Of a DNA stretch of 64,000 nucleotides, positions 1-64,000 are shown in pieces. Position numbers and translations under genes: made by a program. Positions within the stretch are counted from its first letter, which is position 1. Every line of letters starts with the position of its first letter. This stretch comes from Brevibacillus laterosporus (lineage in GTDB: Bacteria > Bacillota > Bacilli > Brevibacillales > Brevibacillaceae), in contig CP033464.1 in assembly GCA_007833815.1 (NCBI GenBank), forward strand, positions 1,738,501 to 1,802,500, written 5' to 3'. The notes under the pieces are model-generated. The model saw nothing but the letters and a program-made list of their open reading frames with translations, ran no database searches and was not told the DNA's origin.

Positions 1-31
1 AAACTTCGTAAATAAAATAAAAAAAACAGGC

Positions 32-71
32 AAAAAACCGACTTCTCCTCTTAACGGATAAGTCGGTTTTT
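32..71. terminator. Bidirectional intrinsic terminator
   Basis: A 12-bp perfect stem (AAAAACCGACTT at 33-44 pairing with 60-71) has T-rich flanks on both strands. It could end a plus-strand gene lying upstream of the window or the minus-strand acetyltransferase transcript. The rest of bases 1-197 shows no gene. Confidence 0.7.
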
Positions 72-197
72 CAATGGTAGCTTACTTCTTGTTCTATCGT
101 TCTACCTACACTCCAAACAGAATGAGATTACCCAGAAAATCACAGGAATCACTCATTTATTTGGTCAAATCGAGAATGTTGCATGCATAGATCTCCT

Positions 198-704
198 TTA
201 CAAGAATTTCGCCATACACATAATCGGTTGCGTCAGTTTGCCTACAGAGGCAGTTACTTGTCGATACTGTTCGAAACCTAATCTCCCCCAAAAGTTTAGA
301 GCGGATTGATTGGAGGCAATGACACCAATGTGTATAGTGTTTTTTTTCAATGAACGAAAGTATTCTTCTAGCATAAGATAGGCTTTTTTCCCGTAGCCTT
401 TTCCTTGGTAGCTCGAATCTATTAACAACAAGCCAATCCAAGGTTTTTGATCGTTTGGATTTTCTATTAGGATATGAGAGATTCCAATTATCTTGCCTAA
501 ATGCCGAATGGCAAGCCAATGACCGGATGCATATTTGTTCGTGTCCGAATATTCTTGGTTTAGTTCAGCCAGAGTCAAGATAGGCTCTCCGTTTGTTATT
601 ACATTGTAGTTTGGATTGCTGTTATATATATCAACTGCGAGAGAAAGTTCCTGCTGTTCTAATGGATTGATGAGTAAGTCATCGTTAAGAAAAGTAAGGA
701 TCAT
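198..704 (-). CDS. GNAT family N-acetyltransferase
   Basis: Predicted acetyl-CoA dependent N-acyltransferase of 168 residues; substrate unknown. The acetyl-CoA loop is visible as SSYQGKGYGKKAY in the second half, followed by SALNFWGRLGFEQYR, the usual C-terminal GNAT motif (NxxAxxFWxxxGF). An in-frame start 12 codons upstream (740) would overlap the preceding DinB gene; I chose the ATG at 704 because it directly follows the DinB stop (TAA, one base, ATG) with GGAG 12 nt upstream, which suggests translational coupling. It forms a two-gene operon with the DinB protein. Confidence 0.8.
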   Translation of the reverse strand: MILTFLNDDLLINPLEQQELSLAVDIYNSNPNYNVITNGEPILTLAELNQEYSDTNKYASGHWLAIRHLGKIIGISHILIENPNDQKPWIGLLLIDSSYQGKGYGKKAYLMLEEYFRSLKKNTIHIGVIASNQSALNFWGRLGFEQYRQVTASVGKLTQPIMCMAKFL

Positions 705-705
705 A

Positions 706-1164
706 TTAGGCTTGAGCTCCGTATTTTTTGATCCAGCCAATTTGACCAGCGTGATAGCCTTTGTGATAAATCAACATGCCAAAAGCATCACGTGGGGTTA
801 TGACACCAATACGAGATTCGACTGGTTGATCCCAGCTTTCTTCAGGCAATAATTCCATTGACTTTAGGACAAATTGACTGGCACGCTCGGTGTAATCCAT
901 CAAATCGTTCAGATTTGTCCAGACGCCTGTGTCTATGACTTTTCCTAGGGTGTATATGCCTTCCTCTTTGGTAGGTGTCTGGTTAAAAAACATCTGAGAA
1001 AAGGCATATTCCACCTCAGCTATATGTCTGATGAGAAAACCAATTGAGTTGGTAGCAGGGGGAATCTTCCACGATAGCTGCTCTTCATTGATTCCTTGCA
1101 ATAAAGCTAGATATCGTTTCTGATGAGCGGAATGGTACTGCGGTAGTAATTCTTGTACAATCAT
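706..1164 (-). CDS. DinB family protein
   Basis: DinB/YfiT-type four-helix-bundle protein, about 152 residues. The family usually binds a divalent metal through three histidines; candidates here are the His in LIRHIAEVEY (near residue 47) and the HKGYHAG pair near residue 135. DinB proteins include thiol-dependent transferases and DNA-damage-inducible proteins of unknown function, so the reaction cannot be named. The ATG at 1164 is preferred over a GTG at 1173 because GAAAGGG lies 8 nt before it. It is the first gene of a pair with the acetyltransferase downstream. Confidence 0.75.
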   Translation of the reverse strand: MIVQELLPQYHSAHQKRYLALLQGINEEQLSWKIPPATNSIGFLIRHIAEVEYAFSQMFFNQTPTKEEGIYTLGKVIDTGVWTNLNDLMDYTERASQFVLKSMELLPEESWDQPVESRIGVITPRDAFGMLIYHKGYHAGQIGWIKKYGAQA

Positions 1165-1258
1165 AAGACACACCCTTTCTTAACATATGATGCATAAGCC
1201 TTGTCATTTATTATAGGGGAAAATTTTTGAAATTTCACGCAAGAAAAAAAGAAAAATG

Positions 1259-1286
1259 TTCACGTTCTATTAGAATCGTATATAAT
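1259..1286 (+). promoter_or_regulatory. Candidate sigma-A promoter of the thioesterase gene
   Basis: A TATAAT at 1281-1286 is preceded by TTCACG at 1259-1264 (16-nt spacer). The -10 matches perfectly and the -35 is 4/6. It sits about 30 bp before the start codon of the thioesterase, with AAGGAGG between. Confidence 0.5.
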
Positions 1287-1317
1287 CAAAAAAAGGGAAA
1301 ATAAGGAGGCTACAGAC

Positions 1318-1737
1318 ATGGCACATATCTTTGCCTTTACGGTTCGTTCTACCGAAGTAGATTTCATTGGTCATGTGAACAATGCCAAATATCTGGAATA
1401 TATGGAATGGGCTCGCTTTGACTGGTTAATCACTGAAGGCTATACTATAGAAGAGCTACAGAAACGGCATATTTTCCCGGTTGTTGTGAATATGAATGTT
1501 AATTATCGTAGTGAACTAATCATGGGCGATGAGATTAGTATTCAAACAACCTTGGTTAATGTAGGCAAACGTAGCTTTGTGATCAAGCATGAATTGTATC
1601 ATGAGAAAAAGGGCTTGGTCGCAGACGGCTTGGTTACGATGGTCATGATTGATCAGACGGAGCGTCGTGCTGTTGAACTACCTGACGAGTTGAAAGAGTT
1701 ATTTCTTTCTGTACAGAAAGAAGAACTGATTCCCTAA
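1318..1737 (+). CDS. Acyl-CoA thioesterase, 4HBT/YbgC type
   Basis: Hot-dog fold thioesterase of 139 residues, expected to hydrolyse acyl-CoA or acyl-ACP thioesters in the cytoplasm. The N-terminal signature TEVDFIGHVNNAKYLEYMEWAR carries the catalytic Asp15 and the GHVNNxxY helix of the 4-hydroxybenzoyl-CoA thioesterase family, and the length is typical. AAGGAGG sits 8 nt before the ATG. It is monocistronic, with its own promoter upstream and a terminator downstream. The natural substrate cannot be read from the sequence. Confidence 0.85.
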   Translation: MAHIFAFTVRSTEVDFIGHVNNAKYLEYMEWARFDWLITEGYTIEELQKRHIFPVVVNMNVNYRSELIMGDEISIQTTLVNVGKRSFVIKHELYHEKKGLVADGLVTMVMIDQTERRAVELPDELKELFLSVQKEELIP

Positions 1738-1792
1738 GCGATTGCTTTTGTAAAAGAATGTACTCTTTTTGGGAATAATAATGCATGCTCCC

Positions 1793-1822
1793 TACCCTCC
1801 GCTAGCGGGGGGTTATTTCTTT
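1793..1822 (+). terminator. Intrinsic terminator after the thioesterase gene
   Basis: The stem ACCCTCCGC/GCGGGGGGT (one T-G pair) is followed by TATTTCTTTT. Confidence 0.65.
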
Positions 1823-1864
1823 TAATAAGGGAAAATGGAGGAGGAGAGGATTTAGAAAGAAAGG

Positions 1865-1905
1865 TTGACAATTCCTTTTTTGTAAAACATAATCAACTAT
1901 TATGT
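1865..1905 (+). promoter_or_regulatory. Promoter with overlapping inverted-repeat operator, DHA2 efflux gene
   Basis: TTGACA at 1865-1870, a 17-nt spacer and CATAAT at 1888-1893 make a near-consensus sigma-A promoter. The -10 lies inside a perfect 7-bp inverted repeat (ACATAAT, 5-nt spacer, ATTATGT; 1887-1905), a placement typical of a repressor site. No regulator gene adjoins the pump, so the repressor would act in trans. Confidence 0.6.
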
Positions 1906-1949
1906 ATAGAAAATATGAATTTAAGTAGGAAGAAAAAAGGGGTACGAAC

Positions 1950-3323
1950 ATGGTACGTTCTAAAAAAAGCATTTTGACTGCCTTGATGGTAACAACATTT
2001 TTAACAGCCATTGATACGACGGTAGTCACAACAGCAATGCCTGCCATCGCAAATGATCTGGGTCAAACGACGCTCATTTCATGGGTTTTCTCCATTTATT
2101 TACTGACAACGGCTGTTACGACTCCTATTTATGGTAAGCTTGCCGATTTGTTTGGACGGAAAAAAATCTTCTTATTTGGTACGACAGTTTTTTTGATAGG
2201 TTCATTTTTATGCGGCTTGTCTAGCTCGATGACGCAGCTCATGCTGTACCGAGGTATTCAAGGATTGGGAGCGGGTGCTGTTCAACCTATCACAATGACA
2301 ATTATTGGGGATTTGTATACGCAGGAAGAGCGCGCTAAATTGATGGGGTTATTTAGTGCCGTATGGGGAGTAGCAGCGATTGTAGGACCTGTAGTCGGTG
2401 GATTTTTTGTAGATTATGTAGCTTGGGAATGGATTTTTTATATTAATATTCCAATCGGACTTGTTAGTATTTTTATGATTTCAAAACACTTCCAAGAAGA
2501 GCTTACTCCGAAAAAGGTTCACATAGATTATTGGGGTGCGTTGTTCTTTACCGGTAGTTTGGTTACATTCTTGTACACGCTGTTAGCAGAGGGAGAGGGA
2601 CAAGGAATCAACTTAAATACAACAACGATTTCCTTACTTATTGTCAGTTTCATTTTATTTTGTATCTTTATTGCTATTGAAAAGCGTACACCTGAACCGA
2701 TGCTACCGTTACCCTTATTTAAACGACGCTTGATTGCAACTTCTCAAGTTATTTCTGCTTTGCATGGGGCTTTGTTAATTGGTGTATCGGTTTATATGCC
2801 AAATTGGCTTATCAACATTGTCGGACTATCCGCAACGCTTGCGGGAATCGTCGTTCTGCCATTATCTCTAGGCTGGCCATTAGCAGCTTCTGTAGGGGGA
2901 CGTTACTACAGTCGTCTGGGGTATAAATGGTTGGTCGTGATTGGTGGATTTTTCTTTTTGGTTGGTCAACTATTACTATCGTTTCTCACACCAGCAACGT
3001 CCGTTTTCTATATCGGCTTCTTGATGTTTATTCTCGGTCTAGGATTCGGTCTTACTATGACTGCTATCACGATTGCGGTACAAAGCAGCGTCGGCTGGCG
3101 TCAGCGCGGTGTAGCGACTAGTTCAGTACAATTCATGAGAACTATGGGACAAACCGTTGGGATTACGATGTTCGGTGCCGTATTTAATATGTATTTGATG
3201 CAAGGACAAATGGAAACGGGATTGCTTAAGGTATTCCATGCCTTATTTGTAACGGCGATTATTGGGATATTTGTAACCATTCTGTTGCCGAAAAAAGCTG
3301 AGCAGGTGGAAGAAGGGCACTAA
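1950..3323 (+). CDS. MFS transporter, DHA2 (EmrB/QacA) family
   Basis: Proton-coupled multidrug efflux pump of the cytoplasmic membrane, 457 residues. Motif D1 (AIDTTVVTTAMP) lies in helix 1, motif A (GKLADLFGRKK) between helices 2 and 3, and motif C (GPVVGGFFVDY) in helix 5, followed by WEWIFYINIPIG, a hallmark of the 14-helix DHA2 group. The protein is somewhat shorter than QacA (about 514), mainly through a short C-terminus. AAAGGGG sits 7 nt before the ATG. Substrates cannot be predicted. Confidence 0.88.
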   Translation: MVRSKKSILTALMVTTFLTAIDTTVVTTAMPAIANDLGQTTLISWVFSIYLLTTAVTTPIYGKLADLFGRKKIFLFGTTVFLIGSFLCGLSSSMTQLMLYRGIQGLGAGAVQPITMTIIGDLYTQEERAKLMGLFSAVWGVAAIVGPVVGGFFVDYVAWEWIFYINIPIGLVSIFMISKHFQEELTPKKVHIDYWGALFFTGSLVTFLYTLLAEGEGQGINLNTTTISLLIVSFILFCIFIAIEKRTPEPMLPLPLFKRRLIATSQVISALHGALLIGVSVYMPNWLINIVGLSATLAGIVVLPLSLGWPLAASVGGRYYSRLGYKWLVVIGGFFFLVGQLLLSFLTPATSVFYIGFLMFILGLGFGLTMTAITIAVQSSVGWRQRGVATSSVQFMRTMGQTVGITMFGAVFNMYLMQGQMETGLLKVFHALFVTAIIGIFVTILLPKKAEQVEEGH

Positions 3324-3331
3324 TAGTAACA

Positions 3332-3384
3332 AGCAAGATCGACTGATAGGTGATTACAAGCCCCTAGCGATCTTGCTTTTTTTC
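3332..3384 (+). terminator. Intrinsic terminator after the DHA2 gene
   Basis: The 10-bp stem AGCAAGATCG/CGATCTTGCT is followed by a run of seven T. Confidence 0.8.
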
Positions 3385-3548
3385 TATGTAAACATACCGA
3401 CTCTTTGGTACTGTTCAGATGCTCGTGTATTAGTTTTCATTCAACCCTGTATTTTGCTTTATCACATGTAAGATTATCTTGTTACTCTCACTACGTTCAT
3501 GGTACGATGGGCAAAATCTATTAAACAGTGTAATAAGGAGGATACAGC

Positions 3549-4238
3549 ATGAAAACAATCGGTCTGTTAGGTGGTATGAGCTGGGAATCTACTACTGAAT
3601 ATTACAAACACATCAATCAGATGGTGAATCAACGAGTCGGAGCACTTGCATCAGCTACATGTGTTGTATACTCCGTTAATTTTGAAGAGATTGTTCAGTG
3701 TCAAAAAGAAGGTCGCTGGGACGATGCCGCCAAGATATTGGGTGAAGCAGCAGAACGTATAGAGAAGGCGGGGGCTGATTGTCTGCTTGTTTGCACCAAT
3801 ACCATGCATAAGATTGCCAATCAAATATCTGCTCACAGCACATTACCCTTTTTACATATTGCAGATGCAACAGCAGAAAAAATTCGGGAGAAAAGGCTTC
3901 AAAAAGTAGGATTGTTAGGCACAAAGTTTACGATGGAGCAGGATTTCTTTATTGAAAAAATGAAAGAGCACGGCATTGAGATTATTGTACCAGCAGAGAA
4001 AGATCGCGATCTTGTTCATCAGGTTATTTTTGATGAGCTTTGCAAAGGGGTCATTACACAAGCATCACGACATGCCTACCAGCAAATTATGGATGGCTTG
4101 GTTAAGGCGGGAGCAGAGGGTATTATTCTTGGCTGTACGGAAATTACATTATTGGTTGACCCAAATGATGCAACTGTTCCACTGTTTGACACCACGCGGA
4201 TACATGCGGCAAAAGCAGTTGATTTTGCGTTAGAATAA
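3549..4238 (+). CDS. Aspartate/glutamate racemase family protein (YgeA-like)
   Basis: PLP-independent amino-acid racemase of 229 residues, expected to interconvert L- and D-aspartate or a related amino acid by a two-cysteine mechanism. It begins with IGLLGGMSWEST, diagnostic of the family. The two catalytic cysteines are visible as VCTNTMH (Cys82) and GCTEITLL (about Cys196). D-amino acids serve peptidoglycan and spore physiology in this group of bacteria. AAGGAGG precedes the ATG. It appears monocistronic. Confidence 0.85.
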   Translation: MKTIGLLGGMSWESTTEYYKHINQMVNQRVGALASATCVVYSVNFEEIVQCQKEGRWDDAAKILGEAAERIEKAGADCLLVCTNTMHKIANQISAHSTLPFLHIADATAEKIREKRLQKVGLLGTKFTMEQDFFIEKMKEHGIEIIVPAEKDRDLVHQVIFDELCKGVITQASRHAYQQIMDGLVKAGAEGIILGCTEITLLVDPNDATVPLFDTTRIHAAKAVDFALE

Positions 4239-4273
4239 ACATTTTTATTTTTATCAGAATGGTTTCTTCACTT

Positions 4274-4311
4274 GATTACTAGGCTCGAAGATATATTCGA
4301 GCCTAGTAATC
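4274..4311. terminator. 16-bp perfect hairpin, terminator-like but without a T tract
   Basis: GATTACTAGGCTCGAA (4274-4289) and its exact complement (4296-4311) flank a 6-nt loop. No T run follows on the plus strand; an A6 run at 4313-4318 lies just beyond the right arm. It separates the racemase from the efflux operon and may still terminate or stabilise the racemase mRNA 3' end. Confidence 0.5.
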
Positions 4312-4322
4312 TAAAAAATGTA

Positions 4323-4377
4323 CTGACAGTTACAGAAAAAAGGCATATACTACACATAAAATGAGTGAGTACTCACT
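4323..4377 (+). promoter_or_regulatory. Promoter and palindromic TetR-type operator of the efflux operon
   Basis: CTGACA (4323-4328), a 17-nt spacer and TATACT (4346-4351) form a strong promoter. Just after the expected transcription start lies the perfect 14-bp palindrome AGTGAGTACTCACT (4364-4377), similar to sites bound by TetR/AcrR repressors. The operon ends with a TetR gene, so autoregulation is the natural reading. Confidence 0.7.
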
Positions 4378-4402
4378 TTAAAAAGAAGAGGGTGTCGATC
4401 TG

Positions 4403-5602
4403 ATGCGCAAACGTATTGGGTATGTTCTCCTATGTGTAGGTCTAGGCTTTTCATTAACAGCTTGCTCTGCAAATAAAGAGGAACAAGTCATGTCAGGGAT
4501 GTTGGAAGCGGAAGAACTGCCTATCATTGCGGAGGTGAGTGGCAGTATCTTGAGCATTTCAGTAGCAGAGGGCGCTACGATCCAAAAGGGACAAATTTTG
4601 GCGCAAATAGATCCGAGAAGCTACGAATTAGCTGTTCTAGAAGCAGAGGCGGTCGTACAGCAAGCTACTGCGAAACTAGATGAAGCAAAAGCAGGAAATC
4701 GTAGTCAAACAGTGAAAAAAGGAGCTTCTACAGTTGCCTCCGCAGATGCTAATTTGTTCCTTGCCGAAACTCGCTCAAGACAAGCTACAACGAATGTAGC
4801 CCGCGTCGAAGAACAGGTAAAGCAGGTGGAGCAACAATTATCAGGGGCCAAGGATACACTTACTTTTGAACAAAGACGTCTGCAAGAATCGGAAGCACTC
4901 TTCAACAAAGGAGCCATCACGAAGCGGGAATATGATGTGCAAAAAGAAGTAGCAAATAAAGCGAAGGCACAGGTAGAGCAGTTGAACACACAAGTGGCTA
5001 TGGTAAAAACACAAATAGCTACTGCGGTGGAGGACCAGGCTGCGGCTAGAGCGCAGATTGCTACTGCTCAGGCACAGCGAGAGGGTGCTTATGCCGATTT
5101 AGATTTACTACAAGAAGGTACTACCAACTATACACTTCGTAACTTGTTTGCAATAGAAAAGCAAGCTAAAACAAAATTAGCGAGTACCCAATTACAGAGA
5201 GAGAAAACAAAGCTTGTTGCACCAGCAGATGGCATCATTCTTCGAAAAAATGTGACGGAGGGAGAAGTGGCTAAGACAGGTGCAAGTTTATTTACAATGA
5301 TGAAACAAAATCAACTAAAGGTAAAAGTGTTTATTCCGGAGGCCGAGATTGGCAAAGTGAAAGTGAATGATCAGGTAGCTATAAAAGTAGACGCGTATCC
5401 TGATGAGACTTTTGCAGGGCGAATTCATACAATCTCAGAAAAGGCTGAGTTTACTCCCAGAAATGTGCAAACCAAAAATGAACGTACGAAGCTAGTATTT
5501 GCGGTTACTATATACGCTGAGGAAGGGCTGGATCGTTTAAAACCGGGGATGCCAGCAGATGTGCTGATGGCAAGTGTGAGTAAAGAGGTGAAAAAACCAT
5601 GA
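4403..5602 (+). CDS. HlyD-family efflux adaptor lipoprotein
   Basis: Membrane-fusion type adaptor, 399 residues, that should pair with the ABC transporter encoded next. A signal peptide ends in the lipobox LTAC (Cys21), so it is probably a lipoprotein on the outer face of the membrane. A biotinyl-lipoyl-like segment (VSGSILSISVAEGATIQKGQ) is split from its second half (KLVAPADGIILRKNVTEGE) by a long Ala/Gln/Lys-rich coiled coil (about residues 70-260), then a beta-barrel domain follows. The stop overlaps the ATPase start by 4 nt (ATGA). It is the first gene of a four-gene operon. Confidence 0.88.
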   Translation: MRKRIGYVLLCVGLGFSLTACSANKEEQVMSGMLEAEELPIIAEVSGSILSISVAEGATIQKGQILAQIDPRSYELAVLEAEAVVQQATAKLDEAKAGNRSQTVKKGASTVASADANLFLAETRSRQATTNVARVEEQVKQVEQQLSGAKDTLTFEQRRLQESEALFNKGAITKREYDVQKEVANKAKAQVEQLNTQVAMVKTQIATAVEDQAAARAQIATAQAQREGAYADLDLLQEGTTNYTLRNLFAIEKQAKTKLASTQLQREKTKLVAPADGIILRKNVTEGEVAKTGASLFTMMKQNQLKVKVFIPEAEIGKVKVNDQVAIKVDAYPDETFAGRIHTISEKAEFTPRNVQTKNERTKLVFAVTIYAEEGLDRLKPGMPADVLMASVSKEVKKP

Positions 5603-6387
5603 CCCCTCATACATTTGCCATTCATTGCAAGCAATTGACCAAGCGGTTTAAAGATCGAGTTGCAGTTAATCAGTTGTCTATCTCCATTAAGAAAGGCTCC
5701 ATTTATGGATTTTTGGGACCAAACGGATCAGGTAAATCAACGACAATCCGCATGCTGTGCGGTCTGTTAACTCCATCTTCGGGGACAGGGGAGGTTCTTG
5801 GTTATGACGTAATGACCCAAAGTGAAGAGATTAAGCAACGGATCGGGTATATGTCACAAAGGTTTAGCTTGTATGAAGATTTAACGGTGGATGAAAATCT
5901 AGAATTTTATGCAGGGATTTATGGAATCAAAGGAGACCGAAAAAAACAACGAAAACAAGAACTGATAGAAATGGCGGGATTAGCTGGCAGGGAAAAACAG
6001 TTAGCAGGTTCTTTATCGGGTGGTTGGAAACAACGTCTGGCTCTCTCATGTGCATTATTACATGAGCCGGAATTGTTGATATTAGATGAACCTACTGCTG
6101 GCGTGGACCCAGTATCGCGGCGGATATTCTGGGAGGTTATCCATGAGTTGGCGGAACAGGGTATTACCATTTTGGTAACCACTCACTATATGGATGAAGC
6201 TCAGACATGTGATTGGATTGGATTTATCTTTTTTGGCAACTTACTGGCTCAGGGCACACCACAACAGCTGATGGAGGAGCTAGGTGAAGACAATTTGGAG
6301 GATGTGTTTATCCAGCTAGTAAAACAAGAAGAAGATAGGCTAGCAGTTAGTTCTAATAATGAAGAGGAAGCGAGGGATCGTCGATGA
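5599..6387 (+). CDS. ABC transporter ATP-binding protein (DrrA/YbhF type)
   Basis: Nucleotide-binding subunit of a multidrug-type ABC-2 exporter, 262 residues. Walker A is GPNGSGKSTT, the signature is LSGGWKQR (a Trp variant common in this subgroup), Walker B with the D-loop is LLILDEPTAGVDP, and the switch His lies in TTHYMDEA. It overlaps the adaptor gene upstream and the permease gene downstream by 4 nt each, so the three are translationally coupled. The likely complex is adaptor plus one or two ATPase and permease subunits. Confidence 0.9.
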   Translation: MTPHTFAIHCKQLTKRFKDRVAVNQLSISIKKGSIYGFLGPNGSGKSTTIRMLCGLLTPSSGTGEVLGYDVMTQSEEIKQRIGYMSQRFSLYEDLTVDENLEFYAGIYGIKGDRKKQRKQELIEMAGLAGREKQLAGSLSGGWKQRLALSCALLHEPELLILDEPTAGVDPVSRRIFWEVIHELAEQGITILVTTHYMDEAQTCDWIGFIFFGNLLAQGTPQQLMEELGEDNLEDVFIQLVKQEEDRLAVSSNNEEEARDRR

Positions 6388-7523
6388 AACGTTTCTCGCT
6401 AAACAGATATTGGGCGATCGTAAAAAAAGAAATTATTCAGATTAGGCGAGATAAAGCCAGCTTTGCCATTGCGCTTGGGATGCCTATTATGATGATTTTT
6501 CTATTTGGGTATGCGATGAATACTGACGTTTCCCATTTGAAGACTGTCATTTGGGATCAAAGTCATTCAGCAGAAAGCCGTGAAATCATAGCTAACCTAG
6601 AGAATACAGAAATCTATCAAGTGAATTCTTATGCTAACAGCTATCAGGAACTGGAAACAGTGATAGACAAAGGTGAAGCCGATGTGGCAGTTGTCATTCC
6701 ACCAGATTACGCCAATAAACGTGATAACAATGAAGCAGTTTCCATTCAAATGCTAATCAACGGATCTGATCCAAACGTTGCTCGTACAGCGTACACCAAT
6801 GCCATTCTGATCGTGCAAAATAAAGCGATGAACATTCAGGAGCAACTATTGCAAAAACAGGGTATGGGCAAAATGGAGTTACCACTTCAGTTGGAAACAC
6901 GAGTCTTGTTTAACCCCAATATGGAGAGTATTGTGTTTAATATTCCAGGTTTAATTGGGCTCATTATGCAAAACGTCATCATGATTTTAACAGCGTTCTC
7001 TATGGTCAGGGAAAAAGAACGCGGAACGATGGAGCAATTAATCGTCACTCCGATCCAAACACTGGAACTATTACTAGGCAAAATAACTCCCTACATCTTT
7101 ATAGGTCTGTTTTCTTTTACGATCGTCTTGTCGTTAGGGGTGTTTTGGTTTGGGGTACCAGTCAAAGGCAGTTTTTTACTTTTAGTCTGTCTCTCTTTGC
7201 TATTTTTGATCGCTACACTTACTCTTGGCATCATGATTTCTACCATCTCCAAGACGCAATTGCAGGCGATGCAGCTTTCGTTTGCTTTTATTTTACCTAG
7301 TGTGCTGTTATCTGGGTTTATGTTTCCTCGAGATACGATGCCGCTCGTGATACAATGGATTGGATCGATTGTCCCACTAACCTATTTTTTGGAAATATTG
7401 AGGGGCATTTTCTTAAAAGGAATTGGCTTAGAAGCATTATGGATGAATGTGATGGGGTTACTCGTATTTTTTATGCTCATTATCAGCATTGCGATGCTAC
7501 GGTTTCGGAAAAGAATGGATTAA
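6384..7523 (+). CDS. ABC-2 type permease (YbhR/YhhJ-like)
   Basis: Membrane subunit of the exporter, 379 residues. One N-terminal helix (about residues 24-44) is followed by a large extracytoplasmic domain (to about residue 175) and five more helices in the C-terminal half. The stretch FSMVREKERGTMEQLIVTPI is the typical ABC-2 membrane motif, and LSGFMFPRDTMP precedes the last helices. It overlaps the ATPase by 4 nt and is followed after 24 nt by the TetR gene. Confidence 0.88.
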   Translation: MKRFSLNRYWAIVKKEIIQIRRDKASFAIALGMPIMMIFLFGYAMNTDVSHLKTVIWDQSHSAESREIIANLENTEIYQVNSYANSYQELETVIDKGEADVAVVIPPDYANKRDNNEAVSIQMLINGSDPNVARTAYTNAILIVQNKAMNIQEQLLQKQGMGKMELPLQLETRVLFNPNMESIVFNIPGLIGLIMQNVIMILTAFSMVREKERGTMEQLIVTPIQTLELLLGKITPYIFIGLFSFTIVLSLGVFWFGVPVKGSFLLLVCLSLLFLIATLTLGIMISTISKTQLQAMQLSFAFILPSVLLSGFMFPRDTMPLVIQWIGSIVPLTYFLEILRGIFLKGIGLEALWMNVMGLLVFFMLIISIAMLRFRKRMD

Positions 7524-7547
7524 TGTTGGATGAGGAGGGAAACGTTC

Positions 7548-8219
7548 TTGGAACAACAGTCATTTGATGAGGTATTGCAAGTCTTTTTGGAAGAGAATAA
7601 AACGGATGATCAAATGACGGAGAAACAACGCAGCATTATGCAAGCAGCGGTCAAGTTATTTGCCTCCAAAGGTTTTCATGCAAGCTCCACAGCGGAAATC
7701 GCCAAAGAAGCAGGAGTAGCGGAAGGCACGATCTTTCGTCATTATAAATCAAAAAAAGATATCTTAATTGCTGTCGTAGCACCGATCATTATCAAGTTTG
7801 CTAAACCCTATATTTTTAAAGATGTTTATAAAATAGTGGGGAATGGAGCTGAAAAACCGATTGCCGAATTATTAACGGAGCTCATTAAGAATCGGTTTGA
7901 GTTGCTGGAGATGAATCAGAAGACCTTTCGAATTTTGCTTCAGGAAGCTTTTTTTCATGAAGAATTACGTGAGGTTTTGTTGCAATCGATTGTCAGAGAA
8001 CTAAAAGGTTTTGCTAAAATCGCTGTGGAACAGCGTATTGCTACAGGAGAATTGCGAGATTTACCACCAGAAATCGTGGTGCGCGTTTTAATCGCAAGCG
8101 TAGCAAGCATTTTGTTATTTAAGAACACAATTGATCCAGAAGAATATCGTTTGCATAGCGACGAAGAGCATATAAGGTATACGTTAGATATTTTGTTAAA
8201 CGGGTTGCTTCCACGCTAA
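7548..8219 (+). CDS. TetR/AcrR family transcriptional regulator
   Basis: Repressor of 223 residues with an N-terminal TetR helix-turn-helix (AVKLFASKGFHASSTAEIAKEAGVAEGTIFRHYKSK, residues about 30-65) and a C-terminal ligand-sensing region. An ATG at 7530 in the same frame is a poor start because the AGGAGGG at 7533-7539 would lie inside the gene; the TTG at 7548, 8 nt after that site, is the better start. As last gene of the efflux operon it probably represses the promoter through the palindrome at 4364-4377. Confidence 0.85.
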   Translation: MEQQSFDEVLQVFLEENKTDDQMTEKQRSIMQAAVKLFASKGFHASSTAEIAKEAGVAEGTIFRHYKSKKDILIAVVAPIIIKFAKPYIFKDVYKIVGNGAEKPIAELLTELIKNRFELLEMNQKTFRILLQEAFFHEELREVLLQSIVRELKGFAKIAVEQRIATGELRDLPPEIVVRVLIASVASILLFKNTIDPEEYRLHSDEEHIRYTLDILLNGLLPR

Positions 8220-8242
8220 TCGGAAGTAAAGATTTAAAAAAT

Positions 8243-8276
8243 AGACCTCCCTTAATCCAGAAAATCGGGGAGGTCT
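8243..8276. terminator. Intrinsic terminator between convergent genes
   Basis: The 9-bp stem AGACCTCCC/GGGAGGTCT lies between the TetR gene and the convergent EamA gene. The T-rich flank (ATTTTTTAAATC) is on the minus strand, so it best fits the EamA transcript. Confidence 0.6.
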
Positions 8277-8325
8277 GTTCTGCACTTAGTTATTTGAAGG
8301 GGCATCCGCGTTCTATCTATGAGCC

Positions 8326-9237
8326 TTATCTATCTTGCTTGGGCATATTTTTTCCCAAAGACAAAGTTGTATCTCGAAAGCGAGCGAATAAAAAACAACC
8401 AAGAATGACAATCAAGCTTCCGCATACCTGTAGCCAGGTCATCTGTTCGTTTAACAACAATAAGGCTAAGATCGCTGTAAAAACTGGATTAAAATTAAGA
8501 AACATCCCCGCAGTGGTGCCACCAAGCTGTTTAACCCCCATGTTCCATAGCACCATGCTAATAACGGTTGCAAAAACACTGATATACAATATGCCCCAGA
8601 TAAACTCAGCATTAAAATTAGTTATAGTGAAGCTGCTGAGATTAAAGGGCAACAGCATCATGACTCCAAAGAATCCAGAGTACAAAGTGGACATCAATGG
8701 AGAGACATCACGCATGGCCCATCTACCTGCCACGGAATAAAGCCCCCATGTAGCAACAGCTGCTAGCATCCAAAGGTCTCCCACATTAAAGCGAAGTGAC
8801 AACAGAGTATGCCAATCTCCTTTTGAAAGTACCAGTAGCACACCTGTAAAACAAAGAATCATAGAGCCTATCTGCAAGAACTTCATTTTCTCACGCAATA
8901 AAAGAAATGAAAAAATAGCAATTGATATTGGATTAAGTGTAGAGAGTAAGCCTACATTAGTGGCAGCAGTGTGTTCTAAGGCCCAAAACATAAATAAATT
9001 AAAAGAGACAACGCCAGTTGCTCCCATCAGAATAAGCGGCACGATAGCTCTCCGAGGAGGTAGCAGACGTTTCTCCGCTAGGTACACCATAGGAATTAAT
9101 ACGACCACGGCAATCATATAGCGTAAATTGGTTAAGGTCATTGATGAAGCATGATTCACCAAAAATTTACCCACTACAAAATTGCCACTCCATAGAAAAC
9201 TTGTGAAAAGTAACAGAGCGACATATATAGGTTTCAT
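8326..9237 (-). CDS. EamA/DMT family transporter
   Basis: Drug/metabolite transporter superfamily permease of 303 residues with about ten hydrophobic helices arranged as two EamA repeats (about residues 5-140 and 155-290). The start LLLFTSFLWSGNFVVGK and the repeat ends (LLLREKMKFLQIGSMILCFTGV and LLLNEQMTWLQVCGSLIVILG) are typical. Members export amino acids, purines or metabolites; the substrate is not readable. AAGGAG lies about 10 nt before the ATG. Confidence 0.85.
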   Translation of the reverse strand: MKPIYVALLLFTSFLWSGNFVVGKFLVNHASSMTLTNLRYMIAVVVLIPMVYLAEKRLLPPRRAIVPLILMGATGVVSFNLFMFWALEHTAATNVGLLSTLNPISIAIFSFLLLREKMKFLQIGSMILCFTGVLLVLSKGDWHTLLSLRFNVGDLWMLAAVATWGLYSVAGRWAMRDVSPLMSTLYSGFFGVMMLLPFNLSSFTITNFNAEFIWGILYISVFATVISMVLWNMGVKQLGGTTAGMFLNFNPVFTAILALLLLNEQMTWLQVCGSLIVILGCFLFARFRDTTLSLGKNMPKQDR

Positions 9238-9316
9238 CTGTGTAATCTCCTTTTATCTAGACTCCTATCTTGATGGTCTTTATGATAACACAGAGCTTGG
9301 TGCTGGACACAGAGTA

Positions 9317-9342
9317 AAACCCTCTCCTACATGCAGGAGAGG
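9317..9342 (-). terminator. Candidate intrinsic terminator of fhs
   Basis: The perfect 8-bp stem CCTCTCCT/AGGAGAGG (9321-9342) has a short T run on the minus strand (GTTTTAC). It lies about 135 nt beyond the fhs stop codon. Confidence 0.45.
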
Positions 9343-9477
9343 ATTTGTATAAGGGATTACAAGTTAGTAATCAAGTGTGGCTTATAACAGGTACATTTAC
9401 TCGTATGTCTCCAATTATCTGTCTGAGTGTAGGCAAGTATGTAAGGAATTTCTTTATCCACCGAAGCCATCCTAAAA

Positions 9478-11109
9478 CTACATCAGTCCAGTTACTTGTC
9501 CGTTCTTGTCTAGACGAATATGCTGAGCGGCAGGTACTTTTGGCAAACCTGGCATGGTCAATACATTTCCTGTAAGAACAACGATAAATCCAGCTCCGGC
9601 GGAAAGACGAATTTCACTTACATTCACTACGAAATCCGTAGGAGCTCCTAATAAGTTCGCTTGATCTGAGAAAGAATAAGGAGTTTTAGCCATGCAAACA
9701 GGTAAGTCAGAAAAGCCTAATTCTTCAATTTTACGTAATGTCTGTAAGGCCGTTGGTGAGAAAGCGACATCAGAGCCACGATAGATTTCTCCCACAATCG
9801 TCTTGATTTTATCTGTTATGGGTTTGTTTAATTCATACAATGGCTTATATTCAGAAGGGATTCCCTCCAGTACGCTGACGAGCTTCTCAGCTAGTTCCAC
9901 ACCACCAGCGCCACCATCTGCCCATACATTGGATACTGCCGCTTCTACACCGAGAGTTTGACATTTCTCTTTGACAAAAGCGATCTCCTCAGGTAAATCG
10001 GTTGCAAAATGATTAATCGCTACCACCACAGGTACACCAAATTTTTGCAAGTTCTCAATGTGACGTTGTACGTTCGAGAAGCCAGCTTCCAGAGCAGAAA
10101 GGTTGGCAGCCTGCAATTCGTCTTTTTTTACACCACCGTTATGTTTGAGAGCTTTTACAGTGACGACCAAAACAGCCGCTTGCGGTGTAAGCCCTGCTTT
10201 CCTACATTTGATGTCAAAGAATTTCTCAGCACCAAGATCTGCCCCAAACCCAGCTTCTGTCACTACATAATCGGCAAGTTTTAGAGCTAGTTTCGTGCCA
10301 ATTACGCTACTGCAACCGTGAGCGATATTGGCAAAAGGTCCACCATGCACTATGACGGGAGTTCCTTCAATAGTTTGTACTAAGTTGGGCTTGATCGCTT
10401 CTTTTAAAAGAACGGTCATAGCGTCAATAGCTTCTAGTTGTTTAGCTGTGACTGGCTGATCATCCATGTCATAACCGACGATGATTCTACCTAGGCGCTC
10501 TTTTAAATCTTCCAAACCTTCGCTTAAACAAAGGATAGCCATGATCTCAGATGCTGTAGTAATCATGAAGCCATCTTCACGAACGACACCATTCGCATCA
10601 CCTAGTCCAACTACAATGTGGCGCAGTGAACGATCGTTCATATCGAGTGCCCGTTTCCAGACGATTTTGCTCGGGTTAAGGCGAAGGGAATTATGTTGAA
10701 AAAGGTGATTATCAATAAGGGCAGACAACAGATTATGAGCTGCTGTAATGGCATGAATATCACCTGTGAAATGCAGATTGATTTCTTCTGCTGGTAATAT
10801 CTGAGCATTGCCACTCCCTGTAGCTCCGCCTTTCATACCCATGCAAGGACCTAGCGAGGGTTCACGTAATGCGGCAATCGTTTTTTTACCGATATGATTC
10901 AGTGCTTGAGAGAGTCCGATAGTCGTTAGTGTTTTGCCCTCTCCAGCTGGTGTAGGATTCATGGCAGTTACCAACACTAATTTACCATCTGGTTGATCCT
11001 TTCGTTTTTCCCATGTGTCTAATGAGAGCTTGGCTTTGTATTTCCCATAAAATTCCAAATCATCTTCTGTAATACCTACGTGTTTTGCAACTTCCACAAT
11101 CGGCTTCAT
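9478..11109 (-). CDS. fhs: Formate--tetrahydrofolate ligase
   Basis: ATP-dependent formation of 10-formyltetrahydrofolate from formate and tetrahydrofolate, feeding purine and formyl-methionine synthesis. The 543-residue length is near the usual 555. The P-loop TPAGEGKTLTTIGL is followed by REPSLGPCMGMKGGATGSG, both family hallmarks, and GGPFANIAHGCSSVIGTKLALKLADYVVTEAGFGADLGAEKF covers the folate/formyl-phosphate region. AGGAGG lies 6 nt before the ATG. It appears to be transcribed alone. Confidence 0.97.
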   Translation of the reverse strand: MKPIVEVAKHVGITEDDLEFYGKYKAKLSLDTWEKRKDQPDGKLVLVTAMNPTPAGEGKTLTTIGLSQALNHIGKKTIAALREPSLGPCMGMKGGATGSGNAQILPAEEINLHFTGDIHAITAAHNLLSALIDNHLFQHNSLRLNPSKIVWKRALDMNDRSLRHIVVGLGDANGVVREDGFMITTASEIMAILCLSEGLEDLKERLGRIIVGYDMDDQPVTAKQLEAIDAMTVLLKEAIKPNLVQTIEGTPVIVHGGPFANIAHGCSSVIGTKLALKLADYVVTEAGFGADLGAEKFFDIKCRKAGLTPQAAVLVVTVKALKHNGGVKKDELQAANLSALEAGFSNVQRHIENLQKFGVPVVVAINHFATDLPEEIAFVKEKCQTLGVEAAVSNVWADGGAGGVELAEKLVSVLEGIPSEYKPLYELNKPITDKIKTIVGEIYRGSDVAFSPTALQTLRKIEELGFSDLPVCMAKTPYSFSDQANLLGAPTDFVVNVSEIRLSAGAGFIVVLTGNVLTMPGLPKVPAAQHIRLDKNGQVTGLM

Positions 11110-11340
11110 ATGCTACCTCCTGTTACGTTAGGTGATATTCTGTCCATCCATACCATTATATCTCCTACATGTTAAGGGGAAAACGAAAATTACAGCTAGA
11201 AAGGCGGGAAAATGTTTTTTGTCTTCACCACTACCAATCCGGGGAACGGTCAACATGTAAAACAACAATAAGCTTGTGAAGAGGACGAAGGGTAATAAAG
11301 CTATAAAATGGAATAAAGAAATCGGGATTTATATTTAAGT

Positions 11341-11370
11341 ATAGACAAAAAGGATTATTGTCTATTATTA
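11341..11370 (+). promoter_or_regulatory. Inverted repeat in the presumed promoter of the GIY-YIG gene
   Basis: A perfect 8-bp inverted repeat (ATAGACAA ... TTGTCTAT, 9-nt spacer, 11341-11365) overlaps a possible promoter, TAGACA (11342-11347), N18, TATTAT. The intergenic stretch 11110-11452 otherwise holds only a candidate fhs -10 on the minus strand (TATAAT at 11155-11160). Confidence 0.4.
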
Positions 11371-11452
11371 TATAAACAAATAAAAATAACGTTTAGTTTT
11401 ATTGGCTGTATAGTCCCGAGAAGACAATCTTACAACAGAAAGGAAAATCACA

Positions 11453-11812
11453 ATGTCTACGAACAGGAAAGCGGAATTAAAACGACAATACAAAGAAACA
11501 AAACGAGTAGGTGGGGTGTATCAAATTAAAAACATCCGTAACCAAAAGGTATTTGTAGGAAGTACCCTCAATCTAAAGATGATGAACGGTCGGTTATTTC
11601 AATTAAAAACTGGTTCTCATCAAAACAAACAGCTACAACAGGAATGGAATGAATATGGGGAGGAAGCTTTTATTTTTGAAGTTTTGGAAGAGCTAAAAGA
11701 AAAGACAGAGGGGTATTTTGACCCTGCGGATGAACTAAGCAAGATGCACGAAAAGTGGTTGGTAAAGTTACAACCGTATGGAGAGGCCGGTTATCATAGC
11801 TTGGCTCAATAA
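11453..11812 (+). CDS. GIY-YIG domain protein
   Basis: Small protein of 119 residues with a GIY-YIG nuclease fold. The diagnostic motifs are present in relaxed form: GGVYQIKN (GIY position) and KVFVGSTLNLK (YIG position), followed by the basic helix and NEYGEEAFIFEVLEEL with a candidate catalytic Glu. Stand-alone proteins like this are common in Bacillales, with function largely unknown; some are nucleases. It stands alone, with a mobile-element copy starting 8 nt after its stop. Confidence 0.75.
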   Translation: MSTNRKAELKRQYKETKRVGGVYQIKNIRNQKVFVGSTLNLKMMNGRLFQLKTGSHQNKQLQQEWNEYGEEAFIFEVLEELKEKTEGYFDPADELSKMHEKWLVKLQPYGEAGYHSLAQ

Positions 11813-11820
11813 GTAAATAA

Positions 11821-12170
11821 TTGAACCTCTCATGGCTAAAGCCACGAGATTCCTGCGCTATCACATCCAACGAAGTGAGAATTAGCAGGCTATCCCCGTA
11901 GTCCCTACGGTTATTGAAAAAAAGTGTACGTTGGACTCTTCTCTCTGACCTACTGCTTGGTTTTCGCTTTTCGGTCAGAGAGGACGAAGGTGCTTGAATG
12001 TTTTACGCCACAAAGCATTCCTTATGGCAACCCCATACATTCCGTTTTCAATGAGCAATCTGTACAAGATTAGTATACCTGTTCTTGTTAGTTATTCAAA
12101 GAAGTAGTCGGTCAATTAACGTGTCAGAAGACACGCTTTGTCCGAAGCCGAGAACTTTCATGATTAAAAT
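11821..12170 (-). mobile_element. Non-coding IS200/IS605-like element, copy A (right part decayed)
   Basis: About 350 bp nearly identical to 53069-53418. The plus-strand left boundary is TTGAACCTC followed by a subterminal hairpin (CTC.TGGC TAAA GCCA.GAG), the shape of an IS200/IS605 or tnpB-associated end; read on the minus strand this is the usual 3' end of such elements. Inside are a conserved 10-bp stem (11941-11950 with 11973-11982), CCGTA/TACGG (11896-11910) and GTGTC/GACAC. No transposase or tnpB frame is present. The other end is degraded compared with copy B. Confidence 0.7.
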
Positions 12171-12237
12171 GGCCAATCCTTGTGTAGTGTAATGACTTGA
12201 TAATATCAAATGATTGGGAATGCTGTAATAAACAACG

Positions 12238-12280
12238 AAAAAGGTTTCAACGGAGTTCAAACTCCTGTTGAAACCTTTTA
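12238..12280 (-). terminator. Intrinsic terminator of the ABC-F gene
   Basis: A 13-bp perfect outer stem (AAAAGGTTTCAAC/GTTGAAACCTTTT) with an inner GAG/CTC stem sits directly after the ABC-F stop codon. Confidence 0.8.
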
Positions 12281-12282
12281 TT

Positions 12283-13821
12283 TTACTTTTGACACCAATC
12301 CTGTACTTGCCACACTTGCGTTACCCATTCTTCATAAAAGGCAGGTTCATGAGAAACAAGTAGTATTGTTCCTTTATATTGCTTGAGTGCTTCTTTAAAC
12401 GCTTGTTTTGAGCCAACATCTAAATGATTTGTAGGTTCATCTAAGACAAGTACGTTGCTGTTTGTTAACATGAGCTCGCATAACCGGACCTTGGCTTGTT
12501 CTCCACCGCTCAATGAGCAGAGTGGTTGCCTGATATGTTGTTCATTTAGACCAGACCTTGCTAGCTCCTGTCTAATTTCTTTTTGTGTCAAATCAGGTCG
12601 TAATGACCATACTTGCTCAAGGGGTGTCTGATTCGAAGCAAATCCTTCCTGTGAAAAATAGGCTGGCTTTACTCGTTCCCCAACTTGTACAATACCCCGT
12701 AACGGTTGCAAATGTCCCAGTAGTGTTTTTAGCATGGTGGATTTTCCAATGCCGTTATGGCCTACGATTGCAATTTTTTCACCGCGTTTTACTTGTAAAT
12801 CAATCGGCCCCAATAAAGGTTCTGTATAGCCAATTTGAATATGAGTTGCCTCCAAAATTTGGTTGACTGGTTCCAAATGAACATGAAATATAAAGCGTGG
12901 CTTTGACGCAGAGGTTGGTTTGCCAACGCGGGTGATCCTTTCTAGTGCTTTCTCACGACTCTTTGCTTGTTTGGCTTTACGAACTCGATTCTTATCAATG
13001 AAATTCTCTAACCTGATAATTTCTCTTTGTTGTCTTTCATATGTCTCTTGTAGTTGTTGCCTACTTTGCTCATAGCCTTTTACGAAATTCTCATAGTTAC
13101 CCGTATACCGTTTGATTGTCTGATGTTCTAAATGATAAATGGTAGTTGTTATTTGATTTAGAAACCTTTCATTATGTGAGACTACAAGATAGGCATGCTC
13201 ATAGCTTTTCAAATAGTTGATGAGCCATTCTATATGCACATCATCAAGATAGTTTGTTGGTTCATCAAGTAATAAAACATGTGGTTCTTCTAATAAAAGC
13301 TTTCCTAACAATAGTTTTGTTCGTTGGCCACCGCTTAGCTTTTCGACATCACGATCCATACCAAGTTCTAAAATGCCTAATCCGGAAGCAATTTCTTCTA
13401 TTTTAGCTTCTATATGATAAAAATCAGAGTGATCTAGAATACTTTGCAACTCACCATAGCGTACTAGCAATTGTTCAAGGTGATTACCCGAACTAGCCAT
13501 TTGCTCTGTTATTTGCAGCATCATTTTTTCTGTCTCATACAAATAAGCAAAAGCGCCTTGCAAGTATTGCATAATGGTTGTACCAGCCTGTAAATCAATA
13601 TGTTGCTGTAAGTAACCGACATTTAGATGGGAAAACCATTCGATTTTTCCTGCATCGGGAAGAAGTTCGCCTGCTAAAATGCGTAGGAGTGTTGATTTTC
13701 CTGCTCCATTACTTCCAACAAGACCAGCGTGTTCCCCTCGAAGTAATCGGAAACCTATATTTTGAAAAATTATTTTATCTCCATACATATGCGTAACATT
13801 TTCAACTGTTAACATACTCAT
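12283..13821 (-). CDS. ABC-F ATPase, probable ribosome-protection or translation factor
   Basis: Soluble protein of 512 residues with two fused ABC domains and no membrane segment. Domain 1 has Walker A GSNGAGKST, signature LSGGQRTKL and LLLDEPTNYLD; domain 2 has GHNGIGKST, LSGGEQAKV and LVLDEPTNHLD. Between them (about residues 220-310) lies a Lys/Arg/Gln-rich linker that in this family reaches the ribosomal E/P site. An upstream ATG (13890) is rejected; AAGGAG lies before the ATG at 13821. The leader suggests antibiotic-controlled attenuation, as for Vga/Msr/VmlR-type ABC-F genes, but the drug class cannot be told. Confidence 0.88.
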   Translation of the reverse strand: MSMLTVENVTHMYGDKIIFQNIGFRLLRGEHAGLVGSNGAGKSTLLRILAGELLPDAGKIEWFSHLNVGYLQQHIDLQAGTTIMQYLQGAFAYLYETEKMMLQITEQMASSGNHLEQLLVRYGELQSILDHSDFYHIEAKIEEIASGLGILELGMDRDVEKLSGGQRTKLLLGKLLLEEPHVLLLDEPTNYLDDVHIEWLINYLKSYEHAYLVVSHNERFLNQITTTIYHLEHQTIKRYTGNYENFVKGYEQSRQQLQETYERQQREIIRLENFIDKNRVRKAKQAKSREKALERITRVGKPTSASKPRFIFHVHLEPVNQILEATHIQIGYTEPLLGPIDLQVKRGEKIAIVGHNGIGKSTMLKTLLGHLQPLRGIVQVGERVKPAYFSQEGFASNQTPLEQVWSLRPDLTQKEIRQELARSGLNEQHIRQPLCSLSGGEQAKVRLCELMLTNSNVLVLDEPTNHLDVGSKQAFKEALKQYKGTILLVSHEPAFYEEWVTQVWQVQDWCQK

Positions 13822-13901
13822 TCCACTCTCTCCTTTTTGTTTCACATGGAAAGCCAAACGAGAGAACAGCATGATAAAAATAATATTCAATTAGCTGAAC
13901 A

Positions 13902-13933
13902 TAAAAATGGGTAAGGCGAATGTACCTTACCCA
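13902..13933 (-). terminator. Leader terminator (attenuator) upstream of the ABC-F gene
   Basis: On the minus strand TGGGTAAGG, an 8-nt loop and CCTTACCCA are followed directly by TTTTTATG. This intrinsic terminator lies between a strong promoter and the ABC-F ribosome-binding site, 80 nt before the start codon, where it would stop transcription before the gene. Confidence 0.75.
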
Positions 13934-14022
13934 CTACAAAATAATGTTAGTAAGAAAGGAATAAGATTCTTTATCTACTGTCCTCAGATTGGCTAACGAA
14001 AAATGGGCAGACTTCTCCCGTA

Positions 14023-14064
14023 TTAAGCCAAATCTCTGATAAGAACAGTCGATAAAATCATCAT
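14023..14064 (-). CDS. Possible 13-residue leader peptide of the ABC-F gene
   Basis: Inside the ABC-F leader, an ATG ATG-started frame encodes MMILSTVLIRDLA and stops upstream of the attenuator. AAAAGG and GAGGTG precede it. Short leader peptides of this kind control antibiotic-inducible ABC-F genes by ribosome stalling. Coding is inferred from position only. Confidence 0.4.
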   Translation of the reverse strand: MMILSTVLIRDLA

Positions 14065-14110
14065 ATCCTTTTCTACACCTCATTATCACTTAGTATCGTT
14101 ATACGCTAAC

Positions 14111-14140
14111 AGTATATGTAAATACCTGTTGTTATGTCAA
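14111..14140 (-). promoter_or_regulatory. Promoter of the ABC-F leader transcript
   Basis: On the minus strand TTGACA (14140-14135), an 18-nt spacer and TATACT (14116-14111) are close to the sigma-A consensus. Transcription would start near 14104, giving a leader of about 280 nt. Confidence 0.7.
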
Positions 14141-14184
14141 GATAGTAGGCAGATAAAAATATACACATGTAGCTTGTCTAAAAG

Positions 14185-14202
14185 GTAAAGTAACAACTTT
14201 AC
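14185..14202 (-). terminator. Weak terminator after the RluA-type gene
   Basis: The 7-bp stem GTAAAGT/ACTTTAC is followed on the minus strand by CTTTTAG, about 125 nt beyond the pseudouridine synthase stop. Confidence 0.35.
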
Positions 14203-14328
14203 TTATAAAATCCTTTCTTGTTTTTGGCTATGCTTACTATGGCAATTGTAAAGATAAACGCACTATGAACACCTGAAGTCGTCGCACCTGACATTAGCCT
14301 CAGTCTTACAATTTTTTCGTTCCTTTCC

Positions 14329-15294
14329 TTATTCCTCATCCTTTTTAAATGGATGAAAAAACGTCTTAGGAATTTCTGATTCAAAGCGTAATAATTCTCC
14401 CGTACTAGGATGTATAAACGATAAGACTCTTGCGTGTAGTCCTAATCGCCCAATTGGTTTGGACTTAGCACTGTATTTCTTATCACCTACAATTGGGTGT
14501 CCAATGTCTTCCATGTGTACACGGATTTGATTTTTTCGGCCTGTTTCGAGATGGACCTCCAGCATTGAGAAATTTCGATCTGATTGAAGCACTTTGTAGT
14601 GAGTAACAGCATGTTGCCCGTCATTTGGATAGTGACTGGAATACATTTTTAATGTACTACTTTCTTTTAGCCACGATGAAATGGTGCCCTCTTGTTTTTT
14701 TACGGTTCCTTCCACAAGGGCAATGTATAGGCGCTCTTTGACGCTGTCCTTCCAAGAGTTTTGGAGTGCTTGTTGAACTCTCTCGCTTTTAGCAAACATC
14801 ATAACACCAGATGTGTCTCGATCTAGACGGTGCACGACAAAAATTCTATTGTTAGAATTATCAAGACGCACATGGGCTGTCAATTGACGATAGACCGTCA
14901 ACTCTTTCTCTTGCGGAGAGGCAATTGATAGCAATCCAGCTTCTTTTTGAATAACAATGACATCATCATCTTCATGTAAAATTTTGATTCCGATCATAGG
15001 TGGTGTTTCAGAAACCTTTTTGTTCTGAAGGGAGACGGTTTGTCCAGGATGCAACGCATGATTGTGGGTTGTCACAACTCGATCGTTTACTAATACTTGT
15101 CCACGCGTTAACAGGGATTTAATAGAGTTACGGCTGAGATTTGTAATATGCTGTAATAAAAAAGGCAGTAACTCAGACGGTTCTTTCACCGTATATTGTT
15201 TGGCTGGGGCCTGATTTTTGCTAGTAGATTTGTTATTGTTTTTTGTAAAGTGTTTGGTGTTTTGCTTGTTGGGATGGTTCCTTCTTTTATTCAT
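14329..15294 (-). CDS. RluA family pseudouridine synthase
   Basis: Converts uridine to pseudouridine in rRNA or tRNA; 321 residues. A Lys/Asn/Gln-rich tail (residues 1-30) precedes an S4 RNA-binding domain (about 35-95, with LSRNSIKSLLTRGQVLVND). The catalytic motif HRLDRDTSG carries the nucleophilic Asp, and the later GRKNQIRVHMEDIGHPIVGDKKY motif is family-typical. The target site cannot be assigned; the best Bacillus comparisons are the YhcT/YjbO/YlyB group. Confidence 0.9.
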   Translation of the reverse strand: MNKRRNHPNKQNTKHFTKNNNKSTSKNQAPAKQYTVKEPSELLPFLLQHITNLSRNSIKSLLTRGQVLVNDRVVTTHNHALHPGQTVSLQNKKVSETPPMIGIKILHEDDDVIVIQKEAGLLSIASPQEKELTVYRQLTAHVRLDNSNNRIFVVHRLDRDTSGVMMFAKSERVQQALQNSWKDSVKERLYIALVEGTVKKQEGTISSWLKESSTLKMYSSHYPNDGQHAVTHYKVLQSDRNFSMLEVHLETGRKNQIRVHMEDIGHPIVGDKKYSAKSKPIGRLGLHARVLSFIHPSTGELLRFESEIPKTFFHPFKKDEE

Positions 15295-15550
15295 GAGATA
15301 AACCTCTTTCTTGGAAACTACGTTACGAGCTACAAGGAAATGTAACCGATAGTCTCTATACTAACAAATAACAAACGATCCACCAAGTATAACAGGTAGG
15401 TCTTCACATGTGAGGAATGAAAGGACCAATGCTACTAGCAAACAGGTTATACTTGAAAAAAGCCTTCCTACATAAAGAAGCTTCTGTTTACAAATTGTTA
15501 CTACTTATTAACAGTCAGCTTTTTTCTTCCCCTGTCTTCTTCATTTTTGT

Positions 15551-15556
15551 TATAAT
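15551..15556 (+). promoter_or_regulatory. Candidate -10 element
   Basis: A perfect TATAAT lies 35 bp before the 113-residue hypothetical gene. No good -35 is visible at the normal distance. Confidence 0.35.
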
Positions 15557-15590
15557 GGTGCTTAAGCCAATTAAGGGAGTGTTACGAACG

Positions 15591-15932
15591 ATGGATGCAT
15601 TGTTTGACCAATTGAAAGAATATCTAAATATGGATACAGAAATCTCTTTACCTGAGTTTGATAAGTATTATAAAGAAGTATTGGTATTTTTAGATAGTGA
15701 ATGGACAAACATGACTGAAGAAGATACCATGCGTATGATCTTCATTCTGGATAACTTAAAAGCGAACAGCGAAGATCGTTCTAAGCGCAAAGGTAAAGAA
15801 GCCAAGAAATTCGCTAAAATTGCTGAGCGTACAAATATTTGGGCTCAAGTAATGATTAAACGCATGAAAGAATTCGGTGTAAACGACGAAGAGATCGGCA
15901 AGCGTTACGAAGCAATTTACGAAGCAGTGTAG
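15591..15932 (+). CDS. Conserved-looking hypothetical protein, 113 residues
   Basis: I do not recognise the family. The protein is soluble, highly charged and predicted helical, with EEDTMRMIFILDNLKANSEDRSKRKGKEAKKFAKIAERTN in the middle and an acidic C-terminus. An in-frame extension to 15417 has no ribosome-binding site and poor composition, while AAGGGAG lies 11 nt before the ATG at 15591 and a TATAAT lies upstream. A clear terminator follows, so it is its own transcription unit. Confidence 0.75.
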   Translation: MDALFDQLKEYLNMDTEISLPEFDKYYKEVLVFLDSEWTNMTEEDTMRMIFILDNLKANSEDRSKRKGKEAKKFAKIAERTNIWAQVMIKRMKEFGVNDEEIGKRYEAIYEAV

Positions 15933-15981
15933 GTAAACACAGCTTACCAACCAAACCGGCATGTAAGCCTGGGTGGTTGAG

Positions 15982-16013
15982 GTCTGATTCCCTAAGGGAA
16001 TCAGGCTTTTTTC
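15982..16013 (+). terminator. Intrinsic terminator
   Basis: The stem CTGATTCCC/GGGAATCAG is followed by GCTTTTTTCTG, 50 nt after the 113-residue gene. Confidence 0.85.
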
Positions 16014-16186
16014 TGTTGTAAGCCCCACTTTTGATGAGGAAACCTTACAAAAATTTAAGGTTTCTGTAAGACTTTTAAATAGGTAACGGAAAGGTTCTTG
16101 TACTACAATAAGATACACAACGTGAAAAAAGTCGAAACATGTCAAAGAAAACAACGTCCAATAAAGTAGGAAGGGAGGCAGCAATC

Positions 16187-17017
16187 ATGAACCATGTCTT
16201 ACAAGGAACAGCACAACCGTTAGAACAAAGCAAACATAACACCTGGCGTACCAAAGTACCAAAATGGTTAGTGATTTTTTTGGTTGCTGCGCTTTTCTTA
16301 CAAGTTATTGTGTATTCTACTATAACGATAGCGGGTACTTATTTGATTGACCAACAGATCTTAACGAAGACTGTAGGTAGCAGTCTAGGAGGCCAAGGGA
16401 CGTATGTTGCAGCAGACGAAATGCCTACTTACTTGAAGGATGCTTTTATAGCTATTGAGGACCATCGCTACTATAACCATAAAGGAATTGATTATATTGC
16501 ATTTGGACGTGCATTATGGATCAACACCATGTCAGAGAGCAAGCGTCAAGGTGGCAGTACGATTAGCATGCAATTAGCTAGAAACTTATTTTTAACAAAT
16601 GAAAAAACCTATACACGTAAGTTGAAGGAAGCATTCATTGCGATGAATTTAGAACGTCAATTTACTAAAGATGAGATAGTAGAGATGTATTTAAACAATA
16701 TTTATTTTGGTCATGGAAAATACGGAATTGAAGCAGCTGCACAGCATTATTTTGGTAAAACTGTACGACTACATGATCCAAAGTTCAAAACGATTAACGA
16801 GAGCGAAGCAGCCATGCTGGCGGCTTTACCAAAAGCACCTGAAAACTATTCACCAATTAAATATCCAGATAAGGCAATGACGCGTCAGCATGTGGTACTA
16901 AGCAGAATGAAAAAGCTTGGCTATATCACGAATAAGCAGGAGCAGGAATTTTTGAAACAAAAAATTATCATAAAAACAAATGGAAATACGTTGTCTAGAG
17001 TAGCCTCGCAGTCATAA
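16187..17017 (+). CDS. Monofunctional peptidoglycan glycosyltransferase (GT51)
   Basis: Polymerises lipid II into glycan strands on the outer face of the membrane; 276 residues. One membrane anchor (about residues 22-48) is followed by a single transglycosylase domain with EDHRYYNHKG (catalytic Glu), GGSTISMQLARN, RKLKEAFIAMNLE and KDEIVEMYLNNIYFG. No transpeptidase domain follows, so it is a monofunctional enzyme rather than a class A PBP. The ATG at 16187, 8 nt after GGGAGG, is preferred over one at 16139, which lacks a ribosome-binding site. Confidence 0.88.
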   Translation: MNHVLQGTAQPLEQSKHNTWRTKVPKWLVIFLVAALFLQVIVYSTITIAGTYLIDQQILTKTVGSSLGGQGTYVAADEMPTYLKDAFIAIEDHRYYNHKGIDYIAFGRALWINTMSESKRQGGSTISMQLARNLFLTNEKTYTRKLKEAFIAMNLERQFTKDEIVEMYLNNIYFGHGKYGIEAAAQHYFGKTVRLHDPKFKTINESEAAMLAALPKAPENYSPIKYPDKAMTRQHVVLSRMKKLGYITNKQEQEFLKQKIIIKTNGNTLSRVASQS

Positions 17018-17032
17018 CTGCGGGGTTTTCTT
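17004..17032 (+). terminator. Intrinsic terminator overlapping the GT51 stop codon
   Basis: CCTCGCAG/CTGCGGGG with the stop codon in the loop, followed by TTTTCTTT. Confidence 0.75.
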
Positions 17033-17296
17033 TATGAAGAATAGAGTAATCTGTTACTGTTCATAAGGATTTTCGCCAGTCATTTTCATCACTGGATAAT
17101 ATTTCTTGTGTTATAACAGGGTTATTTAGTGAAAATAGTATTAATACAGAGAAAGAAAGAGCATTCTAGAGATAGGGTAACCAGATAACGGATAATCGCC
17201 GTAAAATGTGCTATAACAACATTTTTTATTAATTAACTGTTGTAGTACAATGGGTGTAACAGTTTGAAGCAGGAAAAACATACGGAGGCGATTAAC

Positions 17297-17440
17297 ATGG
17301 AGAAAATGAGTCATTTCTTTGCTACATTAGGACCAAAACAATGTGAATGCTGTGGTCAACCAATTACAGAACAAGCGGAATCCTATATGTCCGAATGCTT
17401 GGATTGCTCCGAAAAGAAATACATGATCGTGAAAGCTTAA
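17297..17440 (+). CDS. Small zinc-ribbon-like protein, YhfH type
   Basis: A 47-residue protein with two cysteine pairs, CECCGQPI and ECLDCSEK, separated by a short acidic loop, which suggests a small zinc knuckle. Size and motif arrangement (MxxFFxxLxPKxCxxCGxxIxEQxESY) resemble the B. subtilis YhfH family, whose function is unknown. GGAGG lies 8 nt before the ATG. The spacer 17033-17296 upstream holds only a possible TACAAT -10 at 17246-17251. Confidence 0.7.
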   Translation: MEKMSHFFATLGPKQCECCGQPITEQAESYMSECLDCSEKKYMIVKA

Positions 17441-17678
17441 TGTATAGGTAATAAATTACCTTTTGTTGGAACCTTTCTTTTCTCCCTATAGATACCCTTG
17501 ATAAGTCATTCTGCAAATCGAGCAGAATGGCTTCTTTTTCTTGAGATAAAAATGTATGAGTGCTGCATCTACTACATACCAGTAAGGTTGTGCAAGCGCC
17601 AATTTTTCTTTACGTTTTACTTGCACCAGCAAAGAAAACAGGGCATTCTAAGAACAGAATATGGAGAGGAGCTTTTCG

Positions 17679-18236
17679 ATGTTTCATCCTATTATTTATG
17701 ACAATATTAAAGTTGTACTGGAAGGCGCTGTTTATGACCATGATTTAGATGGCGACATTTTGGTTACAAATCGAGTAGATGCTGTTGATTTAGCCAAATT
17801 TGGACGTTATTTTCATATTCAATTTCACTTACTTTCTCCCGAGGAGAACAACAACAAACACAAGGTTACTGCTGAAATTCAGCTCTCGACGGAACTATCT
17901 GATATTGCAAGTGAACAGTTAGAACAAACTCTTGCGGTACCGATGGGCTGTCGTATATGTATTCATTTTGATTTATCTATGAGGGATGTACCTCACGAAT
18001 CTGCACAAGTGATACATATTTTAAATGAAATTTGGGGACATCGCCCGCATATTACACAACAGGTGATGTTTACAGTAGATGAGCATCAAGAATGGAGCTG
18101 GCCACCTGAACAGTTCAAGGTTCGAATACAACTAGATTTCCATCGTAAGATTGACGAAGGGAATATTCCTGATTTGAATGAAATTGTAGAATGCTGTATT
18201 GAATCATTGCGATTACTAGCGCAACGAGAAATGTAA
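17679..18236 (+). CDS. Hypothetical protein, 185 residues
   Basis: I do not recognise the family. It is a soluble, acidic protein without signal peptide, membrane segment or an obvious motif; several His/Asp-rich stretches (VYDHDLDGDI, VDEHQEWSWPPEQF) are visible. The ATG at 17679 follows GGAGAGGAG by 7 nt; an ATG at 17661 would put that site inside the gene. It is followed by a terminator shared with the convergent histidine-kinase gene. Confidence 0.7.
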   Translation: MFHPIIYDNIKVVLEGAVYDHDLDGDILVTNRVDAVDLAKFGRYFHIQFHLLSPEENNNKHKVTAEIQLSTELSDIASEQLEQTLAVPMGCRICIHFDLSMRDVPHESAQVIHILNEIWGHRPHITQQVMFTVDEHQEWSWPPEQFKVRIQLDFHRKIDEGNIPDLNEIVECCIESLRLLAQREM

Positions 18237-18287
18237 CCTGCACCACAGGATAGTATGAATACGATGATACAGTAGGAGACAAGCAAA

Positions 18288-18330
18288 AAATACCGCGTCA
18301 GAGTTGGAAGCTCGCTCCGATGCGGTATTT
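18288..18330. terminator. Bidirectional terminator between convergent genes
   Basis: The 9-bp stem AAATACCGC/GCGGTATTT has A/T runs on both sides and an additional inner GAG.../...CTC pairing. Confidence 0.65.
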
Positions 18331-18379
18331 CTATATCTACTTTTAGATCAGTATTCTTTACTAAGGCCGGATGATTCTC

Positions 18380-19759
18380 CTAATCCTTTGGTAAAGGTTT
18401 ATCTAGAGATGTGTTTTTCTGTTTAAGAGGAATGGCTACCGTAAAGGCACTGCCTATTCCTAACTGACTGCTAACAATAATTTTACCCTCATGTCGCTCA
18501 ACTAGTCGTTGGCAGATTGTCAGTCCGAGCCCAGTACCACCATTGTTGCGATTACGTGATTTTTCAGCTCGATAAAATTTGGTGAAGATTTTGGATAGAT
18601 CTTCTTCTGCGATGCCTTCCCCTTTATCGATGACAGAGAAGCTAACTTCATTATTCCCCATATCACAGGTGAACAGGATACTTCCATTTGGTTTATTATA
18701 ATGAATGGCGTTATTTAGTAGGTTCTCTAGAACACGACGTAGTTTTTGCTCATCTGCTTCCATATGTAATGAATCAGAAATGCGGAATTTACTAGAGAAG
18801 CTAATTGGACTATGTTCCAGACGAGTAGCGTACTCTTCAGCGATGTTGATAGCGAACGTGCGTATATGAATGCGAGTTAAGTTAAGTGGAAAGCGTCCCA
18901 TCCATTGATTGTGGTCCTGCAACTCATCCAACAAATTTTCCAAATCAAGAGCCTTTTCCTCAATTTTCCCCATCTGTTTCTGAATGCGTTCAAGATCGGT
19001 GACACGACCCGAGGCAATATAAGAGGCATAACCTTTAATGGTGGTTAATGGTGTACGGAAATCATGAGCAATGGCTGCCATCAATTCTTGTTGGCGATCT
19101 TCTACAAAATTGAGTTCTTCCACCATGTCATCGAAATAGTGGAATAGTTGCCCAAATTCATCCGTCGATTGATAAGAAAAGGCAACATCTCGTTTACCAG
19201 CCTTAATTTCCTGGGTAACGCGAGAAAGTTCATCAACAGGACGTAGTATCCAGCGAATGACAACAATAAATAAGATAATACCTATGAAAATCAGGCTGAC
19301 ATAAATGTACATAATGGTCATGGAGACCCCTTTGGAAGCGAGAATATCATAATCATCAGTATAAAATCGAACAACAGTCCTACCTTCAACAGGAGCACTA
19401 CGATCAATGAAATACTCGGCTACCACCATTTTTAATCCTTTGCCTTTTGTTTCAAAGGCTTCTGAAGTTTTTGTGGTAATTGCATTGCCATTCTCATCTT
19501 CCACTACAATGGTGTACATCAAGTCTTCTGGCAACTGTTTAGTCAATTCTTTTAATTCATTGGGATCTTTAAACAAGGAACGACGAATCACCTCATTAAA
19601 GCTGACTCGCTCGGCGACTTCCTTTCCCAGCAAGAACTGCTCATGGCGATCTGTTTTAAGCTGATCCACAATAATGTTTTGAAAGACAAAGCGGTATGCC
19701 AAAATATGAATCACGATGACAGCTAAAAAGGCGAGCAGTATTTTATTGCTGATTTTCAC
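18380..19759 (-). CDS. Sensor histidine kinase (HAMP, HisKA, HATPase)
   Basis: Membrane sensor kinase of 459 residues. Transmembrane helix 1 (about 7-28) and helix 2 (about 150-172) enclose a 120-residue extracytoplasmic sensor domain. A HAMP domain follows, then HisKA with HDFRTPLTTIKG (phosphorylated His) and a HATPase domain with NLLNNAIHYN, DKGEGI and GGTGLGL boxes. It starts with GTG 3 nt after the response-regulator stop, so the pair is co-translated. The signal is unknown; layout resembles the YclK/PhoR group. Confidence 0.92.
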   Translation of the reverse strand: MKISNKILLAFLAVIVIHILAYRFVFQNIIVDQLKTDRHEQFLLGKEVAERVSFNEVIRRSLFKDPNELKELTKQLPEDLMYTIVVEDENGNAITTKTSEAFETKGKGLKMVVAEYFIDRSAPVEGRTVVRFYTDDYDILASKGVSMTIMYIYVSLIFIGIILFIVVIRWILRPVDELSRVTQEIKAGKRDVAFSYQSTDEFGQLFHYFDDMVEELNFVEDRQQELMAAIAHDFRTPLTTIKGYASYIASGRVTDLERIQKQMGKIEEKALDLENLLDELQDHNQWMGRFPLNLTRIHIRTFAINIAEEYATRLEHSPISFSSKFRISDSLHMEADEQKLRRVLENLLNNAIHYNKPNGSILFTCDMGNNEVSFSVIDKGEGIAEEDLSKIFTKFYRAEKSRNRNNGGTGLGLTICQRLVERHEGKIIVSSQLGIGSAFTVAIPLKQKNTSLDKPLPKD

Positions 19760-19762
19760 GAA

Positions 19763-20488
19763 TTAGATACGCTCCCCAATAAAGACGTAACCAGTTCCCC
19801 ATTGCGTCTTAATAAATGTGCGTTCTATTTCTAGTTTTTCACGTAGGTTCTTAATATGTACCGTAACAGTATTAAGCGAGCCATAACCATAGCCCCATAC
19901 GCGATCATAGATTTGTTCTCGGGTAAAAACAATCCCTGGATTCTCTGCTAGGAAGGTTAATAATTGAAATTCTTTTGTGGACAAATCAATTTTATTTTCA
20001 CCTACATAAACAGAGTAGGTTTCCTTATGAATTTCCAGGCCTTTAAATTTTAAGATAGTAAGAGGTGAATTTCCTGCTTCCTTATCTAGTTGTTCAGTGT
20101 GAGCAGTTAATTTTCGCAACCGATCATAGCGACGTAGGTGTGCGCGGATGCGAGCCAGTAATTCTTCTGTATCAAAAGGCTTGGTGATATAATCATCAGC
20201 ACCAATCTCTAATCCTACAACTTTATCAACTGGTTTGCCTTTTGCACTGAGGAAAATGATAGGCATTTCCCGTTCGCGACGAATTTGGGCACAGAGTTCA
20301 TAGCCACTCATTTGTGGCATCATAATATCAAGTAGAATGAGATTTGGGCTTAACCCGCTGTCTAGTTTTGCAAGTGCTTCTTCTCCGTTATTAGCATGAG
20401 AAACGTCAAAACCTTCATTCTCAAGGATGTCTTGGAGCAGATCGACAATCTCTTGGTTGTCGTCCACAACAAAAATATGATCTTTCAA
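19763..20488 (-). CDS. OmpR/PhoB-type response regulator
   Basis: DNA-binding partner of the kinase downstream; 241 residues. The receiver domain has the acidic pair Asp9-Asp10, the phosphoacceptor Asp54 in LILLDIMMP and the Lys of DDYITKPF. A winged-helix effector domain (about 140-240) carries TREQIYDRVWGYGYGSLNTVTVHIKNLREKL. The start is TTG, with AGGAGGG 6 nt upstream. Regulated genes cannot be told from the sequence. Confidence 0.93.
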   Translation of the reverse strand: MKDHIFVVDDNQEIVDLLQDILENEGFDVSHANNGEEALAKLDSGLSPNLILLDIMMPQMSGYELCAQIRREREMPIIFLSAKGKPVDKVVGLEIGADDYITKPFDTEELLARIRAHLRRYDRLRKLTAHTEQLDKEAGNSPLTILKFKGLEIHKETYSVYVGENKIDLSTKEFQLLTFLAENPGIVFTREQIYDRVWGYGYGSLNTVTVHIKNLREKLEIERTFIKTQWGTGYVFIGERI

Positions 20489-20615
20489 GGGAGACCCTCC
20501 TAGTTTCTACGAAATGCAATTAGTCTCATCATATCATGGATAAGTGCGTCTGGCACAACTAAATATAAGGAAAGATATAGTCTTATCATGTGAGCTGGTA
20601 CTAATTGTAGTCAGA

Positions 20616-20645
20616 AAAAGCCAGAGACTTTTGTCCCTGGCTTTT
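20616..20645 (-). terminator. Intrinsic terminator of the NlpC/P60 gene
   Basis: AAAAGCCAGaGAC/GTCcCTGGCTTTT with a TTTT loop and T run on the minus strand, about 50 nt past the stop. Confidence 0.8.
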
Positions 20646-20691
20646 GTATAAAAAGGTCATTCTTCTTTTTCATCTTATTTGAAAAAGATGT

Positions 20692-21144
20692 TTAGTCTTC
20701 CAGGTCTGCGATTGCTACACGTTTAGCACCTACGTATCTCTTGCTCCAATAGTAGGGATCGTCTAGGCTTGTCTTCGTTACCCCAATTCCTGTTTCGGAG
20801 TGAGCGAACATATTGTTTCCAATATAGATGCCTACGTGAGAAATGTTTGTACCATTCGTGTTAAAAAACACCAAATCACCTGGCTTTAGGTCTTCTCGAT
20901 CTACTGACTCGCCCATATCAAACTGAGAAGCAGAAGAAGCTGGAAGTTTTGTTCCTAAGGAACTAAACACGTACCCGGTAAAACCGGAACAATCAAAACC
21001 GGAAGTAGATTTACCGGCTGCTTTGTAAGGTACGCCATACAAAGAATTGATAGTGTCGCCTAGTGAGTTGGAAGATGCGAATACAGAACCTCCACCCACG
21101 GCTAGTAATGCAGTCATTAGTATGGAACACACAAACTTACGCAA
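20692..21144 (-). CDS. NlpC/P60 family cell-wall hydrolase
   Basis: Secreted peptidoglycan DL-endopeptidase, 150 residues. The signal peptide ends near residue 23 (GGGSVFA-SS). The catalytic Cys52 is in GFDCSGF, His103 in ISHVGIYIG and the third polar residue is near His115 in FAHSETG. There is no LysM or SH3 targeting domain, so it is the bare catalytic domain. The start is TTG, with GAAGGGG 8 nt upstream at the end of a c-di-AMP riboswitch, which ties wall hydrolysis to c-di-AMP. Confidence 0.92.
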   Translation of the reverse strand: MRKFVCSILMTALLAVGGGSVFASSNSLGDTINSLYGVPYKAAGKSTSGFDCSGFTGYVFSSLGTKLPASSASQFDMGESVDREDLKPGDLVFFNTNGTNISHVGIYIGNNMFAHSETGIGVTKTSLDDPYYWSKRYVGAKRVAIADLED

Positions 21145-21148
21145 CGAA

Positions 21149-21285
21149 TGAGCCCCTTCCCTTTAAGCCTCCGAGGTTAGCTGATGGGTTCGGTCGAAAG
21201 GTTTCCCTAAGCTGTTTGGTATAACACAGCTATTCACCCCAAAGTATGGTTCCCCCGTTTCCATTGTCTGGAACTCGGCTATTTT
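21149..21285 (-). promoter_or_regulatory. c-di-AMP riboswitch (ydaO/yuaA class)
   Basis: On the minus strand the conserved ydaO blocks appear in order: GGGGGAACCA, TTGGGGTGAAT, AGGGAAACCTTTCGACC, GAACCCATCAGCTAACCTC and GGAGGC. The 3' end runs into the ribosome-binding site of the NlpC/P60 gene. This class senses cyclic di-AMP and commonly controls wall hydrolases and potassium transporters. No separate terminator is obvious, so control could be translational. Confidence 0.88.
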
Positions 21286-21384
21286 TCGATTTTTTTTACA
21301 GAGAAATTAAATTCTACTTTCGTCGCCATTCCCCTTTTTTTTTTATTAAAGTTCACATTTTCGACATATTTCTAAGTAATCTTT

Positions 21385-21408
21385 TTAGATAATACCCGTC
21401 TTATCTAA
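21385..21408. promoter_or_regulatory. Inverted repeat between the P60 riboswitch and the lia-type operon
   Basis: A perfect 8-bp inverted repeat TTAGATAA/TTATCTAA with an 8-nt spacer lies in the divergent intergenic region 21286-21660. It could be a regulator site for either side. No experimental analogue is known to me. Confidence 0.35.
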
Positions 21409-21660
21409 TTCTGATAACAACGTCACTTCCTTTATATATTTATAGTAGAAACACCTCTGAAACCCTCCAATCATTTCCTATTGATTTACCGTATTTCTTA
21501 CCTACTTTCCCTTAAAATCTATTGTTCCTTTTAAGGATGGACATTCTCTCCGACTCAGGGCTGAGGCGAAAACCATCCGCTCGCCCGTTATAGATTGTTT
21601 CCGGGTCGACTACAATAAGGTCATGAACAACAAGCGATTGAAAAAAAGGAGGGAAAACAT

Positions 21661-22089
21661 TTGCAAGGGCAATCCGGAAAAATATTTCTGGGGCTTACGC
21701 TGATTGTCGTAGGGGTACTGGTGTTGCTTGACAAACTAGGGCTAGGAATCGACAGGTTAATCCCCATGTTTATCGCAGGGCTATTAATGATTTATGGTTG
21801 CAAAAAGGTGTTAAGCGCTGGCTCAACAGGAAATAAGGGATGGGGAATCTTCGTTTTCCTCTTCGGGCTATTAATGCTCTTAGATAAATTGAGCTTGCTT
21901 TTTGGTTGCATGTTAGCCATTGCGATCATCTACTTTGGCTTTAAAGTAATGAAAAGCCAACGACATACTTCTCAGCATGAAGCTCCACCGATTTGGGAAA
22001 GAGACTGGGCAAAAAGTGTACTACGAGAAGATAAGCTAGATCGTTGGGAACACGAACTAAAGAAACGTCAACAAAAGGATTTGTTTTGA
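21661..22089 (+). CDS. liaI: LiaI-like membrane protein
   Basis: Small membrane protein of 142 residues with about four hydrophobic helices (residues 8-24, 32-50, 60-75, 80-96) and a charged cytoplasmic tail. It matches the LiaI-LiaF-like transmembrane domain, also seen at the start of the LiaF-like protein further on. In B. subtilis LiaI anchors the PspA homologue LiaH at the membrane. The start is TTG after GGAGGG. It is the first gene of the lia-type operon. Confidence 0.75.
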   Translation: MQGQSGKIFLGLTLIVVGVLVLLDKLGLGIDRLIPMFIAGLLMIYGCKKVLSAGSTGNKGWGIFVFLFGLLMLLDKLSLLFGCMLAIAIIYFGFKVMKSQRHTSQHEAPPIWERDWAKSVLREDKLDRWEHELKKRQQKDLF

Positions 22090-22133
22090 TTACAAAAACC
22101 AAAAAATGATAAACTCTAGGGAGGAATTTTAAG

Positions 22134-22838
22134 ATGAGTATTTTTAAAAGACTGCGTGATGTAACGGTGGCTTCAGTAAATAATGCGATTGATTCCATGG
22201 AAGATCCGGTAGTAATGCTTACTCAATACATGCGTGATATGGAAGCTGAGATTGGTCGAGTAGAAATTGCGGTTGCTCGCCAAGTGGCGCAAGAGAAGAA
22301 GTTCCGTCAACAATATGAAGAGGCTAATACTCTAGCAGGTAAACGTGAACGTCAAGTGATGCTTGCTTTATCTGAAGGCGAAGACGAATTGGCAAGACGC
22401 GCCCTATTGGATCAAAAAACATATGAATCACGTGCGGTTGAATTAAAAGAACTATTAGATTCATCCAGTCATGCCGCTCAACAAATGCGTGAGAAATTGG
22501 CTGAGCTAAAAGAAGAGTTTTATAAAATGCGTGCTAAAAAATACATGTTAATGTCCCGAGCTCAAGTCGCTCGTACACAAAAACAAGTCAATTCTTATGT
22601 AACAGGCATGGGTGTTGAAAACGCAGCTCGCGGTTTCCATCGCATGGAGGAAAAAGTGATGCAAATGGAAGCAGAAGCAAGCATGAGCGGCATGTATGAG
22701 GATTCTGAATACCATCGTTCATTGAAAAATCTGGATAAAAAAGATGAATTAGATAATGAATTAGCAAAATTAAAGGAGAAACTGGCAGGAAAATCTGTTG
22801 AAAATAGGGAAGAAGTAGAGTCAGCAATAAAGAACTAG
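22134..22838 (+). CDS. liaH: PspA/IM30 family protein, LiaH-like
   Basis: Phage-shock protein A homologue of 234 residues that is expected to form oligomeric scaffolds under the membrane during envelope stress. The N-terminus FKRLRDVTVASVNNAIDSMEDPVVMLTQYMRDM is diagnostic and the rest is a long coiled coil rich in Glu, Lys, Arg and Ala. It lies 44 nt after liaI and is followed by a terminator, so liaI-liaH can form a short abundant transcript, as in B. subtilis. Confidence 0.9.
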   Translation: MSIFKRLRDVTVASVNNAIDSMEDPVVMLTQYMRDMEAEIGRVEIAVARQVAQEKKFRQQYEEANTLAGKRERQVMLALSEGEDELARRALLDQKTYESRAVELKELLDSSSHAAQQMREKLAELKEEFYKMRAKKYMLMSRAQVARTQKQVNSYVTGMGVENAARGFHRMEEKVMQMEAEASMSGMYEDSEYHRSLKNLDKKDELDNELAKLKEKLAGKSVENREEVESAIKN

Positions 22839-22852
22839 ATACTATCAATTAC

Positions 22853-22878
22853 AGCAGCCCTGTTTAGGGCTGCTTTTC
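22853..22878 (+). terminator. Intra-operon terminator after liaH
   Basis: AGCAGCCC/GGGCTGCT followed by TTTCCCC. Its position between liaH and the downstream genes parallels B. subtilis, where most liaIH transcripts end and some read through. Confidence 0.75.
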
Positions 22879-22897
22879 CCCTAGGAGGGTTTACTAG

Positions 22898-23449
22898 ATG
22901 TCAGATTTACTTGTGTTTCTGAGACGCTTTGTCTCACGGCCGGGACAAGTAGGGAGCGTTATCCCCAGTTCGCGTTATTTAAGCAATTTAATGATGAAAA
23001 ATGTACCATGGGAACAAGTGGGGCATATTGCCGAATTGGGGCCAGGAACCGGTGTGTTTACACGTGCTATTCTTACACAGATGAAGGAAGATGCACAGTT
23101 TTTTATCGTTGAGCGCGATCCGCAATTTCAACAGATGCTGCATCATCGCTTCCCTAAAGTTCCGATTTGCTCGGAGGCGGTTAGATTATCGAAGTATATG
23201 AATGAATTAAACATTCCCTCACTTGACGCCATTATCTCTGGACTACCCTTTGCGGTTTTCCCAGAACAATTACGTAGTGACATCTTGGATTCTGTGGTAG
23301 AGTCTCTTGAACCAGGTGGGGTATTTGTTACCTTTCAGTACTCTTTGCAACTTAAAAATGAACTTGAATTTCGCTTTTCAAAGGTGGATATTAAATTTAC
23401 CCCACTCAATATTCCACCAGCTTTTGTATATGTATGTAAAAAAGGATAA
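22898..23449 (+). CDS. SAM-dependent methyltransferase, phospholipid N-methyltransferase-like
   Basis: Class I methyltransferase of 183 residues. The N-terminus FLRRFVSRPGQVGSVIPSSRYLS is typical of proteins annotated as phospholipid (PmtA-like) or rRNA-adenine-dimethylase-like methyltransferases. The SAM-binding GxGxG appears as IAELGPGTGVFTRA, followed by the acidic VERD and the motif IISGLPF. In B. subtilis this slot holds liaG. Acting on lipids would suit an envelope-stress operon, but the substrate is an inference. Confidence 0.75.
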   Translation: MSDLLVFLRRFVSRPGQVGSVIPSSRYLSNLMMKNVPWEQVGHIAELGPGTGVFTRAILTQMKEDAQFFIVERDPQFQQMLHHRFPKVPICSEAVRLSKYMNELNIPSLDAIISGLPFAVFPEQLRSDILDSVVESLEPGGVFVTFQYSLQLKNELEFRFSKVDIKFTPLNIPPAFVYVCKKG

Positions 23450-23479
23450 AAAATCAGTTGAGAGAGGAGTAGGCTCCGT

Positions 23480-24577
23480 TTGAAATTTTCTCGGGTAGAA
23501 AAAATGGTAGCAGGTACCATTATCATCTTTGTTGGTTTAGGCCTCTTCCTCAATAATTTAGGGCTGGTTTTTTTCAGCATTTTTTCCTTATGGCCTCTGC
23601 TACTTATCTTTTGGGGGTACCGATTCTGGAAACGAGGAAGAAAAATTGCCGGGGGTATCTTGTTAACCATTGGCGTTCTTAATATTTTTCAAGAATGGTT
23701 TGGCATTGCGATCCATAATTTGTTTGGCTTTATCTTTTCGCTATTCTTTATCTACTATGGCATTCGATTAATACGTCGCAAAGGTCGAAATAAGAATGAC
23801 TTTGACCAAGACTTAACTTATACAGAAGAGAAGGTACGAGAGGCATCACCATATCAACAACCAACAACAAAACAAGATGAGTTGGATCTTGCAATGGATG
23901 CGTTGGTAAAAGAGAAACAATGGCAGGAAGCACAAGTAAAAATAGAAGATGGTATCCAAGCAGAACAGACAAGACAGGAAACCTTTGCAAACGAGCAGAA
24001 CGATCAAAAGGCGAAGAAAGAACCTTTTACACAGTTTGGACCTAGGATTGAAGGCGAACGCTATTCTGGCTCTTATTTTTCGGATGGTCCTGATGAACCT
24101 TTTACTTCAAAAGAAGGCTCTCAAAGAGAACAACGGAAATCCAGAAATAAAACCTTTAATAAAGGCTTTGATGAAACGTTCTATGATCATGTGCATATTC
24201 ACAATCCACAAGACACACGCAGTTCCCTGATCGGCGATTATCGACTGATTTCGGGTCGCTTTGAGCTGAAAAATATGCGGATATGGCAAGGCATCGGTGA
24301 TGTGGTTATTGATCTTTCTCGTGCTGTGATTCCTGAAAGAGAAGGGACGCTGGTTATCAACGGCTGGATCGGAGACGTTACGATCTATGTACCAGTCGAC
24401 ATGCCAGTACAGGTGATGGCAGAAGTAACGATTGGAGAATTGGAAGTACTAGGCCATCGTCAAAATGGCATTACGCGTAAGGTGATGTTGTCCACTCATA
24501 ACTACGCAGAAGCTACTGAAAAAGTAAAAATCATCATTTCGCTCTGGGTGGGCGATATTGATGTAAAGTACATCTGA
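23480..24577 (+). CDS. liaF: LiaF-like membrane protein
   Basis: Probable negative regulator of the LiaS-LiaR system, 365 residues. Four N-terminal membrane helices (to about residue 105) are followed by a long polar linker rich in Glu, Gln and Lys (about 110-245) and a C-terminal beta domain of the LiaF type (about 250-365, GDVVIDLSRAVIPEREGTLVINGWIGDVTIYVP). The linker is longer than in B. subtilis LiaF (241 residues in total). The start is TTG after GAGAGGAG. It lies 19 nt before liaS. Confidence 0.82.
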   Translation: MKFSRVEKMVAGTIIIFVGLGLFLNNLGLVFFSIFSLWPLLLIFWGYRFWKRGRKIAGGILLTIGVLNIFQEWFGIAIHNLFGFIFSLFFIYYGIRLIRRKGRNKNDFDQDLTYTEEKVREASPYQQPTTKQDELDLAMDALVKEKQWQEAQVKIEDGIQAEQTRQETFANEQNDQKAKKEPFTQFGPRIEGERYSGSYFSDGPDEPFTSKEGSQREQRKSRNKTFNKGFDETFYDHVHIHNPQDTRSSLIGDYRLISGRFELKNMRIWQGIGDVVIDLSRAVIPEREGTLVINGWIGDVTIYVPVDMPVQVMAEVTIGELEVLGHRQNGITRKVMLSTHNYAEATEKVKIIISLWVGDIDVKYI

Positions 24578-24596
24578 TGAAAGGGTGTACTAACGT

Positions 24597-25748
24597 ATGA
24601 AACAATCCTATTCGACATTAAAAAGCATTCAATGGCAGGCGGTTCAACAAGCGCTGTTCTGGACAAACAGCACGGTGTTGACGATGTTCGGTATTTTCTT
24701 ATGGATCGGTCATTATAGCAAGGATCGTCCTGAGGTTAATGAGTGGTTGTCCACATATCTACATGTATCCATGCACTTTGAGTTAAGCTGGCGTGTCTTC
24801 TTTTTTCAATTATTCGTGGGATTATTAGTAGCTACAGCTGTTGGCTTAGTCAGTGGTTATATCGCTGGTAATCTATTGAAAAAGCGTCTCTATTCTCTGT
24901 GGGAAGCGACGATGAATCTAGAACGCGGAATGCTATCTTATAGGGTGCCTGAGTTAGGATCAGACGAAATTGGCGAACTGGGCTGGCAGTTGAATCGGCT
25001 TGCAGCTAAATGGGAAGGTCAAGTAGCATCATTACAACGACTCTCCACGCACAATGCGGAATTGCATGATCAGGTTAAGGTTGCTGCCGTGACAGAAGAA
25101 CGACAACGACTTGCACGTGAATTGCATGATGCGGTCAGTCAGCAATTGTTTGCTATCGCGATGACCACAGCTGCTATCAAGCGATTGATTGATAAAAACC
25201 CAAGTCGAGCAGCTCAACAGATTGAACTGGTAGAGGAGATGGCAGCAGGAGCTCAAGCAGAAATGAGAGCATTACTGTTACACTTGCGTCCCGCTACGTT
25301 ACAAAATAAATCGCTAGGTGAAGCGGTTGAAGAGCTTTTAGAAGAGTTGAAGATCAAGCATACATTAGATATTAACTGGGAAATTAGTAACATTGCCAAC
25401 ATCCCGAGTGGTATTGAGGATCAATTATTTCGGATTTTGCAAGAAGCGTTATCCAACTCCTTGCGTCATTCCAGAGCACATAGCATTACAATAAAATTGT
25501 TTACGCTACAGGGACATGTACGTTTCCGCATTGCGGATGATGGAATTGGCTTTGATCCAGATGGAGAAAAAATGACCTCATATGGGTTGGTGTCCATGCG
25601 TGAGAGGGTTGATGAAATCGGTGGAGCAATGGAGATTTATTCATCACCGGGCAATGGCACACAGATCGAAATACGCGTCCCGTTACTGCTGGACGTTCAC
25701 CCAAAAGGAGTAGATGGAGAAAATGATCCGGGTATTACTAGTAGATGA
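24597..25748 (+). CDS. liaS: NarL-type sensor histidine kinase, LiaS-like
   Basis: Membrane kinase of 383 residues with two helices (about 15-40 and 65-95), a HAMP segment, a HisKA_3 dimerisation domain (EERQRLARELHDAVSQQLF with the phosphorylated His) and a HATPase domain (LQEALSNSLRHSRA, ADDGIGFD). The short extracytoplasmic loop makes it an intramembrane-sensing type. Its gene order with LiaF and LiaR supports a role in sensing lipid-II-cycle inhibitors. The 3' end overlaps the regulator gene by about 35 nt. Confidence 0.9.
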   Translation: MKQSYSTLKSIQWQAVQQALFWTNSTVLTMFGIFLWIGHYSKDRPEVNEWLSTYLHVSMHFELSWRVFFFQLFVGLLVATAVGLVSGYIAGNLLKKRLYSLWEATMNLERGMLSYRVPELGSDEIGELGWQLNRLAAKWEGQVASLQRLSTHNAELHDQVKVAAVTEERQRLARELHDAVSQQLFAIAMTTAAIKRLIDKNPSRAAQQIELVEEMAAGAQAEMRALLLHLRPATLQNKSLGEAVEELLEELKIKHTLDINWEISNIANIPSGIEDQLFRILQEALSNSLRHSRAHSITIKLFTLQGHVRFRIADDGIGFDPDGEKMTSYGLVSMRERVDEIGGAMEIYSSPGNGTQIEIRVPLLLDVHPKGVDGENDPGITSR

Positions 25749-26352
25749 TCATGAGATGGTGCGTATGGGGCTCGCTTCTTATTTGTCCACAGAGGATGAT
25801 ATAGAAGTAGTAGGAGAGGCTTCAAGTGGGGAAGATGGAGTACGTCTGGTAGAGGAAATGCAGCCAGACGTGGTGCTAATGGATTTGGTCATGGAAGGTA
25901 TGGGAGGTATTGAGGCAACAAGAAAAGTGCGGGAAGTGTTGCCGCACACCAAGGTGATTGTACTTACCAGCTTTATTGATGATGAAAAAGTGTACCCAGT
26001 TATTGAAGCAGGTGCATTCAGTTATCTGTTAAAAACCTCCCGTGCCTCTGAAATCGTGAAAGCCATTCGTGCCGCTGTAGAAGGTGAGCCTGTACTGGAA
26101 TCGCAAGTGGCGAGCAAAATCATGGCTCGTTTCCGTACAGGTGCACAGACACCAGCGCATCAACAGTTGACGCCTCGTGAGCTGGAGGTACTGCTGTTGA
26201 TCGGGCAGGGAAAATCCAATCAAGAGATTGCGGATGAATTAATTATTGGAATTAAAACGGTTAAGACGCATGTAAGTAATGTTTTATCGAAATTAGGTGT
26301 AGAAGATCGGACGCAAGCTGCTATTTATGTACATAAGCATCAGCTACATTAA
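25714..26352 (+). CDS. liaR: NarL/FixJ response regulator, LiaR-like
   Basis: Response regulator of 212 residues with Asp11-Asp12, phosphoacceptor Asp57 (VVLMDLVMEGMGG) and a LuxR-type helix-turn-helix (LTPRELEVLLLIGQGKSNQEIADELIIGIKTVKTHVSNVLSKLGVEDRTQA). It probably activates the liaI promoter. The start may be this ATG or the in-frame ATG at 25723, since AAGGAG lies 3 nt or 12 nt upstream respectively. It is the last gene of the operon. Confidence 0.92.
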   Translation: MEKMIRVLLVDDHEMVRMGLASYLSTEDDIEVVGEASSGEDGVRLVEEMQPDVVLMDLVMEGMGGIEATRKVREVLPHTKVIVLTSFIDDEKVYPVIEAGAFSYLLKTSRASEIVKAIRAAVEGEPVLESQVASKIMARFRTGAQTPAHQQLTPRELEVLLLIGQGKSNQEIADELIIGIKTVKTHVSNVLSKLGVEDRTQAAIYVHKHQLH

Positions 26353-26371
26353 GAAAAATAGATGAAACGCC

Positions 26372-26400
26372 AAAACCCGGAGCTATTCTTCGGGTTTTTC
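26372..26400 (+). terminator. Intrinsic terminator of the lia-type operon
   Basis: AAAACCCG/CGGGTTTT with a T run and 11-nt loop, 20 nt after liaR. Confidence 0.85.
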
Positions 26401-26471
26401 TGCTTATGGCTTATCAAACCGGCTTACTAGGGCAATACTAAAAGAATATGGAATATAGTGGAGTTGGTCGC

Positions 26472-27302
26472 ATGAAAAAGTTTATGCCGAAGCGATCCCA
26501 ATTCTTCACAGCAAATAATGGAGTAGATGTCGTCGGAGATATACATGGTTGCTATGAAGAATTTATTGAACTGTTGTCGGTGCTCGGCTACACGTTCGAT
26601 GCAAAGGATCAGCTATATAAACATCCTAGGGGAAGAAAGCTTCTGTCACTGGGAGATATTACGAGCAGAGGACCAGAGTCCCTCAAGTTACTTGATTTTT
26701 TTATTAGGCATGTTAAAGAGGGGCTAGCTGAGATGGTAGACAGCAATCATGGCTGGAAAATTGCACGTTGGCTAGATGGAAGACGTGTAATGCTGGCGCA
26801 TGGGGATGAGTTGGTGGAACATCAGTTTGCGCGTTATGAGGCAGAACGCGGAGCGCGTCCTGCTGCTCAATTTCGTTATGCGAGTTTGCAACTGCTCATG
26901 TCGGCACCTTCACATATTATTGTGAAATACCGAGGTGAAAAAGTTCTAGTTGCCGTGCATGCTGGGATTAAAGACAGTTATATTGGGACGGATTCACCCG
27001 CCATCCAAAATTTTTGTCGATATGGAGATGTGGCAGGTTTGGGGCCAGATGGTAGGCCCATTCGCAAGGATTGGACGGTAGAGCATTTATCCAATATGTT
27101 AATCATCTGGGGGCATGACCCTCGACCTGAACCAGAACGCAGTGAAAAGCAGAATGCTATTAATATTGACCAGGGGTGTGTGTTTGGAGGTAAGCTATCC
27201 GCTTATCGTTACCCAGAGGATGAGCTAGTCAGCGTGATGGCTAAAGCTAATTATTCCGGCTTGGATGATACACCACTCACCCGTTATGTAAAAAGGAAAT
27301 AG
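26472..27302 (+). CDS. PrpE-like metallophosphoesterase
   Basis: Calcineurin-like phosphatase of 276 residues related to B. subtilis PrpE, a bis(5'-nucleosyl)-tetraphosphatase. Visible motifs are DVVGDIHGCYEEF, LLSLGDITSRGPESL, VDSNHGWKIARWL, MLAHGDELVEH, VAVHAGI and IIWGHDPRPEP, with NIDQGCVFGGKLSAYRYPE near the C-terminus. Two motifs differ from the family rule: GDxxDRG is GDITSRG and GNH is SNH. The ATG at 26472, 8 nt after GGAG, is preferred over 26448. Confidence 0.78.
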   Translation: MKKFMPKRSQFFTANNGVDVVGDIHGCYEEFIELLSVLGYTFDAKDQLYKHPRGRKLLSLGDITSRGPESLKLLDFFIRHVKEGLAEMVDSNHGWKIARWLDGRRVMLAHGDELVEHQFARYEAERGARPAAQFRYASLQLLMSAPSHIIVKYRGEKVLVAVHAGIKDSYIGTDSPAIQNFCRYGDVAGLGPDGRPIRKDWTVEHLSNMLIIWGHDPRPEPERSEKQNAINIDQGCVFGGKLSAYRYPEDELVSVMAKANYSGLDDTPLTRYVKRK

Positions 27303-27313
27303 CTTTGTCAGAA

Positions 27314-27345
27314 AAAAGCGAGCCAGATTACATAGGCTCGCTTTT
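27314..27345. terminator. Bidirectional terminator
   Basis: An 11-bp stem AAAAGCGAGCC/GGCTCGCTTTT between convergent genes; its right end touches the stop codon of the minus-strand gene. Confidence 0.85.
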
Positions 27346-27895
27346 AGACATAATCTTCGTAGGATGAGAAATTCTTTTTTTGAGAGGAATCATTAGGTAA
27401 CTGAGAAGGTGATTCTAAGGGAGCTTCACTAGTCGGTGTGTCGGTAGTAGGAGGCAGTTGTTCTGGATCGGTATTAGGGGCAGAAGGGGTAGCTGTGGGA
27501 GGAGATAAGGATTGATTCAATGCGATTTCAATTGCTGTCTGCTGTGTATGCGCTTGTGACTGTGTTTGGGATGGTATAGGAATCTGTGTAGAGGATTGCT
27601 CTTGCTCTAGGGATTGCACAGAAGGTTGAAAGGTAATCGAACGCATATGCTGTTGGGTATTTTTTGTAGTAGAGTAAATTCCTACGGCTGCAAGGCCTGC
27701 TGTGATTCCATGCATGAGGGAATCTTTCCAGATGAAAGGTACGGGGCCATATAACCAATCGTAACCTATCTTTAATAGCAAAATAAATCCCAATGTTGTC
27801 CAGGCCCGTAGCTTCGTAGGAATACCTAGCCAGCTAGATAGGGTAGAGGTGGCCGCCATGGCGATCGCCACAATAGCACCAATGTCTAAGCTCAT
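27344..27895 (-). CDS. Putative holin-like membrane protein with disordered tail
   Basis: A 183-residue protein. The N-terminal third has two or three hydrophobic segments (about 5-25, 32-48, 58-76) separated by short polar turns, and the rest is a long Ser/Thr/Pro/Gln-rich disordered tail. It follows an N-acetylmuramoyl-L-alanine amidase gene on the same strand, the arrangement of phage-derived lysis cassettes, which suggests a holin. The tail is unusual for holins. AAGGAG lies 8 nt before the ATG. Function is inferred from context only. Confidence 0.5.
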   Translation of the reverse strand: MSLDIGAIVAIAMAATSTLSSWLGIPTKLRAWTTLGFILLLKIGYDWLYGPVPFIWKDSLMHGITAGLAAVGIYSTTKNTQQHMRSITFQPSVQSLEQEQSSTQIPIPSQTQSQAHTQQTAIEIALNQSLSPPTATPSAPNTDPEQLPPTTDTPTSEAPLESPSQLPNDSSQKKNFSSYEDYV

Positions 27896-27938
27896 GGGAA
27901 CGTCTCCTTTGTTTAGCCGTGCTTGTGTAATAAATGGC

Positions 27939-28693
27939 CTATTTTTTCGTCAATTTTTCGTATAATCGGCGTAACACGACGGCTTCTGCCCATAACGGCA
28001 AGGGGTTATCGTAATTGTGCCGCCAATCCTCATTAGTTAAAATGCCTTCTTGGTAAAGCCAGCTAACTGCTTCCTGCTTCCAGTCAGCTGGCGGATCAGG
28101 ATTTGGATCAGGATCAGGATCAGGTGTAGTGGTTTGTGGGGAGTATAAGGACGATTGGTAAACTCAGCAAAACCACGAACAACGGCTTCTGCAAGATTTT
28201 CCCACTTTGTATTTAAGAGCTGTGCATCTGTCGGATTGTCTGCAAATCCATATTCGATGATGACTGTTTCTACGTTTCCAGTGTCCCGATGCATAAAATA
28301 GTAATCAAGCTGGGGATTATTAGGAAGAGTACGCGTATAGGTACGTCTCACGGGCATGCCAACTGTCTCGATTTCCTCAAAAAGAGAACGAGCCATGGCT
28401 GAGGAAGCATGAATGGAGTAGATTCCTTCTGCCCCGTGTCCGCCACCCGAATTAACATGATTGCAAAGACAATAACGTGCGCCGCTGTTACGAACTAGTG
28501 ATGCACGCTGGTCGCTTCCAAGCGTCATGTCTGTAGAACGGGTAAGCAAAGTCGGAATATTTAATTCTAAAAAACGCTGGTATTGATAAAGGGACATTTT
28601 TAGTACGAGGTCTTTTTCTTTAAACAAGTTGTTGGTCCCTCCTCCTGGATCAATGCCACCATGTCCAGGGTCGATCATGACGAAAGGAGTCAT
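27939..28693 (-). pseudogene. N-acetylmuramoyl-L-alanine amidase (Amidase_3), frameshifted
   Basis: Zinc amidase that cleaves the bond between muramic acid and L-alanine. The catalytic domain shows MIDPGHGGIDPGG (His), FKEKDLVLKM (Glu), NHVNSGGGHGAEG (His) and VIIEYGFADNP (Glu). The frame is lost at a GGGG run (28138-28141): reading on gives a 218-residue protein with a nonsense tail, but one extra base restores an Asp-Pro linker and a C-terminal domain (ADWKQEAVSWLYQEGIL to RRLYEKLTKK) ending at 27939. The intact protein would have about 250 residues. It could be a true mutation or a sequence error. Confidence 0.8.
28095..28123 (-). repeat. Tandem GGATCA repeat encoding the Asp-Pro linker
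   Basis: Five near-identical GGATCA units, one of them degenerate (GGATTT), encode alternating Pro and Asp/Asn residues between the amidase domain and its C-terminal domain. Confidence 0.7.
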
Positions 28694-28840
28694 TTTTCTT
28701 CACCTCGTCACAGTATATGCAGATCCTATCACAAAAAGTTAGCCTCATTTCATACCTTACGACACAAATCAGCATGGACAGGGAAGCTTCTTATGGTAAA
28801 ATGGACGGGATAAGATATTAAAAAAGGATGGTAATGGAAC

Positions 28841-29083
28841 ATGTGGTACAACTGGGTTATTCCAATTGTTACGCTTCTCGCAGGTTTAGCTGGTGGGTTC
28901 TATGGTGGAGTTCACTATCTTAAAAAGCAAGTAGCCAACATGCAAATGGATGAAAAACAAATTCAAACCATGGCACGTTCTATGGGTATGAATTTAAATC
29001 AAAAGCAGCTAAAGCAAATGAGTCGCAACATGAAAAACATGAAAATGCCGAACACAAAACTCCCTAAACCTAAGTCAAAATAG
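28841..29083 (+). CDS. YneF-like small membrane protein (UPF0154)
   Basis: An 80-residue protein with one N-terminal membrane helix (about residues 4-24) followed by a charged helix. The segment DEKQIQTMARSMGMNLNQKQLKQMSRNMKN matches the UPF0154/YneF pattern (MxxxMGxxxSQKKxxQM). The family function is unknown. It lies 12 nt before another small membrane-protein gene, so the two are probably co-transcribed. Confidence 0.75.
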   Translation: MWYNWVIPIVTLLAGLAGGFYGGVHYLKKQVANMQMDEKQIQTMARSMGMNLNQKQLKQMSRNMKNMKMPNTKLPKPKSK

Positions 29084-29095
29084 GAGGGAAGCAAC

Positions 29096-29272
29096 TTGAG
29101 CTCCTCGCGTATTCGCTTTATGATGTTAGGCTTTATCATTGGAGTCATACTGTTCTTTCTTAAAGATTTACCAACGGGATTTCGAATGGCAGCTCCCTTT
29201 TACGGGGCAGGCATCGGCTTATTAACCGACGGAATCATTGCCCGTGTAAAGCAACAGAGAGATGGCAAATAA
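29096..29272 (+). CDS. Small membrane protein, 58 residues
   Basis: A 58-residue protein, start TTG after GGAGGG (7 nt spacing), with two hydrophobic segments: MMLGFIIGVILFFL and APFYGAGIGLLTDGII. It ends in a charged tail (RVKQQRDGK). No family recognised. It follows the YneF-like gene in an apparent operon. Confidence 0.65.
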   Translation: MSSSRIRFMMLGFIIGVILFFLKDLPTGFRMAAPFYGAGIGLLTDGIIARVKQQRDGK

Positions 29273-29350
29273 CGGGGAGACAGGTGCCGATCGGGTAAAA
29301 ACGTGTCAGCAACCAAACAGGAGTAAGTCGCCTGTTATTAGTAAAAAAGT

Positions 29351-29386
29351 AACGGCGTGCAACCATCAGGTGTTGCACGCCGTTTT
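29351..29386. terminator. Bidirectional terminator
   Basis: A 13-bp perfect stem AACGGCGTGCAAC/GTTGCACGCCGTT with an 8-nt loop, followed by TT on the plus strand; it lies between convergent units. Confidence 0.8.
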
Positions 29387-29394
29387 GCTTATTT

Positions 29395-30162
29395 TTATTT
29401 GATTAATAGTTCATACACCATTTTTGTAATGAGAGAGACTGATATAATAAGAAATAGCGGGCGCACATAACGGACACCTGTTTTGACAGCTACGCGGGCA
29501 CCTAAAGTAGCACCTATAATCATCGCAATCCCCATAACTAAACCAGTTGAAAAGAAGACCTTTCCATTCCAGGTAAATACAGTAAGCGCAGCAATGTTGC
29601 TGGCTAGATTAAGGATACGACCGTTTCCAGCAGCGATTACAAAATCATAACCAAACAATAATACCATGAGAAAGACAAAGAAGGAGCCTGTGCCAGGACC
29701 AAAAAAACCATCGTAGAACCCGATCAAAAAAGCAAACAAAATCCCCCAAGGAATAGTAAAGGTCGTGTACCCTTTAAAGTTTGCTTCATGGCCAAACTTT
29801 TTGTTTAAAAGAGTATAAACAAAGATAAGACCCATCATAATAATTACTAGCGTGTTAAGAAAGCCTTGAGGAACATCTAAAACAGTCAGGGCACCTATCC
29901 ATGCACCGATAAATGAAAAGGGCATAAGGATTAACATTAGCTTTTTATCATATTTACCCATGCTAATGAAGGTGATGGAGCTGGTTAGGGAAGAGATAGT
30001 ACCTGCCAGTTTGTTTGTACCCAATGCTAAATGAGGAGGGAGACCTAAACCCAACAAGGCAGGCAGGGAAATCAATCCTCCTCCTCCAACACAACTATCA
30101 ATGAATGCAGCTAAAAATCCTAATAACGAAAGTAAAACAATGGTGGATATGTCGAGTTCCAT
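29395..30162 (-). CDS. TSUP (TauE/SafE) family membrane transporter
   Basis: A 255-residue membrane protein with about eight helices and two related halves. The motifs GFLAAFIDSCVGGGGLISLPALL near the N-terminus and GFYDGFFGPGTGSFF in the middle are the family's two hallmark repeats. Members move sulfite, sulfonates or other organic anions; the substrate here is unknown. AAGGAG lies about 12 nt before the ATG. Confidence 0.9.
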   Translation of the reverse strand: MELDISTIVLLSLLGFLAAFIDSCVGGGGLISLPALLGLGLPPHLALGTNKLAGTISSLTSSITFISMGKYDKKLMLILMPFSFIGAWIGALTVLDVPQGFLNTLVIIMMGLIFVYTLLNKKFGHEANFKGYTTFTIPWGILFAFLIGFYDGFFGPGTGSFFVFLMVLLFGYDFVIAAGNGRILNLASNIAALTVFTWNGKVFFSTGLVMGIAMIIGATLGARVAVKTGVRYVRPLFLIISVSLITKMVYELLIK

Positions 30163-30297
30163 ATGACAGTCAGACTCCTTTATGCAATTGTGAAATATTT
30201 GATAATGTACAGTTTAACATGAGCGATCGGGTTTGCAAGGGTTGAACATTCGGTAATGTAGGACTAAACACCTTACTATACTTTCAAAACATTTTTG

Positions 30298-30326
30298 TTG
30301 CATTAGTCAGTCGTTTGCGCTATAAT
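30298..30326 (+). promoter_or_regulatory. sodA promoter
   Basis: TTGCAT (30298-30303), 17-nt spacer and TATAAT (30321-30326); a strong sigma-A promoter about 60 bp before the start codon. Confidence 0.75.
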
Positions 30327-30384
30327 TAAACAGAAAAAGAAGAGTAAATAAACTTTTTACCTACATAAAGGAGGAGTTTTTGTA

Positions 30385-30993
30385 ATGGCACATCAACTAC
30401 CTGCACTACCATATGCAAACAATGCATTGGAACCACATTTTGATGCACTAACAATGGAAATTCACCACGATCGTCATCACGCTACATACGTTAACAATTT
30501 AAATGTTGCTTTAGAAGCTCATGCTGATCTTCAAGAAAAAAGCATTGAAGAATTGATTTCCAATCTGGATGCTCTTCCAGAAGGCATTCGTACAGCTGTA
30601 CGTAACAATGGCGGTGGACATGCGAACCACAGCTTATTCTGGGAAATTCTAAGTCCAAATGGCGGCGGAAACCCAACAGGTGCTATTGCTAATGCGATTA
30701 ATGCAGCTTTCGGTAGCTACGATAACTTTAAAGCTGAATTTGCAAAAGCAGCTACAGGCCGTTTCGGTTCTGGCTGGGCTTGGCTAATTGTAGACGGCGA
30801 TAAAGTAGCAATCACTTCCACACCTAACCAAGATAGCCCAATCATGGAAGGCAAAAAGCCTGTTCTTGGTCTAGATGTATGGGAGCATGCTTATTACTTG
30901 AATTACCAAAACAAACGCCCAGACTACATCGGTGCTTTCTGGAACCTGATTAACTGGGAAGAAGTAAACAAACGCTTCCAAGCGGCTCGCTAA
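30385..30993 (+). CDS. sodA: Superoxide dismutase (Mn type)
   Basis: Dismutates superoxide to hydrogen peroxide and oxygen; 202 residues, the usual length. The four metal ligands are visible: His27 (in [14 protein letters not shown]), a His in [13 protein letters not shown], and Asp and His in [15 protein letters not shown]. The Gly/Gln pattern and the sequence match Mn-dependent enzymes of Bacillales. AAGGAGG precedes the ATG. Monocistronic with its own promoter and terminator. Confidence 0.97.
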
Positions 30994-31004
30994 TACATGT
31001 AAAA

Positions 31005-31065
31005 AAATCAAAAGGTAAGCCTCCTATTAGACATGTCTAGTAGGAATGCTTACCTTTTTTGATTT
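31005..31065 (+). terminator. sodA terminator
   Basis: A long stem (AAATCAAAAGGTAAGC pairing with GCTTACCTTTTTTGATTT) with an inner TCCTA/TAGGA hairpin and a T run. Confidence 0.85.
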
Positions 31066-31202
31066 GTAAAGTAATAACAAGTAAGCGTATGTCTTCAAAA
31101 GGCTAGGTTATAAGAGACGCGAGAGTTCGTCCATAAAACGAATCCAGCACAAATTCACATATGGAACCCATCATTTTCTACTGTTCTTCTCACGTTTTTC
31201 TT

Positions 31203-31232
31203 ACCTCCTAGATATAAATAAATCTAAGGAGG
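31203..31232. repeat. Inverted repeat in the sodA-CDF intergenic region
   Basis: CCTCCTAGAT and ATCTAAGGAGG face each other over 8 nt. The 360-bp gap 31066-31429 contains no convincing gene and nothing else I can name. Confidence 0.4.
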
Positions 31233-31429
31233 AAGGGTTTCGTTTCCACTTCTCTCTGTATGAGATTTTCAGGCATGATCCGATTTCATTTTTTATATAA
31301 AGTTTCCCTCAGGCAATTTTTTTTCCTTACAGATGCAATCCTGCCTTTTTGCAAAAACGTTTCTCTAGACTAACACGGTTTTCAGTCGTTACCATAAAGA
31401 TAGAAAGTTTGGTATGAGGAGGATTGACT

Positions 31430-32338
31430 GTGGAAAGTTTAGAAGGGGGCACCAAACTCCTGAAATACAAAAAGGGAAGCAAAGCCATTAAAATTAGCAT
31501 CTTCCTTTATTTAATCCTGTCTGTCAGTAAGATCTTGGCGGGTATGTTTGCACAATCTGAGGCGTTGACAGCAGATGGATGGAATAACGTCTCAGATGTA
31601 CTGGCGTCAATTGCTCTGATGATCGGTATGTATATTTCCCAAAAGCCAGCCGATCACAATCATCGATATGGACATTTTCGTGCAGAAACGACAGCAGCTC
31701 TATTAGCGGCTTTTATGATGGCAGTGGTAGGAATAGAAGTGTTACGAGATGCTTTCATGAAATTATGGAGGCCAGAAGCGCAAGTAATAGCTCCCGATTC
31801 TTTATCCATGTATGTAGCTTTGGGTGGTGCCCTCATTTTATATCTCTTATCTCGCTACAATATGGCTATCGCAAAAGAAACAGATAATTTGGCAGTCATG
31901 ACTGCCGCTTATGATAATCGAAGCGACGCGATCATCAGTATAGGGACTTTGATTGGTATTGGTGCAGCTCGACTGGGGTGGTTATGGGCGGACGCCTTGG
32001 TGGCGCTCATTGTGGGCTTACTAATTATTAAGACGGCATATGTGGTTGGAAAACAAGCAGTTGACAGCTTGATGGATGCCTTTGAGGAAGATAAATGGCA
32101 AGAGATACATGATCGAATCCTGGAAGTGAATGGTGTTAGCCGAGTGACTGATTTACGGGCACGCTATCACGGAAGTGCTGTTCATGTTGATTGTATCATA
32201 GAGGTACCTTCATCACTGACAGTAGCAGAGAGTCATGATGTCACGGATAAAATTGAAGATTATCTGAAAGGTTTTAATGGTATTGAACGTATGTTGATTC
32301 ATGTAGAACCAGCTACGAGCAGACAAAATAAATCCTGA
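31430..32338 (+). CDS. Cation diffusion facilitator (CDF) transporter
   Basis: Membrane antiporter for divalent metals (Zn, Mn, Fe or Co) of 302 residues. Six helices are predicted; the metal site is formed by EALTADGWNNVSDVLAS in helix 2 and YDNRSDAIISI in helix 5. The C-terminal cytoplasmic domain carries HVDCIIEVPSSLTVAESHDVTDKIE. The start is GTG, 7 nt after AGGAGG (31417-31422); a TTG at 31424 is too close to that site. Similar to Mn exporters of Bacillales, but metal choice is uncertain. Confidence 0.88.
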   Translation: MESLEGGTKLLKYKKGSKAIKISIFLYLILSVSKILAGMFAQSEALTADGWNNVSDVLASIALMIGMYISQKPADHNHRYGHFRAETTAALLAAFMMAVVGIEVLRDAFMKLWRPEAQVIAPDSLSMYVALGGALILYLLSRYNMAIAKETDNLAVMTAAYDNRSDAIISIGTLIGIGAARLGWLWADALVALIVGLLIIKTAYVVGKQAVDSLMDAFEEDKWQEIHDRILEVNGVSRVTDLRARYHGSAVHVDCIIEVPSSLTVAESHDVTDKIEDYLKGFNGIERMLIHVEPATSRQNKS

Positions 32339-32357
32339 CCATAGAAGGAACAAAGAG

Positions 32358-32387
32358 AAAAAGCTCCTCATTGACGAGGAGCTTTTT
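32358..32387. terminator. Bidirectional terminator
   Basis: A 12-bp perfect stem AAAAAGCTCCTC/GAGGAGCTTTTT between convergent genes. Confidence 0.85.
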
Positions 32388-32392
32388 CCATC

Positions 32393-33400
32393 TTAATTAA
32401 CTTGAATCTCTTTTTTAGGGTTTAATTTTTTTGTTAATTGGTCTTCACTGTGGTGAATCCAGCCTACAAACGAATCACGAATTTGCTTATCTTGATCTAG
32501 ATAAACCACGGCTACCAGCATGTAGTGGGATTTACCCATATGCTTAGCACGATAGCGTAAATCTTTCCATTTTACTTCATAGCCAAATGAACGTTGAATC
32601 ACTTCAGCATGCACATGGTGGGTAAAGGAAAGAAAAGCCTGCACTTTTTTATCCTGTCTAGTGATGGTAATAAGATCTGGCTCCACTTTTGGAATTGGAA
32701 AAATATCAAGCACCAGTGGTTCTGAATCTTGATGCATCTCCCCTACATACCATTGCTGAGACGTTTTTACTACGAACGTCCACTGACTCCATGAATAAGT
32801 AGGAATCAGTGTGTACTCTCCTTCTAGCCCCAAAGAGGATTGAAGATAGGTTACCTCGCGTGCGTGGACCCGATATCTTTTTACATAATACAAGGCAATA
32901 AACAGGTAAATAACCAGGAACAGCTTCCCAGGCTCAGCACCAGCAGCCCATAATAACAGACCGATGATATGCAAGGCAAAAATTAGTGGATCAAAGATAA
33001 ACATAGTACAAAGAGCAACCCATTTTCGATTAAAGGGTCGCAGTGCCTGCGTTCCGTAGGCATTAAATATATCGACAAATACATGTAGAAAGACAGCAAA
33101 GAATGTCCAACCAAGTAAATGCCCCCAATGTTGTTGCGGCATAAAGAATTGGATAAGTCCACAAATGGAAAGTGTCCAGATAAAAATAGCGGGGATCGAA
33201 TGAGAGGCTCCCCGATGGTTGCGAATATATGTTGCATTACCGAGTAGACGAGTAAAACCGTCAAAATCGGGTGCTTGTTGACCAATGACTGTTCCAATCA
33301 TTACCGCTTCAGCTAAACCAGGATCGTTTGCTACAACAGGATCTAAGTGAGCAAGAGCAGCTAAACCAAAACCGATGGCAAAATGCGTGGCAGTATCCAC
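32393..33400 (-). CDS. yfhP: YfhP-like DUF457 membrane protein
   Basis: Membrane-bound putative metal-dependent hydrolase, 335 residues. The N-terminal half has several helices and the DUF457 motifs DTATHFAIGFGLA, APDFDGFTRLLG and RGASHSIPAIFIW (candidate metal-binding Asp and His residues), and a soluble C-terminal domain follows. The GTG at 33400, 10 nt after AAGGAG, is a better start than the ATG at 33466 and gives the normal YfhP N-terminus. Its divergent position beside mutY is the same as in B. subtilis, where YfhP negatively affects neighbouring genes. Confidence 0.8.
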   Translation of the reverse strand: MDTATHFAIGFGLAALAHLDPVVANDPGLAEAVMIGTVIGQQAPDFDGFTRLLGNATYIRNHRGASHSIPAIFIWTLSICGLIQFFMPQQHWGHLLGWTFFAVFLHVFVDIFNAYGTQALRPFNRKWVALCTMFIFDPLIFALHIIGLLLWAAGAEPGKLFLVIYLFIALYYVKRYRVHAREVTYLQSSLGLEGEYTLIPTYSWSQWTFVVKTSQQWYVGEMHQDSEPLVLDIFPIPKVEPDLITITRQDKKVQAFLSFTHHVHAEVIQRSFGYEVKWKDLRYRAKHMGKSHYMLVAVVYLDQDKQIRDSFVGWIHHSEDQLTKKLNPKKEIQVN

Positions 33401-33656
33401 TAGAAGATTTCTCCTTTCGCACGGGGATGGTGGAAAAATTATGGCACAACTAACGTGATTCTTCAATGCTTTCGAGAAAAAAGCTATACTTTCTTTCTAC
33501 ATATAGCATAAACAATACGTTTAGGATGGCAAATGTAGGAGATCGCTTGTTCAAATCTCTTTTTTTTGGCAAGATGGGAATAGATGATCTTTGCACGAAT
33601 TGCAATATATTGATTAGATGTAACCTGAATGAGCAAAGGGGAAACAGAGAAAAAGC

Positions 33657-34757
33657 ATGACAAGAAAAAAACAACCAACCATTTATACGCTGCCCGATGA
33701 ATTTCAAGCATTTGATTTTGCTCAAGATCTCTTATACTGGTATGATGCCCAAAAGCGCGACTTACCATGGCGAATAAATCGAGATCCATATCGTGTCTGG
33801 GTATCAGAAATTATGCTACAGCAGACCCGTGTAGAAACCGTTAAACCCTACTATCAAAATTTTATGCAAAAATTCCCTACAGTGGAAGCATTAGCTGTCG
33901 CTCCTGAAGAAGATGTTCTAAAAGCATGGGAGGGACTAGGGTATTATTCCCGAGCAAGGAACTTACAAGCCGCAGCTCGTGAAGTCACAGTTTCCTATGG
34001 AGGCGTTGTTCCTGACACACCTGAAAAAATTTCTAAATTAAAGGGTGTGGGACCATACACAGCGGGAGCTATTTTAAGTATAGCTTACGAAGTGCCTGTG
34101 CCAGCAGTGGACGGAAATGTAATGCGTGTATTTTCCAGACTTTTACTTATGGATGATGATATTGCTAAACCAGCAACACGTGTGAAAATGGAACAACTAG
34201 TGAAACAAACGATTCCAATTGGACGAGCAGGTGATTTCAACCAAGCAATTATGGAATTAGGTGCACTCGTTTGTCTACCTAAGAATCCACAATGCCTAAC
34301 CTGTCCCGTATTTGATTATTGTCTGGCTAGAAGGGAAGGCGTGCAGGATACGTTGCCTGTCAAAGGAAAAGCAAAGCCGCCGCGTCCGGTCCAATTACTA
34401 ACAGTGGTGGTTAAACGAGGAGCCCAATTCCTCATACAAAAGCGCCCTGAACAGGGATTATTAGCTGGATTATGGGAATTTCCAATGATAGAGCATGCAG
34501 GTACAAACGATGACGAGGAGCAATTGCTACGTTTCTTGGAAAAAGAGTATGGTCTTGAAGTAGCTTTGGGGGATTATCTGATGAATGTACAGCATACCTT
34601 CTCACATTTGCATTGGAATGTGGATGTCTATGTGATGGAGCACATGTCAGGTGAGCTGCTAAAAGAGAATGCTGTGTTTGTTACCTCAGTGGAAATGGAG
34701 CAATACGCATTCCCAGTATTACACAATAAGATAATAGCCGAGGTATTGGAGAAGTAA
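33657..34757 (+). CDS. mutY: A/G-specific adenine glycosylase MutY
   Basis: Removes adenine mispaired with 8-oxoguanine; 366 residues. The N-terminal domain has LPWR, the catalytic Glu in MLQQTRVETV, the helix-hairpin-helix LKGVGPYTAGAILS, Asp in VDGNVMRVFSR and the iron-sulfur motif C-x6-C-x2-C-x5-C (CLPKNPQCLTCPVFDYC). The C-terminal Nudix-like domain that reads 8-oxoguanine follows (about 230-360). The ribosome-binding site is distant (AAGGGG 15 nt upstream). Synteny with B. subtilis yfhQ agrees. Confidence 0.95.
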   Translation: MTRKKQPTIYTLPDEFQAFDFAQDLLYWYDAQKRDLPWRINRDPYRVWVSEIMLQQTRVETVKPYYQNFMQKFPTVEALAVAPEEDVLKAWEGLGYYSRARNLQAAAREVTVSYGGVVPDTPEKISKLKGVGPYTAGAILSIAYEVPVPAVDGNVMRVFSRLLLMDDDIAKPATRVKMEQLVKQTIPIGRAGDFNQAIMELGALVCLPKNPQCLTCPVFDYCLARREGVQDTLPVKGKAKPPRPVQLLTVVVKRGAQFLIQKRPEQGLLAGLWEFPMIEHAGTNDDEEQLLRFLEKEYGLEVALGDYLMNVQHTFSHLHWNVDVYVMEHMSGELLKENAVFVTSVEMEQYAFPVLHNKIIAEVLEK

Positions 34758-34773
34758 GAAAATTGATAAATGG

Positions 34774-34804
34774 TAAAGCCCCCTTCACAAAAAAGGGGGC
34801 TTTA
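34774..34804. terminator. Bidirectional terminator
   Basis: TAAAGCCCCCTT/AAGGGGGCTTTA between mutY and the convergent small-peptide locus. Confidence 0.8.
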
Positions 34805-34822
34805 CATGCCTACTCTGATTTT

Positions 34823-34984
34823 TTAGAATCGATTCATTAAATAATGATGCTCCATGCAACGTTGTTGGTTATCTTCACGAATTTTTTCAATACGTTTAAG
34901 TTGGATATAATCTCGGTATGTTTTCTCTGGTGATTTCTTTTTACGTTCAATGATAATAGTAAAAAAGATCATTGGAATATGCAC
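34823..34984 (-). CDS. YrzI-like small protein, 53 residues
   Basis: A GTG-started protein with a short hydrophobic N-terminus (HIPMIFFTIII) followed by a basic turn (ERKKKSPEKTYRDY) and a charged helix. GGAGG lies 9 nt upstream. The pattern is that of the YrzI family of very small Bacillales proteins and repeats the plan of the 50-residue protein at 35117-35269. It is the last of four small frames on this transcript. Confidence 0.65.
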   Translation of the reverse strand: MHIPMIFFTIIIERKKKSPEKTYRDYIQLKRIEKIREDNQQRCMEHHYLMNRF

Positions 34985-35019
34985 AGTGCACATCCTCCTT
35001 TTATTTTTTGTTCATCCAG

Positions 35020-35085
35020 TCAGGTCCCATCTAGCGCCTTTACACCTACAAATTTCATGCGTTGTTTACGTTTAACATTTCTCAT
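35020..35085 (-). CDS. Possible 21-residue basic peptide
   Basis: The frame MRNVKRKQRMKFVGVKALDG+T lies between the two YrzI-like genes and has GGGGGA 8 nt before the ATG. It is rich in Lys and Arg at its N-terminus. Coding is supported only by the ribosome-binding site and the dense packing of frames. Confidence 0.4.
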   Translation of the reverse strand: MRNVKRKQRMKFVGVKALDGT

Positions 35086-35116
35086 CCCAACATTCCCCCA
35101 TTCAAATTAAGAATAC

Positions 35117-35269
35117 TTACATAATATACGGCGTTTGAGCGTCTAACATGTATCGTTTTTCATCGCGTTCCTTAATCCATTGCTCTTGAAAATGAAGTTC
35201 TGTTTGTCGTTCAACAGGTTGCTTGTTGCGCTTAATCTGAACGGAAAACATTAAAAAATGAAATACCAT
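35117..35269 (-). CDS. YrzI-like small protein, 50 residues
   Basis: Hydrophobic start (VFHFLMFSVQI), basic turn (KRNKQPVERQT) and charged helix (QEQWIKERDEKRYML), as in YrzI-type proteins. AAGGGGGTG precedes the ATG by 9-11 nt; another ATG at 35278 in a different frame closes after 14 codons. It is the first gene after the attenuator-like hairpin. Confidence 0.65.
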   Translation of the reverse strand: MVFHFLMFSVQIKRNKQPVERQTELHFQEQWIKERDEKRYMLDAQTPYIM

Positions 35270-35310
35270 GATTCATGTCACCCCCTTTCAATAGGTACGA
35301 AATAAGAACA

Positions 35311-35381
35311 TAAAAAGACCGTAAGATATGGGTATCTCACGGTCTGGGCGTGTAAAGTGAATAAGCACCGCAAGAGATACC
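35311..35381 (-). promoter_or_regulatory. Attenuator-like terminator with competing antiterminator
   Basis: On the minus strand the 12-bp stem GACCGTGAGATA/TATCTTACGGTC (one G-U pair; 35344-35317) is followed by TTTTTA, an intrinsic terminator. Its 5' arm contains GAGATACC (35338-35331), which is exactly complementary to GGTATCTC located earlier in the transcript (35381-35374), so a competing hairpin can form. It separates the first small frame from the YrzI-like genes. Confidence 0.65.
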
Positions 35382-35416
35382 TCTCCTACGATCTACTTAT
35401 CAGGTATAAAGAATGG

Positions 35417-35521
35417 CTAAACAACCATCACCTGTCGGGAAGCAAGGAGAGAAGATGTTATGAAATTATGCATAGCACTATTGTTGCCAACTAATTGTGT
35501 TAAGATTCCCATAATCATCAT
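35417..35521 (-). CDS. Small peptide, 34 residues, first frame of the YrzI-like locus
   Basis: The frame starts MMIMGILTQLVGNN and ends RQVMVV, with AAAGGAGG 8 nt before the ATG, among the best ribosome-binding sites in the region. It is moderately hydrophobic and has no recognised family. Being placed between a promoter and the attenuator, it may act as a leader peptide or be a functional micropeptide. Confidence 0.55.
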   Translation of the reverse strand: MMIMGILTQLVGNNSAMHNFITSSLLASRQVMVV

Positions 35522-35561
35522 TTTCTGTACCTCCTTTCCAAATGGTTGCTGTTATTTCTTA

Positions 35562-35590
35562 ATAGTATGGTATTATTTTCAATTTGTAAA
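35562..35590 (-). promoter_or_regulatory. Promoter of the small-peptide locus
   Basis: On the minus strand TTTACA (35590-35585), a 17-nt spacer and TACTAT (35567-35562); transcription would start near 35555, just before the first small frame. Confidence 0.6.
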
Positions 35591-35717
35591 GTATAAAATC
35601 AATCATTTATGAAAAAAAATTAAATTCCGAAAAAAATATAAAATAGTTTACAATAATTGGGTTATGGAGGCTACACCTCACCTGCATTTGCACGTAGCGA
35701 TAGGCTGACATAGCCTG

Positions 35718-35751
35718 TATAATATAGAAGTCAATTAGTACCAGATGTTAA
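35718..35751 (+). promoter_or_regulatory. fabL -10 element and FapR-like operator
   Basis: TATAAT (35718-35723) is followed at about +5 by TTAGTACCAGATGTTAA (35735-35751), which resembles the FapR box TTAGTACCTAGTCTTAA known from fatty-acid genes of B. subtilis. FapR is released by malonyl-CoA. The stretch 35591-35717 contains nothing else I can name; a good -35 is not visible. Confidence 0.65.
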
Positions 35752-35789
35752 TAGCTGGTAGATGGAACGTTCATTTTTTATTTTTCTAG

Positions 35790-36566
<777 letters not shown>

Positions 36567-36606
36567 TTCCTGTTAGAAAACTGCTACAATGTTAGGTGTG
36601 TTTAAG

Positions 36607-36635
36607 GGGACAAACTTTCCTCGGTAGTGTACAAT
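36607..36635 (+). promoter_or_regulatory. Candidate promoter of the GNAT gene
   Basis: GGGACA (36607-36612), 17-nt spacer and TACAAT (36630-36635). Confidence 0.45.
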
Positions 36636-36670
36636 AGAAAAATGAAGCCCGTCTAAGGGAGGCGCCTATT

Positions 36671-37084
36671 ATGATTATTCGGACGTTTCGTCTGGGCGAT
36701 TATGCGGCAATTACTCGTATTTGGCAAGAAACAGAATTAGATCGGACTGATATGGAAACGATGGATTCTCTTGCCAAACAATTGGCTTGGGACAGCGACT
36801 TGGTTATGGTGGCTGAGGAAGATGGAGAAGTTGTAGGTGTTATTGTCGGCACGATAGATGGAACGCGTGCTTATTTTTATCGTTTAGCTGTTTCGCTTTC
36901 TTCCCAAGGATTGGGCATAGGTCGTAAGCTAGTGGAAGCTCTAGAGAATCGTTTTCATCAACGTGGCGTCAATCAGATTCTTATCATGGTAAATCAGGCA
37001 AATGAACGCGTGTTGCCCTTTTACCAAACTATGGGATATGAGTTACAACAGTATATTACGCTTTCCAAAAAGATTTCTTTCTAA
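36671..37084 (+). CDS. GNAT family N-acetyltransferase
   Basis: A 137-residue single-domain acetyltransferase. The acetyl-CoA loop is SSQGLGIGRKLVEALENRF and the C-terminal motif is NERVLPFYQTMGYE. It opens with IIRTFRLGDYAAITRIWQETEL, the usual first GNAT helix. The fold resembles the ribosomal-protein alanine acetyltransferase (RimI-like) subgroup, but the acceptor is not known. GGAGG lies 8 nt before the ATG. It sits 26 nt before the DUF402 gene. Confidence 0.85.
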   Translation: MIIRTFRLGDYAAITRIWQETELDRTDMETMDSLAKQLAWDSDLVMVAEEDGEVVGVIVGTIDGTRAYFYRLAVSLSSQGLGIGRKLVEALENRFHQRGVNQILIMVNQANERVLPFYQTMGYELQQYITLSKKISF

Positions 37085-37110
37085 GGAAATATTTCTGGAG
37101 GGTACAAAAT

Positions 37111-37671
37111 TTGAGAAAGGGGAGAGTCATGTCGTCGCAAGTACCAGGATCCATTATACGCATTGAAAGCTTCAAACATAATCAGTCCTTACATCGTACT
37201 TGGGATCGCACTACGCTTATTCATACAAGCGATGCAGTGGTGATAGCCGGTAATGATCGTGTCAAAGTCACAGAGTCTGATGGGCGTGAATGGCGTACCA
37301 GAGAGCCTGCAATCTGTACATTTGGACGTGGTCAATGGTTTAATATTCTAGCCATGATGCGGGATGACGGGATTTACTATTACTGTAATATCGGTTCTCC
37401 TTTCAGCTTAAAAGGAAATTTACTCAGCTACATTGACTATGATCTGGATGTGAAAATCTACCCAGATATGACCTATACGGTATTGGATGAAGAAGAATAT
37501 GCCCTACATAGCGGACAAATGAATTACCCGCCATATGTGAAAGAACGGGTTCATTTGGCGTTGGATGAGGTTTTGGAATGGATCAAAGCGAGACGTGGGC
37601 CTTTCCAGAACGGGTTTGTTCAGAGGTGGTATGAACGTTACCAGCTGTTGAAACACCATGATGAAGATTGA
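37111..37671 (+). CDS. ntdp: DUF402 nucleoside tri-/diphosphatase (YgaC-like)
   Basis: Predicted phosphatase of 186 residues hydrolysing nucleoside tri- and diphosphates, as shown for the Staphylococcus homologue. Motifs are IESFKHNQSLHRTWDRTTLI, the REPAICTFGRGQWFNILAMM segment and YYCNIGSPF with IDYDLDVKIYPD (metal-binding acidic residues). The TTG at 37111 has GGAGG 9 nt upstream; an ATG at 37129 after GGGGAG is also possible. In B. subtilis ygaC is likewise followed by the ygaD ABC transporter. Confidence 0.88.
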   Translation: MRKGRVMSSQVPGSIIRIESFKHNQSLHRTWDRTTLIHTSDAVVIAGNDRVKVTESDGREWRTREPAICTFGRGQWFNILAMMRDDGIYYYCNIGSPFSLKGNLLSYIDYDLDVKIYPDMTYTVLDEEEYALHSGQMNYPPYVKERVHLALDEVLEWIKARRGPFQNGFVQRWYERYQLLKHHDED

Positions 37672-37692
37672 GCAATTATATGTAACGGACAC

Positions 37693-37742
37693 ACCCCTGT
37701 TATCGGTCAAGCGAAATTTGGCAACGATAACAGGGGTATTTT
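37693..37742 (+). terminator. Intrinsic terminator
   Basis: A 13-bp perfect stem ACCCCTGTTATCG/CGATAACAGGGGT followed by ATTTTTC. Confidence 0.85.
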
Positions 37743-37918
37743 TCAATCAAACACGCCTACAATAGTTAGAAAACGGAAGAAACCGGGTAAAAGGGCTGTT
37801 ACCATATACTTGGCAACAAGACAATACCCTTTATCTAGTGTAAAATCGGGTCACAGAGACTTAGGCTTCGGGAAAAAGAGGCGCATCCATCTTTCACACT
37901 GACAGCAGGGGGGATGCT

Positions 37919-39712
37919 ATGAGTAGCATACGCAGATATCTACATTATGTGGGACCTTACAAAGGGAAAATTTTTGTAACTATTGGCATCGGTATTGTAA
38001 AATTTGGAATCCCATTACTAATGCCATTAATTCTCAAATACGTGATAGACACTTTAGTTACTGGTACAATGCCCAAGGAAGATAAGCTAAATCAACTGTT
38101 TTGGTTAATGGGTGCAGCTTTCTTTCTGTTTACAATCGTGCGAGCTCCGGTAGAGTATTATCGCCAATATTACGCACAATGGATATCTAGTCGTGTTTTG
38201 TTTGATATTCGTAATCAATTATTTAGCCACCTACAGAAATTATCCATGCGTTTTTATAACAATCATAAAGTGGGCGAGATTATATCACGAGTGGTAAATG
38301 ACGTAGAGCAGACCAAAAGTTTTATTGAAACGGGTCTTATGAACATTTGGCTAGATTTGGTGACTATTCTTATTACGCTTTCCATTATGTTATTTATGGA
38401 CGTAAAACTAACTATGATTGCTATTGTTGTATTTCCTTTGTATGGATTCTCGATTAAGTATTTTTACAAGAGATTGCGCCAATTAACCAGAGATCGTTCG
38501 CAGAGGCTAGCAGAATTACAGGGGCATTTGCATGAACGAGTTAATGGAATTTCCGTTACTCGTAGTTTTGCTTTGGAAGAGTATGAAGCCAAACAATTTG
38601 AAAAGAAAAATCAAAGATTCCTTGATAAAGCCTTAGAGCAAACTAGCTGGAATGCCTATACGTTTTCTGTGGTCAACTCTATAACTGATATTGCGCCGCT
38701 TTTAGTTATTGGATTTGCAGGTTATCAAGTCATCCAAGACGCATTGACTATTGGAACGCTAATGGCTTTTTACGCTTATCTGGAGCGTCTATATACACCA
38801 CTTAGACGAGTTGTTAATTCATCGACCACATTGACACAAGCGATCGCTTCTATGGATCGCATGTTTGAATTTATTGATGAAAAGTATGATGTCGTAGATC
38901 GACCTGGAGCTTGTACATTGCCCGTGAACTCTGAAACCAAACGGATTAGCGGGCGTGTAGAGTTTGAACAGGTTACATTTGCTTATAACAAAGGAGATGA
39001 ACCGGTTTTACATGATGTACATTTACGAATTGAACCGGGTGAAACGGTAGCGCTAGTCGGTATGTCGGGTGGTGGAAAGTCGTCTCTTATTAGTTTAATT
39101 CCACGATTTTGGGATGTGACGCATGGACGTATCCTCATTGATGGCATAGATGTAAGGGACGTTACCCAAAACAGCTTGCGAGAGCAGATTGGGATTGTTA
39201 TGCAGGACAATATTCTGTTTAGTGAGTCAGCTAGGACCAATATTACGATGGGGAATCCAGATGCAACAGAAGAGGAGATGCTGGCAGCAGCTAAAGCGGC
39301 GAATGCGCATGACTTTATTAGTGAGCTATCGGAAGGCTACGACACTGAATTAGGTGAGAGAGGAGTCAAGCTTTCTGGTGGGCAGAAACAACGTATTGCT
39401 ATTGCCCGCGTCTTTTTGAAGGACCCTGCTATTTTAATTTTAGATGAAGCCACTTCCGCATTAGATTTGGAATCAGAGCACATGATTCAAGAATCCTTAG
39501 CTCATCTGGCAAAAGGTAGAACGACTATTATTGTGGCTCATCGTTTATCTACCATTACCCATGCAGACAAAATTGTGGTGTTAAAAGATGGTCGAATTGT
39601 GGAGATGGGCAGACATGAAGAATTACTTCAGCAGCAAGGGGCTTATCATACCTTGTGGAACGTGCAGGATTTTGGCAATGTGGATCAGGAAGCTATATCG
39701 ATGAAAGCATGA
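37919..39712 (+). CDS. ABC exporter, fused permease-ATPase (YgaD-like)
   Basis: Half-transporter of 597 residues that would work as a homodimer. Six membrane helices (about 15-310) form the type I exporter core; the ATPase domain has Walker [11 protein letters not shown]-loop [11 protein letters not shown], signature LSGGQKQR, Walker [14 protein letters not shown] and the H-loop AHRLST. Such proteins export lipids, peptides or drugs (MsbA/BmrA type); the substrate is unknown. GGGGGG lies 5 nt before the ATG. Confidence 0.92.
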
Positions 39713-39780
39713 CCAGTTATATCCAACAAAGAAAAAACAGCCTCTGACTTTTTCACTGGCTTAAAGCAAGGAGTGAGGGT

Positions 39781-40992
39781 ATGGAGATCTGGAAACGTAA
39801 TTTGTTTGTTCTCTGTGGTGCTTTGTTTATCGTTATGGTGGGAATGAGTATGGTTATGCCATTTCTCCCGCTCTTTATTCAAGAAGAATTACATATCACG
39901 GACACAAATGATGCAACGTTGTGGTCTGGGATCATATTTGGTGCAAACTTTTTGACGGCTGGACTAGTTTCACCGATATGGGGGAACTTGGCAGATAAGT
40001 ATGGGCGTAAAATTATGATACTCCGCTCTGGTTTTTTAATGTCAATTACAATTGGTCTAACCGGATTAGCAGGTAATGTGTGGCATTTGTTATTACTGCG
40101 TTTATTAAACGGAACGATTAGCGGAATCATCCCAGCCAGTAATGCTTTAGTAGCTTCTAGCGTGCCTAAAGAGCGCTCAGGCTGGGCATTAGGTATTTTG
40201 CAATCTTGCGTTGTATCTGGTTCGATTATGGGGCCCTTCTTTGGGGGCTTGCTTGCCGATCTAGTTGGGTACCGTGCTGTGTTCATGGTAACAGGTGGTT
40301 TATTGTTTATAGCTACTCTCATCATTACGTTTACTGTAAAGGAAGATTTTACACCCTTGCCAAAAACGGAACAGACAAGCCTGCGAGATGACTTCAAGAT
40401 GGTGTTTACAAGCAAAACGTTGCCGGTCCTGTTTGCTGTGACTGTAATCATTCAGTTTGCTTTGAATGGAATTGTTCCGATTTTGCCTATCTTTGTTAAA
40501 GAGCTGATTGGCAGTGGTGATAAGGTAGCTTTTTTTGCAGGGATGGTTACAGCTATGACAGGTGTAGCTAATGTGCTAGCCTCTCCTCAATTAGGAAAGC
40601 TGGGAGATCGCATTGGTTCGCATAAGGTATTGCTTGGCTGCTTACTCGCATCTGCTATCGTATATATTCCGACGGCGATGGTGCAATCGTTCTGGCAGTT
40701 GCTCATCTTACGTTTCCTGGCAGGATTATGCGTAGGTGGTCTATTACCAGCTGTGAATTCGTTGCTACGACAAGCTACTCCAAGTCATATGGTTAGTCGA
40801 GTATTTGGCTATAATAATAGCTTTCTGTGTCTCGGCAATATGCTTGGACCGATGACGGGGGGCTTTTTGGCTGGCTATGTAGGGCTGAACGGTGTATTCT
40901 TAATGACAAGTATTCTCCTCTTTTTAAATTTTTTGTGGTTCTTATATGTGGTTCGACACGGATTTCAAGCGGTGTCGAGCGATAAGGCGTAA
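39781..40992 (+). CDS. MFS transporter, DHA1 family
   Basis: A 403-residue 12-helix efflux permease. Motif A is GNLADKYGRKIMILRSG and motif C-like SGSIMGPFFGGLLAD lies in helix 5; a second-half copy GKLGDRIGSHKVLLG is clear. It is similar to multidrug DHA1 pumps of Bacillales. GGAG precedes the ATG by 8 nt. It follows the ABC exporter after 68 nt on the same strand and may share its transcript. Confidence 0.88.
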   Translation: MEIWKRNLFVLCGALFIVMVGMSMVMPFLPLFIQEELHITDTNDATLWSGIIFGANFLTAGLVSPIWGNLADKYGRKIMILRSGFLMSITIGLTGLAGNVWHLLLLRLLNGTISGIIPASNALVASSVPKERSGWALGILQSCVVSGSIMGPFFGGLLADLVGYRAVFMVTGGLLFIATLIITFTVKEDFTPLPKTEQTSLRDDFKMVFTSKTLPVLFAVTVIIQFALNGIVPILPIFVKELIGSGDKVAFFAGMVTAMTGVANVLASPQLGKLGDRIGSHKVLLGCLLASAIVYIPTAMVQSFWQLLILRFLAGLCVGGLLPAVNSLLRQATPSHMVSRVFGYNNSFLCLGNMLGPMTGGFLAGYVGLNGVFLMTSILLFLNFLWFLYVVRHGFQAVSSDKA

Positions 40993-41038
40993 CGTGCTAA
41001 TACGTTTCGTCGTCCTACTGATAAAGGAGTGAACAAAC

Positions 41039-41656
41039 ATGAAAAAATGGACAGGCTTTCTACTTTTATCAGCTCTAGTAGTAGCTTTGGCAGGTTGTAG
41101 TGGTAATCAGCCAGACCAGAAGCCTACAACTCCAACAACATCGACAGAGACTACTCAACCAGCTACTGACCCTACAAAACCAGCTGGAAGTAAGCATGCC
41201 AATATGGATGAAAAAGAAGCTGTCGCGTTGGCGGCAGAGGGAGCATACGCATATGCGTATGTGTTGCAAGGTGGTAAAATGGAACCAGGTGAAATCAAGA
41301 GTTTTACTCATGATGGTAAGGAGTATCGTTATGTAGGAAGTGATCTTGATACGAAAGAAAAATTGATGAAATATCTGGAGAATATCTATACAAAAGCAAC
41401 AAGTGATAAACTAATGACCAATCTTCAGTTGATTGAAAAAGATGGAAAGCTTGCTCAACCAAACGCAGATAAAGGTAGTATGCTTCAATGGGCAAATGGA
41501 CAGGCAGAAATGATTACAGAGAATCAAAACGGCAGGGAGTATGAGATTAAAGTTCCTTCTGGAGAAGGCGATCAAGTCGATTTTAAAGGTTATTCTGTAC
41601 GTATTAAACAAGAGAATGGCGTATGGAAGCTTGATACGATTCCTGGTGTGAAGTAG
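41039..41656 (+). CDS. IseA-like lipoprotein, DL-endopeptidase inhibitor family
   Basis: A 205-residue lipoprotein: signal peptide with lipobox LAGC (Cys20), a Thr/Pro/Gln-rich linker (to about residue 50) and a C-terminal domain. The segment FTHDGKEYRYVGSDLDTKEKLMKYLENIYTKATSDKLM matches IseA (YoeB), which inhibits NlpC/P60 DL-endopeptidases in B. subtilis. The membrane anchor differs from the soluble B. subtilis protein. It could restrain the P60 enzyme encoded in this window, but that is conjecture. Confidence 0.72.
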   Translation: MKKWTGFLLLSALVVALAGCSGNQPDQKPTTPTTSTETTQPATDPTKPAGSKHANMDEKEAVALAAEGAYAYAYVLQGGKMEPGEIKSFTHDGKEYRYVGSDLDTKEKLMKYLENIYTKATSDKLMTNLQLIEKDGKLAQPNADKGSMLQWANGQAEMITENQNGREYEIKVPSGEGDQVDFKGYSVRIKQENGVWKLDTIPGVK

Positions 41657-41672
41657 AGTACATGCATCCAAT

Positions 41673-41711
41673 ACACAAAAAAGGCGCCCCTGATGGGACG
41701 CCTTTTTGTGT
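41673..41711. terminator. Bidirectional terminator
   Basis: ACACAAAAAAGGCG/CGCCTTTTTGTGT between convergent genes. Confidence 0.85.
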
Positions 41712-41729
41712 ATTCAACCAAAGTACAAT

Positions 41730-42413
41730 TTAGTCGTCGCTGTCTCGTCTAAACAACCAGACATACTCTAGCAACTGTAACACAGACATGAGAGCTGCTG
41801 CTACATAAGTAAGAGCTGCAGCACCAAGTACGGCCTTTACTCCTCTCTCTTCTGAATTTCGGATATAGCCCATTTTAATCATAAGATCTTTGGCGCGGCT
41901 ACTAGCATTAAATTCAACTGGCAATGTAATGACTTGGAAGAGAACGGCCACGCTAAAAGCAATGATCCCAAGTAGGAAGAGACCGCTAACCTTCAAGAAG
42001 ATACCACCCAGTAGCAAGAAAGGAGCGATCCCAGAAGTAAGATTTACCAGCGGGAAAATGCGATGTCTCGCAACTAGCATCGGATAATCAACCTTGTGCT
42101 GAATCGCGTGACCTACCTCATGGCAGGCTACAGATACTGCTGAGATGGAGTCATTAAAATACACTGGGTCCGACAAGCGTACCGTTTTAGAAATAGGGTC
42201 ATAGTGGTCTGTAAGAGTACCTGGTATATGTTCGACTGGAATATGAGACAAGCCGTTAGAATCGAGCATGTGTCGAGCGGCTTCTGCGCCGGTCATTCCA
42301 GAGGAAACAGGTACCTCCGAATATTTGCTAAACGTTCCTTTTACACGGAATTGTGCCCACATCGTGAGACCGAATGCTGCCAGAATTAATAGCGTCCATG
42401 GGGTAAAAAACAT
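41730..42413 (-). CDS. yugP: Zinc metallopeptidase, YugP-like
   Basis: Membrane-bound putative zinc protease of 227 residues. An N-terminal helix (about 5-22) is followed by ACHEVGHAIQH, with the HExxH-like zinc motif (HEVGH), and by three C-terminal helices. Family proteins are conserved in Firmicutes; the substrate is unknown. The sequence VPVSSGMTGAEAARHML before the motif is typical. Confidence 0.88.
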   Translation of the reverse strand: MFFTPWTLLILAAFGLTMWAQFRVKGTFSKYSEVPVSSGMTGAEAARHMLDSNGLSHIPVEHIPGTLTDHYDPISKTVRLSDPVYFNDSISAVSVACHEVGHAIQHKVDYPMLVARHRIFPLVNLTSGIAPFLLLGGIFLKVSGLFLLGIIAFSVAVLFQVITLPVEFNASSRAKDLMIKMGYIRNSEERGVKAVLGAAALTYVAAALMSVLQLLEYVWLFRRDSDD

Positions 42414-42633
42414 GTATATTCACTCCTATCTATGATGATCAATTCTTGTCCTTTTCTCATCCTATGTTCATTGTGCACTAAACATGGTGAGAAGACACAA
42501 AAATACATCTTACATTTAAAGAAATTGCTTGTGTTGCGTCATACAGTCTTATCCGTTAATTTACATACGAATTAGATCAAGAAAGGTTTCATTTATTTTG
42601 ATAATACCATAAAAAAAGAAGATGAAACCAGAA

Positions 42634-42660
42634 AAGCAAGCCCGCGAACAGGGCTTGCTT
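42634..42660 (-). terminator. Intrinsic terminator of glutamate synthase
   Basis: AAGCAAGCCC/GGGCTTGCTT with a TTTTC flank on the minus strand. Confidence 0.7.
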
Positions 42661-42676
42661 CTTCTCTCCTCTTTTC

Positions 42677-45600
42677 TTACTCTGTTGACACAGACGGATC
42701 AGCTTGCTCTCTTTTTGGTGTAATTTGCACAAAATGGGCTTCTGGTTGTTCCAATAATTTTTGAATAAGCACTGCTTCCTCGTATTGCTCTGTGGCTAAT
42801 AGCTCTTCTTTATATTTTCCTAACAGCTCCGACACATCAGAGATACCTTTGGAATCTAGCTTGTAGATGAATACTTTGGCTCCTTTGGCGATACGGCGTT
42901 CCAAGGCGTCTTGATCAAAGCCTAATTCTGGTTGTAGTCGGACATATACGGTACCACCTGTCATCCCGGCACAAATCCACGGACCTGGATCACCTAGTAC
43001 GATTGCTCGCCCATTTGTCATGTATTCAAAAGCGAATCCTTTAAGATTGGAGCGAGCACCTAAACCTCCTAATTGATCCTGAAGGGGCTCAGTAATGGCA
43101 CCTCCAAACACGACATCTGCACCGGAAAGACGAATGCAGGCACGTGAGTCGGCATTCCCTTGAACGATGAATAGCCCTTTTTGCGCACCGTAGCAAAAGC
43201 TTTTACCGACAGAACCGTTTATATACTGCCCGTGGGCTCCCCTAGATTTGAGGATAGAAACAATGCCTCCAAAGCTAGTTTTACCTACGCCGTCTTGCGC
43301 ACCACCCTGCACTCGAATTCGCACTCCTTCCGCATTGTAGGCTGCAAGTCCGTTTCCTGGAACACTACCTTGATCAAGGTGCAGAGAGACTTCTGGCAAG
43401 GACGTATAGCTTCCGTCCAAATAAGGTTTGACTCGTGCCCCCGACCAACGACTCCCAAGTACTCGTTCTCCTGACAAAATCGCAGAGAATTTTTCCAGAA
43501 TGGGTTGATCTGGACTAAAATAACGATCTTTTTCATGGTTTTGTTGTGCTTTTTCCGTTAACCCTGCTGCTACCAGTACCTTAGCAACGGTAGATTCATA
43601 AATAGCTTCACGATGTTGATTGGGAGTAAACAAAGGATGGACTAAGAGTAGTGACTCCAAATCCATTTGTTTTAATCCGCGAGCTTGCACCAACAAATCG
43701 GATCGACCAACCAAATCTTGTGTATGTGTAAATCCAAGCACAGCCGTAATTCGTTGTAATTCCTGACCCAATTGGGTGAACAGATTGGTAAGTCCAGCTA
43801 CTGCCAAATCTAATTGACGAGGGACAAAACGACGTAAGCCTTTTTCATGTGCTTCTTCCATATTGTCAATTTGAGTGGCTATTCCTACATGACAGGTATC
43901 TAAATGACAGCCTCGGCAGGTGGTACAACCTACAGCGATCATGGCCAATGTAGCAAATCCAATGCGATTGGCTCCTAACATCATTAATTTAGCCACATCC
44001 AGCGCACTTTTGACACCACCATCTGCCCATAACTCTACTTTGTCGCGTAGACCAGCCTCCAATAAGGCATTATGAGCTGCTTTTACACCAATCTCGGCAG
44101 GCAGTCCAACGTGTTGTAGGGCATGCACACGGGCAGCTCCTGTACCTCCGTCAAACCCTGATAAGGTAATATAATCAGCACCGGCTTTGGCTACTCCGAC
44201 AGCAATGGTCCCGATATTTGGTACGATTGGCACTTTTACGCATACCTTTGCTTGATGATTGGCTGTTTTTAGTTCTGTAATCATTTGAGCCAAATCTTCA
44301 ATTGAGTAGATGTCATGGTTGTTGGAAGGTGAAATTAGATCGGACCCTACAGTAGCATTACGGGCAGCTGCAATTTTTTCTGTAACTTTAGAGCCAGGCA
44401 AATGCCCGCCTTCTCCTGGTTTAGCACCTTGCCCAATCTTGATTTCCAATAAGTTTGAAGAATTAGCCAATTCTACATTTACACCAAAACGTCCCGATGC
44501 AATTTGTTGACCGCGTGTGCGTGGATATTTACCAAGCATGTCTTTAATCTCTCCGCCCTCACCGTTCATGGAAATCATATTTAGGCGATCGGCTGCTTCT
44601 GCATAAGCTCGGAAGGCTGTTTCATTCTGTGAACCAAATGACATGGAAGAAATCATAAATGGTAACGAATGCTCACCCACGCTGTTGTCCACTTGATTAG
44701 GCTGAATGTGAGCCGAATCTTGCTGACTATGTCCTTTTTCATAAGCAATATCAGTTAAATGACGAATAGAAATGGGGTTTTCCTGTTCGTTTTCTTCTAG
44801 CTTTAACGCGTAATCTGCATAAGGAATTTCGGCACTGGCAATTTGACCAATAGCTTTCCATAAACGCGGGAATAAATGAAATGTTCGTGCCTCACGCGCT
44901 TTTTCGTCCCTATACAATTCGTAGCGTTGACGACTTTCCATTTCTAACTGCTCAAGTGACAAGCCAGCTTTATCCGAGCCACAGAAGGTTGGAATCTCTA
45001 AGATGTTTGCAACCTCTGTACTAATACCTATGGCAGAGAAGAGGCGTCCATAGCCACGTAGCTCGTGAATACCGATTGTTGACGTTACTTTTTCTAGACC
45101 TTTGGTTAAAGCTGTAAATAGATTACTAACAGATGCTGTGCCACCTTTTGCATATACAGTGGCAAACAACACATGTGGAGCCACTGCCTCTGCACCGCTT
45201 CCCAACAGAAGAGCGATATCATGCAAGGAACGAATAGCACCAGAGCGAACGATGATACTTACTTGGCGTCGCAGGTTCTTGGTAGGTGCTTCCGTTTGTT
45301 TGAGTGCTCTGTCTATTTGGGCTGTTACTAGCAAAGGATCGATAAAATATTGGTTGTCTAGATGGGCCATTGAGTCATCAAGAATCAGCAAGGATGCCCC
45401 TTTTTCGACAGCTTGACAGGCTTCTTGTGCAAGTCGTTCCAATGCTTCTGACAAACGTTCTGCTTCTCGGAATACGGTTGGCAAGACGACTACACTGTGT
45501 GGATTTTTATGAAAAGTAGAAATAATTTGTTCTAAGGTCATCATTCCTTGAGGAGAAGCAAGCTCTTGAAACGATTGTCCTTCTACTAGTAAGGGTGAAG

Positions 45601-47257
45601 CGATCTCCATACGAGTGTGTGGTGTTGTCTCTTTCTGTGAGAGTAATGAGCGTTTTCCTAAGACCACACGGGTTGAAAAATGCTCTATTTCACGGTCTCT
45701 GTCAATAGCCGGATTGGTTACAACCGCTACACTTTCTTTGATATAATCGCTGATATTCTGACGTTCTTTTGAAAGGGATGCGAGTGGTCCATCATAACCA
45801 AGGGAGCGAATCGGTTCCGCACCATTAGAAGCCATTTGCTCAATCAGTTGGATTTGTTCCCGATCCCAGCCAAAAGCACTGAATATTTGAGCGGTGGGGG
45901 CCTCATAATCATAGGAGGCAGGGACTGATTCACTGTGATAAGCATAATGTAAGTGCTGACGGAAGTGTTGACAGGCAATCTTTGTCTGGAAGCTAGCTAC
46001 GACAAGCTCTCGTAATGAAGAATGACTATGAATTGTGATGCCTTGTTGGTTTAGTTGGACACCAATTTTTTCCCCAGGTGCTAATGATTTTGGTTCGCTA
46101 ACCATCTCTGAGACAGGAATAATGCCTTGTTCGGAGGAGAAATAGAGTGATTGTTCGCTTTCTACCATCCAGACGGGGCGCAATCCCAAGGAGTCTACAC
46201 TAAATACGCATTGATCCGCGTAGCGAGAGACGATTCCCGCAGGACCCTGAGCAAAGTGCCCCCAAGCCTGTCGTAAATAAGTGTATAAATCCTGTAAATC
46301 ATGAGATAACAATTTCATTTCATTGTGTATTGGTGGGAAAATAACTTCTAAGGACTCAAACAGGGTTAATCCATAGCGATGAATAAAGGTTTCAATGGTA
46401 CGGTTTAGATTTTGAGAGTCACTACCGCCTTCCACTAACGGAACTTGTAGCATACTGGCCTCTTCTTCTAGTTTACTAATGGTATTAATTTCACCATTGT
46501 GCCCTAATAAAGAAAAAGGCTGGACTCGGAAAAAGTTAGATAATGTGTTGGTTGAGTAGCGATTATGACCGATCGTAACAGTGGAGGTGAAGGATGAATC
46601 AGCCAAATCTACGAAATAGCGGGGCAAGATGTTTGCTGCGCCCATTAGTTTGTAAGAAGCGGTGCGACTGCTGAGGGAAGCAACATGTACATGATAGGTA
46701 TCTTCAATTTCAATGTGTAGGTCAAATAATTTGCTAGCATACTGTTCTGGAGTTAGAGTAATCGTCTGGGTAGCTTGGTTTGGCATTAAGGCGATTTGCC
46801 AAAAAAGTGGCTCATCTTGCCTTCCGTTTTTTCCTAATACGTCCGAATGGACTTGATTTTCACGCTCAGTTAGAATGGTTAGTCCATGCTTTTTAATAAG
46901 CAAACCAATTCCTTCTTGGACTTTTTCTACTTCATATCCTTTGCGTGGAACGAAAATATGGGCAACAGCAAAGGTAGGATCATACGCCAGATCGCTTTCA
47001 AATATTGATTTTTCCAAATATTTTTCCCAAATATTGCGTGGGATATCGGTTAAAACACCACATCCATCACCTTCTCCATCAATAAATCCAGAGCGATGCT
47101 CCATTTGAACGAGGGAACGAATGGTTTCATCTACGTTTTTTCTTGTAGGTTTTCCTGTTTTCTCAATAATACAGATAATTCCGCAGCTATCGTGTTCTGT
47201 TGTGTGATAATTCCGAAAGTTATTAGTTTGCGTATGCTTTTCATTTCTCTTTTGCAT
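42677..47257 (-). CDS. gltB: Glutamate synthase, large subunit
   Basis: Makes two glutamates from glutamine and 2-oxoglutarate; 1526 residues, the normal size. In order: a class II glutaminase domain whose nucleophilic Cys follows a 24-residue propeptide (TTEHDSCGII), a central domain, the FMN/synthase domain with the iron-sulfur motif C-x5-C-x4-C (GCTTCRGCHLDTCHVG), and a GXGXG beta-helix at the C-terminus. The small subunit gene (gltD) is not next to it, so it must lie elsewhere or be replaced. B. subtilis calls this subunit GltA. The ribosome-binding site is 27 nt before the ATG. Confidence 0.95.
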   Translation of the reverse strand: MQKRNEKHTQTNNFRNYHTTEHDSCGIICIIEKTGKPTRKNVDETIRSLVQMEHRSGFIDGEGDGCGVLTDIPRNIWEKYLEKSIFESDLAYDPTFAVAHIFVPRKGYEVEKVQEGIGLLIKKHGLTILTERENQVHSDVLGKNGRQDEPLFWQIALMPNQATQTITLTPEQYASKLFDLHIEIEDTYHVHVASLSSRTASYKLMGAANILPRYFVDLADSSFTSTVTIGHNRYSTNTLSNFFRVQPFSLLGHNGEINTISKLEEEASMLQVPLVEGGSDSQNLNRTIETFIHRYGLTLFESLEVIFPPIHNEMKLLSHDLQDLYTYLRQAWGHFAQGPAGIVSRYADQCVFSVDSLGLRPVWMVESEQSLYFSSEQGIIPVSEMVSEPKSLAPGEKIGVQLNQQGITIHSHSSLRELVVASFQTKIACQHFRQHLHYAYHSESVPASYDYEAPTAQIFSAFGWDREQIQLIEQMASNGAEPIRSLGYDGPLASLSKERQNISDYIKESVAVVTNPAIDRDREIEHFSTRVVLGKRSLLSQKETTPHTRMEIASPLLVEGQSFQELASPQGMMTLEQIISTFHKNPHSVVVLPTVFREAERLSEALERLAQEACQAVEKGASLLILDDSMAHLDNQYFIDPLLVTAQIDRALKQTEAPTKNLRRQVSIIVRSGAIRSLHDIALLLGSGAEAVAPHVLFATVYAKGGTASVSNLFTALTKGLEKVTSTIGIHELRGYGRLFSAIGISTEVANILEIPTFCGSDKAGLSLEQLEMESRQRYELYRDEKAREARTFHLFPRLWKAIGQIASAEIPYADYALKLEENEQENPISIRHLTDIAYEKGHSQQDSAHIQPNQVDNSVGEHSLPFMISSMSFGSQNETAFRAYAEAADRLNMISMNGEGGEIKDMLGKYPRTRGQQIASGRFGVNVELANSSNLLEIKIGQGAKPGEGGHLPGSKVTEKIAAARNATVGSDLISPSNNHDIYSIEDLAQMITELKTANHQAKVCVKVPIVPNIGTIAVGVAKAGADYITLSGFDGGTGAARVHALQHVGLPAEIGVKAAHNALLEAGLRDKVELWADGGVKSALDVAKLMMLGANRIGFATLAMIAVGCTTCRGCHLDTCHVGIATQIDNMEEAHEKGLRRFVPRQLDLAVAGLTNLFTQLGQELQRITAVLGFTHTQDLVGRSDLLVQARGLKQMDLESLLLVHPLFTPNQHREAIYESTVAKVLVAAGLTEKAQQNHEKDRYFSPDQPILEKFSAILSGERVLGSRWSGARVKPYLDGSYTSLPEVSLHLDQGSVPGNGLAAYNAEGVRIRVQGGAQDGVGKTSFGGIVSILKSRGAHGQYINGSVGKSFCYGAQKGLFIVQGNADSRACIRLSGADVVFGGAITEPLQDQLGGLGARSNLKGFAFEYMTNGRAIVLGDPGPWICAGMTGGTVYVRLQPELGFDQDALERRIAKGAKVFIYKLDSKGISDVSELLGKYKEELLATEQYEEAVLIQKLLEQPEAHFVQITPKREQADPSVSTE

Positions 47258-47263
47258 AGTAAC

Positions 47264-47291
47264 GGTCAGCAGGTCTGACCTCCACCTCCTT
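47264..47291 (-). promoter_or_regulatory. Distant ribosome-binding site with intervening hairpin, gltB
   Basis: AAGGAGG (47291-47285) lies 27 nt before the gltB ATG. A 6-bp hairpin GGTCAG/CTGACC (47280-47264) fills the gap and could shorten the effective distance. Confidence 0.5.
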
Positions 47292-47438
47292 AGTTATTCT
47301 AAAGACAGTTGGGTGTAGATTCTTTTTAGAGGAGTAGACCTCAACGTGGATGTTCTTGTAGCAAATAGGGGAAGCATAATGGTATTTACAATTGAGAATA
47401 ACATGAAAAGGGCAGGCAAAACAATAACAAAACAGTTA

Positions 47439-47467
47439 ATTATACAAATGTAAGCGTTTTTATGCAA
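47439..47467 (-). promoter_or_regulatory. gltB promoter with cre-like site in the spacer
   Basis: TTGCAT (47467-47462), 17-nt spacer and TATAAT (47444-47439) on the minus strand. The spacer contains ATGTAAGCGTTTTTA (47448-47462), which fits the CcpA consensus WTGNAANCGNWNNCW except for one position. CcpA binding there would block transcription. Confidence 0.65.
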
Positions 47468-47521
47468 ACTTTTTTTCTGATAATCGTGTATTTACTGAGT
47501 GATTAAGCAATATTTTGCTAT

Positions 47522-47546
47522 TTTTTTGTATAAATTATACAAAAAA
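47522..47546. promoter_or_regulatory. 25-bp perfect palindrome upstream of the gltB promoter
   Basis: TTTTTTGTATAA and TTATACAAAAAA flank a single A. It lies about 55-80 bp upstream of the gltB -35 and could bind an activator or repressor. Confidence 0.45.
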
Positions 47547-47548
47547 TA

Positions 47549-47568
47549 ACCCCCACTAAAGGGGGCTA
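47549..47568 (-). terminator. Terminator of the 47-residue gene
   Basis: GCCCCC/GGGGG stem followed on the minus strand by TTATTTTTTG, directly after the small gene's stop. Confidence 0.65.
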
Positions 47569-47574
47569 TTTTCT

Positions 47575-47718
47575 TTAATGATCCTGCTTTTCTGTTTTGT
47601 GATGCTCTGTTTTACGTGGATTTTGGAAGCTTAGAAATTCCAGTGGTTTTGCACTCATTTTGGGATCAGTAAAGGTTTGTTCGGGTGCTTGTGGGAAGTC
47701 ATTTTTACCTCTTGACAT
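47575..47718 (-). CDS. Small hydrophilic protein, 47 residues
   Basis: The frame begins MSRGKNDFPQAPEQTF and ends KTEHHKTEKQDH, with GGAGG 8 nt before the ATG and a terminator right after the stop. It is Pro, Lys and His rich with no hydrophobic segment. The composition recalls small spore proteins, but no family is recognised. Confidence 0.6.
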   Translation of the reverse strand: MSRGKNDFPQAPEQTFTDPKMSAKPLEFLSFQNPRKTEHHKTEKQDH

Positions 47719-47879
47719 TGAAAAGCCCTCCTGTGTTAGCTCATTTTGAGTGAAAACAAGATTAGTTTTCCCGCTAAGACGAGAAGTTGTCCGCTAGGTT
47801 TTTTCCATTTTTGCTAAACCAATTTCTACAAAAACGAAGCATAACTCTTCCATTGAGCTGAAAGGGTTGGCGTGAAAAA

Positions 47880-47907
47880 ACCTCCCATCATTAAAGCTGT
47901 GGGAGGT
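47880..47907 (-). terminator. Intrinsic terminator of hemL
   Basis: ACCTCCCA/TGGGAGGT with TTTTTT on the minus strand. Confidence 0.8.
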
Positions 47908-47924
47908 CTATTGACTAGATTTCT

Positions 47925-49220
47925 TTATTTTTGTGCCATTTTAGCAAAGCAACGATTTACTGCACCGATAGTTTCAGTAATGTCTGCTTCGGTATGAGCT
48001 GTTGTGACAAACCAAGCTTCGTATTTAGACGGTGCAAGGCAAATACCCTCGTCCAATAACAAACGGAAGAATTGGGCAAACTGTTCTCCATCAGCACTTT
48101 GGGCTCCATCATAATCTGTAACGGTTACATCGGTAAAGTAGACAGCTAATGCCCCTTTTACGCGATTAATACGAATAGTTATGCCATGGCTCTCCGCAGC
48201 TTGACTGATACCAGCTTCCAGCATTGTGCCTAGACGATCTAGTTCTTCATATACACCCGGTTGTTTCAGCACTTCTAAGCAAGCGATACCTGCTTTAATG
48301 GAGGCAGGGTTTCCGGCATGCGTACCAGCTTGATAAGCAGGTCCAAGTGGTGCGACTTGCTCCATTATTTCACGTCGACCGCCATATGCGCCAATTGGTA
48401 AGCCACCGCCAATAATTTTACCCAATGCAGTTAAATCAGGCTCGACTCCAAGTAGATTCTGCGCTCCACCATAGCAGAAGCGGAAGGCAGTGATTACTTC
48501 GTCATATACTACAAGGGCTCCAGCTTCGTGTGTCAGGCGATTCACTTCTTGCAAGAAGCCATCGTGTGGCATAACGATTCCAAAGTTACCGACGATAGGC
48601 TCAACCAAAACAGCTGCAATTTCATGGCCCCATTTTTCTAGCGCTTCTTTATAAGCCTCTACATTATTAAATGGAACGGTGATGACTTCATTGGCAATAC
48701 TTTGTGGGATACCAGCGCTGTCAGGAATTCCTAGCGTTGATGGACCAGAACCAGCAGCTACCAGTACTAAATCAGAATGTCCGTGATAGCAGCCAGCGAA
48801 TTTAATAATTTTCGTACGATTGGTGTAAGCACGAGCCACACGAATGCATGTCATAACAGATTCTGTACCTGAGTTATTAAAGCGAATACGTTCCATGGAA
48901 GGGATTGCTTCACGAATCATTTCAGCAAAGGTAATCTCCCAAGGTGTAGGCGTTCCATACAGGGTGCCGTTTTGTGCAGCATCCACGATTGCTTTCGTAA
49001 CGTGTGGGTGAGCATGTCCAGTAATAATGGGACCGTACGCTGCCAAATAATCTATATATTTATTGCCATCTGCGTCCCAGAAATAAGCTCCTTGTGCTTT
49101 GGTCATGACGACAGGAGAACCGCCACCAACGGCCTTAAACGAACGGGAAGGGCTGTTTACGCCCCCTACAATGACTTCATAAGCTTGTTCATGCAGTTTA
49201 GTAGATTGTTCACGATTCAT
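47925..49220 (-). CDS. hemL: Glutamate-1-semialdehyde 2,1-aminomutase
   Basis: PLP enzyme that turns glutamate-1-semialdehyde into 5-aminolevulinate for haem; 431 residues. Motifs are [44 protein letters not shown] (PLP-binding Asp) and [17 protein letters not shown] (PLP-Lys). The long in-frame extension to 49511 has no ribosome-binding site and is dropped; GGAG lies 11 nt before the ATG at 49220. The position between ygaD- and bcp-type genes fits the second copy gsaB of B. subtilis. Confidence 0.93.
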
Positions 49221-49373
49221 GATTTCTTCCACTCCTTTTTCAACCCTTTTATCATAACATAGGATACCGAGTGTAATTGAGGCAAGTTTCTTTTTGCAAG
49301 TTGTCATGCGCTCATATACACTATCTAACGTGGTAGTTACACATAAAGCCGGAGAGGAAGGAACGCGAGAAAT

Positions 49374-50369
49374 ATGATAAACGTAACGCAATTGGAGAAA
49401 GTATTTCGTATTCACCAAGCTCGCAATGGCTTGTCTGGTGCTTTTCGCGATCTTTTTCAACGAGAATATAAAACTGTACGGGCCGTTGATGAGCTTAGCT
49501 TTGATGTACAAGCAGGTGAAATGTTTGCCTTAATTGGTGAAAATGGGGCTGGAAAATCAACGACTATTAAAATGCTAACAGGCATTTTGACACCTTCTAG
49601 CGGAGAGATATTAATTAATGGTTATCATCCGTATAAGGAGCGCGAAAAATATGTTCAATCCATTGGTGTTGTATTTGGACAACGCTCGCAATTGTGGTGG
49701 GATTTGTCGCCATTAGAGTCGTTTCGTTTGTTGCGCCGTGTTTATAAGGTGGAAGAAGAGGCTGGACAGGCATGGCAAGATCGCTTAATAGAAGAATTGG
49801 ATATGGGGCCGTTCATCCAGCAACCTGTTCGTAAATTAAGTCTCGGACAGCGGATGCGTTGTGAAATCGCTGCTGCACTAATTCACAAACCTAAGCTGTT
49901 GTTTCTTGATGAGCCAACAGTAGGCTTAGATGTCTTGGTCAAACAAAAGATTCGTGACTTCCTAAAAAGTCTGAACGAAACGGAAAATACAACCGTATTG
50001 CTTACCACCCACGATGTATCTGACATTGAAGCGCTCTGTAAACGGGTACTGGTCATGGACAGTGGTAAGTTGATTTTTGATGGACTCTTAACTGATTTGA
50101 AGGAGCGCTGGGGTAGCAAGACTGAAGTAGTGTTCCAATTTAAACAAAAGATGACAGCAGAACACCTGCGAGCTACTTTGTCTGAATTTGAATGCAAGGT
50201 AGAGAGTATCAATGCGTACTCGCTGTCTGTTTCGTTTCAACATGAAAAGCTGCCAGCCATTTTAACTCAAGTGATGGCTAGCTTTGAACTGACAGATGTC
50301 ACGATCCAAGAAACTTCCACGGAAGAGATTGTACGCAACATTTACTCCACGACAAACGGGGGAGTATAG
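49374..50369 (+). CDS. ABC-2 transporter ATP-binding protein
   Basis: ATPase of 331 residues from the group linked to two distinct permeases (COG4586-like). Walker A is [10 protein letters not shown], the signature LSLGQRMR is a LSxGQ variant, Walker B is [12 protein letters not shown] and the H-loop TTHDVSD. The C-terminal extension (about 240-330) is usual for this group. It has a divergent start from hemL. The two permease genes follow with 1- and 4-nt gaps, forming a three-gene operon. Confidence 0.9.
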
Positions 50370-50370
50370 C

Positions 50371-51165
50371 ATGTGGAAATTATATCAAGAGCTGATTCGG
50401 ATTCGCTTTCTGACCATGCTGGCTTACCGGGTAAATTACTACAGCGGGATCATTATTTATGCGATTAACATCGGAGCTTATTATTTCTTATGGGGAGCAA
50501 TTTATTCTGGACAGGATAATCTAGTAGGGATGTCTTTGGTTCAAATGACCTCCTACGTAGCGATTGCTTGGATGTCTCGCGCGTTTTACTTTAACAATAT
50601 TGATCAAGAAATAGGACAAGATGTCAGAGAAGGAAAAGTGGCTATCGAGCTGATTCGTCCTTACAATTATCTGTCAGTTAAAACAGCACAAGCATTGGGA
50701 GAAGGGATTTTTCGTCTTGTGTTTTTTGCTTTTCCGGGTCTTCTCATCGTTCGCTTTTTTATTCCTTTCGAATTTCCACATAGTGGGGAAATATGGGGCA
50801 TGTACAGTATAAGTCTGTTACTTGGTTTTGTGGTTAACACACAGATTAACTTGCTCACGGGCTTACTAACGTTTTTCTTTATGCGAAATGAAGGGATGAT
50901 CATGGCAAAACGCATGGTTGTTGATTTGCTGTCAGGTGTAGTCATACCAATTAGTTTCTTTCCTGGAGTAACACAGACCATACTACAATTCCTGCCGTTT
51001 CAGGCAATCAATTTTACACCTAGTATGATTTTTACAGGTGCACTTAATGGGGATAAAGCATGGATAGCAATCGGCACGCAGGTTATCTGGGTAGCTATAT
51101 TGTTTATACCGATTATTCTGTTGTGGCAGCGTGCAAAACGAAATTTGGTCGTGCAGGGAGGGTAG
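50371..51165 (+). CDS. ABC-2 family permease (COG4587-like)
   Basis: Membrane subunit of 264 residues with six predicted helices. The start YQELIRIRFLTMLAYRVNYYSG and the segment WMSRAFYFNNIDQEIGQDVREGKVAIELIRPYNYL are typical of this permease group. The ATG at 50371, 6 nt after GGGGGAG, replaces a longer frame beginning at 50296 that would overlap the ATPase. It pairs with the next permease; the substrate is unknown. Confidence 0.85.
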   Translation: MWKLYQELIRIRFLTMLAYRVNYYSGIIIYAINIGAYYFLWGAIYSGQDNLVGMSLVQMTSYVAIAWMSRAFYFNNIDQEIGQDVREGKVAIELIRPYNYLSVKTAQALGEGIFRLVFFAFPGLLIVRFFIPFEFPHSGEIWGMYSISLLLGFVVNTQINLLTGLLTFFFMRNEGMIMAKRMVVDLLSGVVIPISFFPGVTQTILQFLPFQAINFTPSMIFTGALNGDKAWIAIGTQVIWVAILFIPIILLWQRAKRNLVVQGG

Positions 51166-51169
51166 CCAG

Positions 51170-51958
51170 ATGGGGCAGGTTATACGTTTGTTTCAGGATT
51201 ATCTCAGCCAGTATTTTAAAGTAAAACTGTCGTATCGGGCCAACTTCATTACTGAATTGCTGTCCAATGTCGTAAGTGAACTGTTAAATCTGGTATTCAT
51301 TCTAGTTGTATTTACGCATGTCCCAACCTTACAGGGCTGGACTATGTATGAGATTATTTTTATTTATGGATACTTCTTGGTGCCATATGCACTGTTTACG
51401 ATGTTTTTTGGTTTTTGGGATTTCAATGAGCGTTATATCATTAAAGGAGAAATGGATCGCATTTTGACGAGACCAGTCAATCATTTAGCACAAATTTCGC
51501 TGGAGTCCATTTCGCCGGATCGTCTGTTTGGAGTGCTAACGGGTTTGTTAATTATGCTGTATGCGGGTTGGAAGCTTCAGCTCACAATCACCTGGTATGA
51601 TCCAATTATCTTTATCCTGTTAGTATTGAGTAGTACCTTAATCTATGGTGGTGTTTATACAGCAATCGCGTCTGTCAGCTTTTATAGCGACTCACGTACG
51701 GGAATTGCTCCTATGATCTGGAATATTCAAAACTACGGGCGTTATCCGGTAGACATTTACAACAACGCAATTGCCATTTTATTGAAATGGATTTTGCCCT
51801 TTGCGTTTGTTGGTTTCTATCCTTCCGCTTATTTTTTGAAAAAAGAGGCCTTGTATGGGTACACGATGTTAACTCCTGTAATGGGAATTGTCTTTTTTAC
51901 CTTAGGAATTTTGATTTGGAATCAAGGTGTGAAAAAATATAGCGGTGCAGGATCATAG
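51170..51958 (+). CDS. ABC-2 family permease (DUF990/COG3694-like)
   Basis: Second membrane subunit, 262 residues, six predicted helices. The segment DFNERYIIKGEMDRILTRPVNHLAQISLESISPDRLFG is characteristic, and the protein ends in a last helix. GGAGG lies 7 nt before the ATG at 51170; a frame from 51131 overlaps the previous gene and is rejected. With the two upstream genes it makes a heteromeric exporter. Confidence 0.85.
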   Translation: MGQVIRLFQDYLSQYFKVKLSYRANFITELLSNVVSELLNLVFILVVFTHVPTLQGWTMYEIIFIYGYFLVPYALFTMFFGFWDFNERYIIKGEMDRILTRPVNHLAQISLESISPDRLFGVLTGLLIMLYAGWKLQLTITWYDPIIFILLVLSSTLIYGGVYTAIASVSFYSDSRTGIAPMIWNIQNYGRYPVDIYNNAIAILLKWILPFAFVGFYPSAYFLKKEALYGYTMLTPVMGIVFFTLGILIWNQGVKKYSGAGS

Positions 51959-51980
51959 GAATTAGCATAAAAAAATTATA

Positions 51981-52112
51981 TTGTCAAATATCGAAATTAA
52001 GGGTATAATATCCAATTGGGAAAAGTTTCACATTCCTTCAGGGCAGGAAGGACGCACGAATAAAGACAGAACGTCAAATCTCTTATATATCAAGGGATTT
52101 GGCGTTTTATTT
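51981..52112 (+). ncRNA. Candidate small RNA unit with promoter and terminator
   Basis: TTGTCA (51981-51986), a 17-nt spacer and TATAAT (52004-52009) are followed by about 95 nt with no start codon and then a terminator: AACGTCAAATCTCTT/AAGGGATTTGGCGTT (52070-52106) and TTATTTTTGG. A 5' hairpin CCTTC/GAAGG (52036-52052) is also present. The unit could be an sRNA or a leader whose gene was lost. The gap 52113-52319 contains nothing else I can name. Confidence 0.5.
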
Positions 52113-52319
52113 TTGGCGTAAATCTTGTTGGTAGGTTTTTTTGTAGGAAATTAGCGATAATGATAGGAGTTTCAGGGATGTTATAGGATATCACTTCAGC
52201 ATCTGTTTTAGCGCTTTTACTGCATCTGACTGTAAATTTGGTGTCATATGTGAAAATAGATCAAGAGTAACTTTAATGCTAGAATCCGAGTGGAAGTGAG
52301 CTACAACGGAGGTTATTGT

Positions 52320-53062
52320 ATGAAGAGATTTGTTGCAATGGTTTCAACTTTTGTACTACTATGTGGAATCATATTGCCTTCCACGGCATTTGCCAAAATA
52401 GCTGAATCGGAAAATGTTGAAAGTTTTGAAACTGATTTTTTATCTGATGAACCAAATGAAGAAGGACTATATGTAAAAGGAACAAAAGTAGTCAATTCCA
52501 TTGTTCTAACTAGAACAGCAAATGATGAGGTTGACACAGTAATTAAAAAATTGAAGATTTATATGATTTAGATGGGGATTATATTAATACCAAAATAACA
52601 GCAACAGAGTTTACAAATAATTTTGACACAGGAGTAGCAGAATCTAAGGTTTATGAGGAAGAATTAAATCAAAAAAAAGCTATTAGGAACAAAACAAAAA
52701 CCCTATTGAATGAAGAAAATGACCAAGAGGTGAAAAAGAATGTAGAAGCGGTATTTACAGATGTAGACTTGAGTTCAATTGAATCTAAGCCCGAACAAGG
52801 GATAGATTATAAAAAGTTAGAATTCGTGGATAAAGAAAATGCACAGTTAAAAGGAAATGGGGTGAATAAAATGGTTGTTAGAACCAGAATAAAGCTAGGT
52901 TTAATATTCTCGGCGCTAGCCTTAATAGGAGGTTTAGCATTGTTTTTTTATGAAACCTACAATGGCAGAGGGGGGGGTTGGTTATTTAATCTAATAAAAA
53001 GAATTTCCATAGGGGGGTGCTTGTTAACCTATTTTATTTTAGCGTGGAAACATGCAAAATGA
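52320..53062 (+). pseudogene. Secreted or membrane-anchored protein, frameshifted
   Basis: The gene starts at an ATG 7 nt after GGAGG with a signal peptide (MKRFVAMVSTFVLLCGIILPSTAFA) and runs 83 residues before a stop. The remaining frame is open from before 52553 to 53062, so a single base lost at an A6 run (52545-52550) joins them into a protein of about 247 residues: signal peptide, acidic domain (about 25-180) and two C-terminal membrane helices. I do not recognise the family. The lesion may be real, phase-variable or a sequence error. Confidence 0.65.
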
Positions 53063-53068
53063 GAAGAC

Positions 53069-53434
53069 TTGAACCTCTCATGGCTAAAGCCACGAGATTC
53101 CTGCGCTATCACATCCAACGAAGTGAGAATTAGCAGGCTATCCCCGTAGTCCCTACGGTTATTGAAAAAAAGTATACGTTGGACTCTTCTCTCTGACCTA
53201 CTGCTTGGTTTTCGCTTTTCGGTCAGAGAGGACGAAGGTGCTTGAATGTTTTACGCCACAAAGCATTCCTTATGGCAACCCCATACATTCAGTTTTCAAT
53301 GAGCAATCTGTACAAGATTAGTATACCTGTTCTTGTTAGTTATTCAAAGAAGTAGTCGGTCAATTAACGTGTCAGAAGACACGCTTTGTCCGAAGCCGAT
53401 TCATCTCATGATTAAAATCACGAGTGTTCTCGGC
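53069..53434 (-). mobile_element. Non-coding IS200/IS605-like element, copy B (both ends intact)
   Basis: About 366 bp, nearly identical to copy A. The left hairpin is CTC.TGGC TAAA GCCA.GAG and the right one CTC.TGAT TAAA ATCA.GAG, enclosed in an AGCCGA/TCGGCT stem; two hairpin-bearing ends are the hallmark of IS200/IS605-family elements. The internal 10-bp stem (CTCTCTGACC/GGTCAGAGAG) is conserved. No transposase, tnpB or other frame is present. Confidence 0.7.
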
Positions 53435-53514
53435 TAATTCATAAATTGATGATGGGGAAGTAGGTTACAGCTGAAAAGAAAAGCAAGGTTTCCTCAGATG
53501 AAATTTAACAAAAC

Positions 53515-53546
53515 AAAAGCCCTCTATATAAATTAGGGCTTTTTTG
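53515..53546 (+). terminator. Intrinsic terminator
   Basis: AAAAGCCCT/AGGGCTTTT followed by TTGTG, about 80 nt after element B; the gene it served is unclear. Confidence 0.65.
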
Positions 53547-53602
53547 TGCGGTCGAAAATCATTCTCACGTAGGTAAGATACCATTACATTCATCCTTATA
53601 GG

Positions 53603-53755
53603 TTGATATTTGATTTATCAGAGGAAAATTATTTCAATTTAAAACCTCTGCAAGTGCAACAAGAGGGATTCGGGTACGCATCGCAGCAAGCCGTACAGAA
53701 CGGTGGAATTGGTTGGGGTATCCGAATGGAACTAGACAAACGGGGATTCAAATGA
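53603..53755 (+). pseudogene. Possible phage-derived gene remnant
   Basis: A 50-codon frame (IFDLSEENYF ... ELDKRGFK) is rich in Gln, Gly and Asn and has no ribosome-binding site or good start. It resembles the tail end of a longer phage-type protein, and the excisionase-like gene follows 58 nt later. Origin is a guess. Confidence 0.25.
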
Positions 53756-53813
53756 AGGCGTTTTAAGCTGGCGCTTGATTTGAATATCAGGTTAGTCAAG
53801 GAGGATGCGAGAT

Positions 53814-54025
53814 ATGAAGGGGATTAAAAAAGAGGAATTGCCAATTATTCTCGATTCCAAGGACATTCAAGAAATACTGAATATAGGCAGAAGGCAAACG
53901 AATGAATTATTAAATAATCCCCCTTTTCATGTAGAAAGGGTGGGAAAAAGGGGGTTATCAAAGTGTCTCGCGATGCCTTTTTTGGGTGGGTTGAGGGAAA
54001 TAATGGTAAGCTTACGCAAGGGTAA
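53814..54025 (+). pseudogene. Excisionase-like HTH protein, frameshifted
   Basis: The N-terminus (KGIKKEELPIILDSKDIQEILNIGRRQTNELLNN) has a MerR/excisionase-type helix-turn-helix. At the G5 run (53950-53954) the frame is lost; one extra G continues with VIKVSRDAFFGWVEGNNGKL and a stop at 54025, a normal end for this family (about 70 residues). GGAGG lies 9 nt before the ATG at 53814. It suggests a decayed integrative element. Confidence 0.6.
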
Positions 54026-54258
54026 ATGCCCTTGCGTTTTTCGTTTTATGATGATAATATGCAGACATCGTTAATACTTATTAGGCAGATTCTTTCGGTA
54101 GGGATTTTGGTAGGATTCTGGTAGGAAACTTGAAGAAATCAAAGGATACTAATGTATCCATAAAGTAACGAGTTAACTAACAGAAAACAGTAATATCAAG
54201 CCTTAATGACACTGGAGATCACCAAATAGCTACTAACGAACACTAAGAAAACCACACA

Positions 54259-54410
54259 CATTCCTTCGGGGCAGGGTGAAATTCCCGACCGGCGGTGATA
54301 CGCATATCGAGCGTTAGTCCGCGAGCCGCTTTTGCTGTATGTAGGCAAGAGTGTGCAGGATCTGGTGAGATTCCAGAGCCGACAGTACAGTCTGGATGGG
54401 AGAAGGATGA
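54259..54410 (+). promoter_or_regulatory. FMN riboswitch (RFN element)
   Basis: The conserved blocks appear in order: TTCCTTCGGGGCAGGGTGAAATTCCC, ACCGGCGGTGATA, AGTCCGCGAGCC, GATCTGGTGAGATTCCAGAGCCGACAG and GATGGGAGAAGGATGA. FMN binding lowers expression of riboflavin uptake or synthesis genes, here ribU. The gap 54026-54258 has no gene. Confidence 0.95.
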
Positions 54411-54447
54411 CGACAGTACGATGCACACGTGCTTATTTCGTTGCGTC

Positions 54448-54488
54448 GGCTGTAGGGAGAGGACTGCTCGATAAACAGCCCTTTTGTT
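54448..54488 (+). terminator. First terminator of the FMN riboswitch platform
   Basis: GGCTGT/ACAGCC with an inner GAG/CTC pairing, followed by CTTTTGTTT. Confidence 0.65.
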
Positions 54489-54526
54489 TCCCTATACCCT
54501 CTTGATTAAGGTAGAATCGTCAGTAT

Positions 54527-54566
54527 GCCCCTGAAGAAGCGCTATGCTTTTTTGGGGGCTTTTTTA
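54527..54566 (+). terminator. Second terminator in the ribU leader
   Basis: GCCCC/GGGGC with an inner AAGC/GCTT stem and seven T; tandem with the previous terminator, about 125 nt before ribU. Confidence 0.7.
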
Positions 54567-54690
54567 TTCTTTTTAAAGAGCGGAACAGTCGTCGTAGGCT
54601 TGATTTGGCTTTGGAACGAAAGATATTACGTGGTTGCGGATTGCTGTTGCCATCTCTCAAGAAGGAGAAAGTAGAGAGAGGATGGTCAAC

Positions 54691-55338
54691 ATGCAAGGAA
54701 AAGGAAAAACGAGTCACACGATTCAAAGAGAGCGTATTAAAAAGCTGGTTACAATACCTATGCTTTCCGCCATTGCGTTTCTACTGTACTATCTGGAGTT
54801 TCATGTACCGTTGATGCCCACTTTTTTAAAACTTGATTTCAGTACTATTCCAGCCATTATTGGAGGGCTTGTGTTTGGCCCAGCGGCGGGGGTGTTGATT
54901 GAAGTCTTAAAAAATGGATTACATCTCTTATTAAAAAACACAGATGGTTTTATCATTGGAGAAATTGCCAATACGATTGCGGGCGGAACCTTTGTGTTCC
55001 TAGCAGTTTATACGCAACGTTTATGCAAAAATAAAATTGGCTTTATTTTAGGTCTTTCAGCAGGCACGGTTGTTATGACAGCGATTATGGCCATGGCTAA
55101 CTATTTTGTATTGTTGCCTTTCTATGCCGTGCTGTACTCAATCTCAATGGAGCAATTGCTACAAATGTTTCATATGGAAAGTTTGTGGAGTATGATCCTG
55201 CTCGGGATTGTGCCGTTTAATATCATTAAGGGAGTTATGCTGTCGCTTATTGCCTACCCGGTATTTGTGAAAATGTCGGCGCGACTTGGGTTAGTGACCG
55301 TGAAGCCTGTTACTTCAAGTAAACCAGTTATTTCGTAA
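54691..55338 (+). CDS. ribU: Riboflavin ECF transporter S component RibU
   Basis: Substrate-binding membrane subunit for riboflavin uptake, about 215 residues and six helices. The N-terminus has a basic stretch, then PMLSAIAFLLYYLEFHVPLMPTFLKLDFSTIPAIIGGLVFGPAAG, a signature of RibU. It works with the shared ECF ATPases and EcfT encoded elsewhere. GAGAGG lies 9 nt before the ATG at 54691; an ATG at 54682 is also possible. The FMN riboswitch upstream confirms the substrate. Confidence 0.93.
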   Translation: MQGKGKTSHTIQRERIKKLVTIPMLSAIAFLLYYLEFHVPLMPTFLKLDFSTIPAIIGGLVFGPAAGVLIEVLKNGLHLLLKNTDGFIIGEIANTIAGGTFVFLAVYTQRLCKNKIGFILGLSAGTVVMTAIMAMANYFVLLPFYAVLYSISMEQLLQMFHMESLWSMILLGIVPFNIIKGVMLSLIAYPVFVKMSARLGLVTVKPVTSSKPVIS

Positions 55339-55364
55339 ACTTTTACGTTTTTCAACAAAATACA

Positions 55365-55418
55365 AACAAAAAAGAGGTCACCCCCCAGATATATGAGGGA
55401 TGGGACCTCTTTTTTGTG
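55365..55418. terminator. Bidirectional terminator
   Basis: CAAAAAAGAGGTC/GACCTCTTTTTTG with a loop of about 22 nt, between ribU and the convergent HAD remnant. Confidence 0.8.
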
Positions 55419-55425
55419 TTTTCAT

Positions 55426-55938
55426 TTATTCATTCACTACATTCCATCTTTTTAACAACCATTGCGTCATCTTGTCGGGATCTGTAAACAAAACATCGGG
55501 AGCGGGATCAAAAATACCGTTGCTCTGCGAGGCTGGGAACCAGTTTACACCGACCGCATAAATACCTGCAGCTCTAGCCGCTGAGATATCTGCTTGACTA
55601 TCTCCTACATACAGGGTATTTTCCGGGCTAGCTTGTAGCTGTTCCATCGCATGAAGAATACCTTCCGGATGAGGTTTGTGATTTGTTACCTCATCACCGG
55701 CTATGACGAGTGAGAAATATGGGGGTAAGATTCAGCACATCTAACGAAAGATCAGCACTCTTTCTGCCTTTGCCTGTTATAATCCCCATTTTTATACCTG
55801 CTTGTTGAAACGTTTCTAACATGGTGAGTAGAGATACCGGGGTTTGAAGCTCACGGTGTTCGTCTACCTATTTCTCTTGAACCTCTCATGGCTAAAGCCA
55901 CGAGATTCCTGCGCAGTATATGATTGAGACTTATGCAT
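55426..55938 (-). pseudogene. HAD-superfamily phosphatase, broken by a mobile-element fragment
   Basis: The C-terminal half is clear: FQQAGIKMGIITGKGRKS (Thr/Lys motif), NHKPHPEGILHAMEQL and LYVGDSQADISAARAAG. Two lesions are visible. A frameshift lies at the G5 run 55721-55725 (one base too many). The N-terminus with the catalytic Asp motif is missing: a start codon with AGAGGAG (ATG at 55938) and about nine codons run straight into a 38-bp fragment of the mobile element (55877-55914). It was probably a PpaX/Gph-like phosphatase. Confidence 0.8.
55877..55914 (-). mobile_element. IS200/IS605-like element fragment, copy C
   Basis: Identical over 38 bp (TTGAACCTCTCATGGC to CCTGCGC) to one end of copies A and B, then unrelated. 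It sits exactly at the junction of the broken HAD gene, suggesting insertion followed by deletion. Confidence 0.75.
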
Positions 55939-55971
55939 ATACAACAGCTCCTCTTTGGTAAGTGAGGTTTC

Positions 55972-56601
55972 TTACTCATCATCACCGTCTACGAATTTTG
56001 CATTATCTGGATCATCCCGTCGAGGTGAAGTTGGGAAGAGCAGGTTTAAGTAATGGAAGTTGAGTCGATCGGCGGAAGGCTTGTTGTCTTTAAATCGCTG
56101 ATAGAGGACCTTCATTTCACTGAAAAGCTGATTACGTTCTTCTTTTGTCAGGTGTAAATTCCCAAAGTTGTATGCAAAGGTGTCCTGATAATCTTTTCGT
56201 GTATCAATATCAGATGCAGCCAGATGATTCATGGTATAGAGAAGTTCCTGTTCAGTCGCATGCAAAGGAGAGAACATAATTTCACTCAATTGTTGAGCAT
56301 TTTCTTCCACGACTAGGTGCAGGTTGGCCCTAATCACTTTTGCTATTGGTTGATAATACTTTTCGATAATGGAGCCTTTTACGCGTGTATGTACTTGTTG
56401 TAACAGACCAACTTTCACTAATTCTTTTACATGATAATGCAAACGTGCTGCGTTTTCTCCTAGTTCAGTAGCGATTTGTTTTGCGGTCCGCGGCTCTAGG
56501 TCTTCGAAAAGTTGTAAAATTTTAACTCTTTCAGGCACTGCAAAGGATTTAAGTGCCTCAGGATCTGTTATTTCAAATACTTCTCTTATCATGTTAGCCA
56601 C
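55972..56601 (-). CDS. ArsR-like winged-helix transcriptional regulator
   Basis: A 209-residue regulator. The helix-turn-helix (PERVKILQLFEDLEPRTAKQIATELGENAARLHYHVKELVKVGLL) belongs to the ArsR/HTH_20 group, and VKGSIIEKYYQPIAKVIRANL continues the domain. The C-terminal half may bind a ligand. The GTG at 56601 lies 6 nt after AAGGAG and is preferred to the ATG at 56688. It is divergent from bcp; the target is unknown. Confidence 0.8.
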   Translation of the reverse strand: MANMIREVFEITDPEALKSFAVPERVKILQLFEDLEPRTAKQIATELGENAARLHYHVKELVKVGLLQQVHTRVKGSIIEKYYQPIAKVIRANLHLVVEENAQQLSEIMFSPLHATEQELLYTMNHLAASDIDTRKDYQDTFAYNFGNLHLTKEERNQLFSEMKVLYQRFKDNKPSADRLNFHYLNLLFPTSPRRDDPDNAKFVDGDDE

Positions 56602-56761
56602 CACCAGGTTCTCCTTTTTCTGTTTGGAAAGGTCGGAATTTTTACTATTATGTAATCGTAATGTTTTATAAGGTAAAGTGCAATGCATCTTCTCCCTTTT
56701 TCTTTTTCCTGAACCTAACTTTTGCTACAATAAGAGAAATGAAGGAAAGAAGGGATTTTTC

Positions 56762-57229
56762 ATGTTAGAAGTAGGTCAATTAGCACCAACTTTTACGAAA
56801 CCTGCAAATAATGGTCAAACCATAAACCTAGAAGAGTATCGCGGCAAAAATGTCGTGCTTTATTTTTATCCAAAGGATTCCACACCTGGATGCACGACTG
56901 AGGCATGTGATTTTCGGGATTACCATGGTGACTTTGCTACTCTTAATACAGTGGTGCTTGGGGTAAGTCCAGACAGCGTCAAATCCCATGATAAATTTAT
57001 TGCAAAACACGAATTACCATTCCCTCTAGTTGCTGATGAAGACCATAGTATTGCAGAAGCATACGGTGTGTGGGTACTCAAAAAAATGTATGGTCGAGAG
57101 TATATGGGTATTGAGCGTTCTACCTTTCTTATAGATACAGAAGGCAAAATTGCTCAGATTTATCCTAAAGTCAAAGTAAAGGATCATGTCCAACAAGTAG
57201 TTACGTACATAAAAGAACATCTAGTCTAA
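56762..57229 (+). CDS. bcp: Thioredoxin-dependent peroxiredoxin Bcp
   Basis: Reduces hydrogen peroxide and organic peroxides with electrons from thioredoxin; 155 residues. The peroxidatic Cys44 lies in STPGCTTEACDF, with the resolving Cys49 five residues later (C-x4-C type). Typical motifs are PTFTKPANNGQTINLEEYRGKNVVLYFYPKD and GIERSTFLID. AAGGG lies 8 nt before the ATG at 56762. B. subtilis ygaF occupies the same place near gsaB and perR. Confidence 0.95.
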   Translation: MLEVGQLAPTFTKPANNGQTINLEEYRGKNVVLYFYPKDSTPGCTTEACDFRDYHGDFATLNTVVLGVSPDSVKSHDKFIAKHELPFPLVADEDHSIAEAYGVWVLKKMYGREYMGIERSTFLIDTEGKIAQIYPKVKVKDHVQQVVTYIKEHLV

Positions 57230-57256
57230 AAACAGCAAGTAGAGAGGAAGAAGACG

Positions 57257-58306
57257 ATGAAGTTGTCCTTGTCTTATATGATTGATACATTTGTCAAATT
57301 AGCACAGATTCCAAGCCCATCCGGTAACACAAATCAAGTAATTTCGTGGGTAGAAGAAGAATTGAGCAAAAGTGGCGTGTATATCGAGCGTACTAACAAA
57401 GGTGCATTGTTGGCTACATTACCAGGTCGCAACAACGATAAACAACGTTTGTTGACGGCTCATGTTGATACTCTTGGTGCTATGGTTAAAGAAATAAAAA
57501 GTAATGGCCGCTTGAAGTTATCTATGGTAGGGGGCTATGCCTGGAATGCAATCGAAGGTGAGCATTGCCAGATCGAAACAGCTACAGGACGCATTTATAC
57601 AGGGACAATTTTGACTTCTAAAGCATCTGTTCACGTGTATCGCGACAGTGGTAAGGTAGAGCGTACTGAGGATTTAATGGAAGTCAGATTGGATGAAAAG
57701 GTGACAGATGCTCAAGAGGTCAAGGCACTAGGAATTAGTGTAGGGGATTTTGTTTCATTTGATCCTCGCACAACAGTTACAGAGAGCGGATTCGTTAAAT
57801 CGCGCCATCTGGATGACAAGGCGAGTGTAGCAATCCTGTTAGGTATTATTAAAGCCGTTCAGGAGGATAAGCTAGAGCTACCGTACACGACCCATTTTCT
57901 GATCAGTAATAATGAGGAGATTGGTTATGGTGGCAACTCTAACATTCCAGCAGATACAGTAGAGTACTTAGCAGTAGATATGGGGGCCATCGGTACGGGT
58001 CAAACAACTGATGAATATTGTGTTTCTATCTGCGCAAAAGATTCTTCTGGACCTTATCATTACGGATTCCGTAAGCAGTTAGTTAAATTGGCAGATGAGA
58101 ACGGATTGAATTATCAAGTAGACATTTATCCGTATTATGGTTCCGATGCTAGCGCTGCTTTGCGAGCTGGCTATGATATTGTGCATGGGCTGATTGGACC
58201 AGGTGTTGATGCCTCTCATTCACATGAGCGTACGCATTCATCGGCTTTTGATAATACGGCTAAATTAATCATGGCTTATATTTTATCGGATGAGTTGGTA
58301 CTATAG
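57257..58306 (+). CDS. M42 family metallopeptidase (aminopeptidase)
   Basis: Cobalt- or zinc-dependent aminopeptidase of the PepA/YsdC type; 349 residues. Metal ligands and catalytic residues are seen in LTAHVDTLGAMV (His, Asp), KSRHLDDKASVAILLG (Asp), SNNEEIGYGGNS (Glu pair), LAVDMGAIG (Asp) and SHSHERTHSSAFDN (His). It forms tetrahedral dodecamers in homologues. GAGAGGAAG lies before the ATG; bcp ends 27 nt upstream, so the genes may be co-transcribed. Confidence 0.93.
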   Translation: MKLSLSYMIDTFVKLAQIPSPSGNTNQVISWVEEELSKSGVYIERTNKGALLATLPGRNNDKQRLLTAHVDTLGAMVKEIKSNGRLKLSMVGGYAWNAIEGEHCQIETATGRIYTGTILTSKASVHVYRDSGKVERTEDLMEVRLDEKVTDAQEVKALGISVGDFVSFDPRTTVTESGFVKSRHLDDKASVAILLGIIKAVQEDKLELPYTTHFLISNNEEIGYGGNSNIPADTVEYLAVDMGAIGTGQTTDEYCVSICAKDSSGPYHYGFRKQLVKLADENGLNYQVDIYPYYGSDASAALRAGYDIVHGLIGPGVDASHSHERTHSSAFDNTAKLIMAYILSDELVL

Positions 58307-58318
58307 GAGGGTCCAGTC

Positions 58319-59077
58319 ATGAATATGTATCATTGGGCTGACTATTATGATCTCACACAGCGAGGATTAGCAGGAGATTTGGCTTTTTACGAAGAATATG
58401 CCAAAGCAGCAAAAGGGGAAGTCTTGGAATTAGGATGTGGGACGGGACGTGTAACTATTCCGCTTGCTAAGGCAGGCATCCAAATAACGGGGCTTGAGAT
58501 TTCTCAGGAAATGTTGGCTAAAGCGGTAACAAAAGCAGAAGGGACTGGTCCGGTCGATCACTTGTCTTTTATTCAAGGGGATATGCGTCACTTTTCTTTA
58601 GGAAAAACTTTTGAACTAATCATGATTCCCTATCGCTCCTTTTTGCACCTCCTTCATATTCAAGAGCAAATGAAAGCATTGCGCTGTATTCGAGAGCATC
58701 TTCAGCCAGGTGGTAAACTGGTCTTCAATGTTTTTGTGCCACACATCAAGCATCTATATGAAGAAGGGGAAAAATTGACGTTACGTGGCATTTATCCGTT
58801 TCAGGACGGGCAGCAAGTTGCGATGTACGATTTTACTCGATATGATCATTTCCAGCAATTGGCGGAAGTAACACGCAGCTATGAACTTCTTGATAATAAT
58901 GGGAAAATGCTGGAGCGTGTGACTGGTCTCTTCACGTTACGTTACATTTTTCCGGCGGAGCTGCATCACTTATTGCGTCTAGCGGGTTTTAAAGTGTTGG
59001 AACGCTACGGTAGTTTTGCAAAAACTCCATTTGATTCAGCTAGTACAGAATTCATTATAGTAGCAAGCCCAGCGTAA
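58319..59077 (+). CDS. SAM-dependent methyltransferase
   Basis: Class I methyltransferase of 252 residues. The SAM-binding motif is VLELGCGTGRVTIPLAKAG, the acidic residue follows in ITGLEIS, and IMIPYRSFLHL with GGKLVFNVF continues the fold. The acceptor cannot be read from sequence. GGAGG lies before the ATG; it is placed 12 nt after the peptidase and 51 nt before the adenosyltransferase, suggesting an operon. Confidence 0.85.
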   Translation: MNMYHWADYYDLTQRGLAGDLAFYEEYAKAAKGEVLELGCGTGRVTIPLAKAGIQITGLEISQEMLAKAVTKAEGTGPVDHLSFIQGDMRHFSLGKTFELIMIPYRSFLHLLHIQEQMKALRCIREHLQPGGKLVFNVFVPHIKHLYEEGEKLTLRGIYPFQDGQQVAMYDFTRYDHFQQLAEVTRSYELLDNNGKMLERVTGLFTLRYIFPAELHHLLRLAGFKVLERYGSFAKTPFDSASTEFIIVASPA

Positions 59078-59128
59078 TTTTTGATATTACCTATGGAAGA
59101 AGAAAAAAGGAAAAAAGGTGGGGATGAC

Positions 59129-59677
59129 ATGAAGATTTATACAAAAACAGGAGACAAAGGGCAAACATCTTTGGTTTACGGCGTACGTGTTCCTAAGCAT
59201 GCACCACGTGTAGAAGTATATGGAACGTGCGATGAGGCCAACTCGCATGTTGGATTAGCAGTATCATTATTACCGAAAGAGCATAAGTGGACAGATTTAT
59301 TAGATACGTTACATTTGATCCAGACGAAGCTATTTCATATTGGAGCAGAATTGGCTACACCTGAGGGGAAAAAGGTAGGTTGGCCCATCATCGAGGAAGA
59401 TGTAAATAATTTAGAAGAGCACATCGATCAACTAGATGCTAAGCTACTTCCGCTTACTAACTTTGTCTTGCCAGGGGGACATCCTGCTGGTGCTGCTCTT
59501 CATGTAGCTCGTACGGTTGTGAGACGAGCTGAACGAGGAGCAACCGAGCTTATGGAGACAGAACCAATTAACCCGGTTGCTATTAAATATTTAAACCGTT
59601 TGTCGGATTTTTTGTTCGTAGCAGCGCGGTATGTTAATAGCCAGTTAGGAACAACTGAACCTAATTTGCATGAATAG
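59129..59677 (+). CDS. Cob(I)yrinic acid a,c-diamide adenosyltransferase, PduO type
   Basis: Transfers the adenosyl group of ATP to cob(I)alamin; 182 residues. Motifs are KIYTKTGDKGQTSLVYG, VEVYGTCDEANSHVGLA, VLPGGHPAGAALHVARTVVRRAER and LNRLSDFLFVAARYVN. The ATG at 59129, after AAAGGTGGGG, is preferred over 59081. Adenosylcobalamin serves mutases or ribonucleotide reductase. It is the last gene of the bcp cluster. Confidence 0.93.
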   Translation: MKIYTKTGDKGQTSLVYGVRVPKHAPRVEVYGTCDEANSHVGLAVSLLPKEHKWTDLLDTLHLIQTKLFHIGAELATPEGKKVGWPIIEEDVNNLEEHIDQLDAKLLPLTNFVLPGGHPAGAALHVARTVVRRAERGATELMETEPINPVAIKYLNRLSDFLFVAARYVNSQLGTTEPNLHE

Positions 59678-59683
59678 AACCTC

Positions 59684-59727
59684 AAACAGCCTTTTTTCTT
59701 GTACTTTTATAGGGAAAGGCTGTTTTT
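59684..59727 (+). terminator. Intrinsic terminator
   Basis: AAACAGCCTTT/AAAGGCTGTTT followed by TTATTTG. Confidence 0.8.
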
Positions 59728-59766
59728 ATTTGTTTAGATATCAACGAATTAGGGCGCTGATTTTGT

Positions 59767-60672
59767 TTACGAGAGATATTCGGATATTCCAGAGAAGAAG
59801 TCAATCTTATTAATCTGAAAATCTTCGTACAATCTTTCACCGTTATCACAATAATTGCCTTCTTGCAGCATAGTTAATTGGGTTTGCGTAATGGGGAAAA
59901 AGGAGAACCCTTGCATAATAGAGACGAGAGGTTTCATGAACCATAGTGGTACATGAATCGTTTGCACGCGTGATTTCCCAATTGCAGTTCCGATTGTCTG
60001 TAGGATTTGTATGTAGGTGAGTTGCTGTGGTCCGCCTACTTCATAAATCTGATTAGTAGCTTGTTCATTAGTTAGAGCTTGCACAAAAACTTCTCCTACT
60101 GTTTTTCGAGAAACGGGTTGTAAGAGATAGGTACCACTCCCAATTACAGGGGTAAGTGGCAGGCGCACTAAATCAGCCAGCATAGTCACGAATTCATCAC
60201 TAGAACCAAAAATAACTGAGGGACGGAATATTACATAAGGAATTTCTGACGCTTCTACCATTTGTTCTGCTTCATATTTCGTCCGATGATAGCCACTGGT
60301 AGCTTGAGGTCGTGTGCCTAATGCACTCATGAACAAAAAGCGTTTTATAGATAACTCTTTCGCCACTTGTAGCACATTGCGTGTACCTTCTACATGAATG
60401 CGGGAGAAGGTGATGTTTTTACCGGGTTGCTCTCTAATAATACCAACTAGGTGAATAACTGCGTCACAATCTCTCATCGCTGCACGAAGGGAATCTGTAT
60501 TAAAAATGTCCCCCGTATGGATATGCAGATGATCTGTCAGTGCATAAGCTTTTTTGACTTTTGATTCAGAGCCTTGTCTAATTAAACAATGTACCTCATA
60601 GGAAGCTTCTAATAAGGTAGCAATTATGCCATGACCGACAAATCCTGTTCCACCTGTTATGAAAACTTTCAT
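59767..60672 (-). CDS. NAD(P)-binding epimerase-like protein (NDUFA9-like)
   Basis: Atypical short-chain dehydrogenase of 301 residues. The cofactor motif KVFITGGTGFVGHGII, the strand VIHLVGI and the YHRTKYEAEQMVE segment (Y-x3-K) are clear. It resembles the complex I NDUFA9-like group, whose members bind NADPH or quinone but have no firm function in bacteria. AGGAGG lies 7 nt before the ATG. Confidence 0.82.
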   Translation of the reverse strand: MKVFITGGTGFVGHGIIATLLEASYEVHCLIRQGSESKVKKAYALTDHLHIHTGDIFNTDSLRAAMRDCDAVIHLVGIIREQPGKNITFSRIHVEGTRNVLQVAKELSIKRFLFMSALGTRPQATSGYHRTKYEAEQMVEASEIPYVIFRPSVIFGSSDEFVTMLADLVRLPLTPVIGSGTYLLQPVSRKTVGEVFVQALTNEQATNQIYEVGGPQQLTYIQILQTIGTAIGKSRVQTIHVPLWFMKPLVSIMQGFSFFPITQTQLTMLQEGNYCDNGERLYEDFQINKIDFFSGISEYLS

Positions 60673-60937
60673 AGTAGTTCCTCCTCTATGCCTCTTAGTA
60701 GATTCATCTTTCTCTGAAATGCCTGAATATACCTGTTTTTTTAAAATGTTTGTATCACCTATTCACTGTAAGATATCAGTACTCTTTTTTTACTTCTTCT
60801 TCGTTTTGCACCTTCTCCCGTTTTTTCTCCCATGTAATTTCCTGTTAGAAGAGGGTTCGATCAAACTTTTTCATATGTTACAATAGAACGCATGCATAAA
60901 GTAAAACTGGTTCGGAGTATAGTAGGAGGGAAAAGAA

Positions 60938-61615
60938 ATGCGTCGGTTATCCATGAAATTATTTTTGCAGACGCTTGCGGATATGTTTCCTGATGCGCAT
61001 TGCGAGCTTACTCATAGTAACGCGTTTGAATTGACCATTGCGGTACTTTTGTCAGCGCAATGTACAGATAAAAAGGTAAACCAAGTCACAGAGCATTTAT
61101 TTCAAAAGTACAAGACTCCCGAAGACTACTTAAAGGTTTCGCTGGAGGAGCTTCAAGAGGATATTAGACAAATTGGTCTTTATAAAAACAAGGCTAAACA
61201 CATTCAGGCCCTATGTCGTTTATTATTAGAGGAATACGGGGGAGAAGTGCCTGACAAGCATGAGGAGTTGGTAAAATTGCCTGGTGTCGGACGGAAAACT
61301 GCGAACGTAGTAGTCAGTGTGGCATTTGGAATACCAGCTATTGCTGTGGATACGCATGTAGAGCGGATAGCCAAACGATTAGGATTCTGTCCTCAAGATG
61401 CTTCTCCTGTCCAAGTAGAAGAAATTCTAATGAAAAAAATTCCTAAGAAGGACTGGTCAGACACCCATCATCGCATGATTTTCTTTGGGCGTTATCATTG
61501 CAAAGCACAAAACCCGCAGTGTGATATTTGTCCCTTGGAAGATGTATGTCCGACTCGTAAACAAGCTCTAAAGATAAAAAAGAAGGCAAAAGTGCCATCT
61601 AGGAAAACATCCTGA
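60938..61615 (+). CDS. nth: Endonuclease III
   Basis: DNA glycosylase and AP lyase for oxidised pyrimidines; 225 residues. The helix-hairpin-helix LPGVGRKTANVVVS holds the catalytic Lys, VDTHVERIAKRLG the catalytic Asp, and the iron-sulfur motif C-x6-C-x2-C-x5-C is in CKAQNPQCDICPLEDVC. A basic tail (KKKAKVPSRK) follows. GGAGG lies 7 nt before the ATG. It is the second base-excision gene of the window beside mutY. Confidence 0.95.
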   Translation: MRRLSMKLFLQTLADMFPDAHCELTHSNAFELTIAVLLSAQCTDKKVNQVTEHLFQKYKTPEDYLKVSLEELQEDIRQIGLYKNKAKHIQALCRLLLEEYGGEVPDKHEELVKLPGVGRKTANVVVSVAFGIPAIAVDTHVERIAKRLGFCPQDASPVQVEEILMKKIPKKDWSDTHHRMIFFGRYHCKAQNPQCDICPLEDVCPTRKQALKIKKKAKVPSRKTS

Positions 61616-61721
61616 GTGTAGAGTCATGCTTAAAAAGAGAGTCTTGGACAAGCTAATAAGGGAAACAAGCCGCAATTGTAAGCTTGTTATTGACGAACCT
61701 CCAGAATCAGCGTACACTTAT

Positions 61722-61736
61722 TTATAACAATTCTAA
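61722..61736 (+). promoter_or_regulatory. PerR box upstream of perR
   Basis: TTATAACAATTCTAA matches the PerR consensus TTATAATNATTATAA at 12 of 14 defined positions. A second, weaker match (TAAGAATATTTCTAA) lies at 61756-61770. PerR autoregulation is well known in Bacillus. Confidence 0.7.
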
Positions 61737-61812
61737 TTAGATTATTGTTAACGGATAAGAATATTTCTAATTACGTACTTTTTAAAGGTCATATTATGTG
61801 AGGTGCATGGCG

Positions 61813-62250
61813 ATGATGCAACAAGTCGAGAGAGCTGTCGAGATTTTAAAGAATCAAGGTGTTCGTATGACTCCGCAACGTCATGCCATATTAGCGTATT
61901 TACTTGAGACGATGACTCATCCAACTGCTGATGAAATTTATAAAGCATTGGAAGGGAAATTTCCTAATATGAGCGTGGCAACCATCTACAATAACCTGCG
62001 AGTATTTAAAGAAGCGGGGTTGGTTCGCGAGTTAACATACGGAGATGCTTCTAGTCGATTCGATGCCAATGTAGAAGATGAACATTATCACATTATCTGT
62101 TCTGAATGCGGGGCTATTCAGGATTTTCACTTCCCGTATTTAACTCAGGTAGAGGCAGCAGCCTGTGAACAAGCGAACTTTCATGTCTCTGGACATCGTA
62201 TGGAAGTTTATGGTGTATGCAAGAGCTGTCAAGAAAACAAAACGCAATAA
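61813..62250 (+). CDS. perR: Peroxide-responsive repressor PerR
   Basis: Fur-family peroxide sensor of 145 residues, the same length as B. subtilis PerR. The DNA-binding helix is in [35 protein letters not shown]. Metal-sensing residues are His36 (B. subtilis His37), Asp in [14 protein letters not shown] and the histidines after it; two CxxC pairs (CSECG, CKSC) hold structural zinc. The ATG at 61813, 9 nt after GTGAGG, is preferred over GTG 61798. Likely represses its own gene and oxidative-stress genes. Confidence 0.93.
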
Positions 62251-62265
62251 TAGCAAGTGCTTGGT

Positions 62266-62314
62266 AAGGACTCTTCATGTCAGTGGTAAAAGACATGTAG
62301 GGTTCTTTTTTTGT
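62266..62314 (+). terminator. Intrinsic terminator of perR
   Basis: AAGGACTCTTCATGTC pairs with GACATGTAGGGTTCTT (with G-U pairs) and is followed by a T run. Confidence 0.75.
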
Positions 62315-62494
62315 ACCATCTGACAGAATAAAATGATATGTATGAATGATCGTATAAGGTTCAACTCTTTTAATAAACTTCAGTCGACATTTTATGAAAT
62401 TTATCGCAAAATGTAGAGAATTTTGTAACCAAATAGCTCTCTAAACTGTCTCTATAATGAAGAACAAACTGAATTGTGATACATTGGAGGAGTC

Positions 62495-64000
62495 ATGAAC
62501 GCACATTTAGAGACCTCAAAGCGTCCAAGGCGCAGAAGAAATAGGAATAGGCTTTTTCCTAAGTTGCTATTTTTGGCCATACTTGTTTTAGCAGGATATT
62601 TCATTTGGATGTATTTTCAATCCGGTAATCATCAACGAGTTACTCCTTACGATGGGCGCCAACAGGTAATTGTACATAAAGGAAAAGCAGTCCCACAATC
62701 CTATAAGATGAAGGAAGACGAGGTACTGTTACCTTTTTCATTTTTAAAGGAACAAATTGATCAGCACTTGTACTGGGATGAACCTAGTCGTTCGGTCATC
62801 ATCACTACGAAAGATAAAGTTATCCAAATGCCAAGCGAAAAGTTAAAAGCATTTGTTAATAAAGAACCAGTTGATTTACGTGTACCTGTCACGATTATTG
62901 ATGGGGAAAAATACGTTCCAGTTAGTCCTCTAGAAAAGATATATGGTATTCATCTGCGCAAGATGGAAGGCAGAGAAGTCATCTCAGTGGATAACAACGG
63001 AGATACAATCCAACAAGGACAGGTTAGTTCTGAAAAAGATAAGCCTTTACCAATGAGAGTGGATGCTACGAAAGAAAGTCCTACTGTTTCTGATCTTACA
63101 TCGGGTCAAAAAGTAACGATCTTGAATGAAACAAATGGATGGTACCATCTCTTATCTAATGATGGAGTTCTTGGGTATTTACCAATGGATCAAGTTAAAA
63201 AACTAGATTCTTATCAGGTAGAAGTGAACGTGGATACACCAAAAGAACGAAATACTGCTTGGAAGCCGAACGGACAAAAATTAAATGTTGTTTGGGAGCA
63301 GGTGGTTAACCGAAATCCTGAATTGGACAGCATCCCTAAAATGCCTGGATTGCATGTGGTAGCTCCCACGTGGTTCGAATTAAAAGACGACAAAGGAACT
63401 GTTGGCAATAAGGCTGACGCTTCGTATGTAAGATGGGCGCATCGTGAAGGCTTTAAGGTCTGGGCAGTCGTATCTAATGGATTTAATCCCGACTGGACTA
63501 AAGTAGTGCTATCTGATTTTGAAACACGTCAAAAAATGATTACTCAGATCGTTCAATATGCTAATTTGTATCAGGTGGACGGAATCAATATTGATTTTGA
63601 AGATGTGTATTTAGATGATAAACAGCGCTTCGTTCAATTTGTTCGCGAATTGACGCCATATTTACATGAACAGAATTTAACAGTGTCTGTTGATGTTACC
63701 ATGATGCACGGAAGTGATCGTTGGTCTAATTTCTTAGATCGTAAGGCGTTAGCTGAAACAGTGGATTACACGATGTTGATGGCTTATGACGAACATTGGG
63801 GCTCTAGCCCTGTAGCGGGTTCTGTAGCGTCGTTGCCATGGGTAGAGAATGGTTTAAAACAAGTGTTGACGGAAGTACCTAAGGAAAAGCTGTTGTTAGG
63901 TATGCCTTTCTATACTCGTTTATGGAAGGAAGTAAAGCAAGCAGATGGTAGTGTAAAGGTATCGTCTCGTGCCTTGTATATGTCGGGAGTCAAAAAGTGG
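62495..64000 (+). CDS. Glycoside hydrolase family 18 protein (cut by window end)
   Basis: At least 502 codons; the frame is open to the last base. A basic N-terminus and one membrane helix (about 26-45) precede a copper-amine-oxidase-like domain (about 55-165, with KGKAVPQSYKMKEDEVLLPFSFLK), an SH3-type domain (about 180-230, TKESPTVSDLTSGQKVTIL) and a GH18 catalytic domain with the DGINIDFE motif (Glu acid) and YTMLMAYDEHWGS. This layout resembles cortex- or wall-lytic enzymes of Bacillales such as SleL/YdhD. GGAGG lies 4 nt before the ATG. Confidence 0.85.
   Translation, partial: MNAHLETSKRPRRRRNRNRLFPKLLFLAILVLAGYFIWMYFQSGNHQRVTPYDGRQQVIVHKGKAVPQSYKMKEDEVLLPFSFLKEQIDQHLYWDEPSRSVIITTKDKVIQMPSEKLKAFVNKEPVDLRVPVTIIDGEKYVPVSPLEKIYGIHLRKMEGREVISVDNNGDTIQQGQVSSEKDKPLPMRVDATKESPTVSDLTSGQKVTILNETNGWYHLLSNDGVLGYLPMDQVKKLDSYQVEVNVDTPKERNTAWKPNGQKLNVVWEQVVNRNPELDSIPKMPGLHVVAPTWFELKDDKGTVGNKADASYVRWAHREGFKVWAVVSNGFNPDWTKVVLSDFETRQKMITQIVQYANLYQVDGINIDFEDVYLDDKQRFVQFVRELTPYLHEQNLTVSVDVTMMHGSDRWSNFLDRKALAETVDYTMLMAYDEHWGSSPVAGSVASLPWVENGLKQVLTEVPKEKLLLGMPFYTRLWKEVKQADGSVKVSSRALYMSGVKKW

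Follow-up and report, generated by a model that had tools for sequence, protein, structure and literature searches.

A yrzI-type micropeptide operon of Brevibacillus laterosporus and the candidate attenuator in its conserved leader

The closest described counterpart of the locus considered here is the yrzI operon of Bacillus subtilis, for which the name spyTA appears in the reference list of PMC12320835. S1025, which lies in this operon, is presented as the first characterised substrate (PMC11780869) of Rae1, an A-site endonuclease (PMC12320835, PMC6613710), and the S1024, S1025, S1026 and yrzI transcripts are reported as raised in a rae1 mutant (PMC10632193, citing Leroy). The yrzI-yrhG intergenic transcript was once listed as a small RNA (PMC4634765), and yrzI of B. 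licheniformis was mapped with a 541-nt 3'UTR and a 301-nt 5'UTR, to which the table in that paper assigns no element (PMC3871023). In the literature searched (titles, the starts of abstracts, and passages) we found no description of a yrzI leader, and an earlier description elsewhere is possible.

Two further systems have features in common with the locus. In the bmrB-bmrCD system of B. subtilis, a small leader frame, alternative stem-loops and an intrinsic terminator precede the genes, and translation of the bmrB leader is required for antibiotic-induced read-through (PMC4191407). Both bmrC and bmrD are among the candidate targets of Rae1 (PMC10632193). The yrzI and bmrCD mRNAs both go up on depletion of RNase P or RNase Z, as described in a paper that calls the peptides of the yrzI operon of unknown function (PMC10100781), and yrzI and bmrBCD are likewise up in a whiA mutant (PMC10714963). 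We count these shared rises in favour of transcription attenuation, the mechanism considered below; PMC10100781 itself reads the rise as an effect on mRNA stability, which counts against it. In the toiL-topAI-yjhQ system of Escherichia coli, a short upstream frame controls a toxin-antitoxin operon and has been proposed to detect translation stress by means of RNA structure surrounding a ribosome-binding site (PMC12121999).

The locus compared with these systems lies within a stretch of 64,000 nucleotides of B. laterosporus (contig CP033464.1, positions 1,738,501 to 1,802,500), hereafter the window. As in the B. subtilis yrzI operon, a YrzI-type protein is encoded beside a very short peptide frame led by a Shine-Dalgarno (SD) sequence, and in B. 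subtilis the region upstream is transcribed (S1026; PMC3498285). The window differs in that two YrzI copies flank the small peptide, which has 21 residues and lacks the EKD tail. Whereas bmrB has its terminator within the leader coding sequence and controls a drug pump (PMC4191407), the hairpins of the window come after the stop codon of the leader, are twinned, and precede micropeptide genes. The toiL-topAI system relies on translational control and Rho-dependent termination, with the ribosome-binding site of topAI occluded (PMC12121999); in the window the terminators are predicted to be intrinsic, and it is the leader's own SD that appears to be occluded.

The operon and its YrzI-like proteins

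Between mutY (33657-34757) and fabL (35808-36566), both on the plus strand, the minus strand carries a promoter-like site, a 34-codon leader frame (ORF1, 35417..35521), two hairpins, and frames of 50 codons (ORF2, 35117..35269), 21 codons (ORF3, 35020..35085) and 53 codons (ORF4, 34823..34984). The first-pass annotation had placed a regulated micropeptide operon here, and each part that it named was found on this strand where it had been put. Its comparison of the locus with the yrzI operon is supported by the analyses that follow, as are the two proteins resembling YrzI and the presence of an upstream frame, which is conserved. The annotation also gave every frame a ribosome-binding site of its own, which holds in general (SD at about 35288-35278 for ORF2 and at 35002-34994 for ORF4), but the SD of ORF3 is only GGGGGA in the window, against GGAGG in the relatives L048-L050. 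The last frame had been given 53 residues; the listing of open reading frames has it with 56 codons from an ATG at 34993, and we prefer the GTG at 34984 because the spacing from the SD fits and this codon aligns with the start in relatives. A hairpin at 34774..34801 (-18.7 kcal/mol), assigned to neither strand, lies between the end of the operon and that of mutY and may be a bidirectional terminator; its T run is short on both strands, and it is absent from the listing of the terminator scan.

The promoter-like site (35562..35590, minus strand) is of the sigma-A type, with a -35 element TTTACA (35590-35585), a 17-nt spacer and a -10 element TACTAT (35567-35562). A site is therefore present ahead of the first frame, as had been proposed, but a promoter scan of the region returned five sites against 6.1 in shuffles, which is no excess over chance. 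Since the scan count is no higher than in shuffles, the promoter is credible only through conservation: the pattern, chosen after inspection of the same leader sequences, occurs in 45 of 45 dereplicated leaders and in 12 of 900 shuffles. In three relatives from the B. licheniformis group (L124, L125, L129), yrzI is preceded, at a distance of about 300 nt, by a -10-like box near the published 5' end.

The proteins encoded by ORF2 (YrzI-a) and ORF4 (YrzI-b) had been said to look like YrzI. Scored singly, those of the window fall below the profile cut-offs: against PF09501 (cut-off 23), ORF2 reaches 12.7 bits (E above 0.1) and ORF4 13.5 bits, or 15.5 with the GTG start, and against TIGR02413 (cut-off 47.05) ORF4 reaches 13.8 and ORF2 has no match. 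The window's own genome contains no PF09501 match above the cut-off. Such matches are found in eight genomes of the same family (G002, G009, G020, G021, G022, G035, which has two, G036 and G039); G016 lies narrowly below the cut-off, and at least 17 further genomes of the family have no match at E<=0.001. Among chosen representatives, PF09501 is matched at E<=0.1 by nine of ten YrzI-b sequences, that of the window included, and by eight of twelve YrzI-a sequences, that of the window not included. Profile comparison with Bacillus YrzI by hhalign gave 95.2% for YrzI-a (E 2.8e-8) and 95.6% for YrzI-b (E 1.3e-8), with the similarity spanning the N-terminal hydrophobic stretch and the start of the helix. 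Given the relatives that pass PF09501, the family matches at E<=0.1 and the 95% in profile comparison, we identify ORF2 and ORF4 as encoding distant relatives of YrzI, which bears out the suspected resemblance even though the window's own PF09501 scores are below the cut-off.

Across the window and L048-L050, a comparison with few changes, pooled dN/dS is 0.07 for ORF2, 0.07 for ORF4 and 0.25 for ORF3, with pooled silent rates of 0.40, 0.26 and 0.12, respectively. By this measure ORF2 and ORF4 are under strong purifying selection. An AlphaFold2 model of YrzI-b (mean pLDDT 82, pTM 0.42) consists of helices at residues 3-15 and 19-52, a predicted short hydrophobic helix followed by a long charged one. 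Tandem YrzI copies also occur in some Bacilli, with four consecutive PF09501 matches in one genome (G219:C23:185643-186301) and two in each of the loci L093 and L094.

We compared 34 regions from other genomes of the family, 33 of them anchored on fabL, which has a match in 34 of the 40 family genomes, the window's included. Sequence matches to ORF2 at E<=0.01 occur in 13 of the 40. Among the 33 anchored regions, YrzI-a is present in 26 and absent from L047, L058, L062, L067, L068, L072 and L077; L047 and L077 retain the 21-residue peptide and a YrzI-b-type frame. The mutY flank is represented by a long match (at least 356 residues) in 15 of the 33 and by a partial match at the edge in three. 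No mutY match was found within the stretch upstream of fabL in 15 regions (in L051-L072, one of them on a short contig), suggesting a different gene order or intervening genes.

More widely, PF09501 has matches in 39 genomes out of a sample of 299 from the class (47 match rows, 30 taken as loci), and 66 further loci come from named genomes of Bacillus and near genera, biased to the Bacillus type by the search pattern MTI[NH]L... The resulting working set of 118 loci, near-duplicates included, comprises 25 of the 30 class loci, 26 family loci, the window and the 66 named loci; left out of the class loci were L090, L095 and L096, which failed the YrzI filter, and L103 and L107, already counted as family loci. 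To judge from this set, the operon layout recurs beyond the genus. The gene for Rae1/YacP is not discriminating, as PF05991 is above its cut-off in 40 of 40 family genomes, including that of the window.

A conserved frame of 73-74 residues (MYIGRDLSELTM...GGWDHSSAPIxD), without an NCBIfam name, precedes the leader in the same orientation in 8 of 15 regions: L063 (reverse strand 210-563, between fabL and mutY), L053, L064, L069, L073, L075, L076 and L077. In five of these eight, the frame is followed by a hydrophobic peptide of 30-32 residues.

The leader frame and its ribosome-binding site

ORF1 had been described as a frame with a perfect ribosome-binding site, and it does have a 9-nt SD match (GGAAAGGAGG, 35530..35539, minus strand). 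A leader frame with a strong SD, 22-44 codons long, precedes YrzI in 102 of the 118 loci when the criteria are an ATG, 14-60 codons, an SD match of at least 6 and a position within 460 nt; the 16 loci that have no leader by these criteria count against attenuation. Dereplication to no pair with more than 30% common 8-mers gave 45 leaders, in which the clade of the window is represented by L048.

The SD of these leaders can pair with the 3' half of its own frame, and the two sides vary in concert from species to species, a feature absent from the first-pass annotation. In the window, the anti-SD segment lies in the 3' half of ORF1 (35438..35450, minus strand), where CTCCTT and its flanks pair with AAGGAG and its flanks in the leader SD. 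Over the 45 dereplicated leaders the pairing has a mean z of -2.58, with z below -1 in 41 of them; the clade representative L048 has -2.10, and L046, L074, L116 and L156 lie above -1. The SD:anti-SD pair of a locus is also stronger than pairs swapped among loci (median fraction 0.16, KS p 1.5e-8), with shared ancestry a possible source of the matching. In the window itself the leader-frame stretch folds weakly (z = -1.10, with 26 of 200 shuffles equally stable).

Pooled over the window and L048-L050 (four close species, few changes), ORF1 has a dN/dS of 0.68 and a silent rate of 0.07, so that silent sites are constrained too, less so in ORF3, as expected of an RNA element. The reading frame of one conserved nucleotide motif in the leader varies from genus to genus, a pattern accounted for by the SD:anti-SD pairing. 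The leader peptides look unrelated between genera and no common stall peptide was seen, which counts against attenuation. Taken together, these comparisons indicate that constraint on the leader acts more on the RNA than on the encoded peptide. A functional micropeptide gene, with the hairpins as its terminators and the operon a mere cluster of small genes, would explain why the leader has a start codon, a strong SD and an open frame of 22-44 codons, but it fits poorly with the unrelated peptides, with a conserved stretch read in different frames and with a dN/dS far from the 0.07 of the YrzI frames, and we regard it as very improbable.

The long structured 5'UTR with tandem terminators could also suggest a riboswitch that binds a metabolite, or some other RNA class already known. 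Rfam returned no match at the gathering score in eight relatives, and in the window region its matches all stayed below threshold; what recurs among the leaders is the SD helix, with no fixed aptamer core; an identity of this kind is accordingly hardly to be expected. A pattern search of 299 genomes (GGAGGTCGA-N55-85-TTCGACC), which covers only the GGTCGA form of the leader, a form absent from the window's family, gave 27 matches in 26 genomes. In nine of these YrzI follows, and the SD is in every case succeeded by an ATG; for the remaining 18 a regular expression found no YrzI frame within 450 nt.

The twin hairpins and control of the operon

Two hairpins separate the leader from ORF2, both read on the minus strand. 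The first, H1 (35361..35400), has 17 pairs (-17.7 kcal/mol) and no U tract in the window; the second, H2 (35312..35345), is a predicted terminator whose stem of 13 pairs (35345-35316, -17.8 kcal/mol) is followed by a U tract at 35315-35312 (TTTT). In most relatives the counterpart of H1 is terminator-like as well, giving them an additional terminator. Together the two fold at z = -5.86, and none of 200 shuffles was as stable. The first-pass annotation had let the 5' arm of the terminator pair with an upstream complement, and GGTATCTC (35381-35374) is indeed complementary to GAGATACC (35338-35331), but GGTATCTC is not a lone antiterminator arm, being the 3' arm of the complete H1. The proposal of a regulated operon with the first peptide as leader is thereby modified: the operon stands, the leader is kept mainly as RNA, and a pair of hairpins replaces the single attenuator. 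That reading had been made to depend on conservation among relatives, and the frames and the hairpins are both conserved.

Terminator-like hairpins number two in 74 of the 102 leaders, one in 27 and none in one; for the 45 dereplicated leaders the corresponding counts are 36, eight and one. By chance, two hairpins arise in 1.1% of 450 shuffles and in 0.7% of 288 random genomic stretches of 160 nt. At least one terminator-like hairpin follows the leader in 44 of the 45, against 20% of shuffles and 16% of random 160-nt genomic stretches.

The arms of the two hairpins also match each other. In the 36 two-hairpin loci, the 3' arm of H1 fits the 5' arm of H2 from its own locus better than those of other loci (median fraction 0.14, KS p 2.4e-9), again with shared ancestry as a possible source; the exceptions are L082, L116, L131 and L140 (0.71-0.87), with L157 neutral (0.49). 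The other two arms, the 5' arm of H1 and the 3' arm of H2, also match within loci (median 0.15, KS p 1.5e-7), so that duplication of a hairpin or one shared partner could account for the H1:H2 matching. A stem core CCGCAGG, CCGTAGG or CCACAGG is present in both hairpins in many loci of distant families and tends to co-vary, as it would in a double protein site. Such a site would suit an antiterminator protein or Nus-type factor that binds the twin hairpins and reads the shared stem twice, leaving the leader frame only to tune leader translation. Neither mutY nor fabL, the genes flanking the window's operon, is an antiterminator, however, and the coordinated SD:anti-SD pairing would go unexplained, which makes a protein-bound site of this sort distinctly unlikely.

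Ribosome-mediated attenuation is favoured because the leader frame, the closed SD and the matching hairpins are all kept together. We therefore consider a yrzI-type micropeptide operon under a ribosome-sensing transcription attenuator to be the likeliest mechanism, with about an even chance of being correct. According to this model, termination at the hairpins would be the fate of most transcripts. Under disturbed translation, a ribosome detained within the leader frame or immediately beyond it would open the SD helix and block formation of H1 while RNA polymerase is still near; the freed 3' arm of H1 would then capture the 5' arm of H2, the polymerase would read through into the YrzI genes, and the peptides would be made under translation stress. 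In Bacillus, a second brake, also dependent on translation, would come from Rae1 acting at the small peptide beside YrzI.

Predicted folding of the leaders (37 in all, the 36 two-hairpin loci and the window) depends on the length of transcript considered. For a window transcript ending before the 3' arm of H2, masking the 5' arm of H1 lifts H1:H2 cross-pairing from 0.02 to 0.86, and among truncated transcripts of the 37 leaders those with cross-pairing of at least 0.5 go from 12 to 34 on masking. At full-length equilibrium, H2 of the window stays at 0.96-0.97 under every mask and cross-pairing at 0.00 even with H1 masked. Across the 37 full-length leaders, H2 is at least 0.5 in 26 when free, in 27 with a ribosome mask at the leader stop and in 25, the window among them, with the 5' arm of H1 masked; masking adds at least 0.4 cross-pairing in only four (L053, L131, L164, L169), and ten leaders show cross-pairing of 0.7 or more without any mask. 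An antiterminator acting at equilibrium is thus disfavoured in the window, and masking clearly shifts only the four leaders named. In these models the antiterminator may occur as a folding intermediate, but for the window a stable antiterminator state is not predicted. Between the leader stop and H1 the median distance is 32 nt (range 5-78), with 12 nt or less in only 2 of 37, so that H1 would seldom be covered by a ribosome positioned at the stop. The weak SD helix of the window and the lack of a U tract in its H1 also count against attenuation.

The persistence of H2 in 25 leaders under the H1 mask would also be expected if there were no switch at all, and constitutive double terminators held a harmful or costly operon low, with expression the sum of leak-through and Rae1-type decay. 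In B. licheniformis the signal of the 5'UTR exceeds that of the 3'UTR (NPKM 860 vs 348, PMC3871023), a difference that fits leak and regulated attenuation equally. Constitutive termination is a possible, if unlikely, account; it leaves unexplained why a strong-SD leader frame (in 102 of 118 loci) is retained together with its anti-SD, and why the hairpins match.

Under ribosome-mediated attenuation, the cell may switch the little-understood YrzI peptides on by sensing its own protein synthesis, and the conserved leader of yrzI-type operons would offer a directly testable switch. The published name spyTA (in the reference list of PMC12320835) suggests that YrzI and the small peptide may be a toxin and its antitoxin. 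Tentatively, and with less confidence than we attach to attenuation as such, the leader could represent a kind of cis-regulatory RNA that has so far gone undescribed and that accompanies YrzI operons throughout the Bacilli, in which an SD locked by its own 3' end is combined with twin matching hairpins and translation stress is turned into a toxin-antitoxin peptide pair, with Rae1 as a second check at the tail of the small peptide.

The small peptide beside YrzI

ORF3 encodes a conserved 21-residue micropeptide, found by regular expression in 28 of the 33 fabL-anchored family regions, at the position of the short peptide of Bacillus. The latter has 17 residues, and we take it to be S1025. No homology between the two was found, profile comparison giving 0.4% and no similarity; the tails of the peptides in the window's family are without EKD, which Bacillus encodes as GAG-AAG-GAY. 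From these comparisons, ORF3 is equivalent to the Bacillus short peptide by position only, and the doubled-YrzI version in the window's family has the same layout around a different small peptide.

A frame of 17-24 codons directly follows YrzI in 102 of the 118 loci by a filter on the last residues, and 86 of these loci also have a leader. The filter misses the window, L053, L054, L063, L064, L069 and L076, all of which have the 21-residue peptide, and with them the total is 109 of 118. Of the other nine loci, five (L100, L102, L106, L108 and L109) carry a comparable short frame ahead of YrzI, after the hairpins.

In Bacillus-type peptides ending EKDxx, the glutamate codon is GAG in 32 of 32 and the lysine codon AAG in 27 of 32, compared with 61 of 289 and 54 of 229 in the YrzI genes of the same loci. 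Among 50 distinct Bacillus-type 3' ends, the stop codon is TAG in 39 and is followed by C in 34, while each figure is 3 of 50 for the YrzI genes. The codon counts thus indicate a Bacillus-type tail that is strongly fixed at codon level, and the TAG-C of the tiny frame is possibly a weak-termination context kept across many genera. In the window's family, CTG follows the peptide stop in 12 of 12 distinct ends that pass the filter (11 TGA, one TAA), and ORF3 of the window itself ends in TGA CTG. For testing what Rae1, or slow termination, recognises, the Bacillus-type tails would supply a ready collection of natural sites.

The YrzI gene adjoining the Bacillus-type tiny frame uses TAA in 45 of 50 cases. 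In some Bacillus loci (L084:1815-1970 and L098:1796-1963, both on the reverse strand), the short peptide is followed by a frame of 51-55 residues with the motif S[IV]GHGYxSxPHSxKHGYGNP.
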